A DNA stretch of 64,000 nt from Chitinophaga ginsengisegetis. GTDB lineage: Bacteria; Bacteroidota; Bacteroidia; Chitinophagales; Chitinophagaceae. Each line of letters opens with the position of its first letter. Position 1 is the stretch's first letter. Position numbers and translations under genes: made by a program. Under the pieces are notes generated by a model. That model worked only from the letters and a program-made list of their open reading frames with translations, ran no database searches and was not told where the DNA came from. Location of the stretch: NCBI RefSeq assembly GCF_900168065.1, contig NZ_FUZZ01000001.1:992001-1056000 (forward strand), given 5' to 3'. This document shows positions 1 through 64,000 of the stretch, in pieces.

Positions 1-143
1 ACGGACAACTAGCTGCTTCCAGCACCTGCTGGGATGCCCTGGAAGCTATCACGCACCAGCCGGTAACTGTAACGCATGAACAGGAACAAAAAATAATTGA
101 CGGGAATGGACTGATGGAGGCAATAGCTGCCTACAAAAATTAA
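1..143 (+). CDS. C-terminal end of an ABC transporter ATPase subunit (partial, EgtV/OpuCA-like)
   Basis: Only the last 46 codons are in the window, in frame from base 3 to the TAA at 141-143. The fragment holds no Walker or signature motif, so the assignment is by context. It ends 9 bases before a permease/solute-binding fusion of the quaternary-amine (OpuC/EgtU) class, and the ATPase gene normally sits directly upstream of such a fusion. By that logic it is the nucleotide-binding subunit that powers uptake. The next genes are egtB and egtD, so an ergothioneine importer ATPase (EgtV-like) is a reasonable reading, but this piece alone does not prove it. Confidence 0.5.
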   Translation, partial: GQLAASSTCWDALEAITHQPVTVTHEQEQKIIDGNGLMEAIAAYKN

Positions 144-152
144 CACAACGGC

Positions 153-1721
153 ATGGAAGCAACCGAAACCTTATTTGAATTTGTACAACAACAATCCGGT
201 AAACTGCTGGAGCAAACCCTCACGCATACCGGGCTTACCTTTATATCCGTGCTGCTGGCCGTAGCCATAGGCGTACCCGCCGGTATTTTCATCACCCGTA
301 AAAAAAGACTGGCAGCACCCGTACTCGGCTTCGCCGGTATAATGCAAACCATTCCAAGCATCGCCCTGCTGGGATTTATGATCCCTCTACTGGGCATTGG
401 CCCCAAACCCGCTATAGTGGCCTTGTTTCTTTATGCATTACTGCCTATTATCCGTAATACCTATACCGGTATCAGCGGGGTAGACCCTACTGTTACAGAA
501 GCGGCTACCGGCATGGGGATGAGCCGCCGGCAGTTGCTGATGAAAGTACAGCTGCCACTGGCCATGCCCGTTATACTGGCCGGTATCCGTACGGCCACCG
601 TGATCAACGTAGGCGTAGCCACCCTGGCCGCTTACATCGCCGCAGGCGGACTCGGGGAATTTATCTTCGGCGGCATTGCACTCAATAATACCAATATGAT
701 GCTGGCCGGAGCTATACCCGCGGCTTTACTGGCATTGCTGTTCGACTGGCTCCTGTCGCTGCTTCAGCACATCAATATCCGGAAAGCCCGTAAAACACTA
801 TACGCGCTGCCTTTTATCTTCCTGCTTCTCTCCTCCTTCTATCTTCTGCCCGATACTTACAGCGGTAAAATGCTGGCGGGATTTACCCCCGAATTTATGG
901 GTAGAAAAGACGGCAACCTCGGACTGAAATCTGTATACGGCCTGCATATCCGCACCCTCGTGATCAGTGACATGATCATGTATAAAGCTGCTTATGAAAA
1001 AAAGCTGGACGTTATCAGCGGAAGCAGCACAGACGGCAGGGTAAAGGCATTTGACCTGGTAGTACTGGAAGATGATAAACATATTTTTCCTCCGTATTAT
1101 GCGGCTCCCATCGTACGGGAAGAAACCCTGCAAAAATACCCCGAACTGGAACCGGCACTCAACCTGTTGGTTGGTACAATTAATGATAGTATCATGACGG
1201 AATTGAACTACCGGGTCGACTACCTGAAACAAAACCCGGAGAAAGTGGCAAAGGATTTTCTTGTTGCCAGACAACTCTGGAAACCAGCCGGCAACGGCGC
1301 TAAAGGCAGTATCCGCATCGGCTCAAAAATTTTCGGTGATGGCTATATCCTCGCTGCCATGTACAAGATGCTGATCGAAGGGCATACCGGCCTTGCGGCA
1401 GTCACCAAAACAGGATTAGGCGGCACAAAAATCGTATTCGACGCGTTGGTAAATGACCAGATAGATATGTACCCGGAATATACCGGCACCGGTTTACTCG
1501 TATTACTCCAGGCGCCGCAACAGGTAACCGACAGCATTATCGGCGACAGCCGGAAAGTATACGATTATGTAAGTGCAGCATTTGAAAAACAATATCATAT
1601 CAAATGGCTGCAACCCATCGGATTTAATAATACCTACGCACTAATGATGCGGAGAACTGCAGCAAAAGAACTGCATATCAGCAGCATTTCTGACTTTACA
1701 AAATATGTGAATCAACAGTAA
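153..1721 (+). CDS. ABC transporter permease fused to a circularly permuted betaine-type solute-binding domain (EgtU/OpuC-like)
   Basis: The protein has 522 residues. Residues 1-205 form an inner-membrane permease with several hydrophobic segments and an EAA loop (about 116-147, EAATGMGMSRRQLL). A further membrane segment (about 216-232) leads to an extracytoplasmic binding domain. That domain has OpuBC/OpuCC hallmarks in swapped order: the usual second half (STDGR at 292-296, FPPYYAAP at 312-319, ELNY at 350-353) comes first, and the usual first half (IRIGSK at 387-392, GLGGT at 421-425, YPEYTGT at 440-446, FNNTYAL at 491-497) comes last. Each half occurs once, so this is a permutation, not a duplication. 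Family knowledge: permease-SBD fusions of this class import quaternary amines, and EgtU imports ergothioneine. Position 12 bases before egtB favours ergothioneine or hercynine as substrate. Glycine betaine, choline or carnitine remain possible. Confidence 0.8.
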   Translation: MEATETLFEFVQQQSGKLLEQTLTHTGLTFISVLLAVAIGVPAGIFITRKKRLAAPVLGFAGIMQTIPSIALLGFMIPLLGIGPKPAIVALFLYALLPIIRNTYTGISGVDPTVTEAATGMGMSRRQLLMKVQLPLAMPVILAGIRTATVINVGVATLAAYIAAGGLGEFIFGGIALNNTNMMLAGAIPAALLALLFDWLLSLLQHINIRKARKTLYALPFIFLLLSSFYLLPDTYSGKMLAGFTPEFMGRKDGNLGLKSVYGLHIRTLVISDMIMYKAAYEKKLDVISGSSTDGRVKAFDLVVLEDDKHIFPPYYAAPIVREETLQKYPELEPALNLLVGTINDSIMTELNYRVDYLKQNPEKVAKDFLVARQLWKPAGNGAKGSIRIGSKIFGDGYILAAMYKMLIEGHTGLAAVTKTGLGGTKIVFDALVNDQIDMYPEYTGTGLLVLLQAPQQVTDSIIGDSRKVYDYVSAAFEKQYHIKWLQPIGFNNTYALMMRRTAAKELHISSISDFTKYVNQQ

Positions 1722-1733
1722 GCACCTGTAATT

Positions 1734-2885
1734 ATGTTACTGAAAGAACAATATGAAACAGTACGGCGGAGAAGCGAAAAAATTTGCGCGCCGTTAAAAA
1801 CGGAAGACTATGTAGTACAACCTATTGTGGATGTAAGTCCGCCTAAATGGCACCTGGGCCACACCACCTGGTTTTTTGAAACATTTATCCTGCTTCCTAA
1901 CGCCAAAGACTACACGGTTTTTGATCCTCAATATAATTATGTTTTCAACAGCTACTATGAATCTGTTGGCGCACGGGTGATCCGCACCAACCGGGGTAAC
2001 CTCAGTCGCCCGGCAGTGGAAGATATAATGCGCTACCGGAAATATGTGGATGAAGCCATGATCAGTTTTTTGGAAGAAGAACTGTCGCCGGAACTGCAGG
2101 AGTTGTTTATTCTCGGTCTGAACCATGAGGAGCAGCACCAGGAATTGCTGTACACGGATATTAAGTATATCCTCGGGCATAATCCCCTGTTCCCGGCCTA
2201 CGATATTCATCATAAAGATATACCCGTAGTGAACAATCCCGGCGATAGCTGGTTAAATATACGTGCCGGCGTATACGATATCGGCTTTGCCGGAGATGGA
2301 TTCTGTTTTGATAATGAACTGGGCAGGCATACCGTTTACCTGGCGGATTATAAGATCAGTACCACACTGGTCACCAACACGGAATACCTGGACTTTATCC
2401 AGGCCGGTGGCTACCAGGATTTCCGTTACTGGCACGCAGAAGGATGGGATTGGGTAAAAAACAACCAGGTAACCACCCCGATGTATTGGTACAACATCGA
2501 TGGTAAATGGATGCACTATACCTGGCAGGGGCTTCAGCCAATCATGCCGGATGCACCTGTTACGCATATCAGCTACTACGAAGCAGCTGCATATGCCGCC
2601 TGGAAAGGACAGCGGCTACCAACGGAGTTTGAGTGGGAAGTGGCCGCGCCCCAATTGGCATGGGGCCAGCGGTGGGAATGGTGCGAAAGCGCTTATCTCC
2701 CCTATCCCGGCTTTGCAAAGGCACCCGGCGCTATCGGAGAATATAATGGAAAATTCATGATCAATCAGATGGTGCTGCGTGGTGGCTCGGAAGTAACTTC
2801 TCCAAACCACAGCCGTATTACTTACCGTAACTTTTTCCATCCTTCACTGAGATGGCAATTTACCGGGATAAGATTGGCAGGATGA
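1734..2885 (+). CDS. egtB: Ergothioneine biosynthesis sulfoxide synthase EgtB
   Basis: This 383-residue protein combines an N-terminal DinB_2 helical domain with a C-terminal formylglycine-generating-enzyme-like fold, the EgtB architecture. Family knowledge: EgtB is a non-heme iron enzyme that joins a thiol (gamma-glutamyl-cysteine or cysteine) to hercynine using O2. The likely iron ligands are H40 (in WHLGHTTWFFE) and H131/H135 (in NHEEQHQELL), matching the His triad of the mycobacterial enzyme. The C-terminus (VLRGGS, then RWQFTGIRLA) is typical of the FGE-like part. It is shorter than mycobacterial EgtB (about 430). No egtA, egtC or egtE lies nearby, so which thiol donor and lyase are used is open. 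It starts 12 bases after the transporter and is very likely co-transcribed with it. Confidence 0.9.
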   Translation: MLLKEQYETVRRRSEKICAPLKTEDYVVQPIVDVSPPKWHLGHTTWFFETFILLPNAKDYTVFDPQYNYVFNSYYESVGARVIRTNRGNLSRPAVEDIMRYRKYVDEAMISFLEEELSPELQELFILGLNHEEQHQELLYTDIKYILGHNPLFPAYDIHHKDIPVVNNPGDSWLNIRAGVYDIGFAGDGFCFDNELGRHTVYLADYKISTTLVTNTEYLDFIQAGGYQDFRYWHAEGWDWVKNNQVTTPMYWYNIDGKWMHYTWQGLQPIMPDAPVTHISYYEAAAYAAWKGQRLPTEFEWEVAAPQLAWGQRWEWCESAYLPYPGFAKAPGAIGEYNGKFMINQMVLRGGSEVTSPNHSRITYRNFFHPSLRWQFTGIRLAG

Positions 2886-2910
2886 TTGAGACACCGTTAT
2901 GAAATGATCC

Positions 2911-2948
2911 GGATCTCAGAAAAACAGCCCACTGTTTTCCTGAGATCC
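2911..2948 (+). promoter_or_regulatory. Strong hairpin between egtB and egtD
   Basis: Two 17-base arms (2911-2927 and 2932-2948) pair with a single mismatch around a 4-base loop (ccca). No T run follows on the + strand, so it is not a standard intrinsic terminator. In this position it could be an attenuator, an RNA-processing or stability element, or a weak terminator that lowers egtD relative to egtB. Confidence 0.6.
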
Positions 2949-2973
2949 AAGTTCAGAACATCAAAAAATATTT

Positions 2974-3963
2974 ATGACTGTAATTCCTAATGTACTTGCG
3001 CCATGCAAGCGCAAGCCAGCCACCGATATATTTTATCACGACGTGGTGCAGGGCCTCACTGCACCCCAGAAATACCTGGACCCGAAATATTTCTATGATG
3101 CAGCAGGCGATGCGCTTTTTCAGCAGATTATGCAATGCCATGAATATTACTTAACCGGGTGCGAAATGGAAATCCTCCGGCAGCAGTCCGCACAAATAGT
3201 ACAGGCGTTACAGTTATACGCCGGCGATTTTGATGTGGTGGAGCTGGGCGCGGGCGATGCCACCAAGTCTGTTCACTTACTGCAAGAGCTGATCAATAAC
3301 GGTATAGATTATACGTATTTCCCGATCGATATTTCCGCCAATGTGATCTCGCAGCTGGAAAAGAACCTGCCTGCGCAGATACCGGGCCTGCAGCTGCATG
3401 GCTTAAACGGGGAATATTTCCATATGCTGCAGCAGGCAAATAAGGTAACCACCAAAAAGAAGGTATTGCTTTTTATGGGCGCCAACATCGGCAATTTCAG
3501 CGTGAGCGCTGCCAGGAGCTTCTGCCAGCAGATGCGGCAGTACCTGCAGCCCGGCGACCTGCTGCTGACCGGCTTCGATCTTAAAAAACATCCACAGGTA
3601 ATCCTGAATGCATATAACGACTCCGCCGGTATCACCCGCGCGTTTAACTTCAACCTTTTACACCGTATTAACAGGGAACTGTACGCAGATTTTGACACCT
3701 CAAAATTTGAGCACTTCCCTACCTACGATCCCGTTACCGGCGCCTGTAAAAGTTATCTCATCAGCCTGGAAAACCAGCAGGTGCATATCGGGGAGGATAC
3801 CACCATTCACTTCGCGGAAAATGAATCCATTTATATGGAGATCTCGCAGAAGTACAGCCTGGAAGAAACAGACCAGCTGGCTGCCTACGCAGGCTTCAAA
3901 CCAGTGGCCCGCTTCTTCGACCGCAGGCACTGGTTCACCGATTGCTTATGGAAATGTATTTAA
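2974..3963 (+). CDS. egtD: L-histidine N-alpha-methyltransferase EgtD
   Basis: This 329-residue SAM-dependent enzyme has the expected EgtD length. Family knowledge: EgtD trimethylates histidine to hercynine, the first step of ergothioneine synthesis, in the cytoplasm. Visible motifs are the SAM-binding VELGAGDATKS (around 89-99), the FMGANIGNF block (about 167-175, matching the FPGSTIGNF-type motif of the family) and FYDAAGDALFQQI near the N-terminus. It lies 88 bases after egtB, with a hairpin in the gap. The start at 2974 has only an A-rich leader, as is common in this phylum. The last codons overlap the convergent DinB gene by 4 bases. Confidence 0.93.
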   Translation: MTVIPNVLAPCKRKPATDIFYHDVVQGLTAPQKYLDPKYFYDAAGDALFQQIMQCHEYYLTGCEMEILRQQSAQIVQALQLYAGDFDVVELGAGDATKSVHLLQELINNGIDYTYFPIDISANVISQLEKNLPAQIPGLQLHGLNGEYFHMLQQANKVTTKKKVLLFMGANIGNFSVSAARSFCQQMRQYLQPGDLLLTGFDLKKHPQVILNAYNDSAGITRAFNFNLLHRINRELYADFDTSKFEHFPTYDPVTGACKSYLISLENQQVHIGEDTTIHFAENESIYMEISQKYSLEETDQLAAYAGFKPVARFFDRRHWFTDCLWKCI

Positions 3964-4430
3964 TGCCAGGCGTTCAGTATTCTTCTGAGCGCCACAATTT
4001 CACCGGTATGATAACTGGTGTGGTCCAGCAACAACACCGCTTCGCGGAATAGGTGCTGACCGCTGCCATGCGGAAAAGGCGCGAACAGATCATCGCTCTG
4101 TTCCAGCAGATCAATGAAAGCATGCAGGTCCTTATCCACCTGCTCTACGCTGTGCTTCCAGGCGGCATCGTCCTTTGGAGCAGTTTCCTCCGGCCAGTAC
4201 GCCTTCGGCCACTCTATTTCCTTATAGTCCGGGTTCCTTGAGAAGTCGAGGATATCGTACTGTGTAATCCTGATATGCTCTACCAGTTGCCAGATGCTGT
4301 AAGGCATACCGGCTGGTACCACGCCTCTCAAACCGGCGGGCAGTTTTTTCACAGAGTCGTTGAAAGTAACGTGTGCATTGGGTTTGAGCAACATGTCCTT
4401 CAGCGATTTAACTAACGTAGCAGTATTCAT
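3960..4430 (-). CDS. DinB superfamily protein
   Basis: This is a 156-residue four-helix DinB-like protein. The probable metal-binding triad is H52 (in LVEHIRIT) and H137/H141 (in LDHTSYHTGE), the pattern of DinB/YfiT-type metalloproteins. Family knowledge: members include bacillithiol or mycothiol S-transferases and proteins of unknown function, and EgtB carries a related DinB_2 domain. It is convergent with egtD and overlaps its stop by 4 bases, so it is not in the same operon. This genome makes bacillithiol (bshB1 at 51.5 kb), so a thiol-transferase role is possible. It is inference only. Confidence 0.75.
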   Translation of the reverse strand: MNTATLVKSLKDMLLKPNAHVTFNDSVKKLPAGLRGVVPAGMPYSIWQLVEHIRITQYDILDFSRNPDYKEIEWPKAYWPEETAPKDDAAWKHSVEQVDKDLHAFIDLLEQSDDLFAPFPHGSGQHLFREAVLLLDHTSYHTGEIVALRRILNAWH

Positions 4431-4663
4431 AAAATAGTAATTTATCTAAACAAAATTCTTATTATTAAGGTTCGGAGATTAAAAAAGAAAGACATCCCAT
4501 CAAAAAATACTCCAATAATCACTTCTCCATAATTTGTAAATCATTTGTTAATCACATTATCTTATTAATAATTTTTTAACCATTCCGACAACATTTGATA
4601 TTGATTAACAGAATGAGGATGCTTCAATACTATCATTGTATTGAATTTAACCAAGATCCTCGC

Positions 4664-7366
4664 ATGGCAAAATACTACGCATTATTGTTAACTGTAGTTC
4701 TGATAGGAAGTCATTTCACACTTTCAGCACAAAGAGAAATAAAAGGCCATGCGTATGATAAAGACACCAGGAGACCATTGGCAGGAGCAAATGTACTGCT
4801 CTTCACCGCAGAAAGATCAATTCTTAAAGCACAGGGCACCACAAATGAATCCGGAGACTTTACCCTCAAAAAAATCCCCACGGGCAACTATGTGATCACG
4901 ATCAGTTTCATGGGATATGATGCCGCTACCTCACTCATCATGATATCAGAAAAATCAGCAAAGGTATTACAGGTAGACCTTCGCTATTCCGGCCTTCAGC
5001 GCAATCCCATCAAGTTAAACAGCGTGAACGTAAAAGTAAATAAGTCGGCGTTTACCATCCGGAAAGATACCGTTGAATTTTCTGCAGGCGATTTCCAGAC
5101 AACAGAAAATGCTTCTGTAAGAAACCTCCTCAATAAACTCCCCGGCATCACCATCGATGCGGACGGGAACCTGTCTTTCCAGGGCACCGCTATAAAAACC
5201 ATCCTGGTAAACGGAAGGCCCCTCTTCCAGGATGGTAACGGTTCTTCCGGTGATACAAAAAAAATAACACAGAATCTGCTGGCAGATATTGTTGATAAAA
5301 TACAGGTCATCGACAGAAAAAGAATAGATGGCCTGGTGGAAGGAGGCAAAAATGAAAAAGTGATCAACATCACCGTTAAAAAGGAATATAAAAAAGGACT
5401 CAACGGCGCTGCAGGAGCGGGTTATGGAACAGACAAACGGTACAGTGCCGCCGCCAACGTCAATATGTTCCGGGATACCAAACAAGCCGTGATGATGGGA
5501 TACATCAATAACGTAAACTCCTCCCGCGGCCCCGCTTCCACCGATGAAAACCTGAGCAGGGCAGAAACTATGATGGGAGGCATCTCCAACAAAAACAACC
5601 TCAGTGCAAATCTCGGTACCGACATCTCAAAAAAAATAAAGCTCAACGCCAACTTCCTGCACCAAAGTCAAAATATGGATAACAGCCAGCAGCAGCAGCG
5701 CGACAATGTACTGCCGGACAGCAACTTCCGCTACAACAGCAACAATACGTCGGCAAGCACCGCCAACATGAACATCCTCTTTACCAACCTGACCATCCAG
5801 CCGGATGAAAAAAACCTCATCTCAATAGATATGTCAGCCAACACACAGCGCAACACTTACCACTCTTTCAATAAGTACATTTCAATAGGTGGTAAAAATA
5901 ACGACACTATTAACTTTGGCAATACCAATAACCTGGAAACAAGACGGAACAGCAATATCAACCTGACTACACAATATAACCACCAGTTCAGCCCTACCCT
6001 GGGCAGCGTAAGCGTTTCCTTCAACATTGAACAGAATAATACAAAAGATGAACAGCAGAATACTACGCTGAACACCTTCGTTCCCGTAAACCTGGCGGAT
6101 ACCATCAACCAGCAGGTGAATGCAAAAATAAATGTCAGTAAACTGATGGCCCGCATCAACTACCAATATCCGCTTTTTCCTTCCGTGTACCTGAACGTGT
6201 CTTATAAAATAACCAACAACCTCACCAGAAACAACCAGGACGCTTTTGATTTCGATAATGAAAAGAAGGGATATGATATTATTAACCAGGACCTGACCTA
6301 CCGGTTTAAAAACAACATCAATGAGCAGTCCATCGGTACAGGACTCTTTCTTAATAAAACAAAAATACAGGGCCAGTTAAATCTTGCCTATAACATCACA
6401 GATTCAAAAAGCAATAACTTCACCGCGGGGAATGAGTTCCTGCAAAGGATTCATTACCTGTCGCCCAACTTATCGCTTTTCTATAAAATAGATAACTACA
6501 GAAGCCTGGACCTGAGAATAAACCGGGAAACGCGCATCCCTCCTCCCAACGTATACCTGCCGGTAGTGTCTACCCGGAATCCGCTGTATGTGCAACTCGG
6601 CAACCCGGATCTGAAACCATCTATTTATAACTCCGCCTCTATTGGTTATCGTTCGTTCAGTGTGAAGGGCGTTACCTTCAGTACCAACCTGGGCGCCGAT
6701 TTGCCCAATAACGCCATGACACAATCCATCTACTCCGACTCCGCCGGACGGCAAATCAATCAACCCGTAAATGTGGAGGGAAACTTTAGCTTTAACCAGG
6801 ACTTTTCAATAGGGAAAAGATTCAGCAAACCAGCCGTCACACTTAATTATTCATTGTCCTATTATTTCAGCCGGAATAATTCATTCATCAACCAGGTGAA
6901 AAGCCGCACCAGCGATCTGAGTATCACCCAAATGATGAACGGCTCCTGGATGTATAAAAAAGCGCTGGAACTGGAAGGCTTTGTGAGCATGCTGTATATC
7001 AGCAGCGTTTACTCTATCCAGAATAACAAACATGCTGATTACCTGATGTACAATGTATCGCTTTCAGCAAACGTTTTTCTTCCTGCCAATATCAGCATCG
7101 GCAGCGCAGCCCTGTATTTCAACAATACCAGTCAGCATCAGCAATTTGTAGTGCTCAACAGCTGGGTTGCCAAAGCCTTTGGGAAAAACAAAAGCTTCCA
7201 GGCAAAACTCTATGCCTACGATCTCACGAAACAAAATCAATCGCTGCTCACGATGCAGTCCCCTACTTATATAGAACAGCAACGGAATACTATTCTTACT
7301 CAATATTTCATGCTGAGCCTCTCGTATTTCTTTGGTAAAAAACCAGCGGCCAAGCCTGCGATGTAG
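4664..7366 (+). CDS. Outer membrane beta-barrel protein with N-terminal carboxypeptidase-regulatory-like domain
   Basis: From the ATG at 4664 the protein has 900 residues. An in-frame TTG at 4595 would add 23 residues, but a signal peptide (MAKYYALLLTVVLIG... ending LSAQ) begins at 4664, which decides the start. Next come a carboxypeptidase-regulatory-like beta-sandwich (GHAYDKDTRRPLAGANV... to about residue 100), a plug-like segment (VRNLLNKLPGITID... ILVNGRPLF) and a long barrel rich in Asn, Ser and aromatic residues. Family knowledge: this is the TonB-receptor-like outer membrane beta-barrel family of Bacteroidota. The substrate cannot be told. No SusD-like partner lies next to it, so it is not a classical SusCD pair. 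Confidence 0.8.
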   Translation: MAKYYALLLTVVLIGSHFTLSAQREIKGHAYDKDTRRPLAGANVLLFTAERSILKAQGTTNESGDFTLKKIPTGNYVITISFMGYDAATSLIMISEKSAKVLQVDLRYSGLQRNPIKLNSVNVKVNKSAFTIRKDTVEFSAGDFQTTENASVRNLLNKLPGITIDADGNLSFQGTAIKTILVNGRPLFQDGNGSSGDTKKITQNLLADIVDKIQVIDRKRIDGLVEGGKNEKVINITVKKEYKKGLNGAAGAGYGTDKRYSAAANVNMFRDTKQAVMMGYINNVNSSRGPASTDENLSRAETMMGGISNKNNLSANLGTDISKKIKLNANFLHQSQNMDNSQQQQRDNVLPDSNFRYNSNNTSASTANMNILFTNLTIQPDEKNLISIDMSANTQRNTYHSFNKYISIGGKNNDTINFGNTNNLETRRNSNINLTTQYNHQFSPTLGSVSVSFNIEQNNTKDEQQNTTLNTFVPVNLADTINQQVNAKINVSKLMARINYQYPLFPSVYLNVSYKITNNLTRNNQDAFDFDNEKKGYDIINQDLTYRFKNNINEQSIGTGLFLNKTKIQGQLNLAYNITDSKSNNFTAGNEFLQRIHYLSPNLSLFYKIDNYRSLDLRINRETRIPPPNVYLPVVSTRNPLYVQLGNPDLKPSIYNSASIGYRSFSVKGVTFSTNLGADLPNNAMTQSIYSDSAGRQINQPVNVEGNFSFNQDFSIGKRFSKPAVTLNYSLSYYFSRNNSFINQVKSRTSDLSITQMMNGSWMYKKALELEGFVSMLYISSVYSIQNNKHADYLMYNVSLSANVFLPANISIGSAALYFNNTSQHQQFVVLNSWVAKAFGKNKSFQAKLYAYDLTKQNQSLLTMQSPTYIEQQRNTILTQYFMLSLSYFFGKKPAAKPAM

Positions 7367-7371
7367 GCATG

Positions 7372-7605
7372 GCCTTCGGCGATGAAATTATCCTGGAGCA
7401 GGATTAGGCTGATTATATTGATTACACCGATTTGATTATGTTCTGATTTTACTTTCAGAATTTTCTATAAAAAGATTAGGGAAGATAAAAACGAAAATAT
7501 CCGTTTTTATCTTCCCTAATCTTTAAAAATCAAAACTGATCAAATCGGTGTAATCAATATAATCAGTCTAATCCTGCTCCAGGACAATTGACAATCGCCG
7601 AAGGC
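7372..7605. repeat. 234-bp nested palindrome, member of a dispersed repeat family
   Basis: Three nested inverted repeats share one centre. The outer arms are 7372-7383 and 7594-7605 (12 bp), the middle arms 7392-7436 and 7539-7583 (45 bp, one mismatch), and the inner arms 7471-7493 and 7502-7524 (23 bp, perfect). The element fills the gap between two convergent genes. Its inner hairpin and the tail ATCAGTCTAATCCTG recur at 39506-39605, so it belongs to a repeat family. It could act as a two-way terminator. A miniature mobile or REP-like element is an alternative. Confidence 0.85.
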
Positions 7606-7610
7606 GATCA

Positions 7611-8471
7611 TTAATTCGCTGGTTTCTCGAGTAATTTGAAGAACTGATCCAGCTGTGGCAATATCACGATCCTTGTTCTGCGGTTAGCTGCTTTACCTTC
7701 CGCGGTATCGTTGGAAGCAATAGGCAGGTACTCGCTTCTACCGGCGGCAGTCATACGTGCCGGCGGAATGGCGTACTGGTTCTGGAGGATACGCACCACG
7801 GAAGTAGCTCTCTTCACACTCAGATCCCAGTTATCCAGCAATACATTCGGACGGTAAGGCACGTTATCTGTATGGCCTTCCACCATGAACTCAATATCCG
7901 GCTGGGCAATCAGCACTTTAGCCACTTTTCCCAGTACTTCTTTGGCTCTTTCGTTGATTTCGTAGCTACCACTTTTAAACAGCAGTTTATCGGAGATATC
8001 TATATATACTACACCCTTGTCCACTTTAATATTGATGTCTTTATCATCCATATTTCCAATGGCGCCCTTCAGGTTCATTACCAGCTGCATGTTCAGCGAG
8101 TCTTTCCGGGCAATAGCCGACTGAAGGTCTTTAATGTAAGCGTCTTTGGCGCCGATGTTATCCAGGGATTTCTTGATACTTTCTGCCTGGGCGCCGGAAA
8201 TTACGGACAGCTCCTTCAGGTGATCCAGCATCTGGGTGTTGTTGGTTTTCAGTTGCTCCTGTTGCTCCGTTAAGTTCGTTACTTTTTCTTTGTACGATGC
8301 AGCGGCACGGGCAGCATCTTCTTCGCAGGTTCTCAGCTTACCGTAGGTAGCGCGGTAAAGACTATCAAGTTGCGCATTCCTGGCCTGTGATTCTCTTAAT
8401 TTACGAGGGGCAGAACAGGATGCAAAAATGGTTACTAAAGCTACCGGCAAGGCTAGTTGTGCTATTTTCAT
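7611..8471 (-). CDS. OmpA-family outer membrane lipoprotein
   Basis: This 286-residue protein begins with a lipoprotein signal peptide (hydrophobic stretch, then FASC with the probable lipidated Cys near residue 19). A coiled-coil region (about 25-125) with many Lys, Glu and Gln follows, then a C-terminal OmpA domain with the peptidoglycan-binding pattern EGHTDNVPYRP...NWDLSVKRA...RRTRI. Family knowledge: such proteins tether the outer membrane to peptidoglycan, and the layout resembles MotB/Pal-type OmpA proteins. It is monocistronic by spacing and ends at the large palindrome. Confidence 0.88.
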   Translation of the reverse strand: MKIAQLALPVALVTIFASCSAPRKLRESQARNAQLDSLYRATYGKLRTCEEDAARAAASYKEKVTNLTEQQEQLKTNNTQMLDHLKELSVISGAQAESIKKSLDNIGAKDAYIKDLQSAIARKDSLNMQLVMNLKGAIGNMDDKDINIKVDKGVVYIDISDKLLFKSGSYEINERAKEVLGKVAKVLIAQPDIEFMVEGHTDNVPYRPNVLLDNWDLSVKRATSVVRILQNQYAIPPARMTAAGRSEYLPIASNDTAEGKAANRRTRIVILPQLDQFFKLLEKPAN

Positions 8472-8753
8472 AAAATTATACTTTTTAATAATCTAAAAAA
8501 TAAGTATATATAAATAGTGGGGTATACAATGGAAAGCAATCCCTCTATAGCAAATAGCAGGCCGAAGCCCCCTTCAGTCCGTTAGAAGATGGTTAGAATA
8601 CGGCTGGTATTAGATGTTGACACGCTTAAATAAAATAAAACCATCAGCCTAAAGATGCTTTATTCATAAAAAAAAGTTAATATTTTCCAATATCTAAGTA
8701 ACTTGTCCGGCAGAGTATACGCTGTATCTATTTTCTATTAATTGCTGAAATGT

Positions 8754-9779
8754 ATGAGAAAGGTGGTTTCTTCGGGTCAACCAACAATAAAGGAAATTGC
8801 AAAAAGGCTGAACATCTCTGTATCCACAGTATCAAGAGCGTTACATGATCATCACAGTATCGGTTTAAGAACCAAAACCAGGGTAAAAGAACTGGCTGCT
8901 GAACTGAATTATGAACGCAACCAGACCGCTATCTATTTCCAGCAGGGTAAAACATTCACCATCGGTATCCTTTTGCCCGAGCTGTCGGAAGCATTCTTTG
9001 CCAGCGCTATCAGTGGTATTGAAGACACGGCCTACAGCAATAACTATACGGTATTACTGGGGCAGTCGCACGACGATGAAGCCCGCGAAAAGCAGATCAT
9101 CCAGAGCATGAAACAGCACCGGGTGGATGGCTGCATCGTATCTATCGGAAAAAACACCAGCAACTACGAACACTTTGAAATGCTGCAACAGGCACGCATC
9201 CCGGTGGTTTTCTTTGATCGCATTCCCAACCTTCCGAATATGCACGCCGTATCCTGCAACCTGGAATCAGGCACGGTGCAGGCAGTAGATTTCCTCCTGA
9301 AACAAGGCCACCGCGTAATCGGTATGATCAATGGCCCTGAAACAATGGTGGCCAGCAAAGAACGCGCTACCGGCTATATCAGGGCGTTACAGAAACACCG
9401 CCTGAAATACGATCCCAAAATGATCGTCAACGCGGATCTCACCGCAGCAGGCACGGAAGAAGCCATGCAGTACCTCCTTTCGCTCAAAAGAAAAGTAACC
9501 GCCGTAGTTACTTTCAACGACTATGTAGCGATGGATGCCGTACAATATGCCCTGAAACAAAAATTGGAAATAAATAAGGATATAACTTTTGTATCTTACG
9601 CCAATACACCGGTAAGCGGGTATACAGCCTTTCCTCCTGCTGCATCTGTGGAGCAGTTCCCTTATGAACAGGGCCAGGCGGCTACTAATATGTTATTATC
9701 ACTCCTGAACGGGGAACATGCCTTGAATGATTTTCAACGCACTGTTATGGAGTCGCAACTGGTGATACATCACCGCTGA
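8754..9779 (+). CDS. LacI-family transcriptional regulator
   Basis: From the ATG at 8754 the protein has 341 residues. A TTG at 8742 could add four more, but the ATG is preferred. The N-terminal helix-turn-helix (TIKEIAKRLNISVSTVSRAL, about 11-30) and hinge are typical of LacI/PurR, followed by a periplasmic-binding-protein-like effector domain (FTIGILLPELSEAFFASAIS, DGCIVSIG, FFDRIPN). Family knowledge: members bind palindromic operators and sense sugars or nucleobases. The target is not evident from neighbours, as the next gene is convergent. A striking PurR-like double site lies 154 bp after its stop. Confidence 0.92.
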   Translation: MRKVVSSGQPTIKEIAKRLNISVSTVSRALHDHHSIGLRTKTRVKELAAELNYERNQTAIYFQQGKTFTIGILLPELSEAFFASAISGIEDTAYSNNYTVLLGQSHDDEAREKQIIQSMKQHRVDGCIVSIGKNTSNYEHFEMLQQARIPVVFFDRIPNLPNMHAVSCNLESGTVQAVDFLLKQGHRVIGMINGPETMVASKERATGYIRALQKHRLKYDPKMIVNADLTAAGTEEAMQYLLSLKRKVTAVVTFNDYVAMDAVQYALKQKLEINKDITFVSYANTPVSGYTAFPPAASVEQFPYEQGQAATNMLLSLLNGEHALNDFQRTVMESQLVIHHR

Positions 9780-9932
9780 GGCATTATCTTATCGATAACC
9801 TTGCCACAGTAGTTGACCGTGGCAGGTTATTCGACTTCATTGTTCGCTGTCTATAATTGCTGCTTTTCCAGCTTAGTTCACTTTCTGATTAATTGCTACA
9901 ACGATTCTACATGATTTTTTTGGCATTCCATG

Positions 9933-9971
9933 TACGCAAACGCTTGCGTTATCCGCGCAAGCGTTTGCGTA
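9933..9971. promoter_or_regulatory. Paired LacI/PurR-like palindromes forming one large inverted repeat
   Basis: A perfect inverted repeat with arms 9933-9948 and 9956-9971 and a 7-base spacer. Each arm is itself nearly a palindrome with a central CG. ACGCAAACGCTTGCGT (9934-9949) differs from the well-known PurR operator consensus ACGCAAACGTTTGCGT by one base. Both genes flanking the gap converge on it, so a promoter is not expected here. It may be a regulatory or autoregulatory site of the LacI protein, or simply a hairpin terminator without a T tract. Confidence 0.5.
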
Positions 9972-9994
9972 AAGCCTGTTTTCCGTTGTTTTAG

Positions 9995-11224
9995 CTATTG
10001 TTGTACCACCCACCGGTTCACCGAATTTAATGGTCCTTCCAGCACAATCTTGTAGAATGAAGATGGCAGCGATTTTACACTGATGCTGGCGCTCTCTTTT
10101 GATACAGGTACTTCTCCGAGTAACTTATAATCGTCGTGACCACCGGTTTTATAGTGATTAGTAGTAGTCACCCATATTTTTACAGTTCCCTTTTTATCAT
10201 AAGCCTTCCAACCCAGTTGCAGCTGATCCTTCACTAAGCTCGCAGTGGGCTGCGCCAGTGAAATAGCGCCAGTCAGCGGCACGCCATCCAGTTCACGCGC
10301 ATTCTCAACAGGAATAGAGATATTCATAAACCGCGCAATAGACGGCAGGATATCTACAATACCTGGTTGCGCCGTTTTAAAGTAAGGATTCAATCCTTTT
10401 GCATTGGTAACGATCCAGGTGGTCCGCTCCCGGTCAGATTGCCCGCCGTGGCCATGCCCGCCATGTGCATCACGACCATGATCCGTGGTGATATAGATCT
10501 GCCAGTCTTCATTAAACTTCGCCCGCCTGTATTCCATCGCATCCCAGATTTTACCTACCATATCGTCTGTCATCCGCACGGCCGTATCCATCCGCTCACC
10601 GGTGCCATAACGATGTCCCATGTCGTCGCTGTACTCCAGGTAAACCCAGGTCATATCAGGTGCATCACTTCTTACAAAATCTGCAGCTTTATCCACAACT
10701 GTTTCATCAATCAGGTGGATATACCAGCTGTCTTTATCATGCGGAAACCGCACGGTATCAAGTTCCAGCCCGTCCACTGCATGATCAATATGCAGGTTGC
10801 CCGTTTGCGCTAATCCATCTCCCACCAGTTTGGTGCGGTTATCCAGCCAGGTGGAAAAAATAGCGGTCTTCTTTTCAGGATAAGCCGATTTAAAAAAACG
10901 GAAGATGCTGGGATAGGCATAGTTCTGCGCGGCAATATCATTATCCCATACGTTGTGTTTATTCACCCACGTGCTGGTGAGCAAACTGTTGTAACCCACT
11001 GCTGAAATAGTAGGCGTTTGTGAGTACCCGTTCTTCTCCCCTCCTACGTAGGCACGGCGATACCCGCCTTCCTTCGCTATGCGCTTCAGGTGAGGAGTGG
11101 GTTGCGACTCAATCACATCTGCCGGAATACCATCCGCAATAATAAATAACACTTTGTGTTTCTTCTGCTGCGCCGATAACGAGGTAACTGTTAAGAGGCT
11201 CATAGCGAGGAATAAATACTTCAT
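9995..11224 (-). CDS. Secreted alkaline phosphatase-superfamily hydrolase (type I phosphodiesterase/nucleotide pyrophosphatase-like)
   Basis: The start at 11224 gives 409 residues with a signal peptide (MKYLFLAMSLLTVTSLSAQQ). An upstream in-frame ATG at 11254 would hide it. The fold is the alkaline phosphatase superfamily: VLFIIADGIPADVI near the N-terminus supplies the first metal-binding Asp, and ITTDHGRDAHGGHGHGGQ supplies the Asp-His and His ligands. The candidate nucleophile is a Ser/Thr in the TPTISAVGYNSLLT region. Family knowledge: periplasmic members cleave phosphodiesters or phosphate esters. The C-terminal about 80 residues look like a small beta domain. The substrate is unknown. 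Confidence 0.8.
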   Translation of the reverse strand: MKYLFLAMSLLTVTSLSAQQKKHKVLFIIADGIPADVIESQPTPHLKRIAKEGGYRRAYVGGEKNGYSQTPTISAVGYNSLLTSTWVNKHNVWDNDIAAQNYAYPSIFRFFKSAYPEKKTAIFSTWLDNRTKLVGDGLAQTGNLHIDHAVDGLELDTVRFPHDKDSWYIHLIDETVVDKAADFVRSDAPDMTWVYLEYSDDMGHRYGTGERMDTAVRMTDDMVGKIWDAMEYRRAKFNEDWQIYITTDHGRDAHGGHGHGGQSDRERTTWIVTNAKGLNPYFKTAQPGIVDILPSIARFMNISIPVENARELDGVPLTGAISLAQPTASLVKDQLQLGWKAYDKKGTVKIWVTTTNHYKTGGHDDYKLLGEVPVSKESASISVKSLPSSFYKIVLEGPLNSVNRWVVQQ

Positions 11225-11269
11225 CGTTAACTGTTTAAGATTAGCTGATCGCAAGTAGCATAAAATAAT

Positions 11270-11318
11270 AAAGCGAAGATAACAGCGAATATTAATTTTT
11301 CGCTATGATCTTCGCTTT
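11270..11318 (-). terminator. Hairpin terminator after the S9 peptidase gene
   Basis: Arms 11270-11288 and 11300-11318 (19 bases, two mismatches) lie just downstream of the S9 peptidase stop on the minus strand and are followed there by an AT-rich stretch. The arm contains GAAGAT, as do the hairpins at 7471, 39506 and (as GGAGAT) 40769. Confidence 0.6.
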
Positions 11319-11337
11319 AAAAAGAAATCTAAAAAAA

Positions 11338-13506
11338 CTACTTCAGATTGGCATCAAAATAATCCGTGATCTTCTGCATCAGGTGAACCCTGTCTTTTCC
11401 CAATACATTATGTAAATGTCCCGGATATACGAAATAATCTACCTGTACTTCGTTGTCTACACAGGCTTTCAGGAAATCCAGCGAATGCTGCCAAACCACT
11501 ACATCATCATTGGTGCCGTGGATCAGCATCAGCTTCCCCTTCAGATTCTTTGTTTTGGTAAGCAGGTTGGAACTGGCGTAGCCTTCCGGGTTTTCCTGCG
11601 GCGTATCCATATAGCGTTCGGTATACATAATTTCATACATGCTCCAGTCGATCACCGGCCCGCCGGCTACTCCCACCTGGAACACATCCGGATGACGCAG
11701 CATCAGCGATGTCGTCATGAAACCGCCAAAGCTCCAGCCATGTACGCCCATCTTTTGCTGATTAATATATGGCAGCGACTTCAGGTAAGCCACGCCCTGT
11801 AGCTGATCATTCATTTCCACCGTACCCAGCTGCCGGAAAGTGGCCTGTTCAAAAGCCTTTCCACGGTTATCGCTGCCACGGCCATCCATTGTAAAAATCA
11901 CGTAGCCATGCTGCGCCATGTATTCATACCAGAGGTTACCGCTGTAGGGGTAAGTATTACGGATCAACTGCACATTAGGCCCGTTATACAGGTATACAAT
12001 TACCGGGTAGGTTTTGGTAGAATCAAAGTTCACCGGCAGAATCAGTTTACCATATAAAGGCGTACCGTCATCAGCTTTCAGGGTTACCTGCCTGATTTGC
12101 GGACGCTGAAAATCTTTCAGCGGATCGGCAGCAGTAATAATATTTTGTTCAAATTTACCAGTGGTGGCAGTTACCGTCGCTACATAAGGTGTGGTACCGG
12201 AACTGTAAGCATCCAGTACGTAGCTGCCATCGGTGCTGGCCTGTGCATCATGCCAGCCGGCTGCTTTATCCAATGGGGAAAGCGCAGCTGCTTTCTGTTT
12301 ATAATTAATCTTATACAGGTGTTTTTCCATCGGGCTTTCTTTAGAAGCCGTTAAGATGATTTCATTTTTCTTCGGATTAAAACCCGTTAGTTCATTTACC
12401 ACCCAATTGCCTGCGGTAATCTCCCGCAGCTGTTGTCCGTTGGTATTATAGAGATACAAATGGTTATAGCCACTTTTTTCGCTCCACCAGATAAACTGAT
12501 CGGTTGTGCCGGGAACAAAAGTTAACGGATGGGTAGGATGCACATATTTGGCATCTGTTTCTTCAAATAATGTTTTTACCAGCTCACCGGTGGCTGCACT
12601 ATATTGGTTCAGCCACAAGTGATTTTGTTCACGGTTCAGCAGCGCAACGTAAACGGATTGCTGATCAGGCGCCCAGGTAACACAGGTCAGGTAATGATCT
12701 GCCGGTCCGCCGGTTTTCAGGAAAATAGTTTTTTGGGTAGATGGCTGATAAATACCGAGTGTTACCTCATGTGATGTACCGCCTGCCATCGGGTATTTGA
12801 TGTTGGTATTATGCGCGGGCGTTACCGACCAGTCGATGACCGGGTAATCATTTACCATACGCTGATCCATGCGGTAAAATGCCAGCTGATCGCCTTTGGG
12901 AGAGAAGAAAATACCTTTATCGATGCCAAATTCCTCGCGGTGAACGCTTTTTCCATTCACAATATTGATATCGGCGTCGTTGGTAACTGCCTGTACATTG
13001 CCTTCAGCAGTGCGGATAAAGAGGTTATTCTTTTCGGTCCAGGCAATCTGGCCGCTTTGGTTATTCACCGTTACATTCTCTGCTTCTTTGGGCAATTCGC
13101 ACCAATGGCTGAATTGTATGATGCCATTTTGCAGTTGTCCTTTATACAGCGTGTTACCAATGGAAAACCAGGCGCTGGTAGCGGATAACCAATGCAGCGG
13201 AGGTACGCCGCGTAAAGGTTTGGAAGAAAATAACTGTTCATTGAGCCGGGGCAGTGTAAGCAGGGTATCTGTTTTACCGGCGGGTAGTGCCACCTTTATC
13301 CAGGCGTAATTATCTTTTTCGGATAGTACCCGGGTGTAGGCGTTTTCGCCGGGCACCCATTCAAACTGTTTTAACCGTTCGGGGGCCAGTTGCTGCCGGA
13401 GCCCGTTGGTGGCTTCCGTCATGGTGTACTGACGCTGCTGGCCATAGGTATATTGTAGCCCACCCGTCATCCATCCTGTCAAAAGCAATAGGAAAGCTTT
13501 CTTCAT
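11338..13506 (-). CDS. Secreted S9 family (dipeptidyl peptidase IV-like) serine peptidase
   Basis: The 722-residue protein starts with a signal peptide (MKKAFLLLLTGWMTGGLQYTYG). Residues about 90-460 form the DPP IV beta-propeller, with DPPIV_N features such as FSPKGDQLAFYRMDQ. The C-terminal alpha/beta-hydrolase domain has the nucleophile S592 in GWSFGG, the Asp near 667 in HGTNDD and H699 in PGHLHNV. Family knowledge: these enzymes remove N-terminal dipeptides, often Xaa-Pro, in the periplasm. It is followed by a terminator and then the phosphodiesterase gene, so the two are probably separate units. Confidence 0.92.
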   Translation of the reverse strand: MKKAFLLLLTGWMTGGLQYTYGQQRQYTMTEATNGLRQQLAPERLKQFEWVPGENAYTRVLSEKDNYAWIKVALPAGKTDTLLTLPRLNEQLFSSKPLRGVPPLHWLSATSAWFSIGNTLYKGQLQNGIIQFSHWCELPKEAENVTVNNQSGQIAWTEKNNLFIRTAEGNVQAVTNDADINIVNGKSVHREEFGIDKGIFFSPKGDQLAFYRMDQRMVNDYPVIDWSVTPAHNTNIKYPMAGGTSHEVTLGIYQPSTQKTIFLKTGGPADHYLTCVTWAPDQQSVYVALLNREQNHLWLNQYSAATGELVKTLFEETDAKYVHPTHPLTFVPGTTDQFIWWSEKSGYNHLYLYNTNGQQLREITAGNWVVNELTGFNPKKNEIILTASKESPMEKHLYKINYKQKAAALSPLDKAAGWHDAQASTDGSYVLDAYSSGTTPYVATVTATTGKFEQNIITAADPLKDFQRPQIRQVTLKADDGTPLYGKLILPVNFDSTKTYPVIVYLYNGPNVQLIRNTYPYSGNLWYEYMAQHGYVIFTMDGRGSDNRGKAFEQATFRQLGTVEMNDQLQGVAYLKSLPYINQQKMGVHGWSFGGFMTTSLMLRHPDVFQVGVAGGPVIDWSMYEIMYTERYMDTPQENPEGYASSNLLTKTKNLKGKLMLIHGTNDDVVVWQHSLDFLKACVDNEVQVDYFVYPGHLHNVLGKDRVHLMQKITDYFDANLK

Positions 13507-13542
13507 CCTTCTTTTTGGGGAGCTAAATTAAGGTTTTACCCG

Positions 13543-14490
13543 TTACGCGCTCACAAGATGTTTTTTCACCCATTCCCTTTCTTCGGGCAACAGGTAGTCG
13601 GCTCTTTTTTCTGTAATCCAGGAAAATGTTTTTTTCACATCCGACTTCGCGGTGCGGAATCGGAACAGGAATTCCATGCCCAGCATCAGGTCTGTAAAGC
13701 CATTCTTCACGGTTTCTATCGTCATCCGGGCGCTGCTGCGTCTTTTTGATAACAGTTCGGTAATACGAGCGGTTACTGCCTGGATCGCGTTTTCGTCGGC
13801 GTATTTGTAAATGGCTTCCATCGCTTCAAACTTGAGTTGTCCGCGCATGAGGCAGCGTGTATAAAACATGGCTTCCTTCTCTTTCTCAATATCAGCAATG
13901 GCAGCGAAGGCCAGGCTTTTCACATCCTGGCGGTGATATTCCAGGAGCCTGCGCAGGGCGGGTACACTTTTCTGGGTACCTACTTTATGAAGCAACAGGG
14001 TAATATAATAGATGTCGTATTCATTCACGGTGCGCTTCAGCAGGTTCAGGGCCCAGTCTTCCACCGAAGGATGGCGGGTACCTCTGAGCGCCAGCAGGGC
14101 GGAGCGGCGGATATTATTATTGAGTGAAAGCGTATTATTTAGTAACGGTTCCAGGTTAATATAGCCTGGTATGGCCAATCCACGTTCCAGGTCCTGCTGC
14201 ATGGCTGTGATCATATCAGCATCCTGTTCAATTCTGAGCCGGTCCAACAGGAAACGGATCACTTCCGGATCATTGGTGTTCCTGGAAAGCTGGGTGATAA
14301 TAAAGCAGGCGGCGCGGCGCTTATCTTTGTCGGGCTCCTGCTCAATGTATTGATAAAGTAGGGGTATATAAGCGTGATTAGCGAGTTGTTCTGCTTCGCG
14401 GAGGGCTTGCCAGCTGGTCGTCTGGCCATTATGCAATTGTTCTGAGCGGTCGCATATCCGTGCTACGAGGTTAGAAAGGTAGTCAATCAT
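13543..14490 (-). CDS. HEAT-repeat protein
   Basis: This 315-residue protein without signal peptide is built of helical repeats, with HEAT-like units such as RSALLALRGTRHPSVEDWAL, VPALRRLLEYHRQDVKSLAF and KFEAMEAIYKYADENAI. It resembles the cytoplasmic HEAT-repeat scaffold proteins of Bacteroidota and has no catalytic motif. It lies 36 bases upstream of the S9 peptidase start on the same strand and diverges from the dihydroorotase homologue. The function is unknown. Protein-protein interaction is the usual role of such folds. Confidence 0.7.
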   Translation of the reverse strand: MIDYLSNLVARICDRSEQLHNGQTTSWQALREAEQLANHAYIPLLYQYIEQEPDKDKRRAACFIITQLSRNTNDPEVIRFLLDRLRIEQDADMITAMQQDLERGLAIPGYINLEPLLNNTLSLNNNIRRSALLALRGTRHPSVEDWALNLLKRTVNEYDIYYITLLLHKVGTQKSVPALRRLLEYHRQDVKSLAFAAIADIEKEKEAMFYTRCLMRGQLKFEAMEAIYKYADENAIQAVTARITELLSKRRSSARMTIETVKNGFTDLMLGMEFLFRFRTAKSDVKKTFSWITEKRADYLLPEEREWVKKHLVSA

Positions 14491-14598
14491 CAGTAGTTAT
14501 TTTGATCTGCTACCCCTGCATTTTCAATTATCATACCAACCTGAACAGCCATCCGAAAAGTAGGGCGCCCCTCCCTTCAACAATTAACAGTTTTATGT

Positions 14599-14606
14599 TA
14601 CATTTG
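14599..14606 (+). promoter_or_regulatory. Bacteroidota -7 promoter element upstream of the dihydroorotase homologue
   Basis: TACATTTG matches the TAnnTTTG consensus exactly and lies 36 bases before the ATG at 14643. The -33 region is not clear. It would drive the long + strand run that includes the heptose genes. Confidence 0.5.
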
Positions 14607-14642
14607 CCCCTGTATTTTCGGACCGGTTATAGAACGTAAAGC

Positions 14643-15908
14643 ATGCACATACTACTCAAGAACGTAAAGATCATAGCGCCTTCCTCACCCTTGCACGGGC
14701 AGCAAAAAGACATTTCTATTCAGAACGGCATCATTCAGCAGGTGGGCAACAACCTCGAAGATGCACGGGCCACGGTCATTTCAGGTGATAACCTGCATGT
14801 TTCCGCCGGCTGGATGGATGTTTTCGCCCATTTCTGCGACCCCGGACAGGAACACAAAGAAGATCTGCAAAGCGGCATCAAGGCTGCTGCTACGGGTGGA
14901 TATACCACCGTGATGGTAGTACCTAACACCCAGCCCGCCCTGCATACCAAACCGCAAATCGAATACGTACTGAGCAGATCCCGTCATTCGGCGGCCACAG
15001 TATTGCCAATTGGCGCTGCTACTAAAAACCTGGAAGGTACCGGCCTCGCCGAAATGTATGAAATGCAGCAGGCAGGCGCCGTAGCCTTCTCCGATGGCCT
15101 TAAACCTTTGCAGTCGCCCGGCCTCATGCTCAAAGCGCTGCAATACATCAAAGCATTCGACGGCACCCTCATACAACTGCCGGATGACCAGAGCATTTCC
15201 GCGCATGGACTCATGCACGAAGGCATCTACTCCACCCAGCTGGGAATGCCCGGCAAACCAGCGCTGGCAGAAGAACTCATTATTCAGCGCGACCTTGAAC
15301 TGGCGAAATATACGGACTCACGCATCCACTTTACCGGTATAAGTACCCGCAAATCGGTGGAAATGATCGCCGCCGCCAAAGCAGCAGGGATCAAAGTAAC
15401 TTGCTCGGTAACGCCTTACCACCTGTCTTTAACCGATGCCCAGCTCATCAACTACGATACCCACCTGAAGGTAAATCCGCCGCTGCGCAGTGCAGATGAT
15501 GTGAAAGCCCTGCAGGAAGCCGTTTTACACGGTACTATAGATTGCATCGCCACCCATCACACACCGCAGGACTGGGACGCTAAGCAGGTGGAGTTTGAAT
15601 ACGCCAAAAACGGGATGATCGGCCTGGAAAGCGCTTTCGGCGTAATAAGGCAATACCTGCCCCAGCTGCCGCTGGAACAGCTGATCAACATGCTTACCAT
15701 TCACCCCCGGAAAATATTCGGCTTGCCACAGCCTGCCCTGCAGGAAGGCGCCGCCGCCAATCTTACTATCTTTGACCCGGAAGCCAGCTGGCAGTTTACC
15801 AAAGCCCACATCGCTTCCCGGTCCAAAAATTCAGCGTATATTGGCGAACAACTGAAGGGGAAAGTACATGCCACAGTGAATGGACCCGTATTTCATTTAA
15901 ATAATTAA
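14643..15908 (+). CDS. Dihydroorotase-like amidohydrolase lacking catalytic metal ligands (pseudo-dihydroorotase)
   Basis: The 421 residues align end to end with class I dihydroorotase (PyrC of the multifunctional-complex type): DPGQEHKEDLQSG, TTVMVVPNT, FSDG and IGLESAFG are recognisable. The catalytic residues are altered. The HxH motif is F61-A-H63, the substrate Arg of the HLREPG motif is C65, the HCED motif is replaced by LPDD (179-182), the HVST His is T231, and the TDH Asp is H305. Family knowledge: such degenerate homologues (PyrC-prime) exist as non-catalytic partners of aspartate transcarbamoylase. A catalytic role here is unlikely. It heads a gene run with DUF4199 and glycosyltransferases. 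No pyrB lies in the window. Confidence 0.85.
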   Translation: MHILLKNVKIIAPSSPLHGQQKDISIQNGIIQQVGNNLEDARATVISGDNLHVSAGWMDVFAHFCDPGQEHKEDLQSGIKAAATGGYTTVMVVPNTQPALHTKPQIEYVLSRSRHSAATVLPIGAATKNLEGTGLAEMYEMQQAGAVAFSDGLKPLQSPGLMLKALQYIKAFDGTLIQLPDDQSISAHGLMHEGIYSTQLGMPGKPALAEELIIQRDLELAKYTDSRIHFTGISTRKSVEMIAAAKAAGIKVTCSVTPYHLSLTDAQLINYDTHLKVNPPLRSADDVKALQEAVLHGTIDCIATHHTPQDWDAKQVEFEYAKNGMIGLESAFGVIRQYLPQLPLEQLINMLTIHPRKIFGLPQPALQEGAAANLTIFDPEASWQFTKAHIASRSKNSAYIGEQLKGKVHATVNGPVFHLNN

Positions 15909-15913
15909 CCTAT

Positions 15914-16447
15914 ATGCAGAAAAGTTCTAACCCAGGCCTGTTATGGGGCGTAGTGGGAGGCGTATCCCTGATATTCCTGAACGTAATTACCTACATCGCC
16001 GGCCCATCTGTACTGTTTGCATGGTGGAACAGCGTGTTGCAACTGGCAGTGTTTATCGTCATTGCAATATTCGCCGGCCTGGAAGCAAGAAAACAACAGG
16101 GAGGTTATATCGGTTTTAAAGAAGTACTGAAACCCGTGTTCACGGCGTTTATCATCGGAACCGCCTTTATCACCGTTTACCAGTATATCCTGTATAAATA
16201 TATTGATCCATCACTGGTAGGCGCACTGAAAGATAACCTGCTGGAGTCTACAGAAAAGTGGATGCACAAATTCAAAGCCCCGCAGGAGGAAATTGATAAA
16301 CAACTGGATGAATTAAGCAAAACCGACTTCAACGTTGGTATTAAAAAATCATTCATGGACTTTCTGAAGGGAATTATATTCTATTTTGCAGTATCAGCAA
16401 TCATTGCGCTGATCATACGCAGGAAACCGGCCGAAAGACCATTATAA
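15914..16447 (+). CDS. DUF4199 family membrane protein
   Basis: The 177-residue protein has four hydrophobic segments (about 10-30, 36-55, 72-92 and 150-168) with a charged, amphipathic stretch (about 100-140) between the third and fourth. This is the layout of DUF4199, a Bacteroidota-specific inner-membrane family of unknown function. It follows the dihydroorotase homologue by 5 bases and precedes a GT2 glycosyltransferase by 15, so all three are likely one transcript. The family association with glycosyltransferase genes suggests a cell-envelope role, which is inference. Confidence 0.75.
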   Translation: MQKSSNPGLLWGVVGGVSLIFLNVITYIAGPSVLFAWWNSVLQLAVFIVIAIFAGLEARKQQGGYIGFKEVLKPVFTAFIIGTAFITVYQYILYKYIDPSLVGALKDNLLESTEKWMHKFKAPQEEIDKQLDELSKTDFNVGIKKSFMDFLKGIIFYFAVSAIIALIIRRKPAERPL

Positions 16448-16462
16448 TACTATTCTGTTAAG

Positions 16463-17461
16463 ATGAACATATCCGTAATCGTTCCTTTAAAAAACGAAGA
16501 AGAATCCCTGCCGGAACTTGCCGCATGGATTGAAAGAGTGATGGACGCACACCATTTCACCTACGAGGTATGGATGGTAGACGATGGCAGTACCGACGAC
16601 TCATGGGCCGTTATACAACAACTGGCTGCGCAGAATCCCCTTGTAAAAGGGATCAAGTTCCAGCGCAACTATGGCAAGTCGGCCGCCCTCAACGAAGGCT
16701 TCAATGCGGCACAGGGAGATGTAGTGATCACAATGGATGCCGACCTCCAGGATAGCCCGGATGAAATACCTGAACTCTACCGCATGATCGTGGAAGAAGG
16801 ATTCGACCTCGTGAGCGGCTGGAAAAAGAAACGTTACGATAATGCCTTCACCAAAAATCTTCCTTCAAAATTATACAACTACACCACTACCCGCATGAGC
16901 GGCGTGAAGCTGCACGACATGAACTGCGGTCTGAAAGCCTATCGTAAAAAAGTAGTGAAGTCCATAGAAGTATACGGGGAAATGCACCGCTATATCCCCG
17001 TTATCGCCAAATGGAACGGCTTCCGTAAAATCGGGGAAAAAGTAGTGGAACACCGCGCCCGCAAATATGGGGTCACCAAATTCGGATTGGAACGTTTTAT
17101 CAACGGCTTCCTGGATCTGGCCACCATCATGTTTATCGGCAAATTCGGCAAACGCCCCATGCACCTCTTCGGCGCACTGGGCTCCCTCTCCTTCTTCGTG
17201 GGATTTGTAGTAGCCGCTTACCTCGCACTGGCAAAAATATTCTTTGATAAAGTAAATATGACCGACAGGCCCCTGTTCTATTTCGGGCTGCTTTGTATGA
17301 TCATCGGTTCCCAGTTATTCCTCACCGGTTTTATCGGCGAGCTGGTAACACGCAATGCCACCGAACGTAATTCTTACCTGGTGGAAGAGCGGATGGATCA
17401 TACCAGTAATGTTACGGATGAAGAGTTGCAGTTATCACACCAACATAACCGCAGACGCTGA
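16463..17461 (+). CDS. GT2 family glycosyltransferase, DPM1/GtrB-like with two C-terminal membrane helices
   Basis: The 332-residue protein has a GT-A catalytic domain: ISVIVPLKNEEESLPEL at the start, VDDGSTDDS, and the metal-binding DADLQD (about 93-98). Two membrane helices follow at about 232-255 and 269-291. Family knowledge: this layout belongs to polyprenyl-phosphate sugar transferases, which move a sugar from a nucleotide donor to undecaprenyl phosphate on the inner membrane. It lies upstream of a GT4 enzyme and the GDP-heptose genes, which fits envelope glycan assembly. Confidence 0.88.
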   Translation: MNISVIVPLKNEEESLPELAAWIERVMDAHHFTYEVWMVDDGSTDDSWAVIQQLAAQNPLVKGIKFQRNYGKSAALNEGFNAAQGDVVITMDADLQDSPDEIPELYRMIVEEGFDLVSGWKKKRYDNAFTKNLPSKLYNYTTTRMSGVKLHDMNCGLKAYRKKVVKSIEVYGEMHRYIPVIAKWNGFRKIGEKVVEHRARKYGVTKFGLERFINGFLDLATIMFIGKFGKRPMHLFGALGSLSFFVGFVVAAYLALAKIFFDKVNMTDRPLFYFGLLCMIIGSQLFLTGFIGELVTRNATERNSYLVEERMDHTSNVTDEELQLSHQHNRRR

Positions 17462-17491
17462 TCCGCTCATTCACTATCGTTATCTGAATCT

Positions 17492-18628
17492 ATGGCTAAC
17501 AAAAAGAAAATACTTATTTTAGGTACAGCCTACCCTTTCCGGGGTGGGCTGGCTGCTTATAACGAGCGACTCGCAGAAGAACTCCAGCAAACAGATGAGG
17601 TGGAAATATGGACCTTTACCATACAATACCCCAAATTCTTTTTCCCCGGAAAAAGCCAGTTCTCTACCGACCCCGCTCCGGCACATCTCCGCATCAAAAG
17701 ACTGATCAACTCCGTAAATCCGCTGAACTGGTTAATAACCGGCCGCAAGATCCGGAAAATGAACCCGGATATCATCATCACCAAATACTGGCTGCCCATC
17801 ATGGGCCCGGCTTTAGGCTCCCTGCTCCGGTTAGGCAAAAGAAAACATACCAAAGTAATTGCGGTACTGGATAACGTAGTGCCGCATGAAAAAAGACCCG
17901 GGGATGTTGCTTTTACAAAGTATTTCCTGAAACCGGTAGATGCCTTCGTTGCCATGAGCCAGTCGGTGCTCAACGACCTGCGCGTGTTTGAACCAGTGAA
18001 AAAAGCCTCGCTTATTCCGCATCCTATCTACGATAACTACGGCGCCCTGATATCCAAAGAAGAAGCCCGCGCCCAGCTGAAACTGAACCCGGGCAAAAAA
18101 TATATTCTTTTCTTTGGCTTTATCCGCCAGTATAAAGGTCTTGATCTCCTGCTGCAGGCAATGGCGGATGAAAGACTGAAAAAGCTGGATGTACACGCCA
18201 TCGTAGCCGGTGAATATTATGAAGATGCAGCCCCCTACCTGGAACTGCTGAATAAACTGCAACTGGGCGACCGTGTGCTGATGCACACCGATTTCATTCC
18301 CAACGAAGCTGTTAAAAATTATTTCTGTGCCGCCGACCTGGTGGTACAACCCTATAAAAGCGCTACCCAGAGCGGCATTTCACAGATCGCCTATCACTTT
18401 GAAAAACCAATGGTGGTAACCAATGTAGGCGGCCTCGTGGAAATGGTGCCGGACGGCGTGGTAGGATTCCAGGCAGAACCGGAACCAGCATCTATTGCCG
18501 CCGCCATCGAAAAATATTTCGTGGAAAACCGCGAAGCGGATATGGTGGAAGCCCTCCGGAAAGAGAAACTGCAGTATTCGTGGGCCAGGCTGGCAAAAGA
18601 AATTCATACGCTGGCAGCGGATCGCTGA
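17492..18628 (+). CDS. GT4 family glycosyltransferase
   Basis: The 378-residue protein has GT-B architecture. The N-terminal domain opens with KILILGTAYPFRGGLAAYNE (glycine-rich acceptor-side loop). The C-terminal domain has KYILFFGFIRQYKGLDLLLQA and the donor-site pattern around VQPYKSATQSGISQIAYHF, which carries the E/S-type recognition loop of GT4 enzymes. It has no signal peptide and probably acts on the cytoplasmic membrane face. It sits 30 bases after the GT2 gene and 67 before hddA, which makes a GDP-heptose or related acceptor plausible but unproven. Confidence 0.88.
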   Translation: MANKKKILILGTAYPFRGGLAAYNERLAEELQQTDEVEIWTFTIQYPKFFFPGKSQFSTDPAPAHLRIKRLINSVNPLNWLITGRKIRKMNPDIIITKYWLPIMGPALGSLLRLGKRKHTKVIAVLDNVVPHEKRPGDVAFTKYFLKPVDAFVAMSQSVLNDLRVFEPVKKASLIPHPIYDNYGALISKEEARAQLKLNPGKKYILFFGFIRQYKGLDLLLQAMADERLKKLDVHAIVAGEYYEDAAPYLELLNKLQLGDRVLMHTDFIPNEAVKNYFCAADLVVQPYKSATQSGISQIAYHFEKPMVVTNVGGLVEMVPDGVVGFQAEPEPASIAAAIEKYFVENREADMVEALRKEKLQYSWARLAKEIHTLAADR

Positions 18629-18695
18629 CGGTAGTGAATACAGCGGCATCATAATTGTTGACTACATCGCCAACAAACTAAACCTGACAACTAGC

Positions 18696-19721
18696 ATGAT
18701 TTACAGAAGCAAAGCTCCTTTACGTATAGGTCTTGCCGGTGGTGGCACAGATGTAAGCCCGTATTCGGACTTATACGGTGGCGCCATTCTCAACGCCACC
18801 ATTTCTTTATATGCACGCGCATCTATTGAACCACTTCAGAACGGACAAGTGATTTTTGACTGTGCAGACAGAAGGGAAACCGCTACTTATGATGCCGTAT
18901 ACCCTTTACCGTTAGATGGCAAACTGGATATCCTCAAAGGCGTAATTAACCGCGTACAAAAAGATTATGGTTCCCTGCCAGCTACCGGTTTTAAACTCAC
19001 CACCTTTGTAGATGCACCTGCCGGCTCCGGCCTCGGCACCTCTTCTACCCTCGTGGTAGCCGTACTGGGCGCATTTGCCGAATGGCTGAAATTACCGCTG
19101 GGAGAATATGACATGGCGCATCTCGCCTATTCTATTGAACGCGAAGACCTGAACCAGGCCGGCGGTAAACAGGACCAATACGCAGCCACCTTTGGCGGTG
19201 TAAACTTCATGGAGTTTTATAAAGATGATAAAGTAATTGTAAATCCCCTGCGGATCAAAGAAATAAATCTCCATGAACTGGAAAATAACCTGGTATTGTT
19301 CTACACATCTACCAGCCGGTTATCTTCCTCCATCATCTCCGAACAACAAAAAAATGTAACCGATAAAAAGGATACTTCCATAGAAGCCATGCACCAGCTG
19401 AAAGAACAGGCGGTGATGATGAAGGAAGCACTACTTCGGGGTACCATCGATAAAATCGGTGAAATCCTGAACTACGGTTTTGAAAATAAAAAGAAGATGG
19501 CCCACGGCATCACCAATCCCCAGCTCGATGAAATTTACGACGCTGCCCGCAAAGCCGGCGCCAGCGGCGGTAAAATTTCAGGCGCCGGCGGTGGCGGATT
19601 CATGATCTTCTATTGTCCGAAAAATACGCGCTTCGCCGTAGTAGACGCACTAAGCGGTTTTGGCGGAGATGTAAAACGCTATACCTTTACCAATCACGGT
19701 ATTCAAACGTGGAGCATTTAA
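18696..19721 (+). CDS. hddA: D-glycero-alpha-D-manno-heptose 7-phosphate kinase (GHMP family)
   Basis: The start at 18696 gives MIYRSKAPLRIGLAGGGTDV, the conserved N-terminus of HddA. An open frame runs further upstream inside the GT4 gene but is not part of the protein. The 341 residues include the GHMP ATP loop GSGLGTSST (about 107-115) and the C-terminal GGKISGAGGGGFMIF. Family knowledge: HddA phosphorylates heptose 7-phosphate at C1 on the way to GDP-D-glycero-alpha-D-manno-heptose. The neighbours supply every other step of that pathway. Confidence 0.93.
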   Translation: MIYRSKAPLRIGLAGGGTDVSPYSDLYGGAILNATISLYARASIEPLQNGQVIFDCADRRETATYDAVYPLPLDGKLDILKGVINRVQKDYGSLPATGFKLTTFVDAPAGSGLGTSSTLVVAVLGAFAEWLKLPLGEYDMAHLAYSIEREDLNQAGGKQDQYAATFGGVNFMEFYKDDKVIVNPLRIKEINLHELENNLVLFYTSTSRLSSSIISEQQKNVTDKKDTSIEAMHQLKEQAVMMKEALLRGTIDKIGEILNYGFENKKKMAHGITNPQLDEIYDAARKAGASGGKISGAGGGGFMIFYCPKNTRFAVVDALSGFGGDVKRYTFTNHGIQTWSI

Positions 19722-19748
19722 GGGCACAACAAATCAAAAAATCTGCTG

Positions 19749-20327
19749 ATGAAACAATTCATTGCCAATAAGATCCGGGAAAGCATCGCTGTAAAAGAAG
19801 CTATCTGCCAGGATGAACCGTTGTTAAATACCATCAAACTGGTAGCAGAAGCCATTACACACAGCCTGCAAACCGATCATAAAATCCTTTTCTGCGGTAA
19901 CGGCGGCAGCGCCGCAGATGCACAACACCTGGCCGCAGAATTTTCCGGCCGGTTTTATAAAGACCGCCAGCCACTGTATGCAGAGGCACTGCATTGCAAT
20001 ACTTCTTATATCACCGCAGTAGGTAACGACTACGGCTACGACCAGGTATATGCCCGCATCCTGAAAGGCATCGGCCGCCCGGGAGACGTGCTGGTAGGCA
20101 TTTCTACCTCCGGTAACTCGGCCAATATCCTGGAAGCCATCAAGGTGGCAAAGGAACAGGGAATGATTGTGGTAAGCATGACCGGCGCCACCGGCGGCAA
20201 AATGAAAGAAGGAAGCGATTACCTGGTCAATATCCCCTCCGGCGATACGCCCCGCATACAGGAAGCACATATCACCGTAGGACATATTATTTGCGAAATA
20301 GTGGAAAACAACCTGTTTGGCGCATGA
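19749..20327 (+). CDS. gmhA: Sedoheptulose 7-phosphate isomerase
   Basis: The 192-residue SIS-domain protein has CGNGGSAADAQHLAAEFSGR (about 49-68), GISTSGNSANILEA and the late metal or catalytic region QEAHITVGHIICE, all typical of GmhA. Family knowledge: it converts sedoheptulose 7-phosphate to D-glycero-D-manno-heptose 7-phosphate, the first committed step for bacterial heptoses. Its last codon overlaps the start of hddC (ATGA), which indicates translational coupling. Confidence 0.94.
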   Translation: MKQFIANKIRESIAVKEAICQDEPLLNTIKLVAEAITHSLQTDHKILFCGNGGSAADAQHLAAEFSGRFYKDRQPLYAEALHCNTSYITAVGNDYGYDQVYARILKGIGRPGDVLVGISTSGNSANILEAIKVAKEQGMIVVSMTGATGGKMKEGSDYLVNIPSGDTPRIQEAHITVGHIICEIVENNLFGA

Positions 20328-21019
20328 CGAGAGAATGTATCGTACTCGCCGGGGGCCTCGGCACCCGCCTCAGAAGCGTAGTGGCCGACAAGCCTAAATG
20401 CATGGCTCCCCTCGGTGAACATCCTTTTTTATATTACCTGCTGCAATACCTGCACAAACAAGGCATTAACCACGCGGTACTGTCGCTCGGCTACCTGTCT
20501 GAACAGGTTATAAACTGGTGCAACAGCATGGAATTGCCACTACGTGTATCCTTTACCGTAGAACCGGAACCATTAGGCACTGGCGGCGGTATCATCAATG
20601 CCCTGTCTGCCGTAAAAGGCAACGAGATCTTCATCGTTAACGGGGATACTTATTTTGATGTGGACCTCGCTGCATTCAATAACTTTCACCAGGCCCACCA
20701 AAGCCCCCTGTCACTGGCGCTGAAACCCATGAAACAGTTTGATCGCTATGGCAGCATCCAGCTGGATGAACAGCAGCAGATCACCCGGTTCCATGAAAAA
20801 AAATACTGTGAAGAAGGATTGATCAATGGCGGCATCTACCGCACTTCCGCCGGTTTCCTGGAAAGCTTGTCGCTGCCGGAGAAATTCTCCTTTGAGAAAG
20901 AAGTACTGGAGCCCGGCGCACACGCAGGAAAATTATACGGTTTCATCAGCGATACCTATTTCATCGATATCGGTATCCCGGAAGATTACGAAGCAGCAAA
21001 AAAAGTATTGGTATCATGA
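20324..21019 (+). CDS. hddC: D-glycero-alpha-D-manno-heptose 1-phosphate guanylyltransferase
   Basis: The start at 20324 overlaps the gmhA stop and gives 231 residues beginning MTRECIVLAGGLGTRLRSVV, the nucleotidyltransferase signature. DKPKCMAPLG and VNGDTYFDVD (metal-binding Asp) follow. Family knowledge: HddC transfers GMP to heptose 1-phosphate, giving GDP-heptose for S-layer, O-antigen or capsule glycans. GDP rather than ADP specificity is inferred from the co-clustered hddA. The stop overlaps the gmhB start by 4 bases. Confidence 0.9.
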   Translation: MTRECIVLAGGLGTRLRSVVADKPKCMAPLGEHPFLYYLLQYLHKQGINHAVLSLGYLSEQVINWCNSMELPLRVSFTVEPEPLGTGGGIINALSAVKGNEIFIVNGDTYFDVDLAAFNNFHQAHQSPLSLALKPMKQFDRYGSIQLDEQQQITRFHEKKYCEEGLINGGIYRTSAGFLESLSLPEKFSFEKEVLEPGAHAGKLYGFISDTYFIDIGIPEDYEAAKKVLVS

Positions 21020-21537
21020 CCCTATTCCTCGACAGAGACGGCGTAATCAACGATGAAATCCGCGACGGATACGTACTCCGGCCGGATATGTTTCACTTCA
21101 GTGAAGGCGTGCTGGCCGCTATGCCCATCCTTGCCAACCGTTTCGAACGTATTATTGTGATCACCAACCAACGCTGTATTGGCCGCGGACTGCTCACTAC
21201 AGCGGGCTTACAGGAAATCCATACACAAATGCTGCAGCAAATTGAGCGGCACGGCGGCAAAATAGACGGCATTTATTTTTGCCCGGACGTAGATAGCAAC
21301 AGTCCTTGCCGTAAACCCGCCACGGGCATGGGTATGCAGGCAAAACACGACTTCCCGGATATTGATTTCAGCACTTCCGTAATGGTGGGCAATACATTAA
21401 GCGATATGCAGTTCGGGAAAAGCCTGGGCATGCAAACCATCTTTATCCCGTCTACCCGTCCTGAAACACCCTTTCCACACCCGCTGATCGATCAGCGATA
21501 TCAAAACCTGCTGCAGTTTGCACAGGCTGTACAATAA
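21016..21537 (+). CDS. gmhB: D-glycero-alpha-D-manno-heptose 1,7-bisphosphate 7-phosphatase, HAD family
   Basis: The 173-residue protein has the HAD motif I LFLDRDGVIND (about 3-13), motif II VITNQ, CRKPATGM (motif III Lys) and VGNTLSDMQFGKS (motif IV). Family knowledge: GmhB removes the C7 phosphate between the HddA and HddC steps. The usual zinc loop (Cys-x-His ... Cys-x-Cys) is reduced: the region reads CPDVDSNSPCRKP, without the His and with only two Cys, so the zinc site looks lost or altered. Motif IV is also unusual, with an Asn where many family members have an Asp. It is coupled to hddC. Confidence 0.85.
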   Translation: MTLFLDRDGVINDEIRDGYVLRPDMFHFSEGVLAAMPILANRFERIIVITNQRCIGRGLLTTAGLQEIHTQMLQQIERHGGKIDGIYFCPDVDSNSPCRKPATGMGMQAKHDFPDIDFSTSVMVGNTLSDMQFGKSLGMQTIFIPSTRPETPFPHPLIDQRYQNLLQFAQAVQ

Positions 21538-21563
21538 TTCTCAGCCGTAACCGTATAATAGAT

Positions 21564-22538
21564 ATGGCAAAAAAACCACTACTGTCACTGCTCCTCGTGT
21601 TTATCTCCCTGCTGGCCCTGGCACAGCAGCCGGATGCAGCAGGACTGAAACAGTTAATGCGTAACCAGGATACCCTGCAGGTCCTTAGTCAGGATATCTT
21701 CAACGGAAAAGGCGATGATGGCCGGCAACGGGCTACGGAAGCATTCATTCCGCTGCTGGTAAGAACATTGAAAACAAAATACTCCTTCCGTTTTCCGTTC
21801 GATTCCCTGAAAACAATCTCCATACAATATCCGCAGGACAGCACCTTCCGCATCTTCACCTGGGCACTGGAACGTGAAAATGGCTTCTATCGCCATTTCG
21901 GCGCCATCCAGATGAATACCCCCGACGGCCAACTGAAACTCTTTCCCCTGTTTGATGCCTCCGATTATATTACCAACACCGATACCATCGGCGATAACAA
22001 GTCCTGGTACGGCTGTCTCTATTACAATATTGTACACCGCCATTATTTCAACAAAGAGTATTATACCCTCTTTGGCTGGGATGCCAACAATCCCCGCAGC
22101 CAGAAGAAAATAGTGGAAATGCTCACGTTTAAAAATGGTACCCCTGTACTGGGCGGCCCGTTTTTTAGTTTTGCGGAAGACAGCACGCCCAAACCCACGC
22201 GCAACCGCTTTATCATTGAATATAAAAAAGAAAGCACCGCTACGCTCAACTATAACAAGGAACTGGATATGATCGTGTTTGATCACCTCATCTCTGAAAC
22301 CAATGAGCCCATGAAGAAATTCACCTACGTAACCGATATGGACTACGAAGGCTTCAAATGGCAGGCCGGCAAATGGATGCATGTAAACAAGATTTTCCAT
22401 GATGCCATCCCGCTTGGCAAAGGTGCTCCTACTCCGCAACCGCTGGATCAGAAGAAAAAAAGTATGACCCAGCCTAAGTCGGCAGAAGATTTTCAACAGG
22501 AAACACCAAAGAAACCCGCACAAAAGAAGAAACAATAA
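21564..22538 (+). CDS. Conserved secreted protein of unknown function
   Basis: The 324-residue protein has a clear signal peptide (MAKKPLLSLLLVFISLLALAQQ). I do not recognise a catalytic motif. It is rich in aromatic and charged residues (FPFDSLKTISIQYPQDSTFR, WYGCLYYNIVHRHYFNKEYYTLFGWD) and ends in a Lys/Gln-rich tail (KKPAQKKKQ). Similar periplasmic proteins next to sugar genes occur in Bacteroidota as hypothetical proteins. It sits 26 bases after gmhB in the same run, so a role in envelope biogenesis is possible but only by context. Confidence 0.6.
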   Translation: MAKKPLLSLLLVFISLLALAQQPDAAGLKQLMRNQDTLQVLSQDIFNGKGDDGRQRATEAFIPLLVRTLKTKYSFRFPFDSLKTISIQYPQDSTFRIFTWALERENGFYRHFGAIQMNTPDGQLKLFPLFDASDYITNTDTIGDNKSWYGCLYYNIVHRHYFNKEYYTLFGWDANNPRSQKKIVEMLTFKNGTPVLGGPFFSFAEDSTPKPTRNRFIIEYKKESTATLNYNKELDMIVFDHLISETNEPMKKFTYVTDMDYEGFKWQAGKWMHVNKIFHDAIPLGKGAPTPQPLDQKKKSMTQPKSAEDFQQETPKKPAQKKKQ

Positions 22539-22547
22539 AGCAATCAC

Positions 22548-22937
22548 ATGGCAGCAACGGACAACGAATCAACATACATCAGGGCTATCAGGCTATTCAA
22601 TATCAACGAAACAGACTGCTCCTTTGAAACCGGTAAGATCCCGACCCGGAACAAAATTGATGTGAGCTATTTCTTTTGTCAGACCGGAACCGGTCAGCTG
22701 GAAAATATTCCGCACCCCGCGCCCCGGCGCCAGTTTGTGGTAACGCTGAAAGGCAGACTCAGATTTACCGTTACCAACGGCGACAGCTTTATCCTTGAAC
22801 CCGGTATTATCCTTATCGCAGAAGATATCGACGGCCCCGGCCACACCTGGGAAGTAACCGACGGTAACGAATGGGAACGGATCTATATCCCCCTGGATAT
22901 GGAAAGCAACAATAACTTTATTGCCGATCCCAGTTAA
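22548..22937 (+). CDS. Cupin-domain protein
   Basis: The 129-residue single-domain cupin has a C-terminal barrel (RRQFVVTLKGRLRFTVTNGD, SFILEPGIILIAEDIDGPGHTWEVTDG). The second-motif His is present in GHTWEV, but the first cupin motif lacks the usual HxH, so metal binding is uncertain. It begins 9 bases after the secreted protein and may be the last gene of the run. Substrate and role are unknown. Confidence 0.7.
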   Translation: MAATDNESTYIRAIRLFNINETDCSFETGKIPTRNKIDVSYFFCQTGTGQLENIPHPAPRRQFVVTLKGRLRFTVTNGDSFILEPGIILIAEDIDGPGHTWEVTDGNEWERIYIPLDMESNNNFIADPS

Positions 22938-22967
22938 TACCCCATCTAAAAAAAATGATTTTTTTTC

Positions 22968-22997
22968 TTTAAAAGAACAATCATTCTCCTATATTTG
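22968..22997 (+). promoter_or_regulatory. Promoter for the VOC/winged-helix pair
   Basis: TATATTTG (22990-22997) matches TAnnTTTG exactly, and TTTA 18 bases upstream approximates the -33 element. Just before it, AATGATT (22954-22960) and AATCATT (22979-22985) form an inverted repeat that could be an operator for the winged-helix regulator encoded downstream. Confidence 0.5.
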
Positions 22998-23038
22998 CAT
23001 TATAAAAGAGCGAACATTCATTTATCAACTACACTATA

Positions 23039-23410
23039 ATGCAACTTAATCACTTAAACCTCAGCGTAAAAAATGTGCCTGCAACCCGGGCACTATTTGA
23101 AACCTACTTCGATTTTATCTGCGTCGACCCAAAACTGAACGATACCTTATCCGTTTTAAATGGCCCCGGTGGATTTATCCTGGTACTCATGAACCAGCGC
23201 ATGAATGAGAAAGGAAATCACACCTACCCGGATACTTTTCACATAGGATTTTACCTGGAAGATGAAGCCGCAGTAACTGCCACCTGGGAGCGACTGCAAA
23301 GCGGAGGTATTGTACTGGACCAGGTGCCGCAGATCATGCGTAAAACCTTCGGCTTTTACTTTACTTTCGATACCATCATGATCGAAGTAACCACCCCCAT
23401 CAAAGATTAA
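23039..23410 (+). CDS. VOC (glyoxalase/bleomycin resistance) family protein
   Basis: The 123-residue protein has the vicinal-oxygen-chelate fold: MQLNHLNLSVKNVPATRALFE at the N-terminus, HIGFYLEDEAAVTATWERL in the middle and FGFYFTFDTIMIEV at the end. Possible metal ligands are H4, H67 and the E in MIEV. Family knowledge: VOC proteins isomerise, cleave or sequester small molecules including antibiotics. It lies 10 bases before a winged-helix gene, and that pairing suggests an inducible detoxification unit. Confidence 0.8.
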   Translation: MQLNHLNLSVKNVPATRALFETYFDFICVDPKLNDTLSVLNGPGGFILVLMNQRMNEKGNHTYPDTFHIGFYLEDEAAVTATWERLQSGGIVLDQVPQIMRKTFGFYFTFDTIMIEVTTPIKD

Positions 23411-23420
23411 AAACAACTTT

Positions 23421-23846
23421 ATGCAATCCGAAATAGACCAAAAGCTGCCTATCGGCTGGTACCTGAAGGAAGCCGACAGCCTGATTACCCACTACACCAA
23501 TATAGCTTTTGAATCCTTTGGCATCAACAGGTTTCACTGGCAGGTATTGAAAAATATAGATAAGCACGGGAAGATTTCCAAAGAGCTGTTTTATCACCAG
23601 GTAAACCGCTTCCTCACCGAAACGGAGCTGGAAGAAGTCCTGGCAACATTGCTCAACCGCAACTGGATCCAACATACCGATGATCTCTATTCCTTTACAG
23701 ATACCGGGAAACAGGAGTATGCGGCTATCGAAGCCCTCCAGATGCAAAACCGGGAAAAAGTAATGGAAGGTATCACAACAGAAGAATATCTTACGGCCAT
23801 CAACTTCCTGGAAAAAATGATCAAAAACCTGGGCGGCAAAATATAA
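23421..23846 (+). CDS. MarR-like winged-helix transcriptional regulator
   Basis: The 141-residue protein has a MarR-type layout: an N-terminal dimerisation helix, then a winged helix around FHWQVLKNIDKHGKISKELF and the wing (LLNRNWIQHTDDLYSFTDTGKQEY). Family knowledge: such proteins repress nearby genes and release DNA on binding small molecules. It is co-transcribed with the VOC gene. The repeat near 22954-22985 is a candidate operator. Similarity is by layout, so the family call is moderate. Confidence 0.7.
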   Translation: MQSEIDQKLPIGWYLKEADSLITHYTNIAFESFGINRFHWQVLKNIDKHGKISKELFYHQVNRFLTETELEEVLATLLNRNWIQHTDDLYSFTDTGKQEYAAIEALQMQNREKVMEGITTEEYLTAINFLEKMIKNLGGKI

Positions 23847-23862
23847 TCATCTTACAAAAACA

Positions 23863-23897
23863 AAAAAGCGGACAGCATTATTTGCTATCCGCTTTTT
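23863..23897. terminator. Bidirectional terminator between the MarR-like gene and parC
   Basis: 15-base arms (23863-23877, 23883-23897) with one G-U-type mismatch and a 5-base loop, flanked by A and T runs on both sides, lie between two convergent stops. This is a typical two-way intrinsic terminator. Confidence 0.85.
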
Positions 23898-23917
23898 ATA
23901 TCTTCCACAACAGGCAA

Positions 23918-26461
23918 CTAGAACAATTCTCCCTGTCCGCCTGCCGGTCCTTCTTCATTCGGATCAGGATCTTCATCTTCAGACAATAACTCCGCACTGA
24001 TCAGATCATCCCCTGCAATCCTTGTTCCCACTGCCTTCCAGCCGGTAACCTCCACAAATTCGGAGAGGTCTATTTCCTCTTCTTCCGGACTGCGTTTCTT
24101 ACCTGTTTTCAGCAACACCACAGGCTGGGTATGCGTGGTCACCATTTCCAGGTAATTATTCGCGCCCTCCTTGATGAAGTTGAACTTATTATTCAGTGTC
24201 TGCGTTTCAATCCGAAAACGTTTCACATTGAACTGCTTCTTATCCGCGTCAAAGTAAATAGCCGTTACCGTCTTTTCCGGGTTGAACTTCTCAATATACA
24301 CTACATCATTCGACTCGTACCGGTTGGTAAGATCGTAGTTCGTCAACTCATAGGTACCGTTTTTAAAGGCAACAAAGATCTTGTCTTCCCCTTCAAAAGC
24401 GCCAATATACACGCCACGTTCTTCTGTATTCAAACGACCGGTTTCTGTATCGTACCAGATCTTTTGCCCGGCCAGCGTAGATACCCCTTTCTCCTTAAAC
24501 TTCACGCCACGGATAGGGTATTTGGTTACCACGTTACCCATAGAGCTACGTCCCTTGATCGCAATGGTTTCAAAAAACAGGTCGAACTCCTTGTTACGCG
24601 CGCTGCAGTTCGGACTCAGCTTGATGGTCACCACTTCTGCTTCCCCGTTAGGGTTGGAAGAGAAGTAATGCACTTTGGAATTTTTCTCCCCTTTATGCGC
24701 CAGGTCATATTCTTTGTCGCGGGTAACACCCGTCACATTGAAACGTTTGGCATAGCTCACGCCTGTTTTACCTTCTACATAAATCATGTTGTAGGTAGTA
24801 CGCTCGTCATTCTTACGGAAAATGTCCACATGAATGATATCCTTGCCCACAAAGGTTTTATCGGCTACTTTCGTCACCAGCATTTTACCATCCCGGCGGA
24901 ATACGATAATGCTGTCCAGGTCAGAACAATCTGCCACAAACTCATCTTTCTTCAGCGAAGTACCAATGAAACCATCTGCACGGTTCACATATATTTTAGT
25001 GTTGGCAATAGCTACCTGCGCTACCTGGATGTTGTCAAATGTTTTAATCACCGTTTTACGTTCACGGCCTTTACCATACTTCTTCAGCAGGTTGTCGTAA
25101 TAAGCCACGGTGTAATCGGTGAGGTTCGCCAGGTTGTTCTTCACCTCTTTAATTTCCGCTTCAATACCTTTGATCTGTTCATTCAGCTCATTGATATCCA
25201 AACGGTAAATACGGCGTACAGGCTTTTCCGTTAGTTTCACAATATCTTCGCGGGTAATTTCGCGTTTCAGTTGTTTCTTATACGGTGTAAATCCTTTATC
25301 AATAGCATTCAGCACGGTTTCCCAGTCCTTATGCTTTTGCTCCAGTTCCTTGTAGATCCCTTTTTCAAAGAAGAGTTTTTCCAGGGAGGTATAGTGCCAT
25401 TTTTCCTGCAGTTCCGCCAGTTTAATTTCCAGTTCCTGCTTCAGCAGGTCTTTGGTATAATCAGCGGAAGATTTCAGCAAATCGGAAGCCGTGAGGAACT
25501 GTGGTTTATCATTTACGATCACACAGGCATTCGGGGAAATGGAAATTTCACAATCCGTGAATGCATACAGCGCATCAATGGTAATATCCGGTGAAATACC
25601 CGGCGCCAGCTGCACTTCAATTTCCACTTCCGCAGCGGTGTTATCCACTACTTTCTTGATCTTGATCTTACCGTTGTCATTGGCTTTTACGATAGACTCC
25701 ATCAGCTGCGTGGTGGTGATACCATAAGGTACATCCTTGATCAGCAGCGTCTTTTTGTCTTTCTCTTCAATATGTGCGCGTACCCTTACTTTACCACCGC
25801 GTTTACCATCGTTATAGCTGGCAATATCCACCATCCCACCGGTAACAAAATCGGGGAACAGTTCAAACTTTTTGCCACGGAGGTATTTTATCGAAGCATC
25901 TATGAGTTCGATGAAATTGTGTGGTAATATTTTGGTAGATAAACCAACCGCGATACCTTCCGCTCCCTGTGCCAATAGCAGCGGGAACTTCATCGGTAAT
26001 GCCAGTGGCTCATTTTTACGGCCGTCGTAGCTGAGCTGCCAGGAAGTAGTTTTAGGATTAAATGCAACATCCAGTGCAAACTTCGACAGGCGCGCCTCAA
26101 TATACCTGGCTGCTGCCGCATCATCACCGGTTCTTACATCGCCCCAGTTACCCTGGGTATCAATCAGCAGGTCTTTTTGTCCGAGGTTAACAATAGCATC
26201 ACTGATAGAAGCATCCCCATGCGGGTGATACTGCATCGTTTGCCCGATCACGTTGGCCACTTTATTATAACGGCCATCGTCCATTTCTCTCATGGCGTGC
26301 AGGATACGACGCTGTACGGGCTTCAGCCCATCTTCCATGCTGGGCACCGCCCGCTCCAGGATTACATAAGAGGCGTAATCCAGGAACCAGCTCTCATACA
26401 TGCCTCCAACGTGGATGACATTGTGCAGAGATTCGTCTGATGTTTTATTTTCCATGTCCAT
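23918..26461 (-). CDS. parC: DNA topoisomerase IV subunit A
   Basis: The 847-residue type IIA topoisomerase A subunit has DGLKPVQRRILHAM near residue 44, the quinolone-region block MQYHPHGDASISDAI (about 76-90) and the catalytic Y120 in AARYIEARLS. The C-terminal beta-pinwheel lacks a GyrA box, which supports ParC over GyrA, and the tail is very acidic (LLSEDEDPDPNEEG). Family knowledge: ParC2ParE2 unlinks daughter chromosomes. It is the last gene of a four-gene minus-strand operon that starts with parE. Confidence 0.9.
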   Translation of the reverse strand: MDMENKTSDESLHNVIHVGGMYESWFLDYASYVILERAVPSMEDGLKPVQRRILHAMREMDDGRYNKVANVIGQTMQYHPHGDASISDAIVNLGQKDLLIDTQGNWGDVRTGDDAAAARYIEARLSKFALDVAFNPKTTSWQLSYDGRKNEPLALPMKFPLLLAQGAEGIAVGLSTKILPHNFIELIDASIKYLRGKKFELFPDFVTGGMVDIASYNDGKRGGKVRVRAHIEEKDKKTLLIKDVPYGITTTQLMESIVKANDNGKIKIKKVVDNTAAEVEIEVQLAPGISPDITIDALYAFTDCEISISPNACVIVNDKPQFLTASDLLKSSADYTKDLLKQELEIKLAELQEKWHYTSLEKLFFEKGIYKELEQKHKDWETVLNAIDKGFTPYKKQLKREITREDIVKLTEKPVRRIYRLDINELNEQIKGIEAEIKEVKNNLANLTDYTVAYYDNLLKKYGKGRERKTVIKTFDNIQVAQVAIANTKIYVNRADGFIGTSLKKDEFVADCSDLDSIIVFRRDGKMLVTKVADKTFVGKDIIHVDIFRKNDERTTYNMIYVEGKTGVSYAKRFNVTGVTRDKEYDLAHKGEKNSKVHYFSSNPNGEAEVVTIKLSPNCSARNKEFDLFFETIAIKGRSSMGNVVTKYPIRGVKFKEKGVSTLAGQKIWYDTETGRLNTEERGVYIGAFEGEDKIFVAFKNGTYELTNYDLTNRYESNDVVYIEKFNPEKTVTAIYFDADKKQFNVKRFRIETQTLNNKFNFIKEGANNYLEMVTTHTQPVVLLKTGKKRSPEEEEIDLSEFVEVTGWKAVGTRIAGDDLISAELLSEDEDPDPNEEGPAGGQGELF

Positions 26462-26472
26462 GTATAATACAC

Positions 26473-26877
26473 TTACGGTTTTACGTTAATCATTTTTTCA
26501 AAATCCTCCCGCCAGATACGTACACTGTCTTTCTGTACATCTTCAAGGGAATTCAGTTCTATAAAGCAGCAATCTGTAATGGCAACCAGCTGATGCCATA
26601 CATTCACAGGTACTTCTACCCTGGCCGGCGCCGTTACCTCCGTGGTCACTATTTCATGGCCTCCAAGCGCACACCAGTGAATGGCCGCCTTGCCGGTAAA
26701 CAGGTACAGTACCTCCGGGTTTTTATTGTCGCTTTTACCTTCGTGATAATGCTGACCGCTGCTGCTGCCGGCATTCCGGTAGCAAACCAGGAAATCGCCC
26801 GTACGGTTGCAGTTCCAGAAATAACCGCTGCCGCGGTCATCAGCACCCATCAGTTCCAGTGACGTTACGGTTATCAT
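26473..26877 (-). CDS. Cupin/WxcM-like domain protein
   Basis: The 134-residue cupin has motif 1 as GQHYHEGKSDNKNPEVLYLF (two His and a Glu) and motif 2 around EVPVNVWHQLVA, so it could bind a metal. Family knowledge: such small cupins are sugar epimerases, sugar-binding proteins or dioxygenases. It overlaps the DUF1835 gene by 4 bases (ATGA) and lies 11 bases before parC. Its place inside a topoisomerase operon is unexplained. Confidence 0.7.
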   Translation of the reverse strand: MITVTSLELMGADDRGSGYFWNCNRTGDFLVCYRNAGSSSGQHYHEGKSDNKNPEVLYLFTGKAAIHWCALGGHEIVTTEVTAPARVEVPVNVWHQLVAITDCCFIELNSLEDVQKDSVRIWREDFEKMINVKP

Positions 26878-27740
26878 ACGGTTGTTGGATTTTCAATGGT
26901 TTCTCCCGGCAGCTTCACTTCAAAATCACGGATGGTTTTCAGATCGCCCCTGCTCTCCAGCTTGCCTTCGCGGATCAGCTCTTTCAGCCGCCAGCCCAGG
27001 AACTGGTCCATCACAGGGTATTTCAGCTTACCGGTTACCTGCTGCACTACCCGCCATGCTTTTACAAACTCTTTTCCACTCTGCGCCAGTAACTCCTTGT
27101 CGTAAAACAGCGTGGGTTCTCCTTTGATCTTCTTTCCTCCTTCCAGTAAACGGATACCTGCATTCTCATTCATCAGGCGATGCCACTCATCGCCATCCAG
27201 CTCGTATTCTGCCAGTGAAATAGCACGCGCCAGTTTCTTTGCCTTCAGGAATTCCTTTGGCAATATCTGGTGCAGATGGGTAGGATAAAACACCGCTCCC
27301 TTTTCATTCAGGAAAGGCAGGTTGTTGAGGTAAATAATATGGATGCGTCCTGCAAAATCATACAGCTGACTTACCAGCCAGTAGTACCCGCATACATCAC
27401 GGGCGTTTTGCCCGGCCCATATCCATACTTCCTGTTCGGGGTCTTCCTTTAATTGCGCTTTCAGGGATTTAAAAAGATCGGCATCATCGGGATCACCGGT
27501 CAGGTCTTCCGCGGCTGATTCTTCACCGGCTGCCGGAGCCGCCGGTTCAATACCCGCCAGCTGCTGCCAGAAAAGGCGACGGCCGGCACGGCCCTCTTTG
27601 GTGTCCAGGATAAATAACGGTCCAACGGACAGATCATCTTCAAAACAGCGGATCTCTCCACTCATTTTCTCATCCATCGCTATCGCCTCTCCCAACACCG
27701 GAACTGAAGACTGACCAAAAACAATGTGTATTAAGCCCAT
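26874..27740 (-). CDS. DUF1835 domain protein
   Basis: The 288-residue protein begins MGLIHIVFGQSSVPVLGEAI, followed by RCFEDDLSVGPL, the DUF1835 pattern. The C-terminal half (about 190-285) looks like a DUF3658-type partner domain with W, L and K-rich helices. It has no signal peptide and no known enzyme motif. It starts 8 bases after parE and is coupled to the cupin gene by a 4-base overlap, so it is translated with the topoisomerase subunits. The function is unknown. Confidence 0.75.
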   Translation of the reverse strand: MGLIHIVFGQSSVPVLGEAIAMDEKMSGEIRCFEDDLSVGPLFILDTKEGRAGRRLFWQQLAGIEPAAPAAGEESAAEDLTGDPDDADLFKSLKAQLKEDPEQEVWIWAGQNARDVCGYYWLVSQLYDFAGRIHIIYLNNLPFLNEKGAVFYPTHLHQILPKEFLKAKKLARAISLAEYELDGDEWHRLMNENAGIRLLEGGKKIKGEPTLFYDKELLAQSGKEFVKAWRVVQQVTGKLKYPVMDQFLGWRLKELIREGKLESRGDLKTIRDFEVKLPGETIENPTTV

Positions 27741-27748
27741 ATGCCTTT

Positions 27749-29656
27749 CTATACTGTTTCTTCTACTAAATCCTTTTCATACCGCAGGTTGTTGATGATA
27801 AACTCCTGGCGGGTCTGGGTATTTTTACCCATATAGTATTCCAGTAACTTCTGGACATGAATATCTTTCGATAAAATGATCGGCTCAATACGGATATCTT
27901 CCCCGATAAAACGGCCAAATTCATCCGGAGAAATTTCTCCCAATCCTTTGAAACGGGTGATCTCCGGCTTGTTGCCCAGCTTCTTTACCGCTTTCTGCTT
28001 CTCATCTTCATTATAACAGTAAATAGTTTGCTGCTTGTTACGCACGCGGAACAACGGCGTTTCCAGGATATATACGTGCCCGTTCTTTACCAGGTCAGGG
28101 AAAAACTGCAGGAAGAAAGTCAGCAGCAGCAAACGGATGTGCATACCATCTACGTCGGCATCGGTCGCCACCACAATGTTATTGTAGCGCAGCCCTTCCA
28201 GGCCGTCTTCAATATTCAACGCATGCTGCAGCAGGTTGAACTCCTCGTTCTCATATACTACCTTCTTGGTAAGCCCGAAACTGTTCAGCGGTTTACCACG
28301 CAAACTAAACACCGCCTGCGTTTCCACATTGCGCGACTTGGTAATGGAACCACTGGCAGAATCACCCTCTGTAATAAAGATGGTAGAATCCAATCTGCGC
28401 GCTTCCTGTTCTGCCTTATCTTTCCCGGTAAGCTCATCGTTCAGGTGCAAACGGCAGTCGCGCAGCTTCTTATTGTGAAGGTTCGCTTTCTTCGCTCTTT
28501 CATTCGCCAGTTTCTTGATACCGGCCAGCTCTTTACGCTCACGTTCACTCTGTTCAATACGCTTCTTCAGTGCATCAGCAATCGCCGGGTTACGGTGCAG
28601 GTAATCATCGAGGTGCTTGGAAAGGAACTCCAGTACAAACGCCTTTACAGACGGACCATTTTCAAAAACTACCTGTGAACCCAGCTTGGTTTTCGTTTGC
28701 GATTCAAACACCGGCTCCTGTACCCGGATGGATACCGCCGCACAAATAGAAGCCCTGATATCAGTAGCCTCATAATCTTTCTTGTAGAAGTCGCGCACCG
28801 TTTTTACAAACGCCTCGCGGAAAGCCGCCAGGTGCGTACCACCCTGGGTAGTATGCTGCCCGTTTACAAAAGAATAATACTCTTCTCCGTACTGGCTTTC
28901 ATGGGTAATGGCTACCTCAATATCTTCTCCCTTCAGGTGAATGATCGGGTAACGCAGATCCTCTTCATTCGTTTTACGCTGCAGCAGATCCAGCAAACCA
29001 TTCTTTGAAATGTATTTCTTGCCGTTAAAGCTAACGGTAAGACCCGCATTCAAAAAGCAATAGTTCCAGATCTGGTTCTCCAGGAATTCCGGGATAAAAC
29101 GGTAGTTCTTAAATACCGTATCGTCCGGTGTAAACGTAACCAGGGTACCATTGGGTTCCGTAGTCGCGGTTTCTTTATGCTCTTTTATTAAAACCCCTCT
29201 TTCAAACTCAGCGGTTTTCATGCGGCCGTCACGAACAGACTGCACCTTGAAGTAGCTGGACAAAGCATTTACCGCTTTGGTACCCACCCCGTTCAAACCA
29301 ACTGATTTCTGAAAGGCTTTGCTATCGTACTTCGCGCCGGTATTGATCTTACTCACTACATCCACCACCTTTCCCAAAGGAATCCCCCGGCCAAAATCCC
29401 GGATGGTGACGTGATGCTCCGTTACTTTGATATCCACCTGTTTGCCAAAGCCCATCGTATGCTCGTCAATACAGTTATCCGTTACCTCTTTAAGCAGGAT
29501 GTAAATACCATCATCCATACTCGATCCATCACCCAGTTTACCGATATACATACCAGGCCGGAGGCGGATATGCTCCCGCCAGTCCAGCGACCGTATGGAG
29601 TCTTCCGTATAGGAAGCAAATAGATCTTTGTTATCCGTTTTGTCCGTGTTTGCCAT
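27749..29656 (-). CDS. parE: DNA topoisomerase IV subunit B
   Basis: The 635-residue GHKL ATPase/TOPRIM protein has the N-box [10 protein letters not shown] (about 56-65), the ATP lid [25 protein letters not shown] and the TOPRIM start [11 protein letters not shown], with the DADVDG metal-binding Asp cluster. Its length suits ParE, being shorter than GyrB with an insert. Family knowledge: it hydrolyses ATP to drive ParC strand passage. It heads the operon parE-DUF1835-cupin-parC. The N-terminal D/K-rich start at 29656 fits the family. Confidence 0.93.
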
Positions 29657-29993
29657 AATATATTATAATTTCCAAAATACTATTGTTTCGCAGGTCATGC
29701 AATGTTTTGCAAGGATACTAAATCTTTTAGCAAAATCTGATTGCTGGCAAAAATAAAGGATTCAGGGAATCATCCCAAGTATAAGTTATACACTATGCTT
29801 ACATTATTTATTACCAATGTATTAAGACTGTTAAATTTTATATTTCCGGGAGATAATGAACAGTTTTGGGGATTTTCGGGAAGTATCACATGAAAATGGT
29901 ATAAAAAAAACTAATGTGAATGAATCCTTATATCAGAATTTTATTTATATTTACATAAGTCAACAATTTTGAGATATCCTAACCTATGTCCTT
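29657..29993. other. Leader region of parE and of a small membrane protein gene
   Basis: This 337-base AT-rich gap has no convincing gene. On the minus strand CAAAAATA (29748-29755, that is TATTTTTG) fits the -7 element, with CAAG (29776-29779) 20 bases further as a near -33, giving a probable parE promoter. No clear + strand promoter was found for the small gene at 29994. Confidence 0.35.
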
Positions 29994-30143
29994 ATGAAAA
30001 TACTATTTCTAATCCTGCTTACCGCAGTTTTTCTGGTAGCACTCGTAGCTACTTACTTCATTAAAAAAGAAGAGGATAACAGCATCGGAAATAAATTCCT
30101 TCGCCTTATCCGGAAATTTGATGCATGGCAAATGATGCGATGA
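29994..30143 (+). CDS. Small single-pass membrane protein (49 aa)
   Basis: An ATG-to-TGA frame of 49 residues: KILFLILLTAVFLVALVATY is a clear membrane helix, followed by a charged tail (KKEEDNS, FLRLIRKF). It resembles no family I can name. Support comes from the coherent hydrophobic-then-charged layout and from a second similar small gene 132 bases downstream. Translation is unproven. A regulatory or stress small protein is conceivable. Confidence 0.45.
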   Translation: MKILFLILLTAVFLVALVATYFIKKEEDNSIGNKFLRLIRKFDAWQMMR

Positions 30144-30275
30144 TCAATTTTACCTGCTTTTACCAACAAACGGCTTTCATACAATATTCACAACTGGTCA
30201 CATCAGCCTGGCAATAGCCATCAGGGAGTGTTATGTCTTAACCATATTACCTATTAACCGTAAATCCCTTATCCT

Positions 30276-30374
30276 ATGAAAACTGGTCTGTTATTTAAAC
30301 TTGCCTGCCTGTTGATTGCTGCTGTGGTATTATCTGTGCACCTGGTGTTCAAACCTAAAACAGAACACCGTTGA
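30276..30374 (+). CDS. Small single-pass membrane protein (32 aa)
   Basis: A 32-codon frame (MKTGLLFKLACLLIAAVVLS followed by VHLVFKPKTEHR) has one membrane helix and a basic tail. A terminator begins 5 bases after its stop. It may share a transcript with the 49-residue gene upstream. It is unrecognised, and at this length chance is a real alternative. Confidence 0.4.
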   Translation: MKTGLLFKLACLLIAAVVLSVHLVFKPKTEHR

Positions 30375-30379
30375 AAAAC

Positions 30380-30429
30380 ATTCAGGGATTTTATTGCTTC
30401 TTATTCAGAAAACAATAAAATCCCTGAAT
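30380..30429. terminator. Terminator between the small gene and the response regulator
   Basis: 17-base perfect arms (30380-30396, 30413-30429) and a 16-base loop. On the minus strand a T run follows directly, so it best serves the response regulator gene ending at 30437. It may also stop + strand transcripts. Confidence 0.8.
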
Positions 30430-30436
30430 TACTGAC

Positions 30437-31069
30437 TTATCTGTTATAATATTTGTTCACTGCATCAGTACGGCTACGTACGTGCAGCTTTTCGTAAATA
30501 TTATGTACATGGCGTCTTACCGTTTCAATACTGATAAACAAGTTACTCGCAATTTCTTTGTACAAATAACCTTTCGACAACTGATCCAGGATTTCTTTTT
30601 CACGTGTAGTCAATGCTTCAAGCGCCGGATTCGGCTTGGCCTGCTTCTGGAAAAATGCCACCACCCTTCTCGCTATCTGCGAACTCATCGGGGAACCTCC
30701 ATCATACAAATCACGGATAGCTTCCAGTAATTCGCCCGGAGATGTTTTCTTAAGAATATAACCACTTGCACCTGCCTCCAGCGCCATAAAGATTTTATCA
30801 TCATCTTCATACACTGTCAGCATCATAAACTGCATATCAGGATGCTCCCGCTTTAACTGCGCAATACATTCAATACCATTCATGCCACCCGGCAGGTTGA
30901 AATCCATCAACACCACGTTAGGCATCAGTTGAGGGATTTGCTCCACGGCAGTTTCCGCATTATTGAATGTCCCTACACAGGCGTAACCGTCAGAACCATT
31001 AATCAGCAATTCCATAGCCGTGCGGATATCATGATTATCTTCTACTATCGCAATAGTGATAGTGTCCAT
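30437..31069 (-). CDS. NarL/FixJ-family response regulator
   Basis: From 31069 the protein has 210 residues starting MDTITIAIVEDN, the usual receiver start. An ATG at 31105 would add 12 residues, but AGGA precedes the inner ATG. The receiver has D56 (VVLMDFNLPG) as phospho-acceptor and K near 106 (GYILKKTSPG). The C-terminal LuxR helix-turn-helix reads LTTREKEILDQLSKGYLYKE...SIETVRRHVHNIYEKL. It is the likely partner of the sensor kinase immediately upstream on the same strand. A -7-like element (CAAATGTA, 31144-31151, minus) may give it its own promoter. Confidence 0.92.
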   Translation of the reverse strand: MDTITIAIVEDNHDIRTAMELLINGSDGYACVGTFNNAETAVEQIPQLMPNVVLMDFNLPGGMNGIECIAQLKREHPDMQFMMLTVYEDDDKIFMALEAGASGYILKKTSPGELLEAIRDLYDGGSPMSSQIARRVVAFFQKQAKPNPALEALTTREKEILDQLSKGYLYKEIASNLFISIETVRRHVHNIYEKLHVRSRTDAVNKYYNR

Positions 31070-31153
31070 GTTATCCTGGGACTTCTTCTTTGAGTATACC
31101 GTCATGTTTAAAAGGAATTATAACACTTAAATGTTATTAAAAACAAATGTATG

Positions 31154-34100
31154 TTAATTTAGTGGGATATCGAGAAAAACTATTGTTCCATTATTCGAGC
31201 TGATATCCGCATTTCCTCCAACTGATATCATTCTTTTCTGGATATTTTTTAATCCGTTTCCAAATAATCTAACCTTCTCCTGGTCAAATCCTTTTCCATT
31301 GTCCTTAATCATTATCGTCATATTTTTATGCATCTTCACTTCCACAATTACCTCTGTCGCCTTCGCATGTTTCACTACATTATGCAATGATTCTTTCACC
31401 GCCAGGTAAATATTCCTTCGTGTACCTCCACTCAGCTTAATGTTGGGAATCGTTTCAGGAATATAAAACTGATGCGTGATGTGCGCATGCTCCAGGAATT
31501 CTGCCGCAAAACTTCTCATATAAGCAATCAGGTTGGCCAGCGAATCATTGGATGAACTCATCGCCCAGATGATCTCACTCATCTTGTCCACCATCTCTCC
31601 CGCCGTTTCAGAAATACGCTCTACTTCCCGCGTCTGGGAAGGATCCTGGATTTTCCGTTTAGCCACTTCACTCAGCAACCGGATAGTAGATAACCCTGAC
31701 CCAAGATCATCATGCATGTCACTGGAAATACGCGCCCGCTCCTGGTCTACCGCCTGCTCCTTTTCCAGCTTCAGCTTCTCATGCCGTATCTTATAATCCA
31801 GATACAGGGTGGAGAAATAATAAGCAATGCCCAGCAGCAGCAGCAATAGTAAAAACCGGAACCACAACGACTGCCAGAAAGGAATCCGGATCACGATCTC
31901 CAGCGTGGTAGGAACAGTACTCCAGATATCATCATTATTCGATGCTCTCAGCTTAAAAACATAACTGCCGGGATGCAGGTTGGTATAACGCGCCATCCTG
32001 AAAGTTCCGGCCTGCACCCAGTCCTCATCCGCGCCTTCCAGCTTATACTGCACCTTGTTCTTTAATGGATTGGTATACTCCAGCGGCACAAATTCTATCG
32101 CAATAGTATTCTGGTTATAAGGCAACTCTATTTTCTTCAGTAACGAAATAGCCGTGTCAGATTCGTAAGGCTTGTCCAGCACTTCCATCCGGCGGATGAT
32201 CACTTTGGCATTGGATAAATTGTCGCGGAAATTTTTTGGATAAAATCCGTTTACACCACGGATACCACCAAAAAATAATTCGCCGTCGATTGACTTGTAA
32301 AATGCACCGGTGTTAAACTCGTTCGACTGTAATCCATCTTCATAATTATAAGTAGTGATTTCACCGGTCAACGGATTGATCTGCGACAACCCTTTATTAT
32401 GACTCACCCAGATCCGGTCTTTATCATCCAGCAACACGCCGTACATATAATCATTGATCAGTTTGGGATTATCATAACTGTTGTAGTGTTGCTTGATGCG
32501 GCCTGCATCATCCAGGATGAACAATCCTTTATTAGTGGCCACCAGCAACTCTTTATGCGCATTTTTATTGATGGATTTTACAGTAGTGCCGGGAGCAAGA
32601 AACACGCTTTTCCAACGGGAGTCGGCCACACGTTTTATATACAGCGCCGATTTCGTACCCACGTACTGGTTACCCAGGTAGTCTTCATAAAAAGCAGTCA
32701 ATACTTCATCCGAAAAATTATGTACTACCGCTACTTCGTATCCTTTCTCAGTATTATCAAACATCAGCAGGTAGCCGCCATAATTGAAATACAATTGTCC
32801 GTTGGTACGTTTAAACAGGAAGGGAAAAGGTGCAAGCTGCGTAGGTAAACCCAATGCCGTTACCTTTCCTGTAAGATCCAGGAAAGATTTGGTTTCTACA
32901 TTGAACAACCCGATGTGCATACCCGCAAAGTGCAGCCAGAGCTGATCTCCATTCTCCCTGCAAATAGCGCCCAGATCGTTGCCGGGAAACTTCCCGGGAT
33001 ATAACTCATTGGAAATACGCTCCAGGAATTTTCCTCCATCTTCATAAATATTCAATCCGTCCCGCATCAGTCCCACATACAACTTGCCATCATCATGCTT
33101 GTACACAGCCTGCACCATGTTGTGCGTGATGTAAGGCGACCGGTAAAGGTTAAACACTTTTTTATGCGGGGAATATTTTTTCAGACCGTCGCCATCGGTG
33201 CCTACCCACATGTTATCGGCCACATCCCGGTAAAGCCATGATACATCATTGAACGACCGCGTTTCAAAAGTATTAAAGCTCACAATATGCCGCACAATTT
33301 CATTACGCGCAATACTGTATATCAGCACGCCATCGCTCCCGCCTATCCATACGTTGCCGTACTGATCCAGTTCAGACACAGCAGGAATGAATGGTTCCCC
33401 CTTTTCATTCTTCATATCAAAAACCAGGTCGCTGAATTTGTTGCGTTGCTTGTTAAAGAGCGTAATATGACCTGCACTGATGATGATCATGGAGTCTTTG
33501 TTCAGGTTACGCAACAACGGCTTATCGCCCACACCGGGCAAACAATAGGTGGAGATGCGGAGGTTTTTGATATTCAGGGAAAAAAGCTCGCCCTGATCTC
33601 CGTTCATCCAGATGGTATTCCCATCTTTCATAACCGCGGAAGGCAATATCCGTCTTTGTGTAAACTGCGGCGGATACAGGATGATACGGCGTATGGCGTA
33701 AGTGGTATTATCCAGCACGTAGATGCCTTTCATTGGTCGCCATACCCACAGCGTATTAGAGGCCGTGTCTTCTCCCAGGATCGCAAACTTCACATTACTA
33801 TCACGTTCCGCGGCATTTACAATGGTGGTATCTTCCAGCAGTTTGCTAAAGTTGTTCTTGTATTTATCGTACACGCTGATCCCGTTGTTATGGGCCAGCA
33901 GCAGTTGGGAGCGACTGTCTTTATAAAAAGAAAAACCTTTATACCCTTTCAGATCAAAACGGTTGATAACCGCGCGGTTGCCGGTAGATCCGCGGGCTAC
34001 CAGCTCTCCCTTTCCTTCGCCCGCCTTGTAAAGAGCGCTTGGTTTATACCGGTATTCATTAAAGGTATAGCCATCGAAACGGTTGATCCCGTCGCGGGTG

Positions 34101-34255
34101 GCAATCCACATAAATCCCTGATCGTCGCGGGTAATATCGAATACCGTGCTTTGAGAAAGGCCCTCATTAACGCTGTAGCTGTCAAAAATGTATGGTTTGT
34201 CCTGCGCATACAGTACCCCGGAGAAGAGTCCCCATATACAGCATAGGATAAACAT
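31154..34255 (-). CDS. Two-component sensor histidine kinase with Reg_prop beta-propeller and Y_Y_Y domain
   Basis: The start at 34255 gives 1033 residues with a signal peptide (MFILCCIWGLFSGVLYAQ). A longer frame to 34465 lacks one and would include the promoter. The periplasmic part is a two-propeller array of Reg_prop repeats (for example GFMWIATRDGINRFDGYTF, YVGTKSALYIK), then a Y_Y_Y domain (YKLEGADEDW). A membrane helix (WFRFLLLLLLLGIAYYF) leads to a HisKA_3 domain (phospho-His in SSDMHDDLGSGLS) and HATPase_c (IKDNGKGFD). Unlike hybrid sensors it has no receiver or AraC domain. The regulator is the separate NarL-type gene 84 bases downstream. Confidence 0.9.
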   Translation of the reverse strand: MFILCCIWGLFSGVLYAQDKPYIFDSYSVNEGLSQSTVFDITRDDQGFMWIATRDGINRFDGYTFNEYRYKPSALYKAGEGKGELVARGSTGNRAVINRFDLKGYKGFSFYKDSRSQLLLAHNNGISVYDKYKNNFSKLLEDTTIVNAAERDSNVKFAILGEDTASNTLWVWRPMKGIYVLDNTTYAIRRIILYPPQFTQRRILPSAVMKDGNTIWMNGDQGELFSLNIKNLRISTYCLPGVGDKPLLRNLNKDSMIIISAGHITLFNKQRNKFSDLVFDMKNEKGEPFIPAVSELDQYGNVWIGGSDGVLIYSIARNEIVRHIVSFNTFETRSFNDVSWLYRDVADNMWVGTDGDGLKKYSPHKKVFNLYRSPYITHNMVQAVYKHDDGKLYVGLMRDGLNIYEDGGKFLERISNELYPGKFPGNDLGAICRENGDQLWLHFAGMHIGLFNVETKSFLDLTGKVTALGLPTQLAPFPFLFKRTNGQLYFNYGGYLLMFDNTEKGYEVAVVHNFSDEVLTAFYEDYLGNQYVGTKSALYIKRVADSRWKSVFLAPGTTVKSINKNAHKELLVATNKGLFILDDAGRIKQHYNSYDNPKLINDYMYGVLLDDKDRIWVSHNKGLSQINPLTGEITTYNYEDGLQSNEFNTGAFYKSIDGELFFGGIRGVNGFYPKNFRDNLSNAKVIIRRMEVLDKPYESDTAISLLKKIELPYNQNTIAIEFVPLEYTNPLKNKVQYKLEGADEDWVQAGTFRMARYTNLHPGSYVFKLRASNNDDIWSTVPTTLEIVIRIPFWQSLWFRFLLLLLLLGIAYYFSTLYLDYKIRHEKLKLEKEQAVDQERARISSDMHDDLGSGLSTIRLLSEVAKRKIQDPSQTREVERISETAGEMVDKMSEIIWAMSSSNDSLANLIAYMRSFAAEFLEHAHITHQFYIPETIPNIKLSGGTRRNIYLAVKESLHNVVKHAKATEVIVEVKMHKNMTIMIKDNGKGFDQEKVRLFGNGLKNIQKRMISVGGNADISSNNGTIVFLDIPLN

Positions 34256-34317
34256 TTTTAAGCGACGCGGTTGATGCACTGGAATATTGTTAATGAGTAA
34301 GCAGGTTAGGTAATCTG

Positions 34318-34325
34318 CAAATATA
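34318..34325 (-). promoter_or_regulatory. -7 promoter element of the sensor kinase gene
   Basis: CAAATATA on the + strand reads TATATTTG on the minus strand, an exact TAnnTTTG match 63 bases upstream of the 34255 start. It supports that start over the longer frame. Confidence 0.5.
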
Positions 34326-34400
34326 TAAATCTGTGTCACACTTTGTAGCAATTTTGTAATTTTCTTCCCGGTAACAGATTGGGAATAAACGAAATACTTT

Positions 34401-35504
34401 ATGAATACAGCCAACACTACATCCGGCAGGCCAGGCTTAGATACCCGGCAGTGGCCCTTTATCACTCACAAATGCAGGGCGCTGCGCCGCCTGTTGCTGT
34501 TGGGATGCTATACTTTAATATTTACGTTTCACCCGGCAGCCGCCCAGGAAACAGCAGCCGGTTATCATATAAACATCATATCGGCTACTCCGGTTCAAAG
34601 TATCCGGGGCCTCAGCGTGGTAACAGATGAGGTGGTATGGGCCTCCGGTACCGGCGGCAAGGTAGGCAGCAGCACCGACGGCGGTAAACACTGGAAATGG
34701 ACCACCGTTACCGGTTGCGATAGCTGCGACTGGCGTTCGCTGTACGCTTTTAATGCCCGTAAAGCCATTGTATTGAATGCCGGCGCCCCGGCGCTGATTT
34801 TTTTAACGGAAGATGGGGGGAATTCCTGGAAGCAGGTATTCTACGATAACAGGCCGGGCATTTTCTTTGATGCCATGCAGTTTTTTAACGAACGGGAAGG
34901 TATCGCTATCGGTGATCCGATCGACGGGAAATTTACTGTCATCCGGACACATAACGGCGGCCGCAGCTGGAAAGCCGACCCCACGCCCACTTTGCCGGCC
35001 GCGGCAGAAGGAGAAGCCATCTTCGCCGCCAGCGGCACCAGCATGGTGCTGTTTCCCGGGAACAAGGTTTACTTCGCCACCGGCGGCCAGGTAGCCCGGC
35101 TCTTTAAAAGCGCGGATAACGGAAAAGCCTACACGATCCCGCTGATACAGGGCAGCAGTACTACCGGCGTATTTTCCATCGCCTTCCGCGACACTGCCAA
35201 CGGGATCGCCGTAGGGGGCGACTATAAGCAGGACACCGCCCGGAAAGGCAACTGTATGCTCACCGCCAACGGCGGCCGGAGTTGGGAAGCTCCCGCTGTC
35301 CCTCCCGGCGGATACCGCTCCTGCGTGGCCTGGATCACCCCACAGCTGCTCATCGCCACCGGCACCTCCGGCACTGATATTTCAGAAGATGGCGGTCATC
35401 ACTGGAAAACGATCGGTAAAGGATTTAATGTCGCCGCAAAAGCAAGAAAAGGAACAAAAGTATATGTAGCCGCAAAAGAGATCGGGGTGCTGGACAACCG
35501 TTAA
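34401..35504 (+). CDS. Secreted BNR/Ycf48-like beta-propeller protein
   Basis: The 367-residue protein has a hydrophobic export signal at about 31-48 (LLLLGCYTLIFTFHPAAAQ), preceded by a long basic leader, so the true start may be further in. It contains BNR/sialidase-like Asp boxes: STDGGKHW, TEDGGNSW, THNGGRSW, TANGGRSW and SEDGGHHW. Five evenly spaced boxes indicate a beta-propeller of the Ycf48/photosystem II stability type. Family knowledge: in non-photosynthetic Bacteroidota its function is not settled. It diverges from the sensor kinase and could be under its control. Confidence 0.75.
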   Translation: MNTANTTSGRPGLDTRQWPFITHKCRALRRLLLLGCYTLIFTFHPAAAQETAAGYHINIISATPVQSIRGLSVVTDEVVWASGTGGKVGSSTDGGKHWKWTTVTGCDSCDWRSLYAFNARKAIVLNAGAPALIFLTEDGGNSWKQVFYDNRPGIFFDAMQFFNEREGIAIGDPIDGKFTVIRTHNGGRSWKADPTPTLPAAAEGEAIFAASGTSMVLFPGNKVYFATGGQVARLFKSADNGKAYTIPLIQGSSTTGVFSIAFRDTANGIAVGGDYKQDTARKGNCMLTANGGRSWEAPAVPPGGYRSCVAWITPQLLIATGTSGTDISEDGGHHWKTIGKGFNVAAKARKGTKVYVAAKEIGVLDNR

Positions 35505-35758
35505 CCCGGCCCGCTGCCAACAAAAAGGTGCTCCTGGAAAGGTGCACCCACTAAAATAGGTTAAAGCAAAAAGTAAATTTATTGATATGAAGTTAATAAG
35601 TAATTTATTTACTTGCTGAGATATTTTGCAAAGCAGCTAATTTAAAGGGTAAACGTAGAAAAAGAAGCATCTAACGCAAAAGGACTACCACTACTCTGAT
35701 TTTTTTATGTAATTTAAGACCTCGTTAACGCATTACCGCGCATCCAGAAAAAGAGATT

Positions 35759-38155
35759 ATGCAAGTTGAAACCTCGTCCAGTAAATACGGCGCCAAACAC
35801 TATCCCGATGGTATCAGGGATTGGAAAAAAGAAGGAAACTACTTTTGTTTTTATACTACAGAAACAATTCTCGAAATAAGGGTAATTGCCGACAAGATCA
35901 TCCGCTTCAGATATGCTGCGGAAGGCTCTTTTCAACGGGACTTCTCCTACGCCACCAGCGATACGCTGGAAGAATCCCCCATCGCATTCGGGATCAAAGA
36001 GTGGGAAGAAACTTTTGAGATCTATACAGACGAACTAAAGGTATTTATAGCACGCGATAACCTCCGCATCACCATTTCAGATAAGGAAGGAAAAGTGATC
36101 AACCAGGATGAAATGGGTTACCACTGGCAACACTACCTCCTCAAAGGAGGTAAAATCCAGTATTGCAGCAAGTTAGTACAGGAAGGGGAATGCTTCTACG
36201 GGTTGGGCGACAAGCCCACCGAGCTGAATCTCCGGGGCAAACGCCTGGAAAACTACGGAACAGATGCCTATGGTTATCAGAAAGATACCGATCCGCTGTA
36301 CCGGAACATCCCCTTTTATTACGGCCTGCATCATGGCGTCGGCTACGGCATTTTCTTCGATAACACCTTCCGCACCATCTTTGATTTTGGTAAAGAAAGG
36401 GAAGATGCCTGCAGTTTCTGGGCCCGCGGCGGTGAAATGAACTATTATTTTATTTATGGCCCCGACTTGCTGGAAGTGGCCGAGTCCTATACAAAAATCA
36501 CCGGTACCCCCGAACTGCCCCCACTATGGGCATTAGGATACCACCAGTGCCGCTGGAGCTACTACCCCGACACCCGCGTAAAGGAAATCGCAAAAGAATT
36601 CCGGAAACGGAAGATCCCCTGCGATGTCATCTACCTGGATATCGATTATATGGACGGCTTCCGCTGCTTTACCTGGAACAAGGAATGGTTCCCGGATCCC
36701 GCAGGATTGATCAAAGAACTGGCCGCCGAAGGCTTTAAAGTAGTAGTGATCATTGATCCCGGCATTAAGGTAGACACCGACTACGCTGTATACCAGGAAG
36801 GCATCAAAAACAACTACTTCTGCAAACGCGCCGATGGCGCACTCATGGAAGGAGACGTTTGGCCCGGCAAATGCGTATTCCCCGACTACACCAACCCCGA
36901 AGTACGGGAGTGGTGGAGCAGCCTGTTCAAAAGCCTGGCCGAAACCGGCGTACGCGGCGTATGGAACGATATGAACGAACCCGCCGTATTTGAAATGGGC
37001 TCCTTCCCCGAAGATGTCCGCCACGACTACGACGGCGAAGAGGTAAGTCACCGCAAAGCCCATAACGTATACGGCCACCTGATGAGCAAGGCCACCGCAG
37101 CCGGTATGAAAAAATACCTGATGCCCAACCGCTCCTTTCTCATTACCCGCTCCTGCTATGCAGGCGCTCAGCGCTGGTCTTCCGTATGGACCGGCGATAA
37201 CGTATCCAGCTGGGAACACCTCTGGCTGGCCAGCGTGCAATGCCAACGTTTAGCCGTTTCCGGTATTTCCTTTACCGGCAGCGATATCGGCGGCTTCATC
37301 GGCGAACCCGATGGCGAGCTGTATACCCGCTGGATTCAGCTGGCCGTTTTCCACCCGCTCATGCGTACGCACTCCGCCAGTAATGAAACCGGCTTTAACC
37401 AGGAACCCTGGAGCTTCGGGCCGGAGTACGAAAAAGTAGTGACCAAGTTTATTACGTTAAGATATAAGCTGCTCCCGTATCTGTACACCACCTTCTGGCA
37501 ATACGCCACCCACGGTACGCCCATGCTGCGCCCCCTGGCTTTTGTGGCACAAACAGATGTGGCCACGCATAACTGCTCGCACGAATTTATGTTCGGCGAT
37601 TCCCTGCTGATCAGTCATGTAAGCGAAAAAGGCATGCAGGAAAAAGCAGTATACCTCCCCGCAGGCAACTGGTACTATTTCTGGAACGATCAGAAATATG
37701 CAGGCGCAAAAGAAATCAAAGTAAAAACACCGCTGGATGAAATCCCCCTGTTTGTAAAGGCCGGCGCTGTATTACCGGAATTCCCGGAAATGCAGTACAC
37801 CCAGCAAACACCGGTTACAGAAATGCTGCTGCATGTTTACTTTGATGACACAGAAGTGAAAAGCGTACTGTACGAAGATGCCGGCGATCACTACGGCTAC
37901 AAAAACGGACAGTATAACGTAATCCGCTTCAAGCAACGTTCTACCGCACAACAATTCTATCTTAAAAAACAATTTTATATCAACTACGAAACATCATACA
38001 AAAATCACCGGATTATTGTACATGGCCTTCCCTTCAAACCCACTACGCTCGTGGTAGACGGACAAGCCATTGCCTTACTGCCGGAAAACCTGCTGGCAGA
38101 TAATACCGTGTCATTTGTGGTACCCAGAAACTTTGAAGAAATATCAATGAAGTAG
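35759..38155 (+). CDS. Glycoside hydrolase family 31 alpha-glucosidase
   Basis: The 798-residue protein has an N-terminal galactose-mutarotase-like beta domain, a catalytic TIM barrel and C-terminal beta domains. The nucleophile is D404 in VWNDMNEP and the acid/base is D480 in WTGDN. Substrate-binding GYHQCRWSYY and DIGGF are also present. Family knowledge: GH31 alpha-glucosidases release glucose from alpha-glucans. No signal peptide is visible, so it may be cytoplasmic. It stands alone between long gaps. The glycogen branching enzyme lies 3 kb away on the other strand. Confidence 0.93.
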   Translation: MQVETSSSKYGAKHYPDGIRDWKKEGNYFCFYTTETILEIRVIADKIIRFRYAAEGSFQRDFSYATSDTLEESPIAFGIKEWEETFEIYTDELKVFIARDNLRITISDKEGKVINQDEMGYHWQHYLLKGGKIQYCSKLVQEGECFYGLGDKPTELNLRGKRLENYGTDAYGYQKDTDPLYRNIPFYYGLHHGVGYGIFFDNTFRTIFDFGKEREDACSFWARGGEMNYYFIYGPDLLEVAESYTKITGTPELPPLWALGYHQCRWSYYPDTRVKEIAKEFRKRKIPCDVIYLDIDYMDGFRCFTWNKEWFPDPAGLIKELAAEGFKVVVIIDPGIKVDTDYAVYQEGIKNNYFCKRADGALMEGDVWPGKCVFPDYTNPEVREWWSSLFKSLAETGVRGVWNDMNEPAVFEMGSFPEDVRHDYDGEEVSHRKAHNVYGHLMSKATAAGMKKYLMPNRSFLITRSCYAGAQRWSSVWTGDNVSSWEHLWLASVQCQRLAVSGISFTGSDIGGFIGEPDGELYTRWIQLAVFHPLMRTHSASNETGFNQEPWSFGPEYEKVVTKFITLRYKLLPYLYTTFWQYATHGTPMLRPLAFVAQTDVATHNCSHEFMFGDSLLISHVSEKGMQEKAVYLPAGNWYYFWNDQKYAGAKEIKVKTPLDEIPLFVKAGAVLPEFPEMQYTQQTPVTEMLLHVYFDDTEVKSVLYEDAGDHYGYKNGQYNVIRFKQRSTAQQFYLKKQFYINYETSYKNHRIIVHGLPFKPTTLVVDGQAIALLPENLLADNTVSFVVPRNFEEISMK

Positions 38156-38497
38156 AAACAGATCCGATAAAGTGGTAAGAAAAAAGAAAGGCACTTCAGA
38201 TAGAGATCTCGCGCCGGTTTCATAACCTATGCCAACTTTAGAGATATAAAAATAGATGCTTAATATCATTGTACAAAATGTTCACAGGCGATAAACGCAC
38301 AATGAACAAAATGAATAACTCCTTAACATTGAATTAAGAGTCCCGGAATCAGAAATCACAGAAAGTAACCTGTAGATTCACTCTGGATAAGGGTTACATC
38401 TTAAAAAATCAATTTAGCAATATTCACAAAAACGTAAAGGCTCAATGACGAATCACCATCATTGAGCCTTTTTCACATTGATGATATTTGTTTATGC
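38156..38497. other. Gene-free stretch downstream of the GH31 gene
   Basis: This 342-base AT-rich gap shows no gene. Its only clear structure is the terminator at 38436-38471. Nothing else was recognised on either strand. Confidence 0.4.
38436..38471. terminator. Hairpin terminator
   Basis: 13-base arms (38436-38448, 38459-38471) around a 10-base loop, with flanking A and T tracts, between the GH31 gene and a small minus-strand gene. It can serve both directions, and the T run favours the + strand. Confidence 0.8.
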
Positions 38498-38653
38498 TTA
38501 ATAAAAAATAGACAGAAAGAAAATAGAGGTCAATGCACAAAACACCAAAAAGATAAAAATAGCTCTGAAAAGGATTTCCATCCTGTCAGTAGTATATTCC
38601 ATTCCGTGTAGTTCCTGAGGATTTTCCGCGTGGTTGATAGTAAGGCTTTTCAT
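38498..38653 (-). CDS. Small membrane protein (51 aa)
   Basis: A 51-codon frame runs from the ATG at 38653 to TAA at 38498. The N-terminal half is polar and charged (MKSLTINHAENPQEL, DRMEILFR). The C-terminal half is one membrane helix (AIFIFLVFCALTSIFFLSIF). The stop lies 26 bases from the terminator. I know no family for it. The layout is coherent for a small membrane protein, but expression is unproven. Confidence 0.45.
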   Translation of the reverse strand: MKSLTINHAENPQELHGMEYTTDRMEILFRAIFIFLVFCALTSIFFLSIFY

Positions 38654-38800
38654 ACAAACAAGTTAAAAGGATCTGCAATAAAAATTTATTGGTGACTTAC
38701 GGGTTCTATAAGATCACATCCTATTGATGAAATTACATAAAAAAAAGCTAAAACAGACAATTCTTTTTGTTCATTTTAGCCTCCCGTCTGTTCATTTTGG

Positions 38801-39400
38801 TTACCCCTTCTTTTTCTGCTTACCGGCATTTTCATGCGGCAGCTGCAACGGAGCCTTCTTTACAGCAGGTGCGGCAACTTCGGTACTATCTCCCAACTCA
38901 TCTGCAGTAACGGTTTCCCCCCGTTTGTAATACTCCTTCACCATCTTCCCCGTTTCTTCATCATATAGCTTCCACACCCCGTTACGAACGGAATTACCTA
39001 ACCTTACAATCTCCGTGGGCGTTTCTGCATTGGTCACCGGATCAATGATCATGATGGTATCCCGCTGCCCCTCAATTTCAGTAGCCAGGAAAGCACCTTC
39101 CTCACTCAGCTTCCCGTTAGGGAAATAATATTTGCAATAACCATCCAGCACGTTGTTCTTATAAGTTTCCTCCGCCAGTAAATTACCAATGGCAGAAGTC
39201 TTTTTCCAAACACCCTCCTTCCGGCCGTTTTTATACACGCCTTCCCACGTATAACCCGGCTCTCCCCTCACTTCCCCCACTTCCTCTACCCAACGCCCCT
39301 GCTTACGGCTTTGCCCGTCGCGCTGGTTCACCTTCGCCTGGGCCATCCCCATGCTGCAAACACTCAATAACAACAGGTATAAAAACAACAGTTTCTTCAT
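38801..39400 (-). CDS. Secreted MORN/YwqK-like repeat protein
   Basis: The 199-residue protein has a signal peptide (MKKLLFLYLLLLSVCSMGMAQA). It holds MORN-like units of the YwqK type: EGVYKNGRKEGVWKKTSAIGN, EETYKNNVLDGYCKYYFPNGK and NSVRNGVWKLYDEETGKMVKE. The tail is rich in Lys, Pro and Ala (PAVKKAPLQLPHENAGKQKKKG). Family knowledge: these repeats are common in secreted Bacteroidota proteins. The antitoxin label sometimes given to YwqK proteins has no support here. It is monocistronic by spacing. Confidence 0.75.
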   Translation of the reverse strand: MKKLLFLYLLLLSVCSMGMAQAKVNQRDGQSRKQGRWVEEVGEVRGEPGYTWEGVYKNGRKEGVWKKTSAIGNLLAEETYKNNVLDGYCKYYFPNGKLSEEGAFLATEIEGQRDTIMIIDPVTNAETPTEIVRLGNSVRNGVWKLYDEETGKMVKEYYKRGETVTADELGDSTEVAAPAVKKAPLQLPHENAGKQKKKG

Positions 39401-39505
39401 AGATATTACTTTGTCTCAAGTTAAATATTTTACGCATGTATTTAACGCAGGTATCAACTCCCGTATTGCCTTCCCTGCTATTAAACGCTGTATTGCATAA
39501 AAATA

Positions 39506-39605
39506 ATTTGGGAAGATAAAAACAGGCCCCCCATTTTCATCTTCCCAAATCCTTTATAATCCAAAAAGTAAAATCAAAGTAATCAGTATAATCAGTCTAA
39601 TCCTG
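39506..39605. repeat. Second copy of the dispersed palindromic repeat (partial)
   Basis: The hairpin arms (39506-39522, 39534-39550, one mismatch) contain GGGAAGATAAAAA as in the 7471 hairpin, and 39573-39605 repeats the tail of the large palindrome ending ATCAGTCTAATCCTG. The matching left half is missing, so this is a half-copy. It lies between two minus-strand genes and probably also terminates the DUF4382 or MORN transcript. Confidence 0.75.
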
Positions 39606-39623
39606 AGAAAGACAACATCCGCG

Positions 39624-40535
39624 TTACTTATGCAGCTGGATATTCCCTATCCGCGTGTCTTTCCCCCGTTCTACCTTCACACCGGTAACCGTAGTATCCT
39701 GGTAACCGTTGGAGGCATTTACAAAAACATTCCAGTCGTCGCCCACTTTCAAACCACGTACCTTATACTCTCCGCTTCTCCACGGCAGTGCATATAAAGT
39801 ATCATTGCTGTTGTTGTAAATAGAAATTACCGGGTAAGCGTCCCACGGGGTTACCTTACCTGAAATGCTGCCCATTTTAAGAATGGTAAATACATTAATG
39901 TAGGGTTTGAGGATGAATTGTCCATTCCGTACTTTGATAATAGAACGCTGTATATCAAAGTCCAGCCACAACTGCAGATTATCCGCACTCAGCTCATCCC
40001 ATTCGTTATGACGCACCCTCACAATGATCTTAGACTGACCCGAGATCGATTTCACCGGGTAAGTAACGCCATCTTTTACCAGCGAATTCTGGTCGCCAAT
40101 GGTAATACGGATCCGTTCCATCGTTCCTTTTGCCACCACGCCGCCGGCCAGCAGGGTATCCGCTCCGTTCCTCAATGTCAGCAGGTCATAAACACCAGGG
40201 TTAATATCCAATGAATCCCACAACTGGCAGGTATCCCGCCCGCTGTTCCGGTCGTGGTCGCGGTCCTCATCCCACCAGCAACGGTCCCGGTCCGACCAGT
40301 TGTCGTCGTCCGTTTTCCCGCAGGTGTCCACCAGCACTTCCACACTGCGGATGTCCAGTAATACTTTGTCGAAGTAACCCGGATCATCTGACAAATAAAG
40401 ACTTACTTTTTGCTTATTGTCCGGAATCGGCGTGGTGGAAGCAGAATTATCCTTTTTACAGGCGCCTGCTAATGTAACAGCAGCCAACACTGCTATCACC
40501 AAACCATGCCCCGGTTTGCGGAGAATGTTTTTCAT
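39624..40535 (-). CDS. DUF4382 lipoprotein
   Basis: The 303-residue protein has a lipoprotein signal (VLAAVTLAGACKKD, Cys near 26). The DUF4382 domain starts with VSLYLSDDPGYFDKVLLDIRSVEV and continues through GVYDLLTLRNGADTLLAGG. The C-terminal part (ISGKVTPWDAYPVISIYN) is a carboxypeptidase-regulatory-like beta domain. A run very rich in Asp, Arg and Trp (about 78-102) is inserted in the DUF4382 domain and looks like low-complexity sequence. Family knowledge: DUF4382 proteins are cell-surface proteins of unknown role in Bacteroidota. Confidence 0.85.
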   Translation of the reverse strand: MKNILRKPGHGLVIAVLAAVTLAGACKKDNSASTTPIPDNKQKVSLYLSDDPGYFDKVLLDIRSVEVLVDTCGKTDDDNWSDRDRCWWDEDRDHDRNSGRDTCQLWDSLDINPGVYDLLTLRNGADTLLAGGVVAKGTMERIRITIGDQNSLVKDGVTYPVKSISGQSKIIVRVRHNEWDELSADNLQLWLDFDIQRSIIKVRNGQFILKPYINVFTILKMGSISGKVTPWDAYPVISIYNNSNDTLYALPWRSGEYKVRGLKVGDDWNVFVNASNGYQDTTVTGVKVERGKDTRIGNIQLHK

Positions 40536-40865
40536 AAAAAGAACGGTTTTATGTAACTAAATAAAAATATGGACGAATTGACCTGGTTGAAATACTGATA
40601 CCTCATAAAACGTACCACCATAGCCGGTTATTGCAACAGGATCAGATTGCTGATAGATGGAAAAAAGAAGGCAAAGTTTAACCGGGTAAACACTTTTTTT
40701 GAGAGTTTTTTTAAACAGATTGATTCACTTGAAACTGTATGTTCTGTTTTTTTTTATCTTAAAAAAATAAAGGAGATGAAAACAGGATCTTCCTGCTTTA
40801 TCTCCTTTAAAAATTTTATCTCAATAAATAATCAGTCAACTACGATTACTATTACCGGCCGGCAC
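40536..40865. other. Gap between the glgB and DUF4382 genes
   Basis: The stretch is AT-rich and holds the glgB terminator near its end. A short open frame at 40647-40895 crosses the terminator, has no family features and runs antisense into glgB, so I do not call it. The rest is probably the DUF4382 promoter region, but I find no exact -7 match. Confidence 0.35.
40769..40808. terminator. Terminator after glgB
   Basis: Arms 40769-40787 and 40791-40808 form a long stem with a one-base bulge and a 3-base loop. T-rich sequence follows on both strands. It lies 58 bases beyond the glgB stop. Confidence 0.75.
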
Positions 40866-42815
40866 TCAACGTTCACCCAGGCTCAGAAGCTTTAGTATAG
40901 TGGCCCCCAAAGGTGGTAAACGCAAAGAAATCGTATAATCCCTGCCGTTATATATCTGTTTAACGGTACGGATTACACCGGTATTCACCACGCCACTGCC
41001 GTAGTACTTCGGGGCATCGCTGTTCATTACTTCTTCCCACTCACCTGCTACGGGAAGCCCCACCAGGTAGTTTTCCCGCACTACCGGCGTCATGTTCAAT
41101 ACCACCAGCAAAATATCACCGGCTTCTTTTCCTTTCCGCACATAAGCCAGCACACAGTTATCATAATCATTCACCGTGATCCACTCAAAACCCGCAGCAT
41201 CAAACTGCTGTTCATATAACGCGGTAGTAGTGGCGTAAAACTGGTTAATGTCTTTTACAAAAGCTGTCAAACCCTGATGGGTGGGATGCTTCATCAGGTG
41301 CCAGTCCAGCTCCCCACGGTAATTCCATTCAGATGTTTGCCCAAACTCATCCCCCATAAACAGCAACTTGGTGCCGGGATGGGTATACATATAACTATAC
41401 AACAACCGCAGGTTGGCAAACTTCTGCCAGTCGTCGCCAGGCATCTTATACAGCATGGGCGACTTCCCGTGTACCACTTCATCATGACTCAGCGGCAGCA
41501 TAAAGTTTTCTCCGAACGCATACACCAAACTGAATGTCAGATCGTTCTGGTACCACTTCCGGTGAATAGGGTCCTTTTTAAAATAGTCGATGGTATCATT
41601 CATCCAGCCCATCATCCATTTCATACCAAAGCCCAGTCCACCCATAAAAGTTGGCCGGGATACGCCATAGTGGGAAGTAGAATCTTCCGCAATGGTTTGT
41701 ACATCCGGGAACAGGGCGTATATCGTTTCATTCAGCTTCTTCAGAAAACTGATGGCTTCCAGGTTCTCATTGCCCCCCACTTCATTGGGTTCCCACCCGC
41801 CCCGCTCCCTGGAATAATCCAGGTGGATCATCGACGCCACCGCATCTACACGGATGGCATCCACATGGAACCGGTCGAACCAGAAAACAGCATTGCTCAG
41901 TAAAAACGACCGCACCTCATTCCGCGCATAATTGAAAATATAACTGTTCCAGTCCGGATGATAACCCTTACGCATATCCGCATATTCATACACATGCGAT
42001 CCGTCGAAACGGAACAACCCATGCGCATCATACGGAAAATGCGATGGCACCCAATCCAGGATCACGCCAATACCCGCCAGGTGAAAAGCTTCCACCATCT
42101 CCATAAAATCCTGCGGCGTACCATACCTGGAAGTAGGCGCAAAGTACCCGGTGATCTGGTACCCCCAGGAACCATCAAAAGGATGCTCCATAATGGGCAT
42201 CATCTCCACATGGGTAAAGCCCATCTCCTTTACATAAGGCACCAGCATATCGGCTATTTCCTGGTAAGAATACACCCGCTCCGGATCAGAAGGATCAGGG
42301 CGGCGCCAGGAACCGAGGTGTACCTCGTATACGGCAAAAGGACTGTCGAGCGCATTGTTTTTCCGTCGGTGATCCATCCACTTCTTATCATCCCATTCAT
42401 AATCCAGCGGGCATACCACCGACGCCGTTTTAGGACGTACCTCCCAGTGATTGGCATAAGGATCTCCCTTGATCAGCTCTTCCCCGCTGTTGGAGCGGAT
42501 AAAATACTTATAGAGTGCGCCAGGCTTCACGCCGGGCACAAAACCTTCCCAGATACCGGAGCTGTCCCACCGCGGGTAAAGCGTATGGGTGTAATGATCC
42601 CATCCGTTAAAATCCCCCATTACTGCTACAAATGCTGCGTCCGGCGCCCAAACGGCAAAGTACGTACCATGGGCGCCTTCTACCTCCGTAGCATGAGCGC
42701 CAAACTTTTCGTATAGCCGGTAATGTGAGCCTGCCTGGAAAAGCGTTATATCACTGGAAGAAAAAAGAGTAAATGGTTCTACGTACTGTAAAGCGCGATT
42801 TGTATCTCCGGTCAT
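40866..42815 (-). CDS. glgB: 1,4-alpha-glucan branching enzyme
   Basis: From the ATG at 42815 the protein has 649 residues. An ATG at 42848 would add 11. It has a CBM48 beta domain (GTYFAVWAPDAAFVAVMGDF) and a GH13 barrel with VILDWVPSHF, the nucleophile Asp in DAIRVDAV, the acid Glu in TIAEDST and the transition-state Asp in LSHDEVVHG. This set is specific for GlgB. Family knowledge: it makes alpha-1,6 branches in glycogen. No other glg gene is adjacent. It ends at its own terminator. Confidence 0.95.
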   Translation of the reverse strand: MTGDTNRALQYVEPFTLFSSSDITLFQAGSHYRLYEKFGAHATEVEGAHGTYFAVWAPDAAFVAVMGDFNGWDHYTHTLYPRWDSSGIWEGFVPGVKPGALYKYFIRSNSGEELIKGDPYANHWEVRPKTASVVCPLDYEWDDKKWMDHRRKNNALDSPFAVYEVHLGSWRRPDPSDPERVYSYQEIADMLVPYVKEMGFTHVEMMPIMEHPFDGSWGYQITGYFAPTSRYGTPQDFMEMVEAFHLAGIGVILDWVPSHFPYDAHGLFRFDGSHVYEYADMRKGYHPDWNSYIFNYARNEVRSFLLSNAVFWFDRFHVDAIRVDAVASMIHLDYSRERGGWEPNEVGGNENLEAISFLKKLNETIYALFPDVQTIAEDSTSHYGVSRPTFMGGLGFGMKWMMGWMNDTIDYFKKDPIHRKWYQNDLTFSLVYAFGENFMLPLSHDEVVHGKSPMLYKMPGDDWQKFANLRLLYSYMYTHPGTKLLFMGDEFGQTSEWNYRGELDWHLMKHPTHQGLTAFVKDINQFYATTTALYEQQFDAAGFEWITVNDYDNCVLAYVRKGKEAGDILLVVLNMTPVVRENYLVGLPVAGEWEEVMNSDAPKYYGSGVVNTGVIRTVKQIYNGRDYTISLRLPPLGATILKLLSLGER

Positions 42816-42906
42816 AATAACGTGTGAATTGGGTGTCTTGATGAACAAGATAGTTTAAATTTGGGAAAATGACCTATACTATGAAACAGATATTTACATA
42901 AAAAGA

Positions 42907-42931
42907 AAAAGGTGCCCGATGGACACCTTTT
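42907..42931. terminator. Terminator after the DEAD-box helicase gene
   Basis: 11-base arms (42907-42917, 42921-42931, one mismatch) with a 3-base loop and A/T runs on both sides, 31 bases past the helicase stop. Confidence 0.75.
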
Positions 42932-42961
42932 CTCTTTTTATATCGCTATTCCGTTACCGGA

Positions 42962-44758
42962 TTAGTATTTTTTCTTGTACGGAGGTTTGCCACCGCTGCC
43001 GAAAGACTCACGTCTGTCGCCACCGCTGCGGCTACCACCCGGGCGGCTGCCACCTTCTGCACTCCAGCTTCTTTTACGCGGACCATCTTCACGACGTGGA
43101 CCACGATCGCCACCACCACCGGTGCGGGGGCGTCTGTCGCCATCCTGGGACATTTCTATCCTCACGCTGCGGCCGTTGTACTCCACTTTCTTGAAAGCTT
43201 CGGTTACTTTTGGCAGTTCTTCGTTCTCTACTTCAAAGAAGGAATAAACACCCTTCAGATCGATACGGCCGATTTTATTGCCACGGAGACCAGTATTGTC
43301 ACACAGGTAACGGAGCATATCGCCACGGTTGAAGTCATCTACTGAACCCAGGTTGATGAATAAACGGGTGAATTTGCCATCGCTTCTGCGCGGACCTCTG
43401 TCATCGCCCAGTGTACCGGCGCGTCTGTCGTCTTTTGCATTCAGATCAGGCGCATCCTGGTAGTATTCCAGGAACTGGTTGAATTCCAGGGAAGCAAAAC
43501 GTTTGATCAGGTCTTCCTTGGTCATGGAGGCAAACTCTTCGTTGATGCGTTCCATGTAAGGTTCAATCTGTTCTTCGTTTACTACTACGTTATGTACTTT
43601 ATGTACCAGGCCAAACAGTTGTTTTTCACATACTGCGAAACCATCGGGTACTTCAGCTTTTACAAATTTCTTCTGGATCACACGTTCAATCTGGCGGATC
43701 TTTCCGGTATCACGGCTGCTGATGATAGCAATAGAGATACCTGATTTGCCGGCACGACCGGTACGGCCGCTTCTGTGTGTGTAGTTTTCTACGTCATCCG
43801 GTAAATCGTAGTTGATAACGTGTGTTACGTTGTCCACATCGATACCACGGGCAGCCACATCTGTAGCTACTAATACCTGCAGCGCTCTTTCGCGGAAGCG
43901 TTTCATCACCTTATCACGCTGTTGCTGGGTTAAGTCGCCATGCAGGGCATCTGCATTGTAACCGTCCTTGATCAGCGATTCAGCAATTTCCTGGGATTCA
44001 ATTTTGGTACGGGTAAAGATGATACCAAAAATCTCAGGGTTGAAATCCACGATACGTTTGAGGGCCGCATATTTTTCACGCGGGCGCACTACGTAGTATT
44101 CGTGTTCTATATTAACGTTACCGCTGTTTTTGTTACCTACGGTCAGTTCAAACGGATCCTCCATGTATTTCTTGGCGATACGGCGAACTTCCTGTGGCAT
44201 GGTAGCAGAAAACAACCAGGTAGTTTTACCTTCAGGGGTGTTAGACAGGATGCTGTTGATGTCTTCCTGGAATCCCATGTTCAGCATTTCATCTGCTTCA
44301 TCCAGTATAGCATAACGCACATTGTCAAAATTAACCGCACCACGGTCAATGATATCCAGTAAACGGCCGGGAGTAGCCACCACAATGTGTACTCCTCTTT
44401 TCAGTTCACGCAGCTGCTGAACAATGCTGGAACCGCCATATACCGCTACGATGCTCACATCGCCGAGGTATTTGCTGAAGTTTTTCAGATCATTGGTGAT
44501 CTGTAAACAGAGTTCACGGGTAGGACATAAAATCAGTCCCTGTGGTTTATTTATTTTCAGATCCAGTTGCTGTAGCAAAGGCAGGCCAAATGCAGCAGTT
44601 TTACCGGTGCCCGTCTGGGCAAGACCTACGAAATCGCGGTCACCTCCTAACAATACTGGTATTGCCTGTTCCTGGATGGGAGTTGGGGAAACGAAGCCCA
44701 GGTCCGTAATTCCCTTTAAGATAGGCTCTTGTAAGCCCAGTGATTCAAATGTAGTCAT
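42962..44758 (-). CDS. DEAD-box ATP-dependent RNA helicase (DeaD/DbpA type)
   Basis: The 598-residue protein has all helicase motifs: Q motif region (TPIQEQAIPVLLGG), Walker A AQTGTGKTAAFGLPL, DEAD in LDEADEML, SAT in LFSATMP and HRSGRTGRAGKSG. A DbpA-like RNA-binding domain lies at about 465-540 (KFTRLFINLGSVDDFNRGD, GRIDLKGVYSFFEV). The tail is an Arg/Gly-rich low-complexity segment. Family knowledge: such helicases help ribosome assembly and RNA decay, often in the cold. It is transcribed toward its terminator. A repeat-bearing gap separates it from the downstream end of rimO. Confidence 0.93.
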   Translation of the reverse strand: MTTFESLGLQEPILKGITDLGFVSPTPIQEQAIPVLLGGDRDFVGLAQTGTGKTAAFGLPLLQQLDLKINKPQGLILCPTRELCLQITNDLKNFSKYLGDVSIVAVYGGSSIVQQLRELKRGVHIVVATPGRLLDIIDRGAVNFDNVRYAILDEADEMLNMGFQEDINSILSNTPEGKTTWLFSATMPQEVRRIAKKYMEDPFELTVGNKNSGNVNIEHEYYVVRPREKYAALKRIVDFNPEIFGIIFTRTKIESQEIAESLIKDGYNADALHGDLTQQQRDKVMKRFRERALQVLVATDVAARGIDVDNVTHVINYDLPDDVENYTHRSGRTGRAGKSGISIAIISSRDTGKIRQIERVIQKKFVKAEVPDGFAVCEKQLFGLVHKVHNVVVNEEQIEPYMERINEEFASMTKEDLIKRFASLEFNQFLEYYQDAPDLNAKDDRRAGTLGDDRGPRRSDGKFTRLFINLGSVDDFNRGDMLRYLCDNTGLRGNKIGRIDLKGVYSFFEVENEELPKVTEAFKKVEYNGRSVRIEMSQDGDRRPRTGGGGDRGPRREDGPRKRSWSAEGGSRPGGSRSGGDRRESFGSGGKPPYKKKY

Positions 44759-44798
44759 TGATTTGCATTAATCAAGCTCCGTCGGGAGCTGTGGATAT

Positions 44799-44869
44799 AG
44801 CTTTTAGCAGTTAGCTATCAGCTGTTAGAAATATTATTTCAGCTTTTAGCGTTAGCTATCGGCTGTTGG
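44799..44869. repeat. Tandem imperfect repeat upstream of the helicase gene
   Basis: Two near-identical units, 44799-44828 and 44841-44869 (AGCTTTTAGC[A]GTTAGCTATC then [A/G]GCTGTT[A/G]G), lie between rimO and the helicase gene. A related piece (44881-44900) covers the rimO stop. A short hairpin (44775-44790, CTCC/GGAG) precedes them. They may be part of a dispersed intergenic repeat. Confidence 0.6.
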
Positions 44870-44882
44870 TGGCTTTCAGTGA

Positions 44883-46226
44883 TTAGCTGTTAGCTACCAG
44901 TTCTCCTTCGAGGTCGTAATCAAACGCCTTGGTGATCCGTACTTCTACAAAGTCGCCCGGTTTCAGGCGTTTGGTAGTGTCTATAATCACTTCGTTGTCT
45001 ACTTCCACCGAATCAAACTCGGTACGGGCAAGGTATCTGCCTGCCTCTTTTTTATCTACTATTACTTTAAAGATCTTCCCTACTTTCTCCTGGTTTTTTT
45101 CCAGGGAGATTTCCTGCTGTACTTCCATAATTTCCTGCGCCCTGCTCTCCTTTTCTTCTGCCGGGATATTATCCTCCAGCTCGTAGGCGCTGGTTCCTTC
45201 TTCATGACTGTAGGTAAACACCCCTACACGGTCAAAACGCATTCTTTCCAGGAAACCTTTCAGCTCTTCCACGTCTTCTTCCGTTTCACCGGGGAAACCG
45301 GCAATCAGGGTAGTACGTAAACAGATACCCGGTACTTTGGCACGGATGTCATGCACCAGCTGTTCAATTTCCTCCCTCGTAATCTGACGCTTCATAGCCT
45401 TCAACATGGCATTGGAAGCATGTTGCAGCGGCATGTCAATATACTTGCAGATATTCGGGAACTCGTTCATCACATCCAGGATCTCCATCGGGAATTTGGT
45501 GGGATAAGCATAATGGAGACGAATCCATTGCAGTCCTTCCACTCCGGCCAACGCACGCATCAGGTCACCCAAACGGCGTTGCTTGTACAGGTCCAAACCA
45601 TAATAGGTCAGCTCCTGCGCAATGAGCATGATTTCCTTTACACCGGATTTCACCAGTTTCTGCGCTTCTGTTACCAAGTCCTCAATAGGCTTGGAAACAT
45701 GGCCACCCCGCATCAGCGGAATAGCGCAAAAAGAACAGGTACGGTTACAACCCTCTGCTATTTTCAGGTAAGCATAATGAGACGGGGTACTCAGTAATCT
45801 TTCTCCAATCAGTTCTGCTTTATAATCTGCATCAAATTTTTTCAGTAGCAGGGGCAATTCCATCGTTCCAAACCATGCGTCTACTCCTCCTATTTCTGAT
45901 TCCAGGTCGCCCCGGTAGCGTTCACTCAAACAACCCGTTACATAAACCTTATCCAGCTTGCCACGTTGTTTCAGCTCTACCTGCTCCAGGATGGTGTTAA
46001 TCGATTCTTCTTTGGCCTTGTCAATAAATCCGCAGGTGTTCACCACAACAATGTTATGATCGCGTTTTGCACTTTCATGCACCACATCGATTTCATTAGC
46101 CATGAGCTGACCGCTCAGTACTTCTGAATCCACCATGTTCTTGGAACAACCAAGCGTAATAATATTAACCTTGTCTTTCTTTAAAGTTTTTGTCTTCAAG
46201 CGCGAATGTTTTAAACAAGCGGTCAA
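44883..46226 (-). CDS. rimO: Ribosomal protein S12 methylthiotransferase
   Basis: The 447-residue protein has the N-terminal UPF0004 domain (VNIITLGCSKNMVDSEVLSG with the first cluster Cys), the radical SAM cluster CNRTCSFC (CxxxCxxC) and a C-terminal TRAM domain. Family knowledge: RimO adds a methylthio group to an Asp of S12. The first 10 or so residues are poor for the family, and a TTG at 46196 (followed by KTKTLKKDK) could be the true start. A -7 element (46332-46339) lies upstream. The last codons run into the local repeat. Confidence 0.94.
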   Translation of the reverse strand: MTACLKHSRLKTKTLKKDKVNIITLGCSKNMVDSEVLSGQLMANEIDVVHESAKRDHNIVVVNTCGFIDKAKEESINTILEQVELKQRGKLDKVYVTGCLSERYRGDLESEIGGVDAWFGTMELPLLLKKFDADYKAELIGERLLSTPSHYAYLKIAEGCNRTCSFCAIPLMRGGHVSKPIEDLVTEAQKLVKSGVKEIMLIAQELTYYGLDLYKQRRLGDLMRALAGVEGLQWIRLHYAYPTKFPMEILDVMNEFPNICKYIDMPLQHASNAMLKAMKRQITREEIEQLVHDIRAKVPGICLRTTLIAGFPGETEEDVEELKGFLERMRFDRVGVFTYSHEEGTSAYELEDNIPAEEKESRAQEIMEVQQEISLEKNQEKVGKIFKVIVDKKEAGRYLARTEFDSVEVDNEVIIDTTKRLKPGDFVEVRITKAFDYDLEGELVANS

Positions 46227-46331
46227 TCATTTGTTGAGCCGCTACCGCCACGAAGACACACAGACACTGATTGAATGTAACAGCAGACTTACTGTATGTG
46301 ACTTGAGTCTTAGTGGGGGTTAAGGAAGGTG

Positions 46332-46339
46332 CAAAGGTA
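46332..46339 (-). promoter_or_regulatory. -7 promoter element upstream of rimO
   Basis: CAAAGGTA on the + strand is TACCTTTG on the minus strand, an exact match to TAnnTTTG. It lies about 106 bases before the rimO start. No clear -33 element is seen. Confidence 0.4.
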
Positions 46340-46414
46340 GTAAAAAGATTTGACAATTGGAAATTAATGCTAAGTAACTGTTCATTAGTTACTTAGCATA
46401 ACGTTGGAACCAGG

Positions 46415-47296
46415 TCAGCCCAGCGTTTGCATGGCCTTGTCGGCACGCTCGCGGGCCTTTTGTCTTTTATAATGGTACCACCACTTGGGTGCCATCTTAA
46501 TCATGAGGTTATTCATTCCCCGCAGCCCTACCAGGTGGTAAAGCCCGTTGAGTTTATTGACGAAAGAAGGGTCCAGCGCCCGGAGACTCATGGCAAAACC
46601 GCCATCCAGGTACTCCATATGATGCCAGTAGCCCGCCGGCATAAACATGGTATCCCCGTGGTTCAGGATGGTAGTGTAGCCCCGCGCATGTTTCAGCGCC
46701 GGAAACTGGTCCTGGTCCAGCTGCTCATGCCAGTTCACGAAGTTAGCCGCGCTCTCCACGGTAAAAGGCATCCGGTAAATGAGGGGCGATTGGTTATTCT
46801 CCAGCAGCAATACCCGCTTACGCCCAATAAACTGGGTATGGAAAATGTGCGAAAGGTCAATGTCATAATGCATGTGTGCCACCGAACCGGCGCCACCCAC
46901 AAATAACATCGGGTACTTTTTCAGAAACCCGGAGGCAAATTCATCCGGGAAAGTAAAATCTTCCACCAGCTGGGGAGCATGCTGAAAAATGTTGAACAGG
47001 AAAATCCGGAGCGCTACCGGTCCCTGCTGTATCATGTCGAGGTATGCCCCGAAAGTAATGTAATCATCCGCCCCGTTTACAAGGGTATTTTCGTTGGCGC
47101 GCTCATTATTGTATACCCCAACCGTTTTGCTGCCGACTATTGATTTGAAATAATCCCATGTCCACTTGTTGTAGGCCGGCCAGTGTTTGCTAAGTGCCGC
47201 CGCCGGAATAATTACAGGTTTACGTGGCTGGTAATAGTTCTTCTTGAATTCCGCTGGTGTAATATCTTCAACTCGATCTATGTGCTGTACTATCAT
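46415..47296 (-). CDS. JmjC-like cupin_8 family protein
   Basis: The 293-residue protein has the JmjC/FIH-type double-stranded beta-helix. Iron ligands are expected in HMHYDIDLSHIFHTQF (His-x-Asp) and FMPAGYWHHMEYL (distal His). RPVIIP-like KPVIIPAAALSKHW opens the domain. Family knowledge: such 2-oxoglutarate oxygenases hydroxylate proteins or tRNA. The partner here is unknown. It lies between rimO and ftsY with its own spacing, so it is likely a single gene. Confidence 0.8.
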   Translation of the reverse strand: MIVQHIDRVEDITPAEFKKNYYQPRKPVIIPAAALSKHWPAYNKWTWDYFKSIVGSKTVGVYNNERANENTLVNGADDYITFGAYLDMIQQGPVALRIFLFNIFQHAPQLVEDFTFPDEFASGFLKKYPMLFVGGAGSVAHMHYDIDLSHIFHTQFIGRKRVLLLENNQSPLIYRMPFTVESAANFVNWHEQLDQDQFPALKHARGYTTILNHGDTMFMPAGYWHHMEYLDGGFAMSLRALDPSFVNKLNGLYHLVGLRGMNNLMIKMAPKWWYHYKRQKARERADKAMQTLG

Positions 47297-47409
47297 ACTT
47301 ACGAATTGTTAAAAAGGGTACAAAAAGGGAACAATTATCCAAATTTAATAAATGCAGTGCGATTTTATAATTACAAACAAAGAGCTTTAATGTTGATCAA
47401 AAAATGAGC

Positions 47410-47429
47410 CGGGCTCCTGTTGGAGCCCG
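47410..47429 (-). terminator. Terminator of the ftsY transcript
   Basis: 8-base GC-rich arms (47410-47417, 47422-47429) with a TGTT loop are followed on the minus strand by six T residues. It lies 75 bases past the ftsY stop. Confidence 0.85.
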
Positions 47430-47504
47430 ATTGCCTTTACTTAAAGTAAAATATTAGATAAGGTTTATGCTGGTTGATAAATAACATTCACAATAGTCAG
47501 AAAA

Positions 47505-48467
47505 TCAGGCATTTACGCTAAACAGCGAATCCACGAAAGATTCTTTATTAAATACCTGCAAATCCTCCATCTTCTCACCAATACCAATATATTTTACCGG
47601 TATCTTAAACTGGTTGGCAATGGCCAGTACCACACCGCCCTTCGCGGTACCGTCCAGTTTGGTAATAGCCAGGGCTGTTACCTCTGTGGTAGCGGTGAAC
47701 TGTTTAGCCTGTTCCAGCGCATTTTGCCCGGTAGAGCCATCCAGCACCAGCAGTACTTCATGCGGGGCGTCAGGAATCACTTTCTTCATCACCCGCTTAA
47801 TTTTGCCCAGTTCATCCATCAGGTGGAGTTTGTTGTGCAAACGGCCGGCGGTATCTATAATAATTACATCCACATCTTTGGCTGCGCCGCTCTGTACCGT
47901 ATCAAAAGCCACTGCGCCGGGATCGGATCCCATCTGCTGCTTTACAATAGGCACGCCCACTCTTTCACTCCAGATCGTCAGCTGATCTACCGCTGCTGCA
48001 CGGAAAGTATCCGCCGCACCCAGCATCACCGACTTACCCGCTTTCTTAAAGTTGTAGGCCAGCTTACCAATGGTAGTGGTTTTGCCCACACCATTTACGC
48101 CTACCACCATAATCACGTAAGGCTTCTTACCAGCCGGTATGTCGAAATCACGGAAGCCACTATCCGGCGCATCTACCAGCAATGCTGCAATCTCTTCCTG
48201 CAACATTCTGTTCAATTCACTGGTTCCCAGGTATTTATCCTTAGCCACGCGCTGCTCGATCCGGTCAATGATCTTTACGGTTGTGTCTACGCCAACGTCT
48301 GCAGAAATAAGGGCGTCTTCCAGGTTATCCAATACTTCGGTGTCTACGGTGGACTTCCCTGCGATGGCGCGTCCTATTTTACTCAGGAAGCTCTCTTTGG
48401 TTTTTTGTAAACCCTGATCCAGATTTTCCTTCTTCTCCCTGGAAAATAGTTTATTGAAAAAGCTCAT
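47505..48467 (-). CDS. ftsY: Signal recognition particle receptor FtsY
   Basis: The 320-residue SRP GTPase has an N domain (about 15-95), G1 GVNGVGKTTTIGKLA, G3 DTAGRLHNK, G4 TKLDGTAKGG and the closing GIGEKMEDLQVF. It lacks the long acidic N-terminal domain of E. coli FtsY, as is normal in this phylum. Family knowledge: it targets ribosome-SRP complexes to the inner membrane. The cluster with rpmB, rpmG and DUF4295 is conserved in Bacteroidota. Confidence 0.96.
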   Translation of the reverse strand: MSFFNKLFSREKKENLDQGLQKTKESFLSKIGRAIAGKSTVDTEVLDNLEDALISADVGVDTTVKIIDRIEQRVAKDKYLGTSELNRMLQEEIAALLVDAPDSGFRDFDIPAGKKPYVIMVVGVNGVGKTTTIGKLAYNFKKAGKSVMLGAADTFRAAAVDQLTIWSERVGVPIVKQQMGSDPGAVAFDTVQSGAAKDVDVIIIDTAGRLHNKLHLMDELGKIKRVMKKVIPDAPHEVLLVLDGSTGQNALEQAKQFTATTEVTALAITKLDGTAKGGVVLAIANQFKIPVKYIGIGEKMEDLQVFNKESFVDSLFSVNA

Positions 48468-48577
48468 AATTTAGATTAATTGGGTCCGGTACATTCCGGT
48501 TTTTTTAGGGTGCTAAAATACATCTTTTGTGTTAACGACGCGAATTTTGTCTTCAGACAACCTCCGCACAAACGCAA

Positions 48578-48605
48578 AAAGCTGTCCCTTAACAGGACAG
48601 CCTTT
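48578..48605 (-). terminator. Hairpin terminator after the DUF4295 gene
   Basis: Arms AGCTGTCC/GGACAGCCT with one bulge (48578-48587, 48595-48605), 23 bases after the DUF4295 stop and upstream of ftsY. It may partly separate the ribosomal genes from ftsY. Confidence 0.65.
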
Positions 48606-48627
48606 CAGTATTATTAGTAAAGCCGAA

Positions 48628-48801
48628 TTACTTTTGGGTCATGTACTCCTGGATCTTATCCTTGTGCACGATTGCTTCCTTAAAAGTATAAGCACCGGTT
48701 TTAGGAGAGCGGATAGCTCTGATAACCTTGGTCCATACCTTTGATTCAGCTGCTGCTTTAGTATCTTTTACTTTCGCGTTCTTTGAAGCTACTTTTGCCA
48801 T
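48628..48801 (-). CDS. DUF4295 family small protein
   Basis: This 57-codon gene (MAKVASKNAKVKDTKAAAES, continuing to EYMTQK) is Lys-rich and matches the DUF4295 pattern, a short Bacteroidota-specific protein encoded next to rpmG/rpmB. Family knowledge: its constant linkage to ribosomal genes suggests a ribosome-associated role. It lies 75 bases downstream of rpmG and is probably co-transcribed. Confidence 0.85.
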   Translation of the reverse strand: MAKVASKNAKVKDTKAAAESKVWTKVIRAIRSPKTGAYTFKEAIVHKDKIQEYMTQK

Positions 48802-48876
48802 GGTATTCTATTGTTTTTATGGTCCAATGGCTAATTGGCAGTATGCTAATACAGCCATTTCACCATTAACAATTAC

Positions 48877-49059
48877 TTATTTAATTTCTTTGTGTACAGT
48901 CACTTTCCTTAAAATAGGATTGTACTTTTTCAACTCCAGACGCTCAGGAGTATTTTTCTTATTCTTGTTAGAGATGTAACGGGAAGTTCCGGGTTGGCCA
49001 GAAGCTTTGTGCTCTGTGCACTCCAGAATTACCTGCACTCTATTACCTTTTTTTGCCAT
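48877..49059 (-). CDS. rpmG: 50S ribosomal protein L33
   Basis: This 60-residue protein starts [20 protein letters not shown] and ends [11 protein letters not shown], the bL33 signature. It lacks the zinc-binding CxxC pairs, so it is the C-minus type. Family knowledge: a component of the large subunit E site. It lies 30 bases after rpmB. Confidence 0.95.
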
Positions 49060-49089
49060 TGTGTATTACAAATTAAGTGAGTCTTAGAA

Positions 49090-49326
49090 TTAGATTGCCT
49101 GACCAGCTGCACGCAATTCCTTCACAACTGCATACAAACCTCTCTTGTTGATGGTTCTTAAACCGTCAGCAGAAACTTTCAATGATATCCATTTGTCCTC
49201 TTCTGCCAGGAAAAAACGTTTCTTTTGCAGGTTAGGAAGAAACCTTCTGTTCGTCTTAATGTTGGAGAAGGAAACATGGTGACCTGTAATCGGCTTCTTT
49301 CCTGTCACCTGACATACTCTTGCCAT
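49090..49326 (-). CDS. rpmB: 50S ribosomal protein L28
   Basis: This 78-residue protein starts [20 protein letters not shown], continues [18 protein letters not shown] and is the standard length for bL28. Only one Cys remains of the possible zinc ligands. It is the first gene of the rpmB-rpmG-DUF4295-ftsY set, and the AT-rich 193-base gap upstream probably holds the promoter. Confidence 0.96.
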
Positions 49327-49519
49327 GATCTAAAAATTTAGGAATGCAAAAGTCCAATTTATTTATGGATTTTGCAAATATTATTAAATGAATTTATTCA
49401 CAAATGCATAAAAGTCACCTGTAAAAAGCGGCTTCTTAATAAGTGAACACAATGCAAAATATTGACAACCATTCGGTTATCAGGCAAATTTACATCTGTC
49501 TTTTGCCGAAAAATATTTT

Positions 49520-50107
49520 TTACAACAGTACGATCAGGCTACGTAAAACGGCTCCTAATCTTACCGATTCCAATACTCTTTGCTGATCCGTTCCATGTTT
49601 CAGCAACGCTTCTTCGTGCGAAGTTACGCACATTTCACATCCGTTCAATGCAGATACCACCAGGCTCAGTAACTCAAAAAATTCTTTCCCCAATACCGGG
49701 TTCGCCATAATGCTCATCCGGATGCCTGCAGGTGTAGTGGTGTAAAATTCCTTGTTCACAAAATGCCTGAAACGGTAATATACGTTATTGGCACTCATGA
49801 GGGAAGTACAGCTGATCACCTCTGCAATCTCCTTGTCCGTTGCTCCTTCCTGCACCGCCAGCTTCTCAAATGATGCCTGCAGATCCGCATGCTTCTCATT
49901 CACCGCCACAGCCAGCCCGATCATATACGCCTCTTTCTTCGACAAGGTAGCTGCCGCCAGCGAATTGGATACATTGATCTTCAGATCCTTCAGGTACCGC
50001 GCATCCACATTTACAAGGGATTGCAGTTTTCCTGAAACCGAATCTGCCGCTAACCCTACCGCTTCCAGTAATTGAACAGCCGTATCCTGATTTGTAGTTG
50101 CAAACAT
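49520..50107 (-). CDS. Alkylhydroperoxidase AhpD-like (carboxymuconolactone decarboxylase family)
   Basis: The 195-residue protein has the AhpD core with C157 and C160 (CEMCVTSHE) and H164, the redox and proton-relay residues of the family. Family knowledge: in mycobacteria AhpD reduces the peroxiredoxin AhpC. The preceding gene is an AhpC of the same type, which supports the same pairing. A long hairpin lies in the 110-base gap between them. Confidence 0.88.
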   Translation of the reverse strand: MFATTNQDTAVQLLEAVGLAADSVSGKLQSLVNVDARYLKDLKINVSNSLAAATLSKKEAYMIGLAVAVNEKHADLQASFEKLAVQEGATDKEIAEVISCTSLMSANNVYYRFRHFVNKEFYTTTPAGIRMSIMANPVLGKEFFELLSLVVSALNGCEMCVTSHEEALLKHGTDQQRVLESVRLGAVLRSLIVLL

Positions 50108-50132
50108 AATATGTAATTTTTTTATTTAATAA

Positions 50133-50198
50133 TTTTATTAGCAGAAGAAGCTGTCCTGCCATGTTTATCCCGGCAGAACAACCTTCTTCCTAATAAAA
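50133..50198 (-). promoter_or_regulatory. Long intercistronic hairpin between ahpC and ahpD
   Basis: Arms 50133-50160 and 50172-50198 pair over most of their length (TTTTATTAG at the base, TGCC/GGCA at the tip, a few mismatches), with an 11-base loop. Reading on the minus strand the stem ends in a T-rich stretch, so partial termination or a balance of AhpC over AhpD is likely. Confidence 0.65.
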
Positions 50199-50217
50199 CA
50201 GTAAATGACCTGATTAA

Positions 50218-50772
50218 TTAAGCAGTCAGCGTAGCTTCACCCTTACTCCAGTTGCAAGGGCACAGCTCATCTGTTTGCAGGGCATCCAGTACACGCAGTA
50301 CTTCTTTCACGCTACGGCCTACAGACAGGTCGTACAGGGAAACCCAACGTACAATACCCTGAGGGTCTACGATGTAGGTAGCACGGTAAGCCACTTTTTC
50401 ATTGGCTTCCAGGATACCCAGCTCAGTAGCAAGGGATTTGGAAGTATCAGCCAGCATAGGGAACTGCAGGCCACGTAAATCTTCATGATCTCTTCTCCAT
50501 GCAGCATGTACAAACTCACTGTCAGTAGATGCACCGATCAACACCGCATCACGATCAGCAAAATCCTGCGCATGTTTGTTAAATTCAGCTATTTCAGTAG
50601 GACATACAAAAGTAAAGTCTTTAGGCCACCAGAACATCACCATCCATTTGCCGGAGTTCTTCAGTTCTTCAGAAGACAATTCATAAAATTCTTTACCTTT
50701 TTCAATTGATACTACAGCCGTTTTTTTGAATTCGGGAAACTCTGACCCTACGGATAAGATAACATTTTTCAT
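50218..50772 (-). CDS. ahpC: Peroxiredoxin AhpC
   Basis: The start at 50772 gives MKNVILSVGSEFPEF and 184 residues. A longer frame to 50829 would overrun the promoter. The peroxidatic Cys is C57 (DFTFVCPTE), and the C-terminal CPC (C171, C173 in ELCPCNWSKGE) resembles the resolving-cysteine region of mycobacterial AhpC, which works with AhpD. Family knowledge: it reduces hydroperoxides and peroxynitrite. It has its own Bacteroidota promoter. Confidence 0.93.
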   Translation of the reverse strand: MKNVILSVGSEFPEFKKTAVVSIEKGKEFYELSSEELKNSGKWMVMFWWPKDFTFVCPTEIAEFNKHAQDFADRDAVLIGASTDSEFVHAAWRRDHEDLRGLQFPMLADTSKSLATELGILEANEKVAYRATYIVDPQGIVRWVSLYDLSVGRSVKEVLRVLDALQTDELCPCNWSKGEATLTA

Positions 50773-50826
50773 AATAACTAATTCTCTTTTTGATTTACAG
50801 ACTAATGATTTTATTCTTTGACGGCG

Positions 50827-50858
50827 CAAAGATCACATTACATTCATTATTAATCAAA
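50827..50858 (-). promoter_or_regulatory. Promoter of ahpC
   Basis: On the minus strand TTTG (complement of 50855-50858), 20 bases, then GATCTTTG (complement of 50827-50834), one base off TAnnTTTG. Spacing and position, 55 bases before the ATG, suit the phylum promoter. An OxyR-type site was not recognised. Confidence 0.6.
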
Positions 50859-50951
50859 TAGATTTTAAAAATGTGGTATTGAGTTTCTCTATATATGTGG
50901 CTTTTTACTGCGGTGGAGCGGGTAACAACGAACACGGCAACTATAAGCAAA

Positions 50952-50977
50952 AAAAATGTTCCGGACTTAACATTTTT
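50952..50977. terminator. AT-rich hairpin upstream of a small gene
   Basis: AAAAATGTT (50952-50960) and AACATTTTT (50969-50977) pair perfectly around an 8-base loop, 68 bases before the small gene at 51046. It could insulate the ahpC promoter region from the small gene. Confidence 0.5.
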
Positions 50978-51045
50978 ATGCTATTTCTGTAACAATTTGG
51001 CACGTTATTTAGTTATATAAGTGGACTTTTTTTAATCAATTTAGC

Positions 51046-51171
51046 ATGGAAATGAAGAAAAAATACTTTTTACTGGTGGTTATCACGATTGGACTTGCTT
51101 TGATCCCGTTTATTAAAAACAGCATCATCAAACACGATGAATTTGACGCTACCCGAGATCTGTTCATTTAG
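51046..51171 (+). CDS. Small membrane protein (41 aa)
   Basis: A 41-codon frame: a basic start (MEMKKKYF), one membrane helix (LLVVITIGLALIPFI) and a charged tail (KHDEFDATRDLF). No family is recognised. The stop is followed by a short GC hairpin (51206-51220). The basic-helix-charged layout and flanking structures support it, but translation is unproven. Confidence 0.45.
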   Translation: MEMKKKYFLLVVITIGLALIPFIKNSIIKHDEFDATRDLFI

Positions 51172-51537
51172 TGTTTAGCGGGTCCCATTGACCGTTTCTG
51201 AAAACACCCCAAAGTGGGGTCGGACTTTTATATGCCGGTAGGTACTGATGCGACCGGACTGCACTCCTGCCCCCTTAACTTTTTTTATTATCTTTCACCT
51301 TACTCATATTTTATCATTAAAAAGCGATTGGGAAACCATACCGGATAATTCCGTTATCGTCTCCCAATCGCTTCCAGGTGAATAACCAGCGCTATCAAAA
51401 TCCCCGCTAACCCAATACAGTAAAAGGTTTCCAGATCAAGTCCACATCCCCTCCACGTCACCTCCACCATTACTCCATGTCAAAGGCTACTCCTAAGCAT
51501 GTCCACAGCCACTTCCAGGTATATCCCAGGTATGTAA
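51172..51537. other. Gene-free stretch with hairpins upstream of the bshB1 stop
   Basis: The 366 bases hold a GC hairpin (ACCCCA AAG TGGGGT, 51206-51220) and a larger one at 51322-51373. The C/T-rich 51380-51530 looks like random sequence. I see no gene. Confidence 0.4.
51322..51373. terminator. Long-looped hairpin downstream of bshB1
   Basis: Perfect 12-base arms (51322-51333, 51362-51373) enclose a smaller stem (CGGA taat TCCG, about 51342-51353). On the minus strand a T run follows, so it may terminate bshB1 at a distance of 165 bases. Confidence 0.6.
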
Positions 51538-52266
51538 TCAGGTAGTTTCACTGATCATATCCGCAAAATTCCGGATACCGATCATTTTAGCAGAAGTATA
51601 CCCCTCGGCATACTCCACCCCCACCATCTTACCCAACATCTTTGCACGGTAAATAACACTGTCGAAAAAGCCCGTACCGGAAATGTAAGTCTGCGGCTCA
51701 TGGTCTTTCGGCGCCAGGAACTGCGAACTGAAGCTTTTAATCGCATCCAGTTTCTGCTCCATCACGGCACTGATATCTATTACAAAATCCGGCTCATGAT
51801 AACGGTCCTGCAGGAAGTGAAAAACCTGCTTCGGACGCCACGCTTCCTGCGGCTGTCCATCTGCCATAGTCTCCACTTTTCTTAATCCCGCCAGGAAACA
51901 GCTGTCGGCAATCAGTTTACCGGCCCTTCCGTGGTCAGGATGACGGTCGTCCATCGCATTGGCCAGCACGATGTCCGGGCGGTACTTCCGGATCGCCGTA
52001 ATGATCGCCATTTGCTCCATGGTATCGTTTCTGAAAAAGCCGTCAGCAAGCCCCAGGTTCTCCCTCACTTCCAGTCCCATGATCTTCGCCGCTGCCTGTG
52101 CTTCCTGCTCACGCAGTTCCGGGGTGCCCCGGGTGCCCAGTTCCCCGCGGGTGAGATCCACCACGCCTACCTTCATTCCCTGCCGTGCATGCACCATCAG
52201 TGTGCCGGCGCACCCCAGCTCCACATCGTCCGGGTGCACCGCTATAGCCAGTATATCTAGTTTCAT
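51538..52266 (-). CDS. bshB1: Bacillithiol biosynthesis deacetylase BshB1
   Basis: The start at 52266 (MKLDILAIAVHPDDVELGCA) gives 242 residues. A longer frame adds seven. The PIG-L/LmbE fold shows AHPDD (zinc His and Asp), RGELGTRGTPELREQEA and DRHPDHGRAGKL (further zinc His). Family knowledge: BshB1 removes acetate from GlcNAc-malate in bacillithiol synthesis. With the ergothioneine genes at 1-4 kb this organism seems to make two thiols. It shares a short gap with the small plug-like gene upstream. Confidence 0.93.
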   Translation of the reverse strand: MKLDILAIAVHPDDVELGCAGTLMVHARQGMKVGVVDLTRGELGTRGTPELREQEAQAAAKIMGLEVRENLGLADGFFRNDTMEQMAIITAIRKYRPDIVLANAMDDRHPDHGRAGKLIADSCFLAGLRKVETMADGQPQEAWRPKQVFHFLQDRYHEPDFVIDISAVMEQKLDAIKSFSSQFLAPKDHEPQTYISGTGFFDSVIYRAKMLGKMVGVEYAEGYTSAKMIGIRNFADMISETT

Positions 52267-52301
52267 ATGCTGTAAATTGAGGTGCAAAGATGGGAAAATA
52301 T

Positions 52302-52796
52302 TTAATCTTCTGAACTGGTGATAACGATCCCGGCCTTCCGGTCCATCACCTGGTACTTATCCTGTACTTCTTTGTCGGAAATAACCTTTACGGAGCGGAA
52401 AGTTTTCCGGTCTACAGTCATCAAACCGGTTTCATTGGTAGGGGTAACCGGTTTTCCATTTACGATGAAGTAAAAGCTGCTGTCGTTGCCGTATTTACGC
52501 AACAAACTGTCATATGCGGGGGATTCACTGCTCAATAAGGCATTCACCCTTTTACGGGCAAAGGGTTTGGTTTCTATATACACTACGCCGTTCTCCGCCT
52601 GGCTGCCGTACTTCAGCACGGCTTTGGCGCCTTTGGCAATGGTGATCACACCAATACGGTCGGGCGAAACCTGCCCGATGGCGGCCTGCGTTACTACCAC
52701 GCTGTCCAGTACATACACGGGATCGTCATCGGCTACCTGTGCCGCTGCCCCAACAGAAATAAATAATAAGCTGATAAGTGAGATCCTTGCTTTCAT
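52302..52796 (-). CDS. Secreted TonB-plug-like small protein
   Basis: The start at 52796 gives 164 residues with a signal peptide (MKARISLISLLFISVGAAAQ). An upstream frame to 52889 would overlap the DUF4294 gene. The core (VYVLDSVVV, ITIAKGAKAVLKYGSQAENG, VVYIETK) is like the plug domain of TonB-dependent receptors, yet no barrel follows. The rest is unrecognised. It may be a free-standing plug-like sensor or an evolutionary remnant. It lies 35 bases upstream of bshB1 on the same strand. Confidence 0.65.
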   Translation of the reverse strand: MKARISLISLLFISVGAAAQVADDDPVYVLDSVVVTQAAIGQVSPDRIGVITIAKGAKAVLKYGSQAENGVVYIETKPFARKRVNALLSSESPAYDSLLRKYGNDSSFYFIVNGKPVTPTNETGLMTVDRKTFRSVKVISDKEVQDKYQVMDRKAGIVITSSED

Positions 52797-52842
52797 AATA
52801 AGCCCTTTTTCATGACAGGCGAATATTACGAAGATAGCCCAA

Positions 52843-53466
52843 TTAATTATAGGCGCGGAATTGCTGGTACATTTCCAGCTCCTGTACAATCACCTCGATG
52901 TCGCGGTCTTCCTGCTTATCGTAATCGCTTTTCAGGTTGCCTCCAAAAAAGAAAGCAACGGTTTGCCATACACGGGCATTAAAGCCGCCTTTGAGTTCCT
53001 TGATGATTTCAAAGCAGTTCTGACCCGTTTCGCGGTCAATCAGTTTCATGAGTACTTTGCCCTGGTAAACGGAGAGGTTTTCGAGTTTATCGCCAAACTG
53101 GGCTTTGAGTTCTTTTTCCTTGCTGGCCAGGAAGGCTTTGCGTTCCCTTTTATTCATGGTAGCCATGCGGGTGTTCACATCTTTCAGCACCTTCGCCGCC
53201 GATCTGGCAAAAGGATAGGTTACATATACCGCATTGCGTAAACGGCTCCAGCGCTCGCGTTCCTTACGCAGCGCCTTTGGCATTTTAGCCACTACATCAA
53301 ATATGGCCAGGGTAATTACCGGAACGGTATCACGTCCCACTATCATGGCATGCAACGGTATTACATCCGCACCATGCGCCTCCTGGGCCATCGCCTCCGT
53401 GTGACAAAGGGATACGCCCAGTGCCAGGAATAATGAAACGATGATCTGTTTAATACGGATACGCAT
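52843..53466 (-). CDS. DUF4294 family secreted protein
   Basis: The 207-residue protein has a signal peptide (MRIRIKQIIVSLFLALGVSL... to about 27). It then has the DUF4294 pattern: LHAMIVGRDTVPVITL, RLRNAVYVTYPFARSAAKVL, RKAFLASKEKELKAQFGD and LIDRETGQNCFEIIKELKGGF. Family knowledge: DUF4294 proteins are confined to Bacteroidota and have no known function. The C-terminus is rich in charged residues. It precedes the plug-like protein by 46 bases and may share its transcript. Confidence 0.85.
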   Translation of the reverse strand: MRIRIKQIIVSLFLALGVSLCHTEAMAQEAHGADVIPLHAMIVGRDTVPVITLAIFDVVAKMPKALRKERERWSRLRNAVYVTYPFARSAAKVLKDVNTRMATMNKRERKAFLASKEKELKAQFGDKLENLSVYQGKVLMKLIDRETGQNCFEIIKELKGGFNARVWQTVAFFFGGNLKSDYDKQEDRDIEVIVQELEMYQQFRAYN

Positions 53467-53545
53467 AGTTAACTTAACGTTGCTTATAGATAGAATGTTA
53501 CCACAAGTTATAAAAGATTTCAGAATCCGGGTTAACTAAAAAGTG

Positions 53546-54550
53546 TTATCGCACCGGCCTCATATGTAACTTATTCATTACGAAATTGTCTATCGCTTTT
53601 TCCACCGCGGGGATATCGTGTCCTGTAAGCGCGCAGCCCATTACATGGTTGCCGGCGCCCGGAATAGCCATGGCCTCCTTTAAAGAATCCGGTGTGCCCA
53701 GCTGCTTTTCCATCTCCAGGATGGCGGCCACCCGCACCGTTTTATCCTGGTGCAGTTCATCTTTATAATAGTACAGGTTCAGCACCGGCTGATGTACTTT
53801 TTTGAACGTTGCTGGTACCATGCTGGACTCCAGCAGGTTTTGCAGTTGCACCACCGCTTCCAGGCGGTAATCATTGTACCAGTACTTTGCGGTTTCCGGG
53901 TTCTTGTCATCGCTCCGCCTGAAATCACCTTTACTCACCGTTCTGGCCAGCTGCAACCCCCAGGGGTTATTGGCAAGAAAAGCCAGGTTGTCGTTGATGG
54001 CAATATTGGGCGACATATTGATCATGGCATATACATCATTGGGATACGCCGCTGCCAGCTTCAGTGCCAGCGTGCCGCCGGTGGAGGTGGTCATCAGGAT
54101 CACCTTGTCGCCCAGCGCCTTGCCTATGCTCAACGCTTCTTCTGCGTCTTTCCACAAACCTGCTGCCGTCATATGCAGCAGCGGATCGCTGGTGTCAATC
54201 CCGTGCCCGTCGAGCCGCGACAGGTAAAGGTTACACCCATAACGCGCGGCAAAATTGCGGTGTACAGGGTTCCCCTCTTCCTGGCTGGCGGAAAAGCCAT
54301 GCAGGTATACCACGGAATAAGGCGTTTTATGAAACCCGGAATCCTGCCATACAATACGTGCTTCATTATCGGGTTTCAGCCGGTGCGCGGCTTCTTTATG
54401 CTTTATATATGCTTCCAGGGCGGGACCTGCAGCCGGTACTGCCGGCAGATTGTGTTCATAAACCGGTTCCGCCGGTTTGGGGCCAAGAAGATACACCACG
54501 GAAGCTGTGGCTATAACGATCAGGGATATACGCAACCACCTACGCATCAT
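53546..54550 (-). CDS. Membrane-anchored alpha/beta hydrolase
   Basis: The 334-residue protein starts with an uncleaved-looking membrane anchor (LRISLIVIATASVVYLL). The alpha/beta hydrolase core has LHGFSASQEEG (oxyanion His-Gly), the nucleophile S156 in TTSTGG (the first Gly of GxSxG is Thr), Asp in YYKDELHQD and His in GAGNHVMG. Family knowledge: hydrolases of this kind act on esters in the periplasm. The substrate is unknown. It is monocistronic by spacing. Confidence 0.82.
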   Translation of the reverse strand: MMRRWLRISLIVIATASVVYLLGPKPAEPVYEHNLPAVPAAGPALEAYIKHKEAAHRLKPDNEARIVWQDSGFHKTPYSVVYLHGFSASQEEGNPVHRNFAARYGCNLYLSRLDGHGIDTSDPLLHMTAAGLWKDAEEALSIGKALGDKVILMTTSTGGTLALKLAAAYPNDVYAMINMSPNIAINDNLAFLANNPWGLQLARTVSKGDFRRSDDKNPETAKYWYNDYRLEAVVQLQNLLESSMVPATFKKVHQPVLNLYYYKDELHQDKTVRVAAILEMEKQLGTPDSLKEAMAIPGAGNHVMGCALTGHDIPAVEKAIDNFVMNKLHMRPVR

Positions 54551-54626
54551 AAGGATATTTATTCCAGCTAAATGTAGATAAGAATTCTGAAATGCCGCAG
54601 CCCCGCCGGTTATTTAATTAATAAAA

Positions 54627-54657
54627 AATCCTTCAACAGCCACGCCATTGAAGGATT
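54627..54657 (-). terminator. Terminator of the cytochrome c biogenesis transcript
   Basis: 10-base perfect arms (54627-54636, 54648-54657) with an 11-base loop, followed by a T run on the minus strand, 23 bases after the CcsA/CcmF stop. Confidence 0.8.
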
Positions 54658-54679
54658 CTTCCTAAAAAAATATCTGCTG

Positions 54680-57163
54680 TTATCTTCTTCTTACTTTCTG
54701 ATAAATACTCATGGCGGTACCAATCACGGTAATAATGATACCCAGCCACAACACGTTGATGTAAGGGAATATCAGCGCTTTCATCACTATATAATCATTG
54801 AAGCCGGCTGCTTCTTTTACTTTCAGTTCTATTTTATTCTCCGCGGGCATAATTTTCGAGAACCGTACATTCAGTCCCAGCGGCGCCAGCGTATCTTCCA
54901 CGCTGTACTGGTAGCTGCTGTCGCGGATAAAATAGATCGGCTGCAGCTTGAAGTGATCATCTGTTTGTGTGTATACCTCCAGCTCTGCGCCTACGGCCAG
55001 GTCGCCATTCTGCGGAATGTAGTTGCGGCTTTCCGGTTTGGTGTTTAATCCTTTCAGCACAATAAATCCTTTGGAGAAGAATACCGAGTCGCCCTGTTTC
55101 ATTTCATGGGTCACATAAGGCGTGGTATCTGCCTGGGCGGCTTCATCGCGGTTAGGCGCGGCAGATACATAGGTAAAGATATCTTTTGTCAGGTAATGCC
55201 TGGAAGCCGGGTTGGACGACAAAGCATTTTCCTTTTTATTCACAAACGCATCAGGATAAAGGGTGAAACGCTCCAGCGCCTTGCCGGTTTGTTTATCCTT
55301 TTTCTCGTAATGCACTACGTAATATGTTTTGGGATCTCCCTGCGCTACGGAATCACCGGTATAGGTAACATGATAGTCGCCCATTTCCACCGGCACATCC
55401 TTTGGCAGCATAATATTTTCGCGCGGATTCTGTTTGCTTTCCTTTGTGAAAATGCCATCTCCCAGCATCTTCATACGGTCCAGCGAAATCACTTCCATTT
55501 TGGCAGAGGAAATCAGTACACCCAGCAACACCATACCGAAACCGATATGCGCTACAGAGGCGCCTGCATTTTTCAGCTTGCCTTTCAGACCGGAGAAAAT
55601 ATAAAAGAAGTTGCCCACAATTGCATAAATGCTGGCAAACAACATCAGGTAAATAGCCGTGAGAAAACCTGCACCGTATTTATCATAGGTGATAGTACCT
55701 TTCCAGGCCACCAGCGCCGTTAATAAGATGGTTACAATAGTAGGTACCAGCAGTTTCTTTGTGATCTCGCCACGCGGGGTATCCTTGTACCGCATAAACT
55801 GCACGATGGCCGTTAATACGCCCAGTACAATCGCAATCCAGATCTGGATTTTATTGTAGTGGAAAATACTGTCAGATGGCGGCGCAATATCGTTCATGTT
55901 GAAGGCTGACTTCAGCCCGGTGAGACTCAGTAATTTATTCCATACGGGAATAGAAGTAGTGAAGGTGATCTGGATGGCTGCAATCAGCAGGATCAGCGAA
56001 CCCACAAACAGCCAGAACTCGCGGGAGTAGCTGTTCTCTTCTTTCTTTACAGAAGGAATTTCCTTTCTGCGTACAATCAGCAGGGCGATGGCCGGAACCG
56101 TAAATACCAGCATGGAAATCAACAGCTGTGCGCTCATTCCCATATCGGTAAAGGAGTGTACGGAAGTATCGCCCAATACGCCGCTCTTTGTTAAGAAAGA
56201 GGAATACAGGATCAGAACGTAGGAAATAAAGAAGAAGAAGAAGGTAGATTTCAACGAGTGCCCGGTGGCTTTATAAGCCAGGAGCGTATGCACGCCTGCC
56301 ACCATGGTAAGCCACGGTACCAGCGACGCATTTTCTACCGGGTCCCATGCCCAGTACCCGCCGAAGTTGAGCGATTCATAGGCCCAGGCAGCGCCCATCA
56401 TAATTCCGGTTCCCAGCATCATAATGGCAAACAACCCCCAGGGTTGTACCGGTTTTACCCAGCCGGTGTAATCTTTTGTCCATAAACCGGCAAACGCAAA
56501 AGCAAATGGAATGATCATGGAAGCAAAACCCAGGAACAGTACCGGTGGGTGGATTACCATCCAGTAGTTCTGCAACGTAACATTCAATCCGTTTCCGTCG
56601 TGGATATGCTGCATATAGTCTGCTGTCTGGAAGATAGGCGCCAGTTGGTTTTCAGGCGCTTCCCTCAACAGCATGAAAGGATTGCTGCCCACTTTATAAC
56701 CCAGGATGAAAATACCCAGCAACATGCTGGCCATAATCAGCTGCGCGAGAGAGAAGATGGTCATTACCGGCGCTTCCCAGTTTTTGGAAGTGCGGATCAG
56801 GAAAATCCCCAGGATGCTGTTCCAGATGCTCCACAGCAGGAAGCTGCCTTCCTGGTCGGACCAGAGGCTGGACAGCAGGTATTGGATAGGCAGGTCGCGG
56901 GAAGTATTGCGCCATGCGTATTTATATTCGAAATAGTGATTATACAGGATAAAGTACAGGCAGGTGAATACACCTATTACGGCGGCCGACTGGATAATGA
57001 AAGACCAGCGTGCCAGTCGTTTCCAGGAATCCCTGATCAGGGGTTCTTTTCCTTTAACTACATTATAATAAGCCACAGTGGCTACCATAGATGCTACAAA
57101 TGCCAGTATGGCAAAGAAGTGGCCAAGTTGGCCCGGCAGTAAATGTTCCCCTACAAACTTCAT
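54680..57163 (-). CDS. CcmF/CcsA-type cytochrome c heme lyase
   Basis: The 827-residue protein has many membrane helices and the heme-handling WWD-type motif GGYWAWDPVENASLVPWL, plus the flanking helices and loops of CcmF. A long periplasmic loop lies at about 590-790, and a final helix (VLWLGIIITVIGTAMSIYQ) closes it. Family knowledge: it attaches heme to apocytochrome c. It is transcribed with ccmE 72 bases upstream, so this is a system I-type (Ccm) fragment. CcmA-D genes are not in the window. Confidence 0.9.
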   Translation of the reverse strand: MKFVGEHLLPGQLGHFFAILAFVASMVATVAYYNVVKGKEPLIRDSWKRLARWSFIIQSAAVIGVFTCLYFILYNHYFEYKYAWRNTSRDLPIQYLLSSLWSDQEGSFLLWSIWNSILGIFLIRTSKNWEAPVMTIFSLAQLIMASMLLGIFILGYKVGSNPFMLLREAPENQLAPIFQTADYMQHIHDGNGLNVTLQNYWMVIHPPVLFLGFASMIIPFAFAFAGLWTKDYTGWVKPVQPWGLFAIMMLGTGIMMGAAWAYESLNFGGYWAWDPVENASLVPWLTMVAGVHTLLAYKATGHSLKSTFFFFFISYVLILYSSFLTKSGVLGDTSVHSFTDMGMSAQLLISMLVFTVPAIALLIVRRKEIPSVKKEENSYSREFWLFVGSLILLIAAIQITFTTSIPVWNKLLSLTGLKSAFNMNDIAPPSDSIFHYNKIQIWIAIVLGVLTAIVQFMRYKDTPRGEITKKLLVPTIVTILLTALVAWKGTITYDKYGAGFLTAIYLMLFASIYAIVGNFFYIFSGLKGKLKNAGASVAHIGFGMVLLGVLISSAKMEVISLDRMKMLGDGIFTKESKQNPRENIMLPKDVPVEMGDYHVTYTGDSVAQGDPKTYYVVHYEKKDKQTGKALERFTLYPDAFVNKKENALSSNPASRHYLTKDIFTYVSAAPNRDEAAQADTTPYVTHEMKQGDSVFFSKGFIVLKGLNTKPESRNYIPQNGDLAVGAELEVYTQTDDHFKLQPIYFIRDSSYQYSVEDTLAPLGLNVRFSKIMPAENKIELKVKEAAGFNDYIVMKALIFPYINVLWLGIIITVIGTAMSIYQKVRRR

Positions 57164-57235
57164 AAAATTCCTCTGAGAGATGTGAATATTGTGGCATTGA
57201 TCATCCTACGACGACAATCATATACATATAGCTAA

Positions 57236-57634
57236 TTATATCTGTTTGTTGCTTACTGCAACCTGGTCGTCCTTATACTTGGAAGGACATTTCATCAGTA
57301 TTTTGCTGCAGTGAAATTCTGAGCCTTCCATTTTACCGGTCAGTACAATGGATTCGGCTTTTTCAAAGTCGGTAGGTTTGGCGCCGTAGAAAACTACTTT
57401 ATGGGATTCCCCGGTTTTATCGTGGACATAGAAGCTGAACAGGTTGGCATCTTTAGCCGGATCGTAGCTCATTGCTTTCAGGGTATCGAGTTTACCAATT
57501 ACGTGAAACTCCTTCCCTTCTTTCTCACGGGCTGTTGCGAAAGTTTCATAGGTACTGAAATCACCCACCATAGTCACTATCACTCCAATTGCCACCGCAA
57601 TTACCACCAGCAGAATAATATTTGTTTTTTTCAT
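57236..57634 (-). CDS. ccmE: Cytochrome c maturation protein CcmE, cysteine-type
   Basis: The start at 57634 gives 132 residues. A frame to 57688 lacks a sensible start. It has one N-terminal anchor helix and the CcmE OB-fold (HVIGKLDTLKAM, VVFYGAKPTDFEKAESIVLTGKM). In standard CcmE the heme-binding His lies in a KHDENY motif. Here it is K115-C116-P-S-K-Y120, so the His is replaced by Cys in a CxxxY pattern. Family knowledge: CxxxY CcmE proteins have been reported in archaea and some bacteria. It is the first gene of the pair with the heme lyase. Confidence 0.9.
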   Translation of the reverse strand: MKKTNIILLVVIAVAIGVIVTMVGDFSTYETFATAREKEGKEFHVIGKLDTLKAMSYDPAKDANLFSFYVHDKTGESHKVVFYGAKPTDFEKAESIVLTGKMEGSEFHCSKILMKCPSKYKDDQVAVSNKQI

Positions 57635-57836
57635 ATGAAAATTATCTTCCCTATTGATTAGACACAAGCTGCAAAAACCCTTTACCAACGCCGCTTCTAC
57701 TATTCCTTCCTTTTTGCCTTACTTTATTTGTTTCCGATTAATCGGCAAAATTAAGTCAAAATGACCTTCTTCCGACAAATTTTATATAAAAGGCAATTCT
57801 TTTTATGAGAAGGACGGCTGTAAGTAAACATAATCC

Positions 57837-57844
57837 TATCTTTG
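57837..57844 (+). promoter_or_regulatory. -7 promoter element of the arginase-family gene
   Basis: TATCTTTG matches TAnnTTTG exactly, 29 bases before the ATG at 57874. No strong -33 element. It supports that start over the longer frame to 57805. Confidence 0.5.
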
Positions 57845-57873
57845 CGCGGAATTTAGAAAAGTACGACTTTATC

Positions 57874-58917
57874 ATGGCAGATTTATCTCAATTTGACCCT
57901 AACTCGGTTGGCCTGCTGTCCAACAACGTTTTTGGCTTACCTTTTTCCGAAGAAGAGGCAAGACTGGTGTTATTACCTGTTCCCTGGGAAGTAACCGTTT
58001 CCTATAATAATGGTACGGCCCGCGGCCCCGAACATATTTTCAGGGCTTCCTTCCAGGTAGACCTGTACGACGCAGATGTAAAAGACGGCTGGAAACAGGG
58101 TTTCTACATGCGGGAACCAGACAAGCACCTCCTGCTGCGCAGCGATTACCTGCGCAAGGAAGCAGAGCTGTACCTGAAATTCCTGACCGAAGGGGGAGAT
58201 ATTTCTGAAAATGAATTCCTGAAAAAAACACTGGTAGACGTGAGCAACGGTACCAGGGCCATGAATGAATGGGTATACACCCAAACCAAAGCGCTCCTGG
58301 AAAAAGGTAAGCTGGTTGGTTTGGTGGGCGGCGACCACAGTACGCCACTCGGCTTCTTCAAAGCAATCGGTGAACACAAGGGCGAATTTGGTATCCTCCA
58401 GATCGATGCCCATTGCGACCTCCGTGATGCATACGAAGGATTCAAATACTCCCACGCCTCTATTATGTTTAATGCGCTGGCAGAAGTACCGCAGCTCTCT
58501 AAACTGGTACAGGTAGGCATCCGCGATTATTGCGAAGAAGAAGTGGATTATATCAATAACAGCGAAGGCCGCGTAGTTACCTTCTTTGATAAACAAATCA
58601 AGGAAAGACAATTTGAAGGAGAATCCTGGAAAGCTATCTGCGACAGCATTGTAGCTGCTTTACCACAACAGGTATATATCAGTTTTGATATCGACGGACT
58701 GGATCCGAAATTATGCCCGCATACCGGCACCCCGGTAGCAGGCGGTTTTGAAGCAGAACAGGTATACTATCTCTTTAAAAAAGTACTCGAAAGCGGTAGA
58801 AAACTGATCGGTTTTGACCTGAACGAAGTAAGCACTTCACACGACGAATGGGATGCCAACGTAGGCGCCCGTGTGTTGTTCAAACTTTGCAACCTGTTGA
58901 TCAGTTCTAATTCTTAA
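57874..58917 (+). CDS. Arginase/agmatinase family ureohydrolase
   Basis: The start at 57874 (MADLSQFDPNSVGLLSNNVF) gives 347 residues and matches the promoter. The Mn-binding motifs are GGDHSTPLG, DAHCDLRDAY and SFDIDGLDP. Family knowledge: enzymes of this fold hydrolyse arginine, agmatine, formimidoylglutamate or guanidines. The exact substrate is not evident, and the neighbours do not include other arginine genes. It is followed by a membrane protein gene 16 bases later. Confidence 0.9.
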   Translation: MADLSQFDPNSVGLLSNNVFGLPFSEEEARLVLLPVPWEVTVSYNNGTARGPEHIFRASFQVDLYDADVKDGWKQGFYMREPDKHLLLRSDYLRKEAELYLKFLTEGGDISENEFLKKTLVDVSNGTRAMNEWVYTQTKALLEKGKLVGLVGGDHSTPLGFFKAIGEHKGEFGILQIDAHCDLRDAYEGFKYSHASIMFNALAEVPQLSKLVQVGIRDYCEEEVDYINNSEGRVVTFFDKQIKERQFEGESWKAICDSIVAALPQQVYISFDIDGLDPKLCPHTGTPVAGGFEAEQVYYLFKKVLESGRKLIGFDLNEVSTSHDEWDANVGARVLFKLCNLLISSNS

Positions 58918-58933
58918 TCTCACATTCCTGTTC

Positions 58934-59521
58934 ATGCATAGTTTGCGCATCCTGCATCCGAATACCCCCAGCAGAATCCGGTTGCTCCCGGTAATGCATG
59001 GGCTTACCGGCATACTGTTCCTGTTTAACGCGATCGGTATTTACCGCAGTCCGCAACCTAACTGGTTCCTGGTGTTTTTTTTCCTGGTAATAGGCATATT
59101 ATGTATTGGCTTCCCTTTTACCATGAGAAGGTTTAAGAAATTTACCGAAGCCAACACTGTAGCACGGATGATAGAAGCGCTCATTTGTCTTACCGGCAGT
59201 TTGTACTTCCTGTCGCACCTCAACCCGGTTACCGCATTGCTGCTGTTCCTGGTAGGCGCCGGGCTCGCCTACGTAGGCTGGATGGAATACCGTATTTTCC
59301 AACCTTCTTACGTAAAGATGGATACCACCGGGATTACCCTGCCCACTACCTTCTCAAAAAGGCTGGTTGGCTGGAACGAACTGAATAACGTAATTTTGCG
59401 GAACGATCTGCTCACAATAGACTTTAAGAACAATAAGATTCTGCAACTGGAAATACTGGATGAACCAGGCGCAGCACAAAGGGAAGCACTGAATGATTTT
59501 TTCCGGAGCAGGGTTCAATAA
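58934..59521 (+). CDS. Membrane protein with a C-terminal PH-like domain
   Basis: The 195-residue protein has four hydrophobic segments (about 14-33, 40-61, 76-95, 99-116) and a soluble C-terminal part with alternating strands (YVKMDTTGITLPTTFSKRLVGW, NNVILRNDLLTIDFKNNKIL) that looks like a PH-like or bPH domain. It is flanked by the arginase-family gene (16 bases) and a radical SAM gene (14 bases), so all three form one operon. Function is unknown. Confidence 0.65.
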   Translation: MHSLRILHPNTPSRIRLLPVMHGLTGILFLFNAIGIYRSPQPNWFLVFFFLVIGILCIGFPFTMRRFKKFTEANTVARMIEALICLTGSLYFLSHLNPVTALLLFLVGAGLAYVGWMEYRIFQPSYVKMDTTGITLPTTFSKRLVGWNELNNVILRNDLLTIDFKNNKILQLEILDEPGAAQREALNDFFRSRVQ

Positions 59522-59535
59522 CATAAAAACAAAAA

Positions 59536-60831
59536 ATGCTAAAACAAACACCTTACATATTATACTCAGACGGTAACGGTAATATTTTTGAAGATACTAC
59601 CATGCATGTAACCGGCCGTAGCGGCTGGGATGCGTGGCCGGTAGAAGCAGATGAATGGATTGAATTACCGGAAGGAGGTAATTTGTATGAGTTGCCCGGC
59701 CGCCGGGGTATTGGTATCAATGCCACCACCGGCGATATGCAGCTTTGTGATAAAGGATGGGCCGTAGCCGCATTTATACCGCCGGCGCATACCGGCTTTT
59801 ACCTGGCTGCCTACGAAACCATGCCGGATGCCCCCACCCTGCCGCTGTTCTGCTATACCGCAGTAGGCTGGCTGGATGGTAAGTTTTACGTACCCGCCAC
59901 CCGTATTGAAGCAGATATCCGCCAGGAATGCGCGGGCTTTGATGATAAAAAGGTAAAGCAGGGCGTAAAAACCCTGGTGGAAGCATATCCGCATAACAGG
60001 CTGGTACAGCATCTCGCGGAAAATTGCGCACTCACTTATGAGTGTCCTGCCGCGCGTAATTATTTTATGGGAAGATGGGAATGCCCTATTCCTTCCTCTC
60101 CTGCATGTAATGCCAATTGTGTTGGATGCATTTCATTCCAGCCGGAAGAAGAAAGCATTGTTTCTACACAGGATCGTTTGCGCTTTAAACCAACCGCGGA
60201 GGAAATTGTGGAATACACCGTACCTCACCTGGAATCAGCTCCTTTCCCTATCGTTAGCTTCGGACAGGGCTGTGAAGGCGAACCGCTGCTGATGTGGGAA
60301 ACCATCCGCGAATCCATCCTGGAAATACGTAAACACACGCCAAAAGGCAGTATCAATATCAACACCAACGGCAGCAAACCGGATGCCGTAAGAGCCTTGT
60401 GTGAAGCGGGCCTGAACAGTATCCGCGTAAGCCTGAACTCCGCACAGGAAAAATATTACACCCCGTATTACCGCCCTAACAACTACGTTTTTGAAGACAT
60501 CATCGAAAGCCTGAAAGTAGTGCGTGAATTCGGCGGCTGGACCTCTATCAACTACTTCGTATTTCCGGGCATGACAGACAGCGCAGATGAATATGAAGCA
60601 CTGCGTAAACTGATCCGGGAAACCGGTCTGAATATGATCCAGTGGCGTAATTTCAATATTGATCCCGACTGGTACCTCGGTAAACTGGGCGTAACGGAAA
60701 CGGGAGAATGCTTAGGGATAAAACAGTTACAGGAACTGATCCATGAAGAATTCCCGGATCTGAAATTCGGTTACTTTAATCCTCCGATGGAGCGTATTAC
60801 CGGTGATTATATGAGCGACTTTGCTCACTGA
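59536..60831 (+). CDS. Radical SAM protein of unknown function
   Basis: The 431-residue protein has the [4Fe-4S] motif CNANCVGC (C191, C195, C198) in a TIM-barrel region. SAM-site patterns follow: FGQGCEGEPLL, then ININTNGS, and NSIRVSLNSAQ later. The N-terminal 180 residues are a domain I do not recognise (PELPGRRGIGINATTGD...). It lies in an operon with the arginase-family gene and a membrane protein. Family knowledge does not fix a substrate. A peptide, cofactor or RNA modification is equally possible. Confidence 0.8.
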   Translation: MLKQTPYILYSDGNGNIFEDTTMHVTGRSGWDAWPVEADEWIELPEGGNLYELPGRRGIGINATTGDMQLCDKGWAVAAFIPPAHTGFYLAAYETMPDAPTLPLFCYTAVGWLDGKFYVPATRIEADIRQECAGFDDKKVKQGVKTLVEAYPHNRLVQHLAENCALTYECPAARNYFMGRWECPIPSSPACNANCVGCISFQPEEESIVSTQDRLRFKPTAEEIVEYTVPHLESAPFPIVSFGQGCEGEPLLMWETIRESILEIRKHTPKGSININTNGSKPDAVRALCEAGLNSIRVSLNSAQEKYYTPYYRPNNYVFEDIIESLKVVREFGGWTSINYFVFPGMTDSADEYEALRKLIRETGLNMIQWRNFNIDPDWYLGKLGVTETGECLGIKQLQELIHEEFPDLKFGYFNPPMERITGDYMSDFAH

Positions 60832-60851
60832 AAATAATAAGGAACATTAAA

Positions 60852-60884
60852 AAAGAGGCTGTCTCAAAAAGGGGTAGCCTCTTT
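60852..60884. terminator. Hairpin after the radical SAM gene
   Basis: 9-base perfect arms (60852-60860, 60876-60884) around a 15-base loop, with a preceding A run, 20 bases past the stop. The arms end in a T tract of three. It may stop both flanking genes. Confidence 0.7.
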
Positions 60885-60936
60885 GCCTGGGTGCTGCACA
60901 AGCAGCAGGGGTGCCAACGAAAGAACACTGTTAACC

Positions 60937-61371
60937 TTACCCCTTATAAGCCGGGTCAAACTCTACAATCCATTCAATACCATATTTGTCTCTAAACATT
61001 CCGGCGTATGTACCCCACGGACTGTCACCAATAGGTCCCTCTACTTCTCCGCCTGCCGATAATCCGTTAAATATTTTGTCAGCTTCTTCACGGCTTTCTG
61101 CACTAACTGAAATTTTCGACCTGTTCTCGTTTTCGTTTACCCGTCCCATAAATTCAGGAACATCATTGGCAATTAACACATTGTGTTTGCCAAGAGGCAA
61201 AGCGATGGTCATTATTTTGTTTGCTTCCTTTTCCGGTACCGGAAATTCATCGCTTGCCAGGTCCTTGAAACGAATGACCCTGGTGAATTCTCCGCCGAAA
61301 ACAGATCTGTAAAAAGTGAATGCTTCTTCGGCATTCCCATTGAAGTTGATCCACGGATTGATTGTTCTCAT
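60937..61371 (-). CDS. PhnB-like VOC family protein
   Basis: The 144-residue protein starts MRTINPWINFNGNAEEAFTF, typical of PhnB/YjdN-like VOC proteins. It contains NVLIANDVPEFMGR and ends GIEWIVEFDPAYKG. Family knowledge: the biochemical role of PhnB-like proteins is mostly unknown, despite a ubiquinone methyltransferase-like label. It is monocistronic by spacing. The region downstream holds a possible gene remnant. Confidence 0.85.
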   Translation of the reverse strand: MRTINPWINFNGNAEEAFTFYRSVFGGEFTRVIRFKDLASDEFPVPEKEANKIMTIALPLGKHNVLIANDVPEFMGRVNENENRSKISVSAESREEADKIFNGLSAGGEVEGPIGDSPWGTYAGMFRDKYGIEWIVEFDPAYKG

Positions 61372-61406
61372 AACTTTTATTTTTAGATTGTTGATCTTTC
61401 GGTTTA

Positions 61407-61505
61407 TTATTTCTGCGATAAAGTGGTTAACAGATCTTCCAGGTTTTTTAAGGTCGTGATAAAGCCTGCATCAAAGAGAATAATAACGATGTGATCGGCC
61501 AGCAT
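61407..61505 (-). pseudogene. Possible short remnant of a gene
   Basis: A 32-codon frame (MLADHIVIILFDAGFITTLK, then NLEDLLTTLSQK) lies between the PhnB-like and AraC genes. It has an amphipathic-helix look, as at the C-terminus of a small regulator or enzyme. Nothing upstream continues the frame into a full gene, so I treat it as a doubtful remnant. Confidence 0.2.
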
Positions 61506-61551
61506 TCGCAGGTGGCGCCTTTATTAGAGGTGGGCTTTAATGGGGTTGCTG

Positions 61552-62439
61552 CTACTTTAGTTCTTCCGCAAAGCGGTATTGCCTCGCATAAGCGGAAGGC
61601 GACATACCGGTCACCTTTCTGAATACCCGGTTAAAGGTGATCGGGTTATTATATCCGGTAGCATATGCTACTGCTGCAATGCTGTCAAAATCCCCGTTGA
61701 TAATATTCTTGCACGCCACATTGATCCTGATCTCGTTCAGAAATTCAAGGTAGGTTTTGCGCGTATGTTTTTTAAAGTATTTGCAAAAAGCGTAGGTAGT
61801 AAGATGTGCCACACTGGCAATTTGTCCAAGCGAAATATTTTCTGCATAATGCTCCAGCGTATACTGGTAAATATCATTCATCCGCAGCCCTTCCGACTCG
61901 CTGTAAGAGTGCCGGGAAAAGCCCGTGGATAACGACTTCCAGTCCTTCACCTGTTTGGAGAAATACACCAGCATGCCCACAAACGCCAGTAACCTTTCTG
62001 CACCGCTGAGCCGGGAAATCTTTAATATATCTGTAGCTGTTTTCTCTGCGTATTCAGCAGGCAGTTGCAAACTGTTGGCAGTGAGTTGCAGGAACTTCCT
62101 TACGGAGTCCATCTCTTTCAGGGAAAATAAACCCTGTAGTGCATGTTCATGATCGAAAAAGATATGGATGGCATGGATATTCTTCTCCTGTAAATTTTCA
62201 AAATACCGGGCATCCCCTTTAAACATATGGGGCTGATTGGCGCCAATCACATAAATATCTCCGGCCTTGAATGGTTGGGTATAGTTCCCGGCAATCAGGG
62301 TGCCTTCTCCCTTTATAATAAGTGTTACCTGCGCCTCTTTGTGACGATGCAGGTAATTATAGAAGTAAGGGAGGATATCTTCCTGTATTACTACAGCACC
62401 TTCATCGGCAACCGGGACAGTAAATTGAATTACTTTCAT
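61552..62439 (-). CDS. AraC-family transcriptional regulator
   Basis: The 295-residue protein has an N-terminal cupin sensor (TLIIKGEGTLIAGNYTQPFKA, DIYVIGANQPHMF) and a C-terminal double helix-turn-helix (ENISLGQIASVAHLTTYAFCKYFKK and DSIAAVAYATGYNNPITFNRVFRKVTGMSPSAYARQYR). Family knowledge: such proteins activate sugar or stress genes. It lies 80 bases downstream of an MFS gene on the same strand and may control that transporter. Confidence 0.93.
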   Translation of the reverse strand: MKVIQFTVPVADEGAVVIQEDILPYFYNYLHRHKEAQVTLIIKGEGTLIAGNYTQPFKAGDIYVIGANQPHMFKGDARYFENLQEKNIHAIHIFFDHEHALQGLFSLKEMDSVRKFLQLTANSLQLPAEYAEKTATDILKISRLSGAERLLAFVGMLVYFSKQVKDWKSLSTGFSRHSYSESEGLRMNDIYQYTLEHYAENISLGQIASVAHLTTYAFCKYFKKHTRKTYLEFLNEIRINVACKNIINGDFDSIAAVAYATGYNNPITFNRVFRKVTGMSPSAYARQYRFAEELK

Positions 62440-62519
62440 TAACCAATTTTACTAATTTCTCTGCAAAATTAGCGATTATGTGGCAATAATGGTAAAGTGT
62501 TGGACAATATCTCAAATAC

Positions 62520-63731
62520 TCAGGCTGCCCGTCCTACTTTCTTCTGCAACCATAAAAACCCGCCGCCCGACAACACGCACCCCAGCGCTGTAATCCCCCA
62601 CCACGGCTTAAATCCAAGATGCTGTACCACAAAAGCCCCGGTTGTGGGCGATACAATATTGGCCAGGGAGTACGAAATGGTATAAAGCGCGGCATACTGC
62701 CCGCGGTTATGGTCCAGGCTCCTGCCAATCCAGAAACTGTTCATAAAGGGAAGGCAAAACATTTCCCCGAAGGTGATCACTACCATAAACACCACCGCCA
62801 ACGCCCATACGGGTGGCAGGAAACAAAGCAACATATAGGAGAAGCAAACCATCATAGCGCCACGGGCCACAAAGGACAGGTTAGGCATTTTCCCGTCGAG
62901 GCGGTATACCATCACCATTTCCACCAGTGCAATCAGGATTCCGTTCACAGACATATTCAAACCAATCGCCCATTCTTCCATGTGCATCACTTCTTTAAAA
63001 TATAAAGGCACAATGCTGGAAAACTGGAACAGGCAGATCGCATTCACGGTAGCAAAAAGCAGGAACCAAAGGTAAATATGATCCCTCCATACCTTATCTT
63101 CTTTCTTTACGGCTGTTTTGGCTGTCTTTGGCGGCGCCGGTACCGGTGGCAGGAAAATCCGCATCAGGATGGCGGCCAGCATACAGGTGAAGCCATCTAC
63201 CCAGAAAAGCAGCTGGTAGCTGAAGCTGGCAAGGATACCGCCAACAGCGGGACCTACCGACCATCCGAGGTTTACCGCCAGCCGGTTCAGCGCATATGAC
63301 CGGGTACGGTTTTCCGGCAGGCTATAGGCGGCAATAGCAATACTGTTGGCCGGCCGGAAGGCATCACCCACAGAACTCATCACAAATACGCATACACATA
63401 TTTGCTCAAAGGTGCGCATCTGACCCAATAAAATGAATAATAATCCGTTAGAGAAAAGACTCCAGAACTGTACCTGGTAGAAACCGATCTTATCAGACAG
63501 CCATCCGCCCAAAAGGGCGCCAACGATGGCACCGGTACCAAAACAGGCCATTACCAGGCCTGCCTGGGCAATACTGAAATGAAGATGTTGCGTGAGATAT
63601 ACGGTCATAAAGGGAATGACCATCGTTCCGCTCCTGTTGATCAGCAATACAAGCGACAACCACCAGGTAGCAGGAGCAAGACCAGTATAAGCATTTTGAT
63701 AAAGACGGATCGTTTGTCTGGCAAGGTTCAT
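62520..63731 (-). CDS. MFS transporter
   Basis: The 403-residue protein has 12 membrane segments, with the MFS loop motif GGWLSDKIGFYQVQFWS (GxLaDrxGrr-like) between TM2 and TM3. It is a drug or sugar efflux-type MFS transporter. Substrate is unknown. Family knowledge: this arrangement beside an AraC regulator often marks an inducible exporter. It is divergent from the gene at 63874. Confidence 0.9.
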   Translation of the reverse strand: MNLARQTIRLYQNAYTGLAPATWWLSLVLLINRSGTMVIPFMTVYLTQHLHFSIAQAGLVMACFGTGAIVGALLGGWLSDKIGFYQVQFWSLFSNGLLFILLGQMRTFEQICVCVFVMSSVGDAFRPANSIAIAAYSLPENRTRSYALNRLAVNLGWSVGPAVGGILASFSYQLLFWVDGFTCMLAAILMRIFLPPVPAPPKTAKTAVKKEDKVWRDHIYLWFLLFATVNAICLFQFSSIVPLYFKEVMHMEEWAIGLNMSVNGILIALVEMVMVYRLDGKMPNLSFVARGAMMVCFSYMLLCFLPPVWALAVVFMVVITFGEMFCLPFMNSFWIGRSLDHNRGQYAALYTISYSLANIVSPTTGAFVVQHLGFKPWWGITALGCVLSGGGFLWLQKKVGRAA

Positions 63732-63812
63732 AAAATCGGTGAAAAATAATTTAGTATAATTGGATTAACAGCACAGTTTTTGCAAAGATCCGGAATTCAT
63801 CTTTTGATGAGC

Positions 63813-63845
63813 GATTATTTTTTCTGGATCAAAACATTAACTTTG
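63813..63845 (+). promoter_or_regulatory. Promoter of the gene at 63874
   Basis: TTTG (63813-63816), a 21-base spacer and TAACTTTG (63838-63845) fit the Bacteroidota promoter well, 28 bases before the ATG. It is the best promoter match in the window. Confidence 0.65.
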
Positions 63846-63873
63846 GTCTGAACAGGCACTCAATAAGGTTATC

Positions 63874-64000
63874 ATGGAGGAAAAAAACGGTAAAAAAAAT
63901 ATACAGGCTTTAGGGATCACTATCGGCGTGCATGCATTGCTGTTAGTGGCGCTGGTATTTACCGGTTTTTCTGCACCTCCCCCGTTACCGGACCAGGATC
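63874..64000 (+). CDS. N-terminal part of a TonB-like envelope protein (partial)
   Basis: The first 42 codons read MEEKNGKKNIQALGITIGVH, then ALLLVALVFTGFSAPPPLPDQD, and run off the window. A single membrane helix follows a basic start and leads into a Pro-rich stretch, the layout of TonB-type energy transducers. The call is by layout only. The body of the protein lies outside the window. Confidence 0.5.
   Translation, partial: MEEKNGKKNIQALGITIGVHALLLVALVFTGFSAPPPLPDQD

Follow-up and report, generated by a model that had tools for sequence, protein, structure and literature searches.

We asked whether the solute-binding domain (SBD) fused to an ABC permease in Chitinophaga ginsengisegetis really has its two halves in exchanged order and, if so, what such an importer would carry and how the exchange arose. 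The gene lies in a 64,000-nucleotide stretch of DNA, which is called the window here. The following features were located in the window and upstream of it.

Upstream of the window, L081:3755-5170 (G000:C9:989755-991170): pyridine nucleotide-disulfide oxidoreductase, FAD-dependent and carrying a C-x4-C motif
1..143, + strand: 3′ end of an ABC ATPase gene, EgtUA/ProV-like (PF00005); its start is upstream of the window (L081:5205-6143)
153..1721, + strand: permease-SBD fusion of 522 amino acids in the order permease (TMD), C-half, N-half (open reading frame, Pfam, and alignment)
177..776, + strand: permease core BPD_transp_1, residues ~9-208 (PF00528 at residues 40-205; own HMM)
789..845, + strand: extra hydrophobic helix, residues 213-231, leading the chain out to the SBD (full-length model and hydropathy)
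876..1262, + strand: block forming the C-terminal half of the SBD in EgtUC, here residues 242-370 (EgtUC from ~370)
1263..1310, + strand: bridge linking the old C- and N-termini, residues 371-386 (14-20 residues in 70 permuted proteins)
1311..1706, + strand: block forming the N-terminal half of the SBD in EgtUC, here residues 387-518 (EgtUC ~235-365)
1734..2885, + strand: EgtB, ergothioneine biosynthesis protein (TIGR03440, 542.9 bits, cut-off 360)
2974..3963, + strand: EgtD, histidine N-alpha-methyltransferase (TIGR03438, 294.2 bits, cut-off 290.9; PF10017, E 6e-99)

The layout is that of an EgtU-type importer, with a permease fused to an SBD and an ATPase gene adjoining, and it is directly followed by an ergothioneine biosynthesis operon in which both EgtB and EgtD score above their NCBIfam cut-offs. 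The best NCBIfam match of the ATPase was TIGR01186 (proV), under its cut-off; the ATPase gene adjoined the fusion in 48 of the 50 related loci described below, and the remaining two are cut by contig ends. The oxidoreductase was the first gene of the operon in 46 of these 50 loci, two of the four misses being cut by contig ends, and it reached no NCBIfam cut-off among the best 25 matches listed, the nearest being PRK06370.1-4. In both L. salivarius and L. curvatus, an oxidoreductase of 26% identity likewise adjoins EgtUBC-like fusions. At the other end of the operon, a convergent open reading frame of 156 amino acids (window positions 3960-4430, - strand) shares 4 bases with the end of EgtD and looks DinB-like by eye.

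A binding domain with exchanged halves

The sequence-only reading of this DNA had claimed that the fused SBD is circularly permuted, with each of its blocks present once. The motifs that it quoted were all found where it placed them, with STDGR (residues 292-296), FPPYYAAP (312-319), and ELNY (350-353) preceding IRIGSK (387-392), GLGGT (421-425), YPEYTGT (440-446), and FNNTYAL (491-497). PF04069 (OpuAC) matched the whole protein with an E-value of 3e-54 in two stretches, residues 239-370 corresponding to profile positions 114-255. When the bacterium's own genome was searched with this profile, positions 114-255 and then 2-113 were met along the fusion gene, and no second PF04069 match was found in that genome. 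The best solved match in phmmer was EgtUC (E 3.5e-56); against EgtUC chain 9egi, query residues 2-136 aligned with chain residues 141-275 and query residues 145-279 with chain residues 6-136 (query residue 1 is protein residue 241). Controls of standard order were linear on PF04069, E. faecalis EgtUBC over positions 1-257 and E. coli ProX over 2-256, and each SBD half is present once in the fusion protein. These swapped stretches, the swapped EgtUC alignment, and the linear controls bear the claim out in both parts: the SBD is a genuine circular permutant, its C-terminal half standing before its N-terminal half. The exchange explains why a linear profile splits the domain in two.

AlphaFold2 on 30 permuted SBDs returned a confident model with two lobes (pLDDT 90.1, pTM 0.87), the structure that the earlier reading had called for, so that the permuted chain is predicted still to form the two-lobe fold. 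The alignments used for structure prediction, A1 with 30 rows and A2 with 29, consisted of the window and loci of the species scan. By Foldseek and VIA-align, B. subtilis OpuAC ranked first and was sequential over nearly the whole model: model residues 6-285 superposed on residues 12-272 of OpuAC chain 2b4m with Z 20.5 and 3.2 A over 243 residues at 14% identity. Superposition on EgtUC 9egh covered one half only (model 6-146 on 366-506, Z 10.7, 141 residues, 43% identity). The full-length model was weak in the membrane part (mean pLDDT 72.6), and helix 213-231 was of low confidence in it.

In EgtUC, lobe D1 comprises residues 232-331 and 445-503 and lobe D2 residues 341-432 (excerpt of PMC9732360). 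The new termini of the permuted domain lie at about EgtUC 366-369, inside D2, and the old termini, in D1, are bridged by the 14-20 residues listed above. The break therefore falls within one lobe, as had been proposed; the fold is kept in the model, and the anchor to the permease moves from D1 to D2. After the new N-terminus, the model shows strands and helices E9-12, H23-30, E35-38, H41-49, and E55-59, the first strand being followed by a short H14-17. The old N-terminus leads into E154-158, H163-179, E182-187, H193-201, and E207-211, so that both N-termini begin with a beta-alpha-beta-alpha-beta unit. A cut at this place would swap the lobes and keep the two-crossing hinge. Internal homology between the halves was weak, with an hhalign probability of 9.6% and P 0.0033 over 19 columns, compared with P 0.24 and 0.47 for permease controls.

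Conservation and origin of the permuted order

We searched the genomes of 84,980 species with six peptide patterns, a scan that yields close relatives only, and obtained 50 loci, all of which we take from their record titles to be Bacteroidota. Block order was read with profiles of the three blocks (TMD, C-half, and N-half). The order TMD-C-N stood in one frame in 48 of these 50 loci of other genomes. One of the two others, L047, is truncated by a contig end and retains the order C-N; in the second, L049 of Chitinophaga sedimenti, the frame is broken. Matches to the fusion and to EgtB are spread over several frames at L049 5294-7990, pointing to frameshifts either in the gene or in the assembly. 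A further 21 loci had the order TMD-C-N, including L059, whose frame begins inside the permease owing to one stop. The 69 other loci are all distinct in sequence, making 70 with the window; duplicates of the window (L001, L082, and L083) were left out of the trees and of the pocket and linker counts.

Collinear matches to the permuted form were present in 22 of 395 genomes of a phylum sample, 20 of 395 of a class sample, and 4 of 145 of a sample drawn from a different class of the phylum. The three samples overlap and hold 27 permuted genomes in total, and the bacterium's own genome is in the phylum and class samples. Its presence in these samples and among the relatives makes the permuted order an old, inherited trait. 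Close homologues keep the swapped order and not the standard one. An assembly error or a local rearrangement confined to this genome was accordingly rejected: the gene is a single open frame here, and 69 other loci, all different in sequence, share the order, which leaves that explanation a negligible probability. In plasmid searches, the relatives were fragmented, and none was collinear among the best 60 of 1152 and the best 30 of 395 records.

The survey also returned fusions of other architectures. The SBD-first order N-C-TMD was found in 28 frames (L073-L080, L085, and L094-L112), of which 27 are distinct, L079 and L111 being one gene counted twice; 26 are from the phylum and one, L085, is from Gemmatirosa. 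The order TMD-N-C, with the SBD halves in standard order, was found in five frames from Bacillota and Fusobacteriota. Among the loci compared, the SBD halves were 31-44% identical to those of the window in N-C-TMD and TMD-N-C forms and 44-99% identical in permuted loci. In this survey, which the sequence-only reading had proposed, the other permease-SBD fusions of the phylum thus follow a third arrangement, SBD-first and in standard order.

We then compared trees. The concatenated tree had 45 rows (21 of the 70 permuted rows, 16 of the 28 SBD-first rows, all 5 TMD-first rows, and 3 separate systems), and its permuted rows formed one side of a branch with moderate support of 79/33, present in 78% of bootstrap trees. 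A 29-row SBD tree including OpuAC gave the permuted clade a support of 89/93, and in the larger SBD tree (77 of 107 rows), 40 permuted rows and the permuted contig-end fragment L047 made up one fork of 41. The permease-only tree (79 of 109 rows) did not unite the permuted rows and implied 2 changes. Taken together, a single origin of the permuted form in Bacteroidota is likely. It would most likely have come about through tandem duplication of the SBD followed by loss of the outer halves, once in Bacteroidota. By frame length, no tandem or duplicated SBD intermediate was found in the three genome samples, and inspection of the C-termini by eye showed a chain that ends right after an ISDL-type helix, with no repeated next strand as a remnant of duplication. 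Two long frames, G736 (1117 amino acids) and G744 (857 amino acids), contain one N-C-TMD set each and were taken as spurious extensions.

The precedent named in the sequence-only reading also holds, in that the OpuAC binding protein of the B. subtilis type differs from E. coli ProX by a circular permutation. In a L. plantarum protein of the OpuAC type, which matches 2b4l with E 4e-76, PF04069 starts at position 114, at its residue 39, and the same profile position starts the match at residue 239 of the window protein. This identical start and the identical connectivity would be expected had the Bacteroidota permutation been inherited from the event that made OpuAC, with no second event, and an AU test that placed OpuAC and the permuted rows in one clade did not reject it (p 0.127), a value that says little with the OpuAC branch at its length limit. 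The permuted-SBD profile, however, found 27 distinct EgtU/OpuBC/AfProX/OsmF-type chains at E below 1e-30 and did not reach OpuAC (2b4l) at E up to 10, and L. lactis OpuABC, a relative of OpuAC, is in standard order (junction 423/424), so that common descent would need reversals. We consider a shared event quite improbable. Because sequence searches miss OpuAC and its relatives have the standard order, the same permutation probably arose twice, in OpuAC and in the EgtU-like SBD of Bacteroidota, at one PF04069 site. The Bacteroidota cut would then be the site used independently in OpuAC, which suggests repeated use of a single cut site in the SBD fold.

Binding pocket and ergothioneine genes

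We examined 14 pocket sites of S. pneumoniae EgtUC, drawn from an excerpt of PMC9732360. Nine of them (K242, T275, T296, N339, Y341, E375, R379, D381, and Y443) were identical in all 71 permuted SBDs. The window protein was identical at 10 of 14 sites and differed at G244 (F), F293 (Y), Y337 (F), and Y419 (S). Among the 71 permuted SBDs, position 243 was kept as the isoleucine of EgtUC in 59, G244 was replaced by F in 67, and F293 and Y337 were replaced by Y and F, respectively, in every case. The cage tyrosine Y419 was S in 37 of them and Y in the remaining 34, and the corresponding residue 291 of the window protein (nucleotides 1023-1025) is S. Within A1, serine at this site was seen in Chitinophaga and some relatives. 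The SBD-first fusions carried the same pocket letters at most sites.

These replacements are not confined to the permuted form: by alignment, AfProX, which binds glycine betaine, likewise has F, Y, and F at positions 244, 293, and 337, and it has equivalents of K242, E375, and R379. Because AfProX shares these letters, the pocket indicates a betaine without saying which. The profile of the 30 permuted SBDs in A1 gave similar scores to acetylcholine/nicotine sensors (best 8e-74) and EgtUC (2e-70), and the best NCBIfam match of the fusion was the glycine-betaine protein OsmF, at 128 of 400 bits, far under its cut-off.

The gene order oxidoreductase-ATPase-fusion-EgtB-EgtD on one strand was conserved in 46 of 50 loci, and EgtB and EgtD lay within the examined stretch beside the fusion in all 50. 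In the class sample, EgtD was found in all 20 genomes that have the permuted form and in 49 of the 375 others (Fisher p 5e-17, kinship ignored; the permuted-form and EgtD counts were taken as one and the same draw). Outside the 50 loci, the association was looser: among the 13 divergent permuted loci with flanks (L113-L125), EgtB and EgtD were near the fusion in five (L113, L114, L115, L123, and L125), EgtD alone was near it in L124, and neither was found near it in seven. Twelve genomes, chosen mostly for non-adjacent Egt genes, all had EgtD, and 10 had EgtB above its cut-off; no EgtB above cut-off was found in the other two, G364 and G081. For the SBD-first loci with 13 kb of sequence, EgtB and EgtD were near the fusion in three of seven (L126, L127, and L130) and were not found in four, so that there may be a second rearranged EgtU-like form in other Bacteroidota.

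The choice of ligand therefore turns on the Egt genes and not on the pocket. The domain might instead bind another betaine, such as hercynine, glycine betaine, choline, or carnitine, and serve osmoprotection, with the Egt genes adjacent through operon history. The resemblance of G244F, F293Y, and Y337F to AfProX and the OsmF match speak for this alternative, but EgtB and EgtD adjoin the fusion without exception in the 50 loci, EgtD accompanies the permuted form in every sampled genome that has it, and position 243 is mostly the isoleucine of EgtUC; overall, we regard a different betaine as unlikely. Ergothioneine is the likely cargo of the permuted importer, to judge from gene neighborhood. 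The SBD would close around a histidine derivative with a trimethylammonium group, most probably ergothioneine, and would pass it to a homodimeric permease that works with the ATPase encoded next door. A cell that makes ergothioneine would thereby also regain it from outside, and the oxidoreductase is a candidate for recycling its oxidised form. We thus favor, with a probability of about 0.75, an EgtU-type importer of ergothioneine whose SBD is a true permutant that originated once in Bacteroidota at an OpuAC-like cut. Such an importer would extend EgtU-like transport to ergothioneine-making Bacteroidota.

Tether geometry and known systems

Between permease core and SBD, permuted and TMD-N-C fusions have a similar hydrophobic stretch, with median maximal 17-residue hydropathy of 2.28 (n=70) and 2.23 (n=5), and similar linkers, with median lengths of 33 and 31 residues. 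In SBD-first frames, the chain runs on for just 3-15 residues past the core, and 26 of 28 have a hydrophobic stretch ahead of the SBD. The permutation would exchange the lobes, the short tether leading from the last membrane helix into D2 rather than D1, and would leave the pocket unchanged. In L. lactis OpuA, the permease subunits contact different lobes of one docked SBD, and the linker has 11 residues (excerpt of PMC11065425). By analogy with these contacts and this short linker, we hypothesize that a D2 tether could change which subunit pairs with which lobe.

More broadly, lobe exchange may be a recurrent, site-specific switch of SBDs in evolution, the cut falling at the point where the beta-alpha-beta-alpha-beta unit of the second lobe begins. 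Used in OpuAC and in the EgtU of Bacteroidota at one shared position, it would leave a normal-looking type II SBD with exchanged lobes and, in the fused form, would alter which subunit of the permease homodimer faces which lobe of the docked SBD, in cis or in trans. We offer this tentatively and are inclined to doubt it. We would give even odds to the permutation being mechanistically neutral, that is, fixed by chance with no effect on docking or transport, which is compatible with the importer reading favored above. Neutrality agrees with the similar pocket and linker length of the TMD-N-C and permuted forms, with ligand-bound structures of permuted OpuAC (by their titles), and with glucose binding by the permuted Tp0684 (excerpt of PMC4990184). 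Nothing speaks directly against it; the order is constant in all 70 sequences, yet one inherited neutral change would look alike.

Circular permutation of SBDs is itself already known, from OpuAC relative to ProX and from Tp0684 (excerpt of PMC4990184), and a permutation among glycine-betaine binding proteins was published with CPSARST (excerpt of PMC2395249). In the open-licence literature, we found neither a permuted EgtU nor a permuted SBD fused to a permease described, and in the excerpt of PMC9732360, the sole mention of "permut" concerns GFP. Within that literature, a permease-fused permuted SBD with the OpuAC cut and standard-order siblings in two tether geometries appears to be undescribed.

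Among known systems, EgtUBC of S. pneumoniae (PMC9732360) is likewise a permease-SBD fusion with a separate ATPase, and nine of its pocket residues are invariant in the permuted SBDs. The window protein differs from it in the swapped halves, the D2 tether, and the replacement of G244, F293, and Y337. It also adjoins EgtB and EgtD, whereas homologues of the S. pneumoniae EgtU are nearly confined to Firmicutes, according to the excerpt of PMC9732360. B. subtilis OpuAC (2b4l, 2b4m) has the connectivity and the cut in common with the fusion SBD, C-half first, but at 14% identity it is missed by the sequence profile and has no sequence relationship by this test; it is a free protein on a lipid membrane tether and not fused to a permease (excerpt of PMC2861598). 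L. lactis OpuABC (7ahc) resembles the fusion in its TMD-SBD architecture, in which a hydrophobic helix serves as anchor and the linker has 11 residues (excerpt of PMC11065425), and it differs in having its halves in standard order and glycine betaine as ligand.

Tp0684 (MglB-2) of Treponema pallidum, as described in an excerpt of PMC4990184, is also a natural circular permutant of a tethered ABC binding protein. Unlike the fusion SBD, it is a sugar binder of another SBP cluster, with another cut and without permease fusion, and one of its lobes is re-ordered with a fourth cross-over. The SBD-first fusions of Bacteroidota and Gemmatirosa have the same domains as the window protein and sometimes stand beside EgtB and EgtD (L126, L127, and L130); they differ from it in their N-terminal SBD, their standard order, and the lack of space beyond the core for an additional helix. 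One importer family uses three tethers, to D1 after the permease (TMD-N-C), to D1 before it (N-C-TMD), and to D2 after it (permuted). Together they make up a natural experiment that asks if docking in homodimeric ABC importers depends on which lobe is tethered, a question akin to the idea raised for Tp0684, whose authors considered that tethering possibly drove the permutation (excerpt of PMC4990184).
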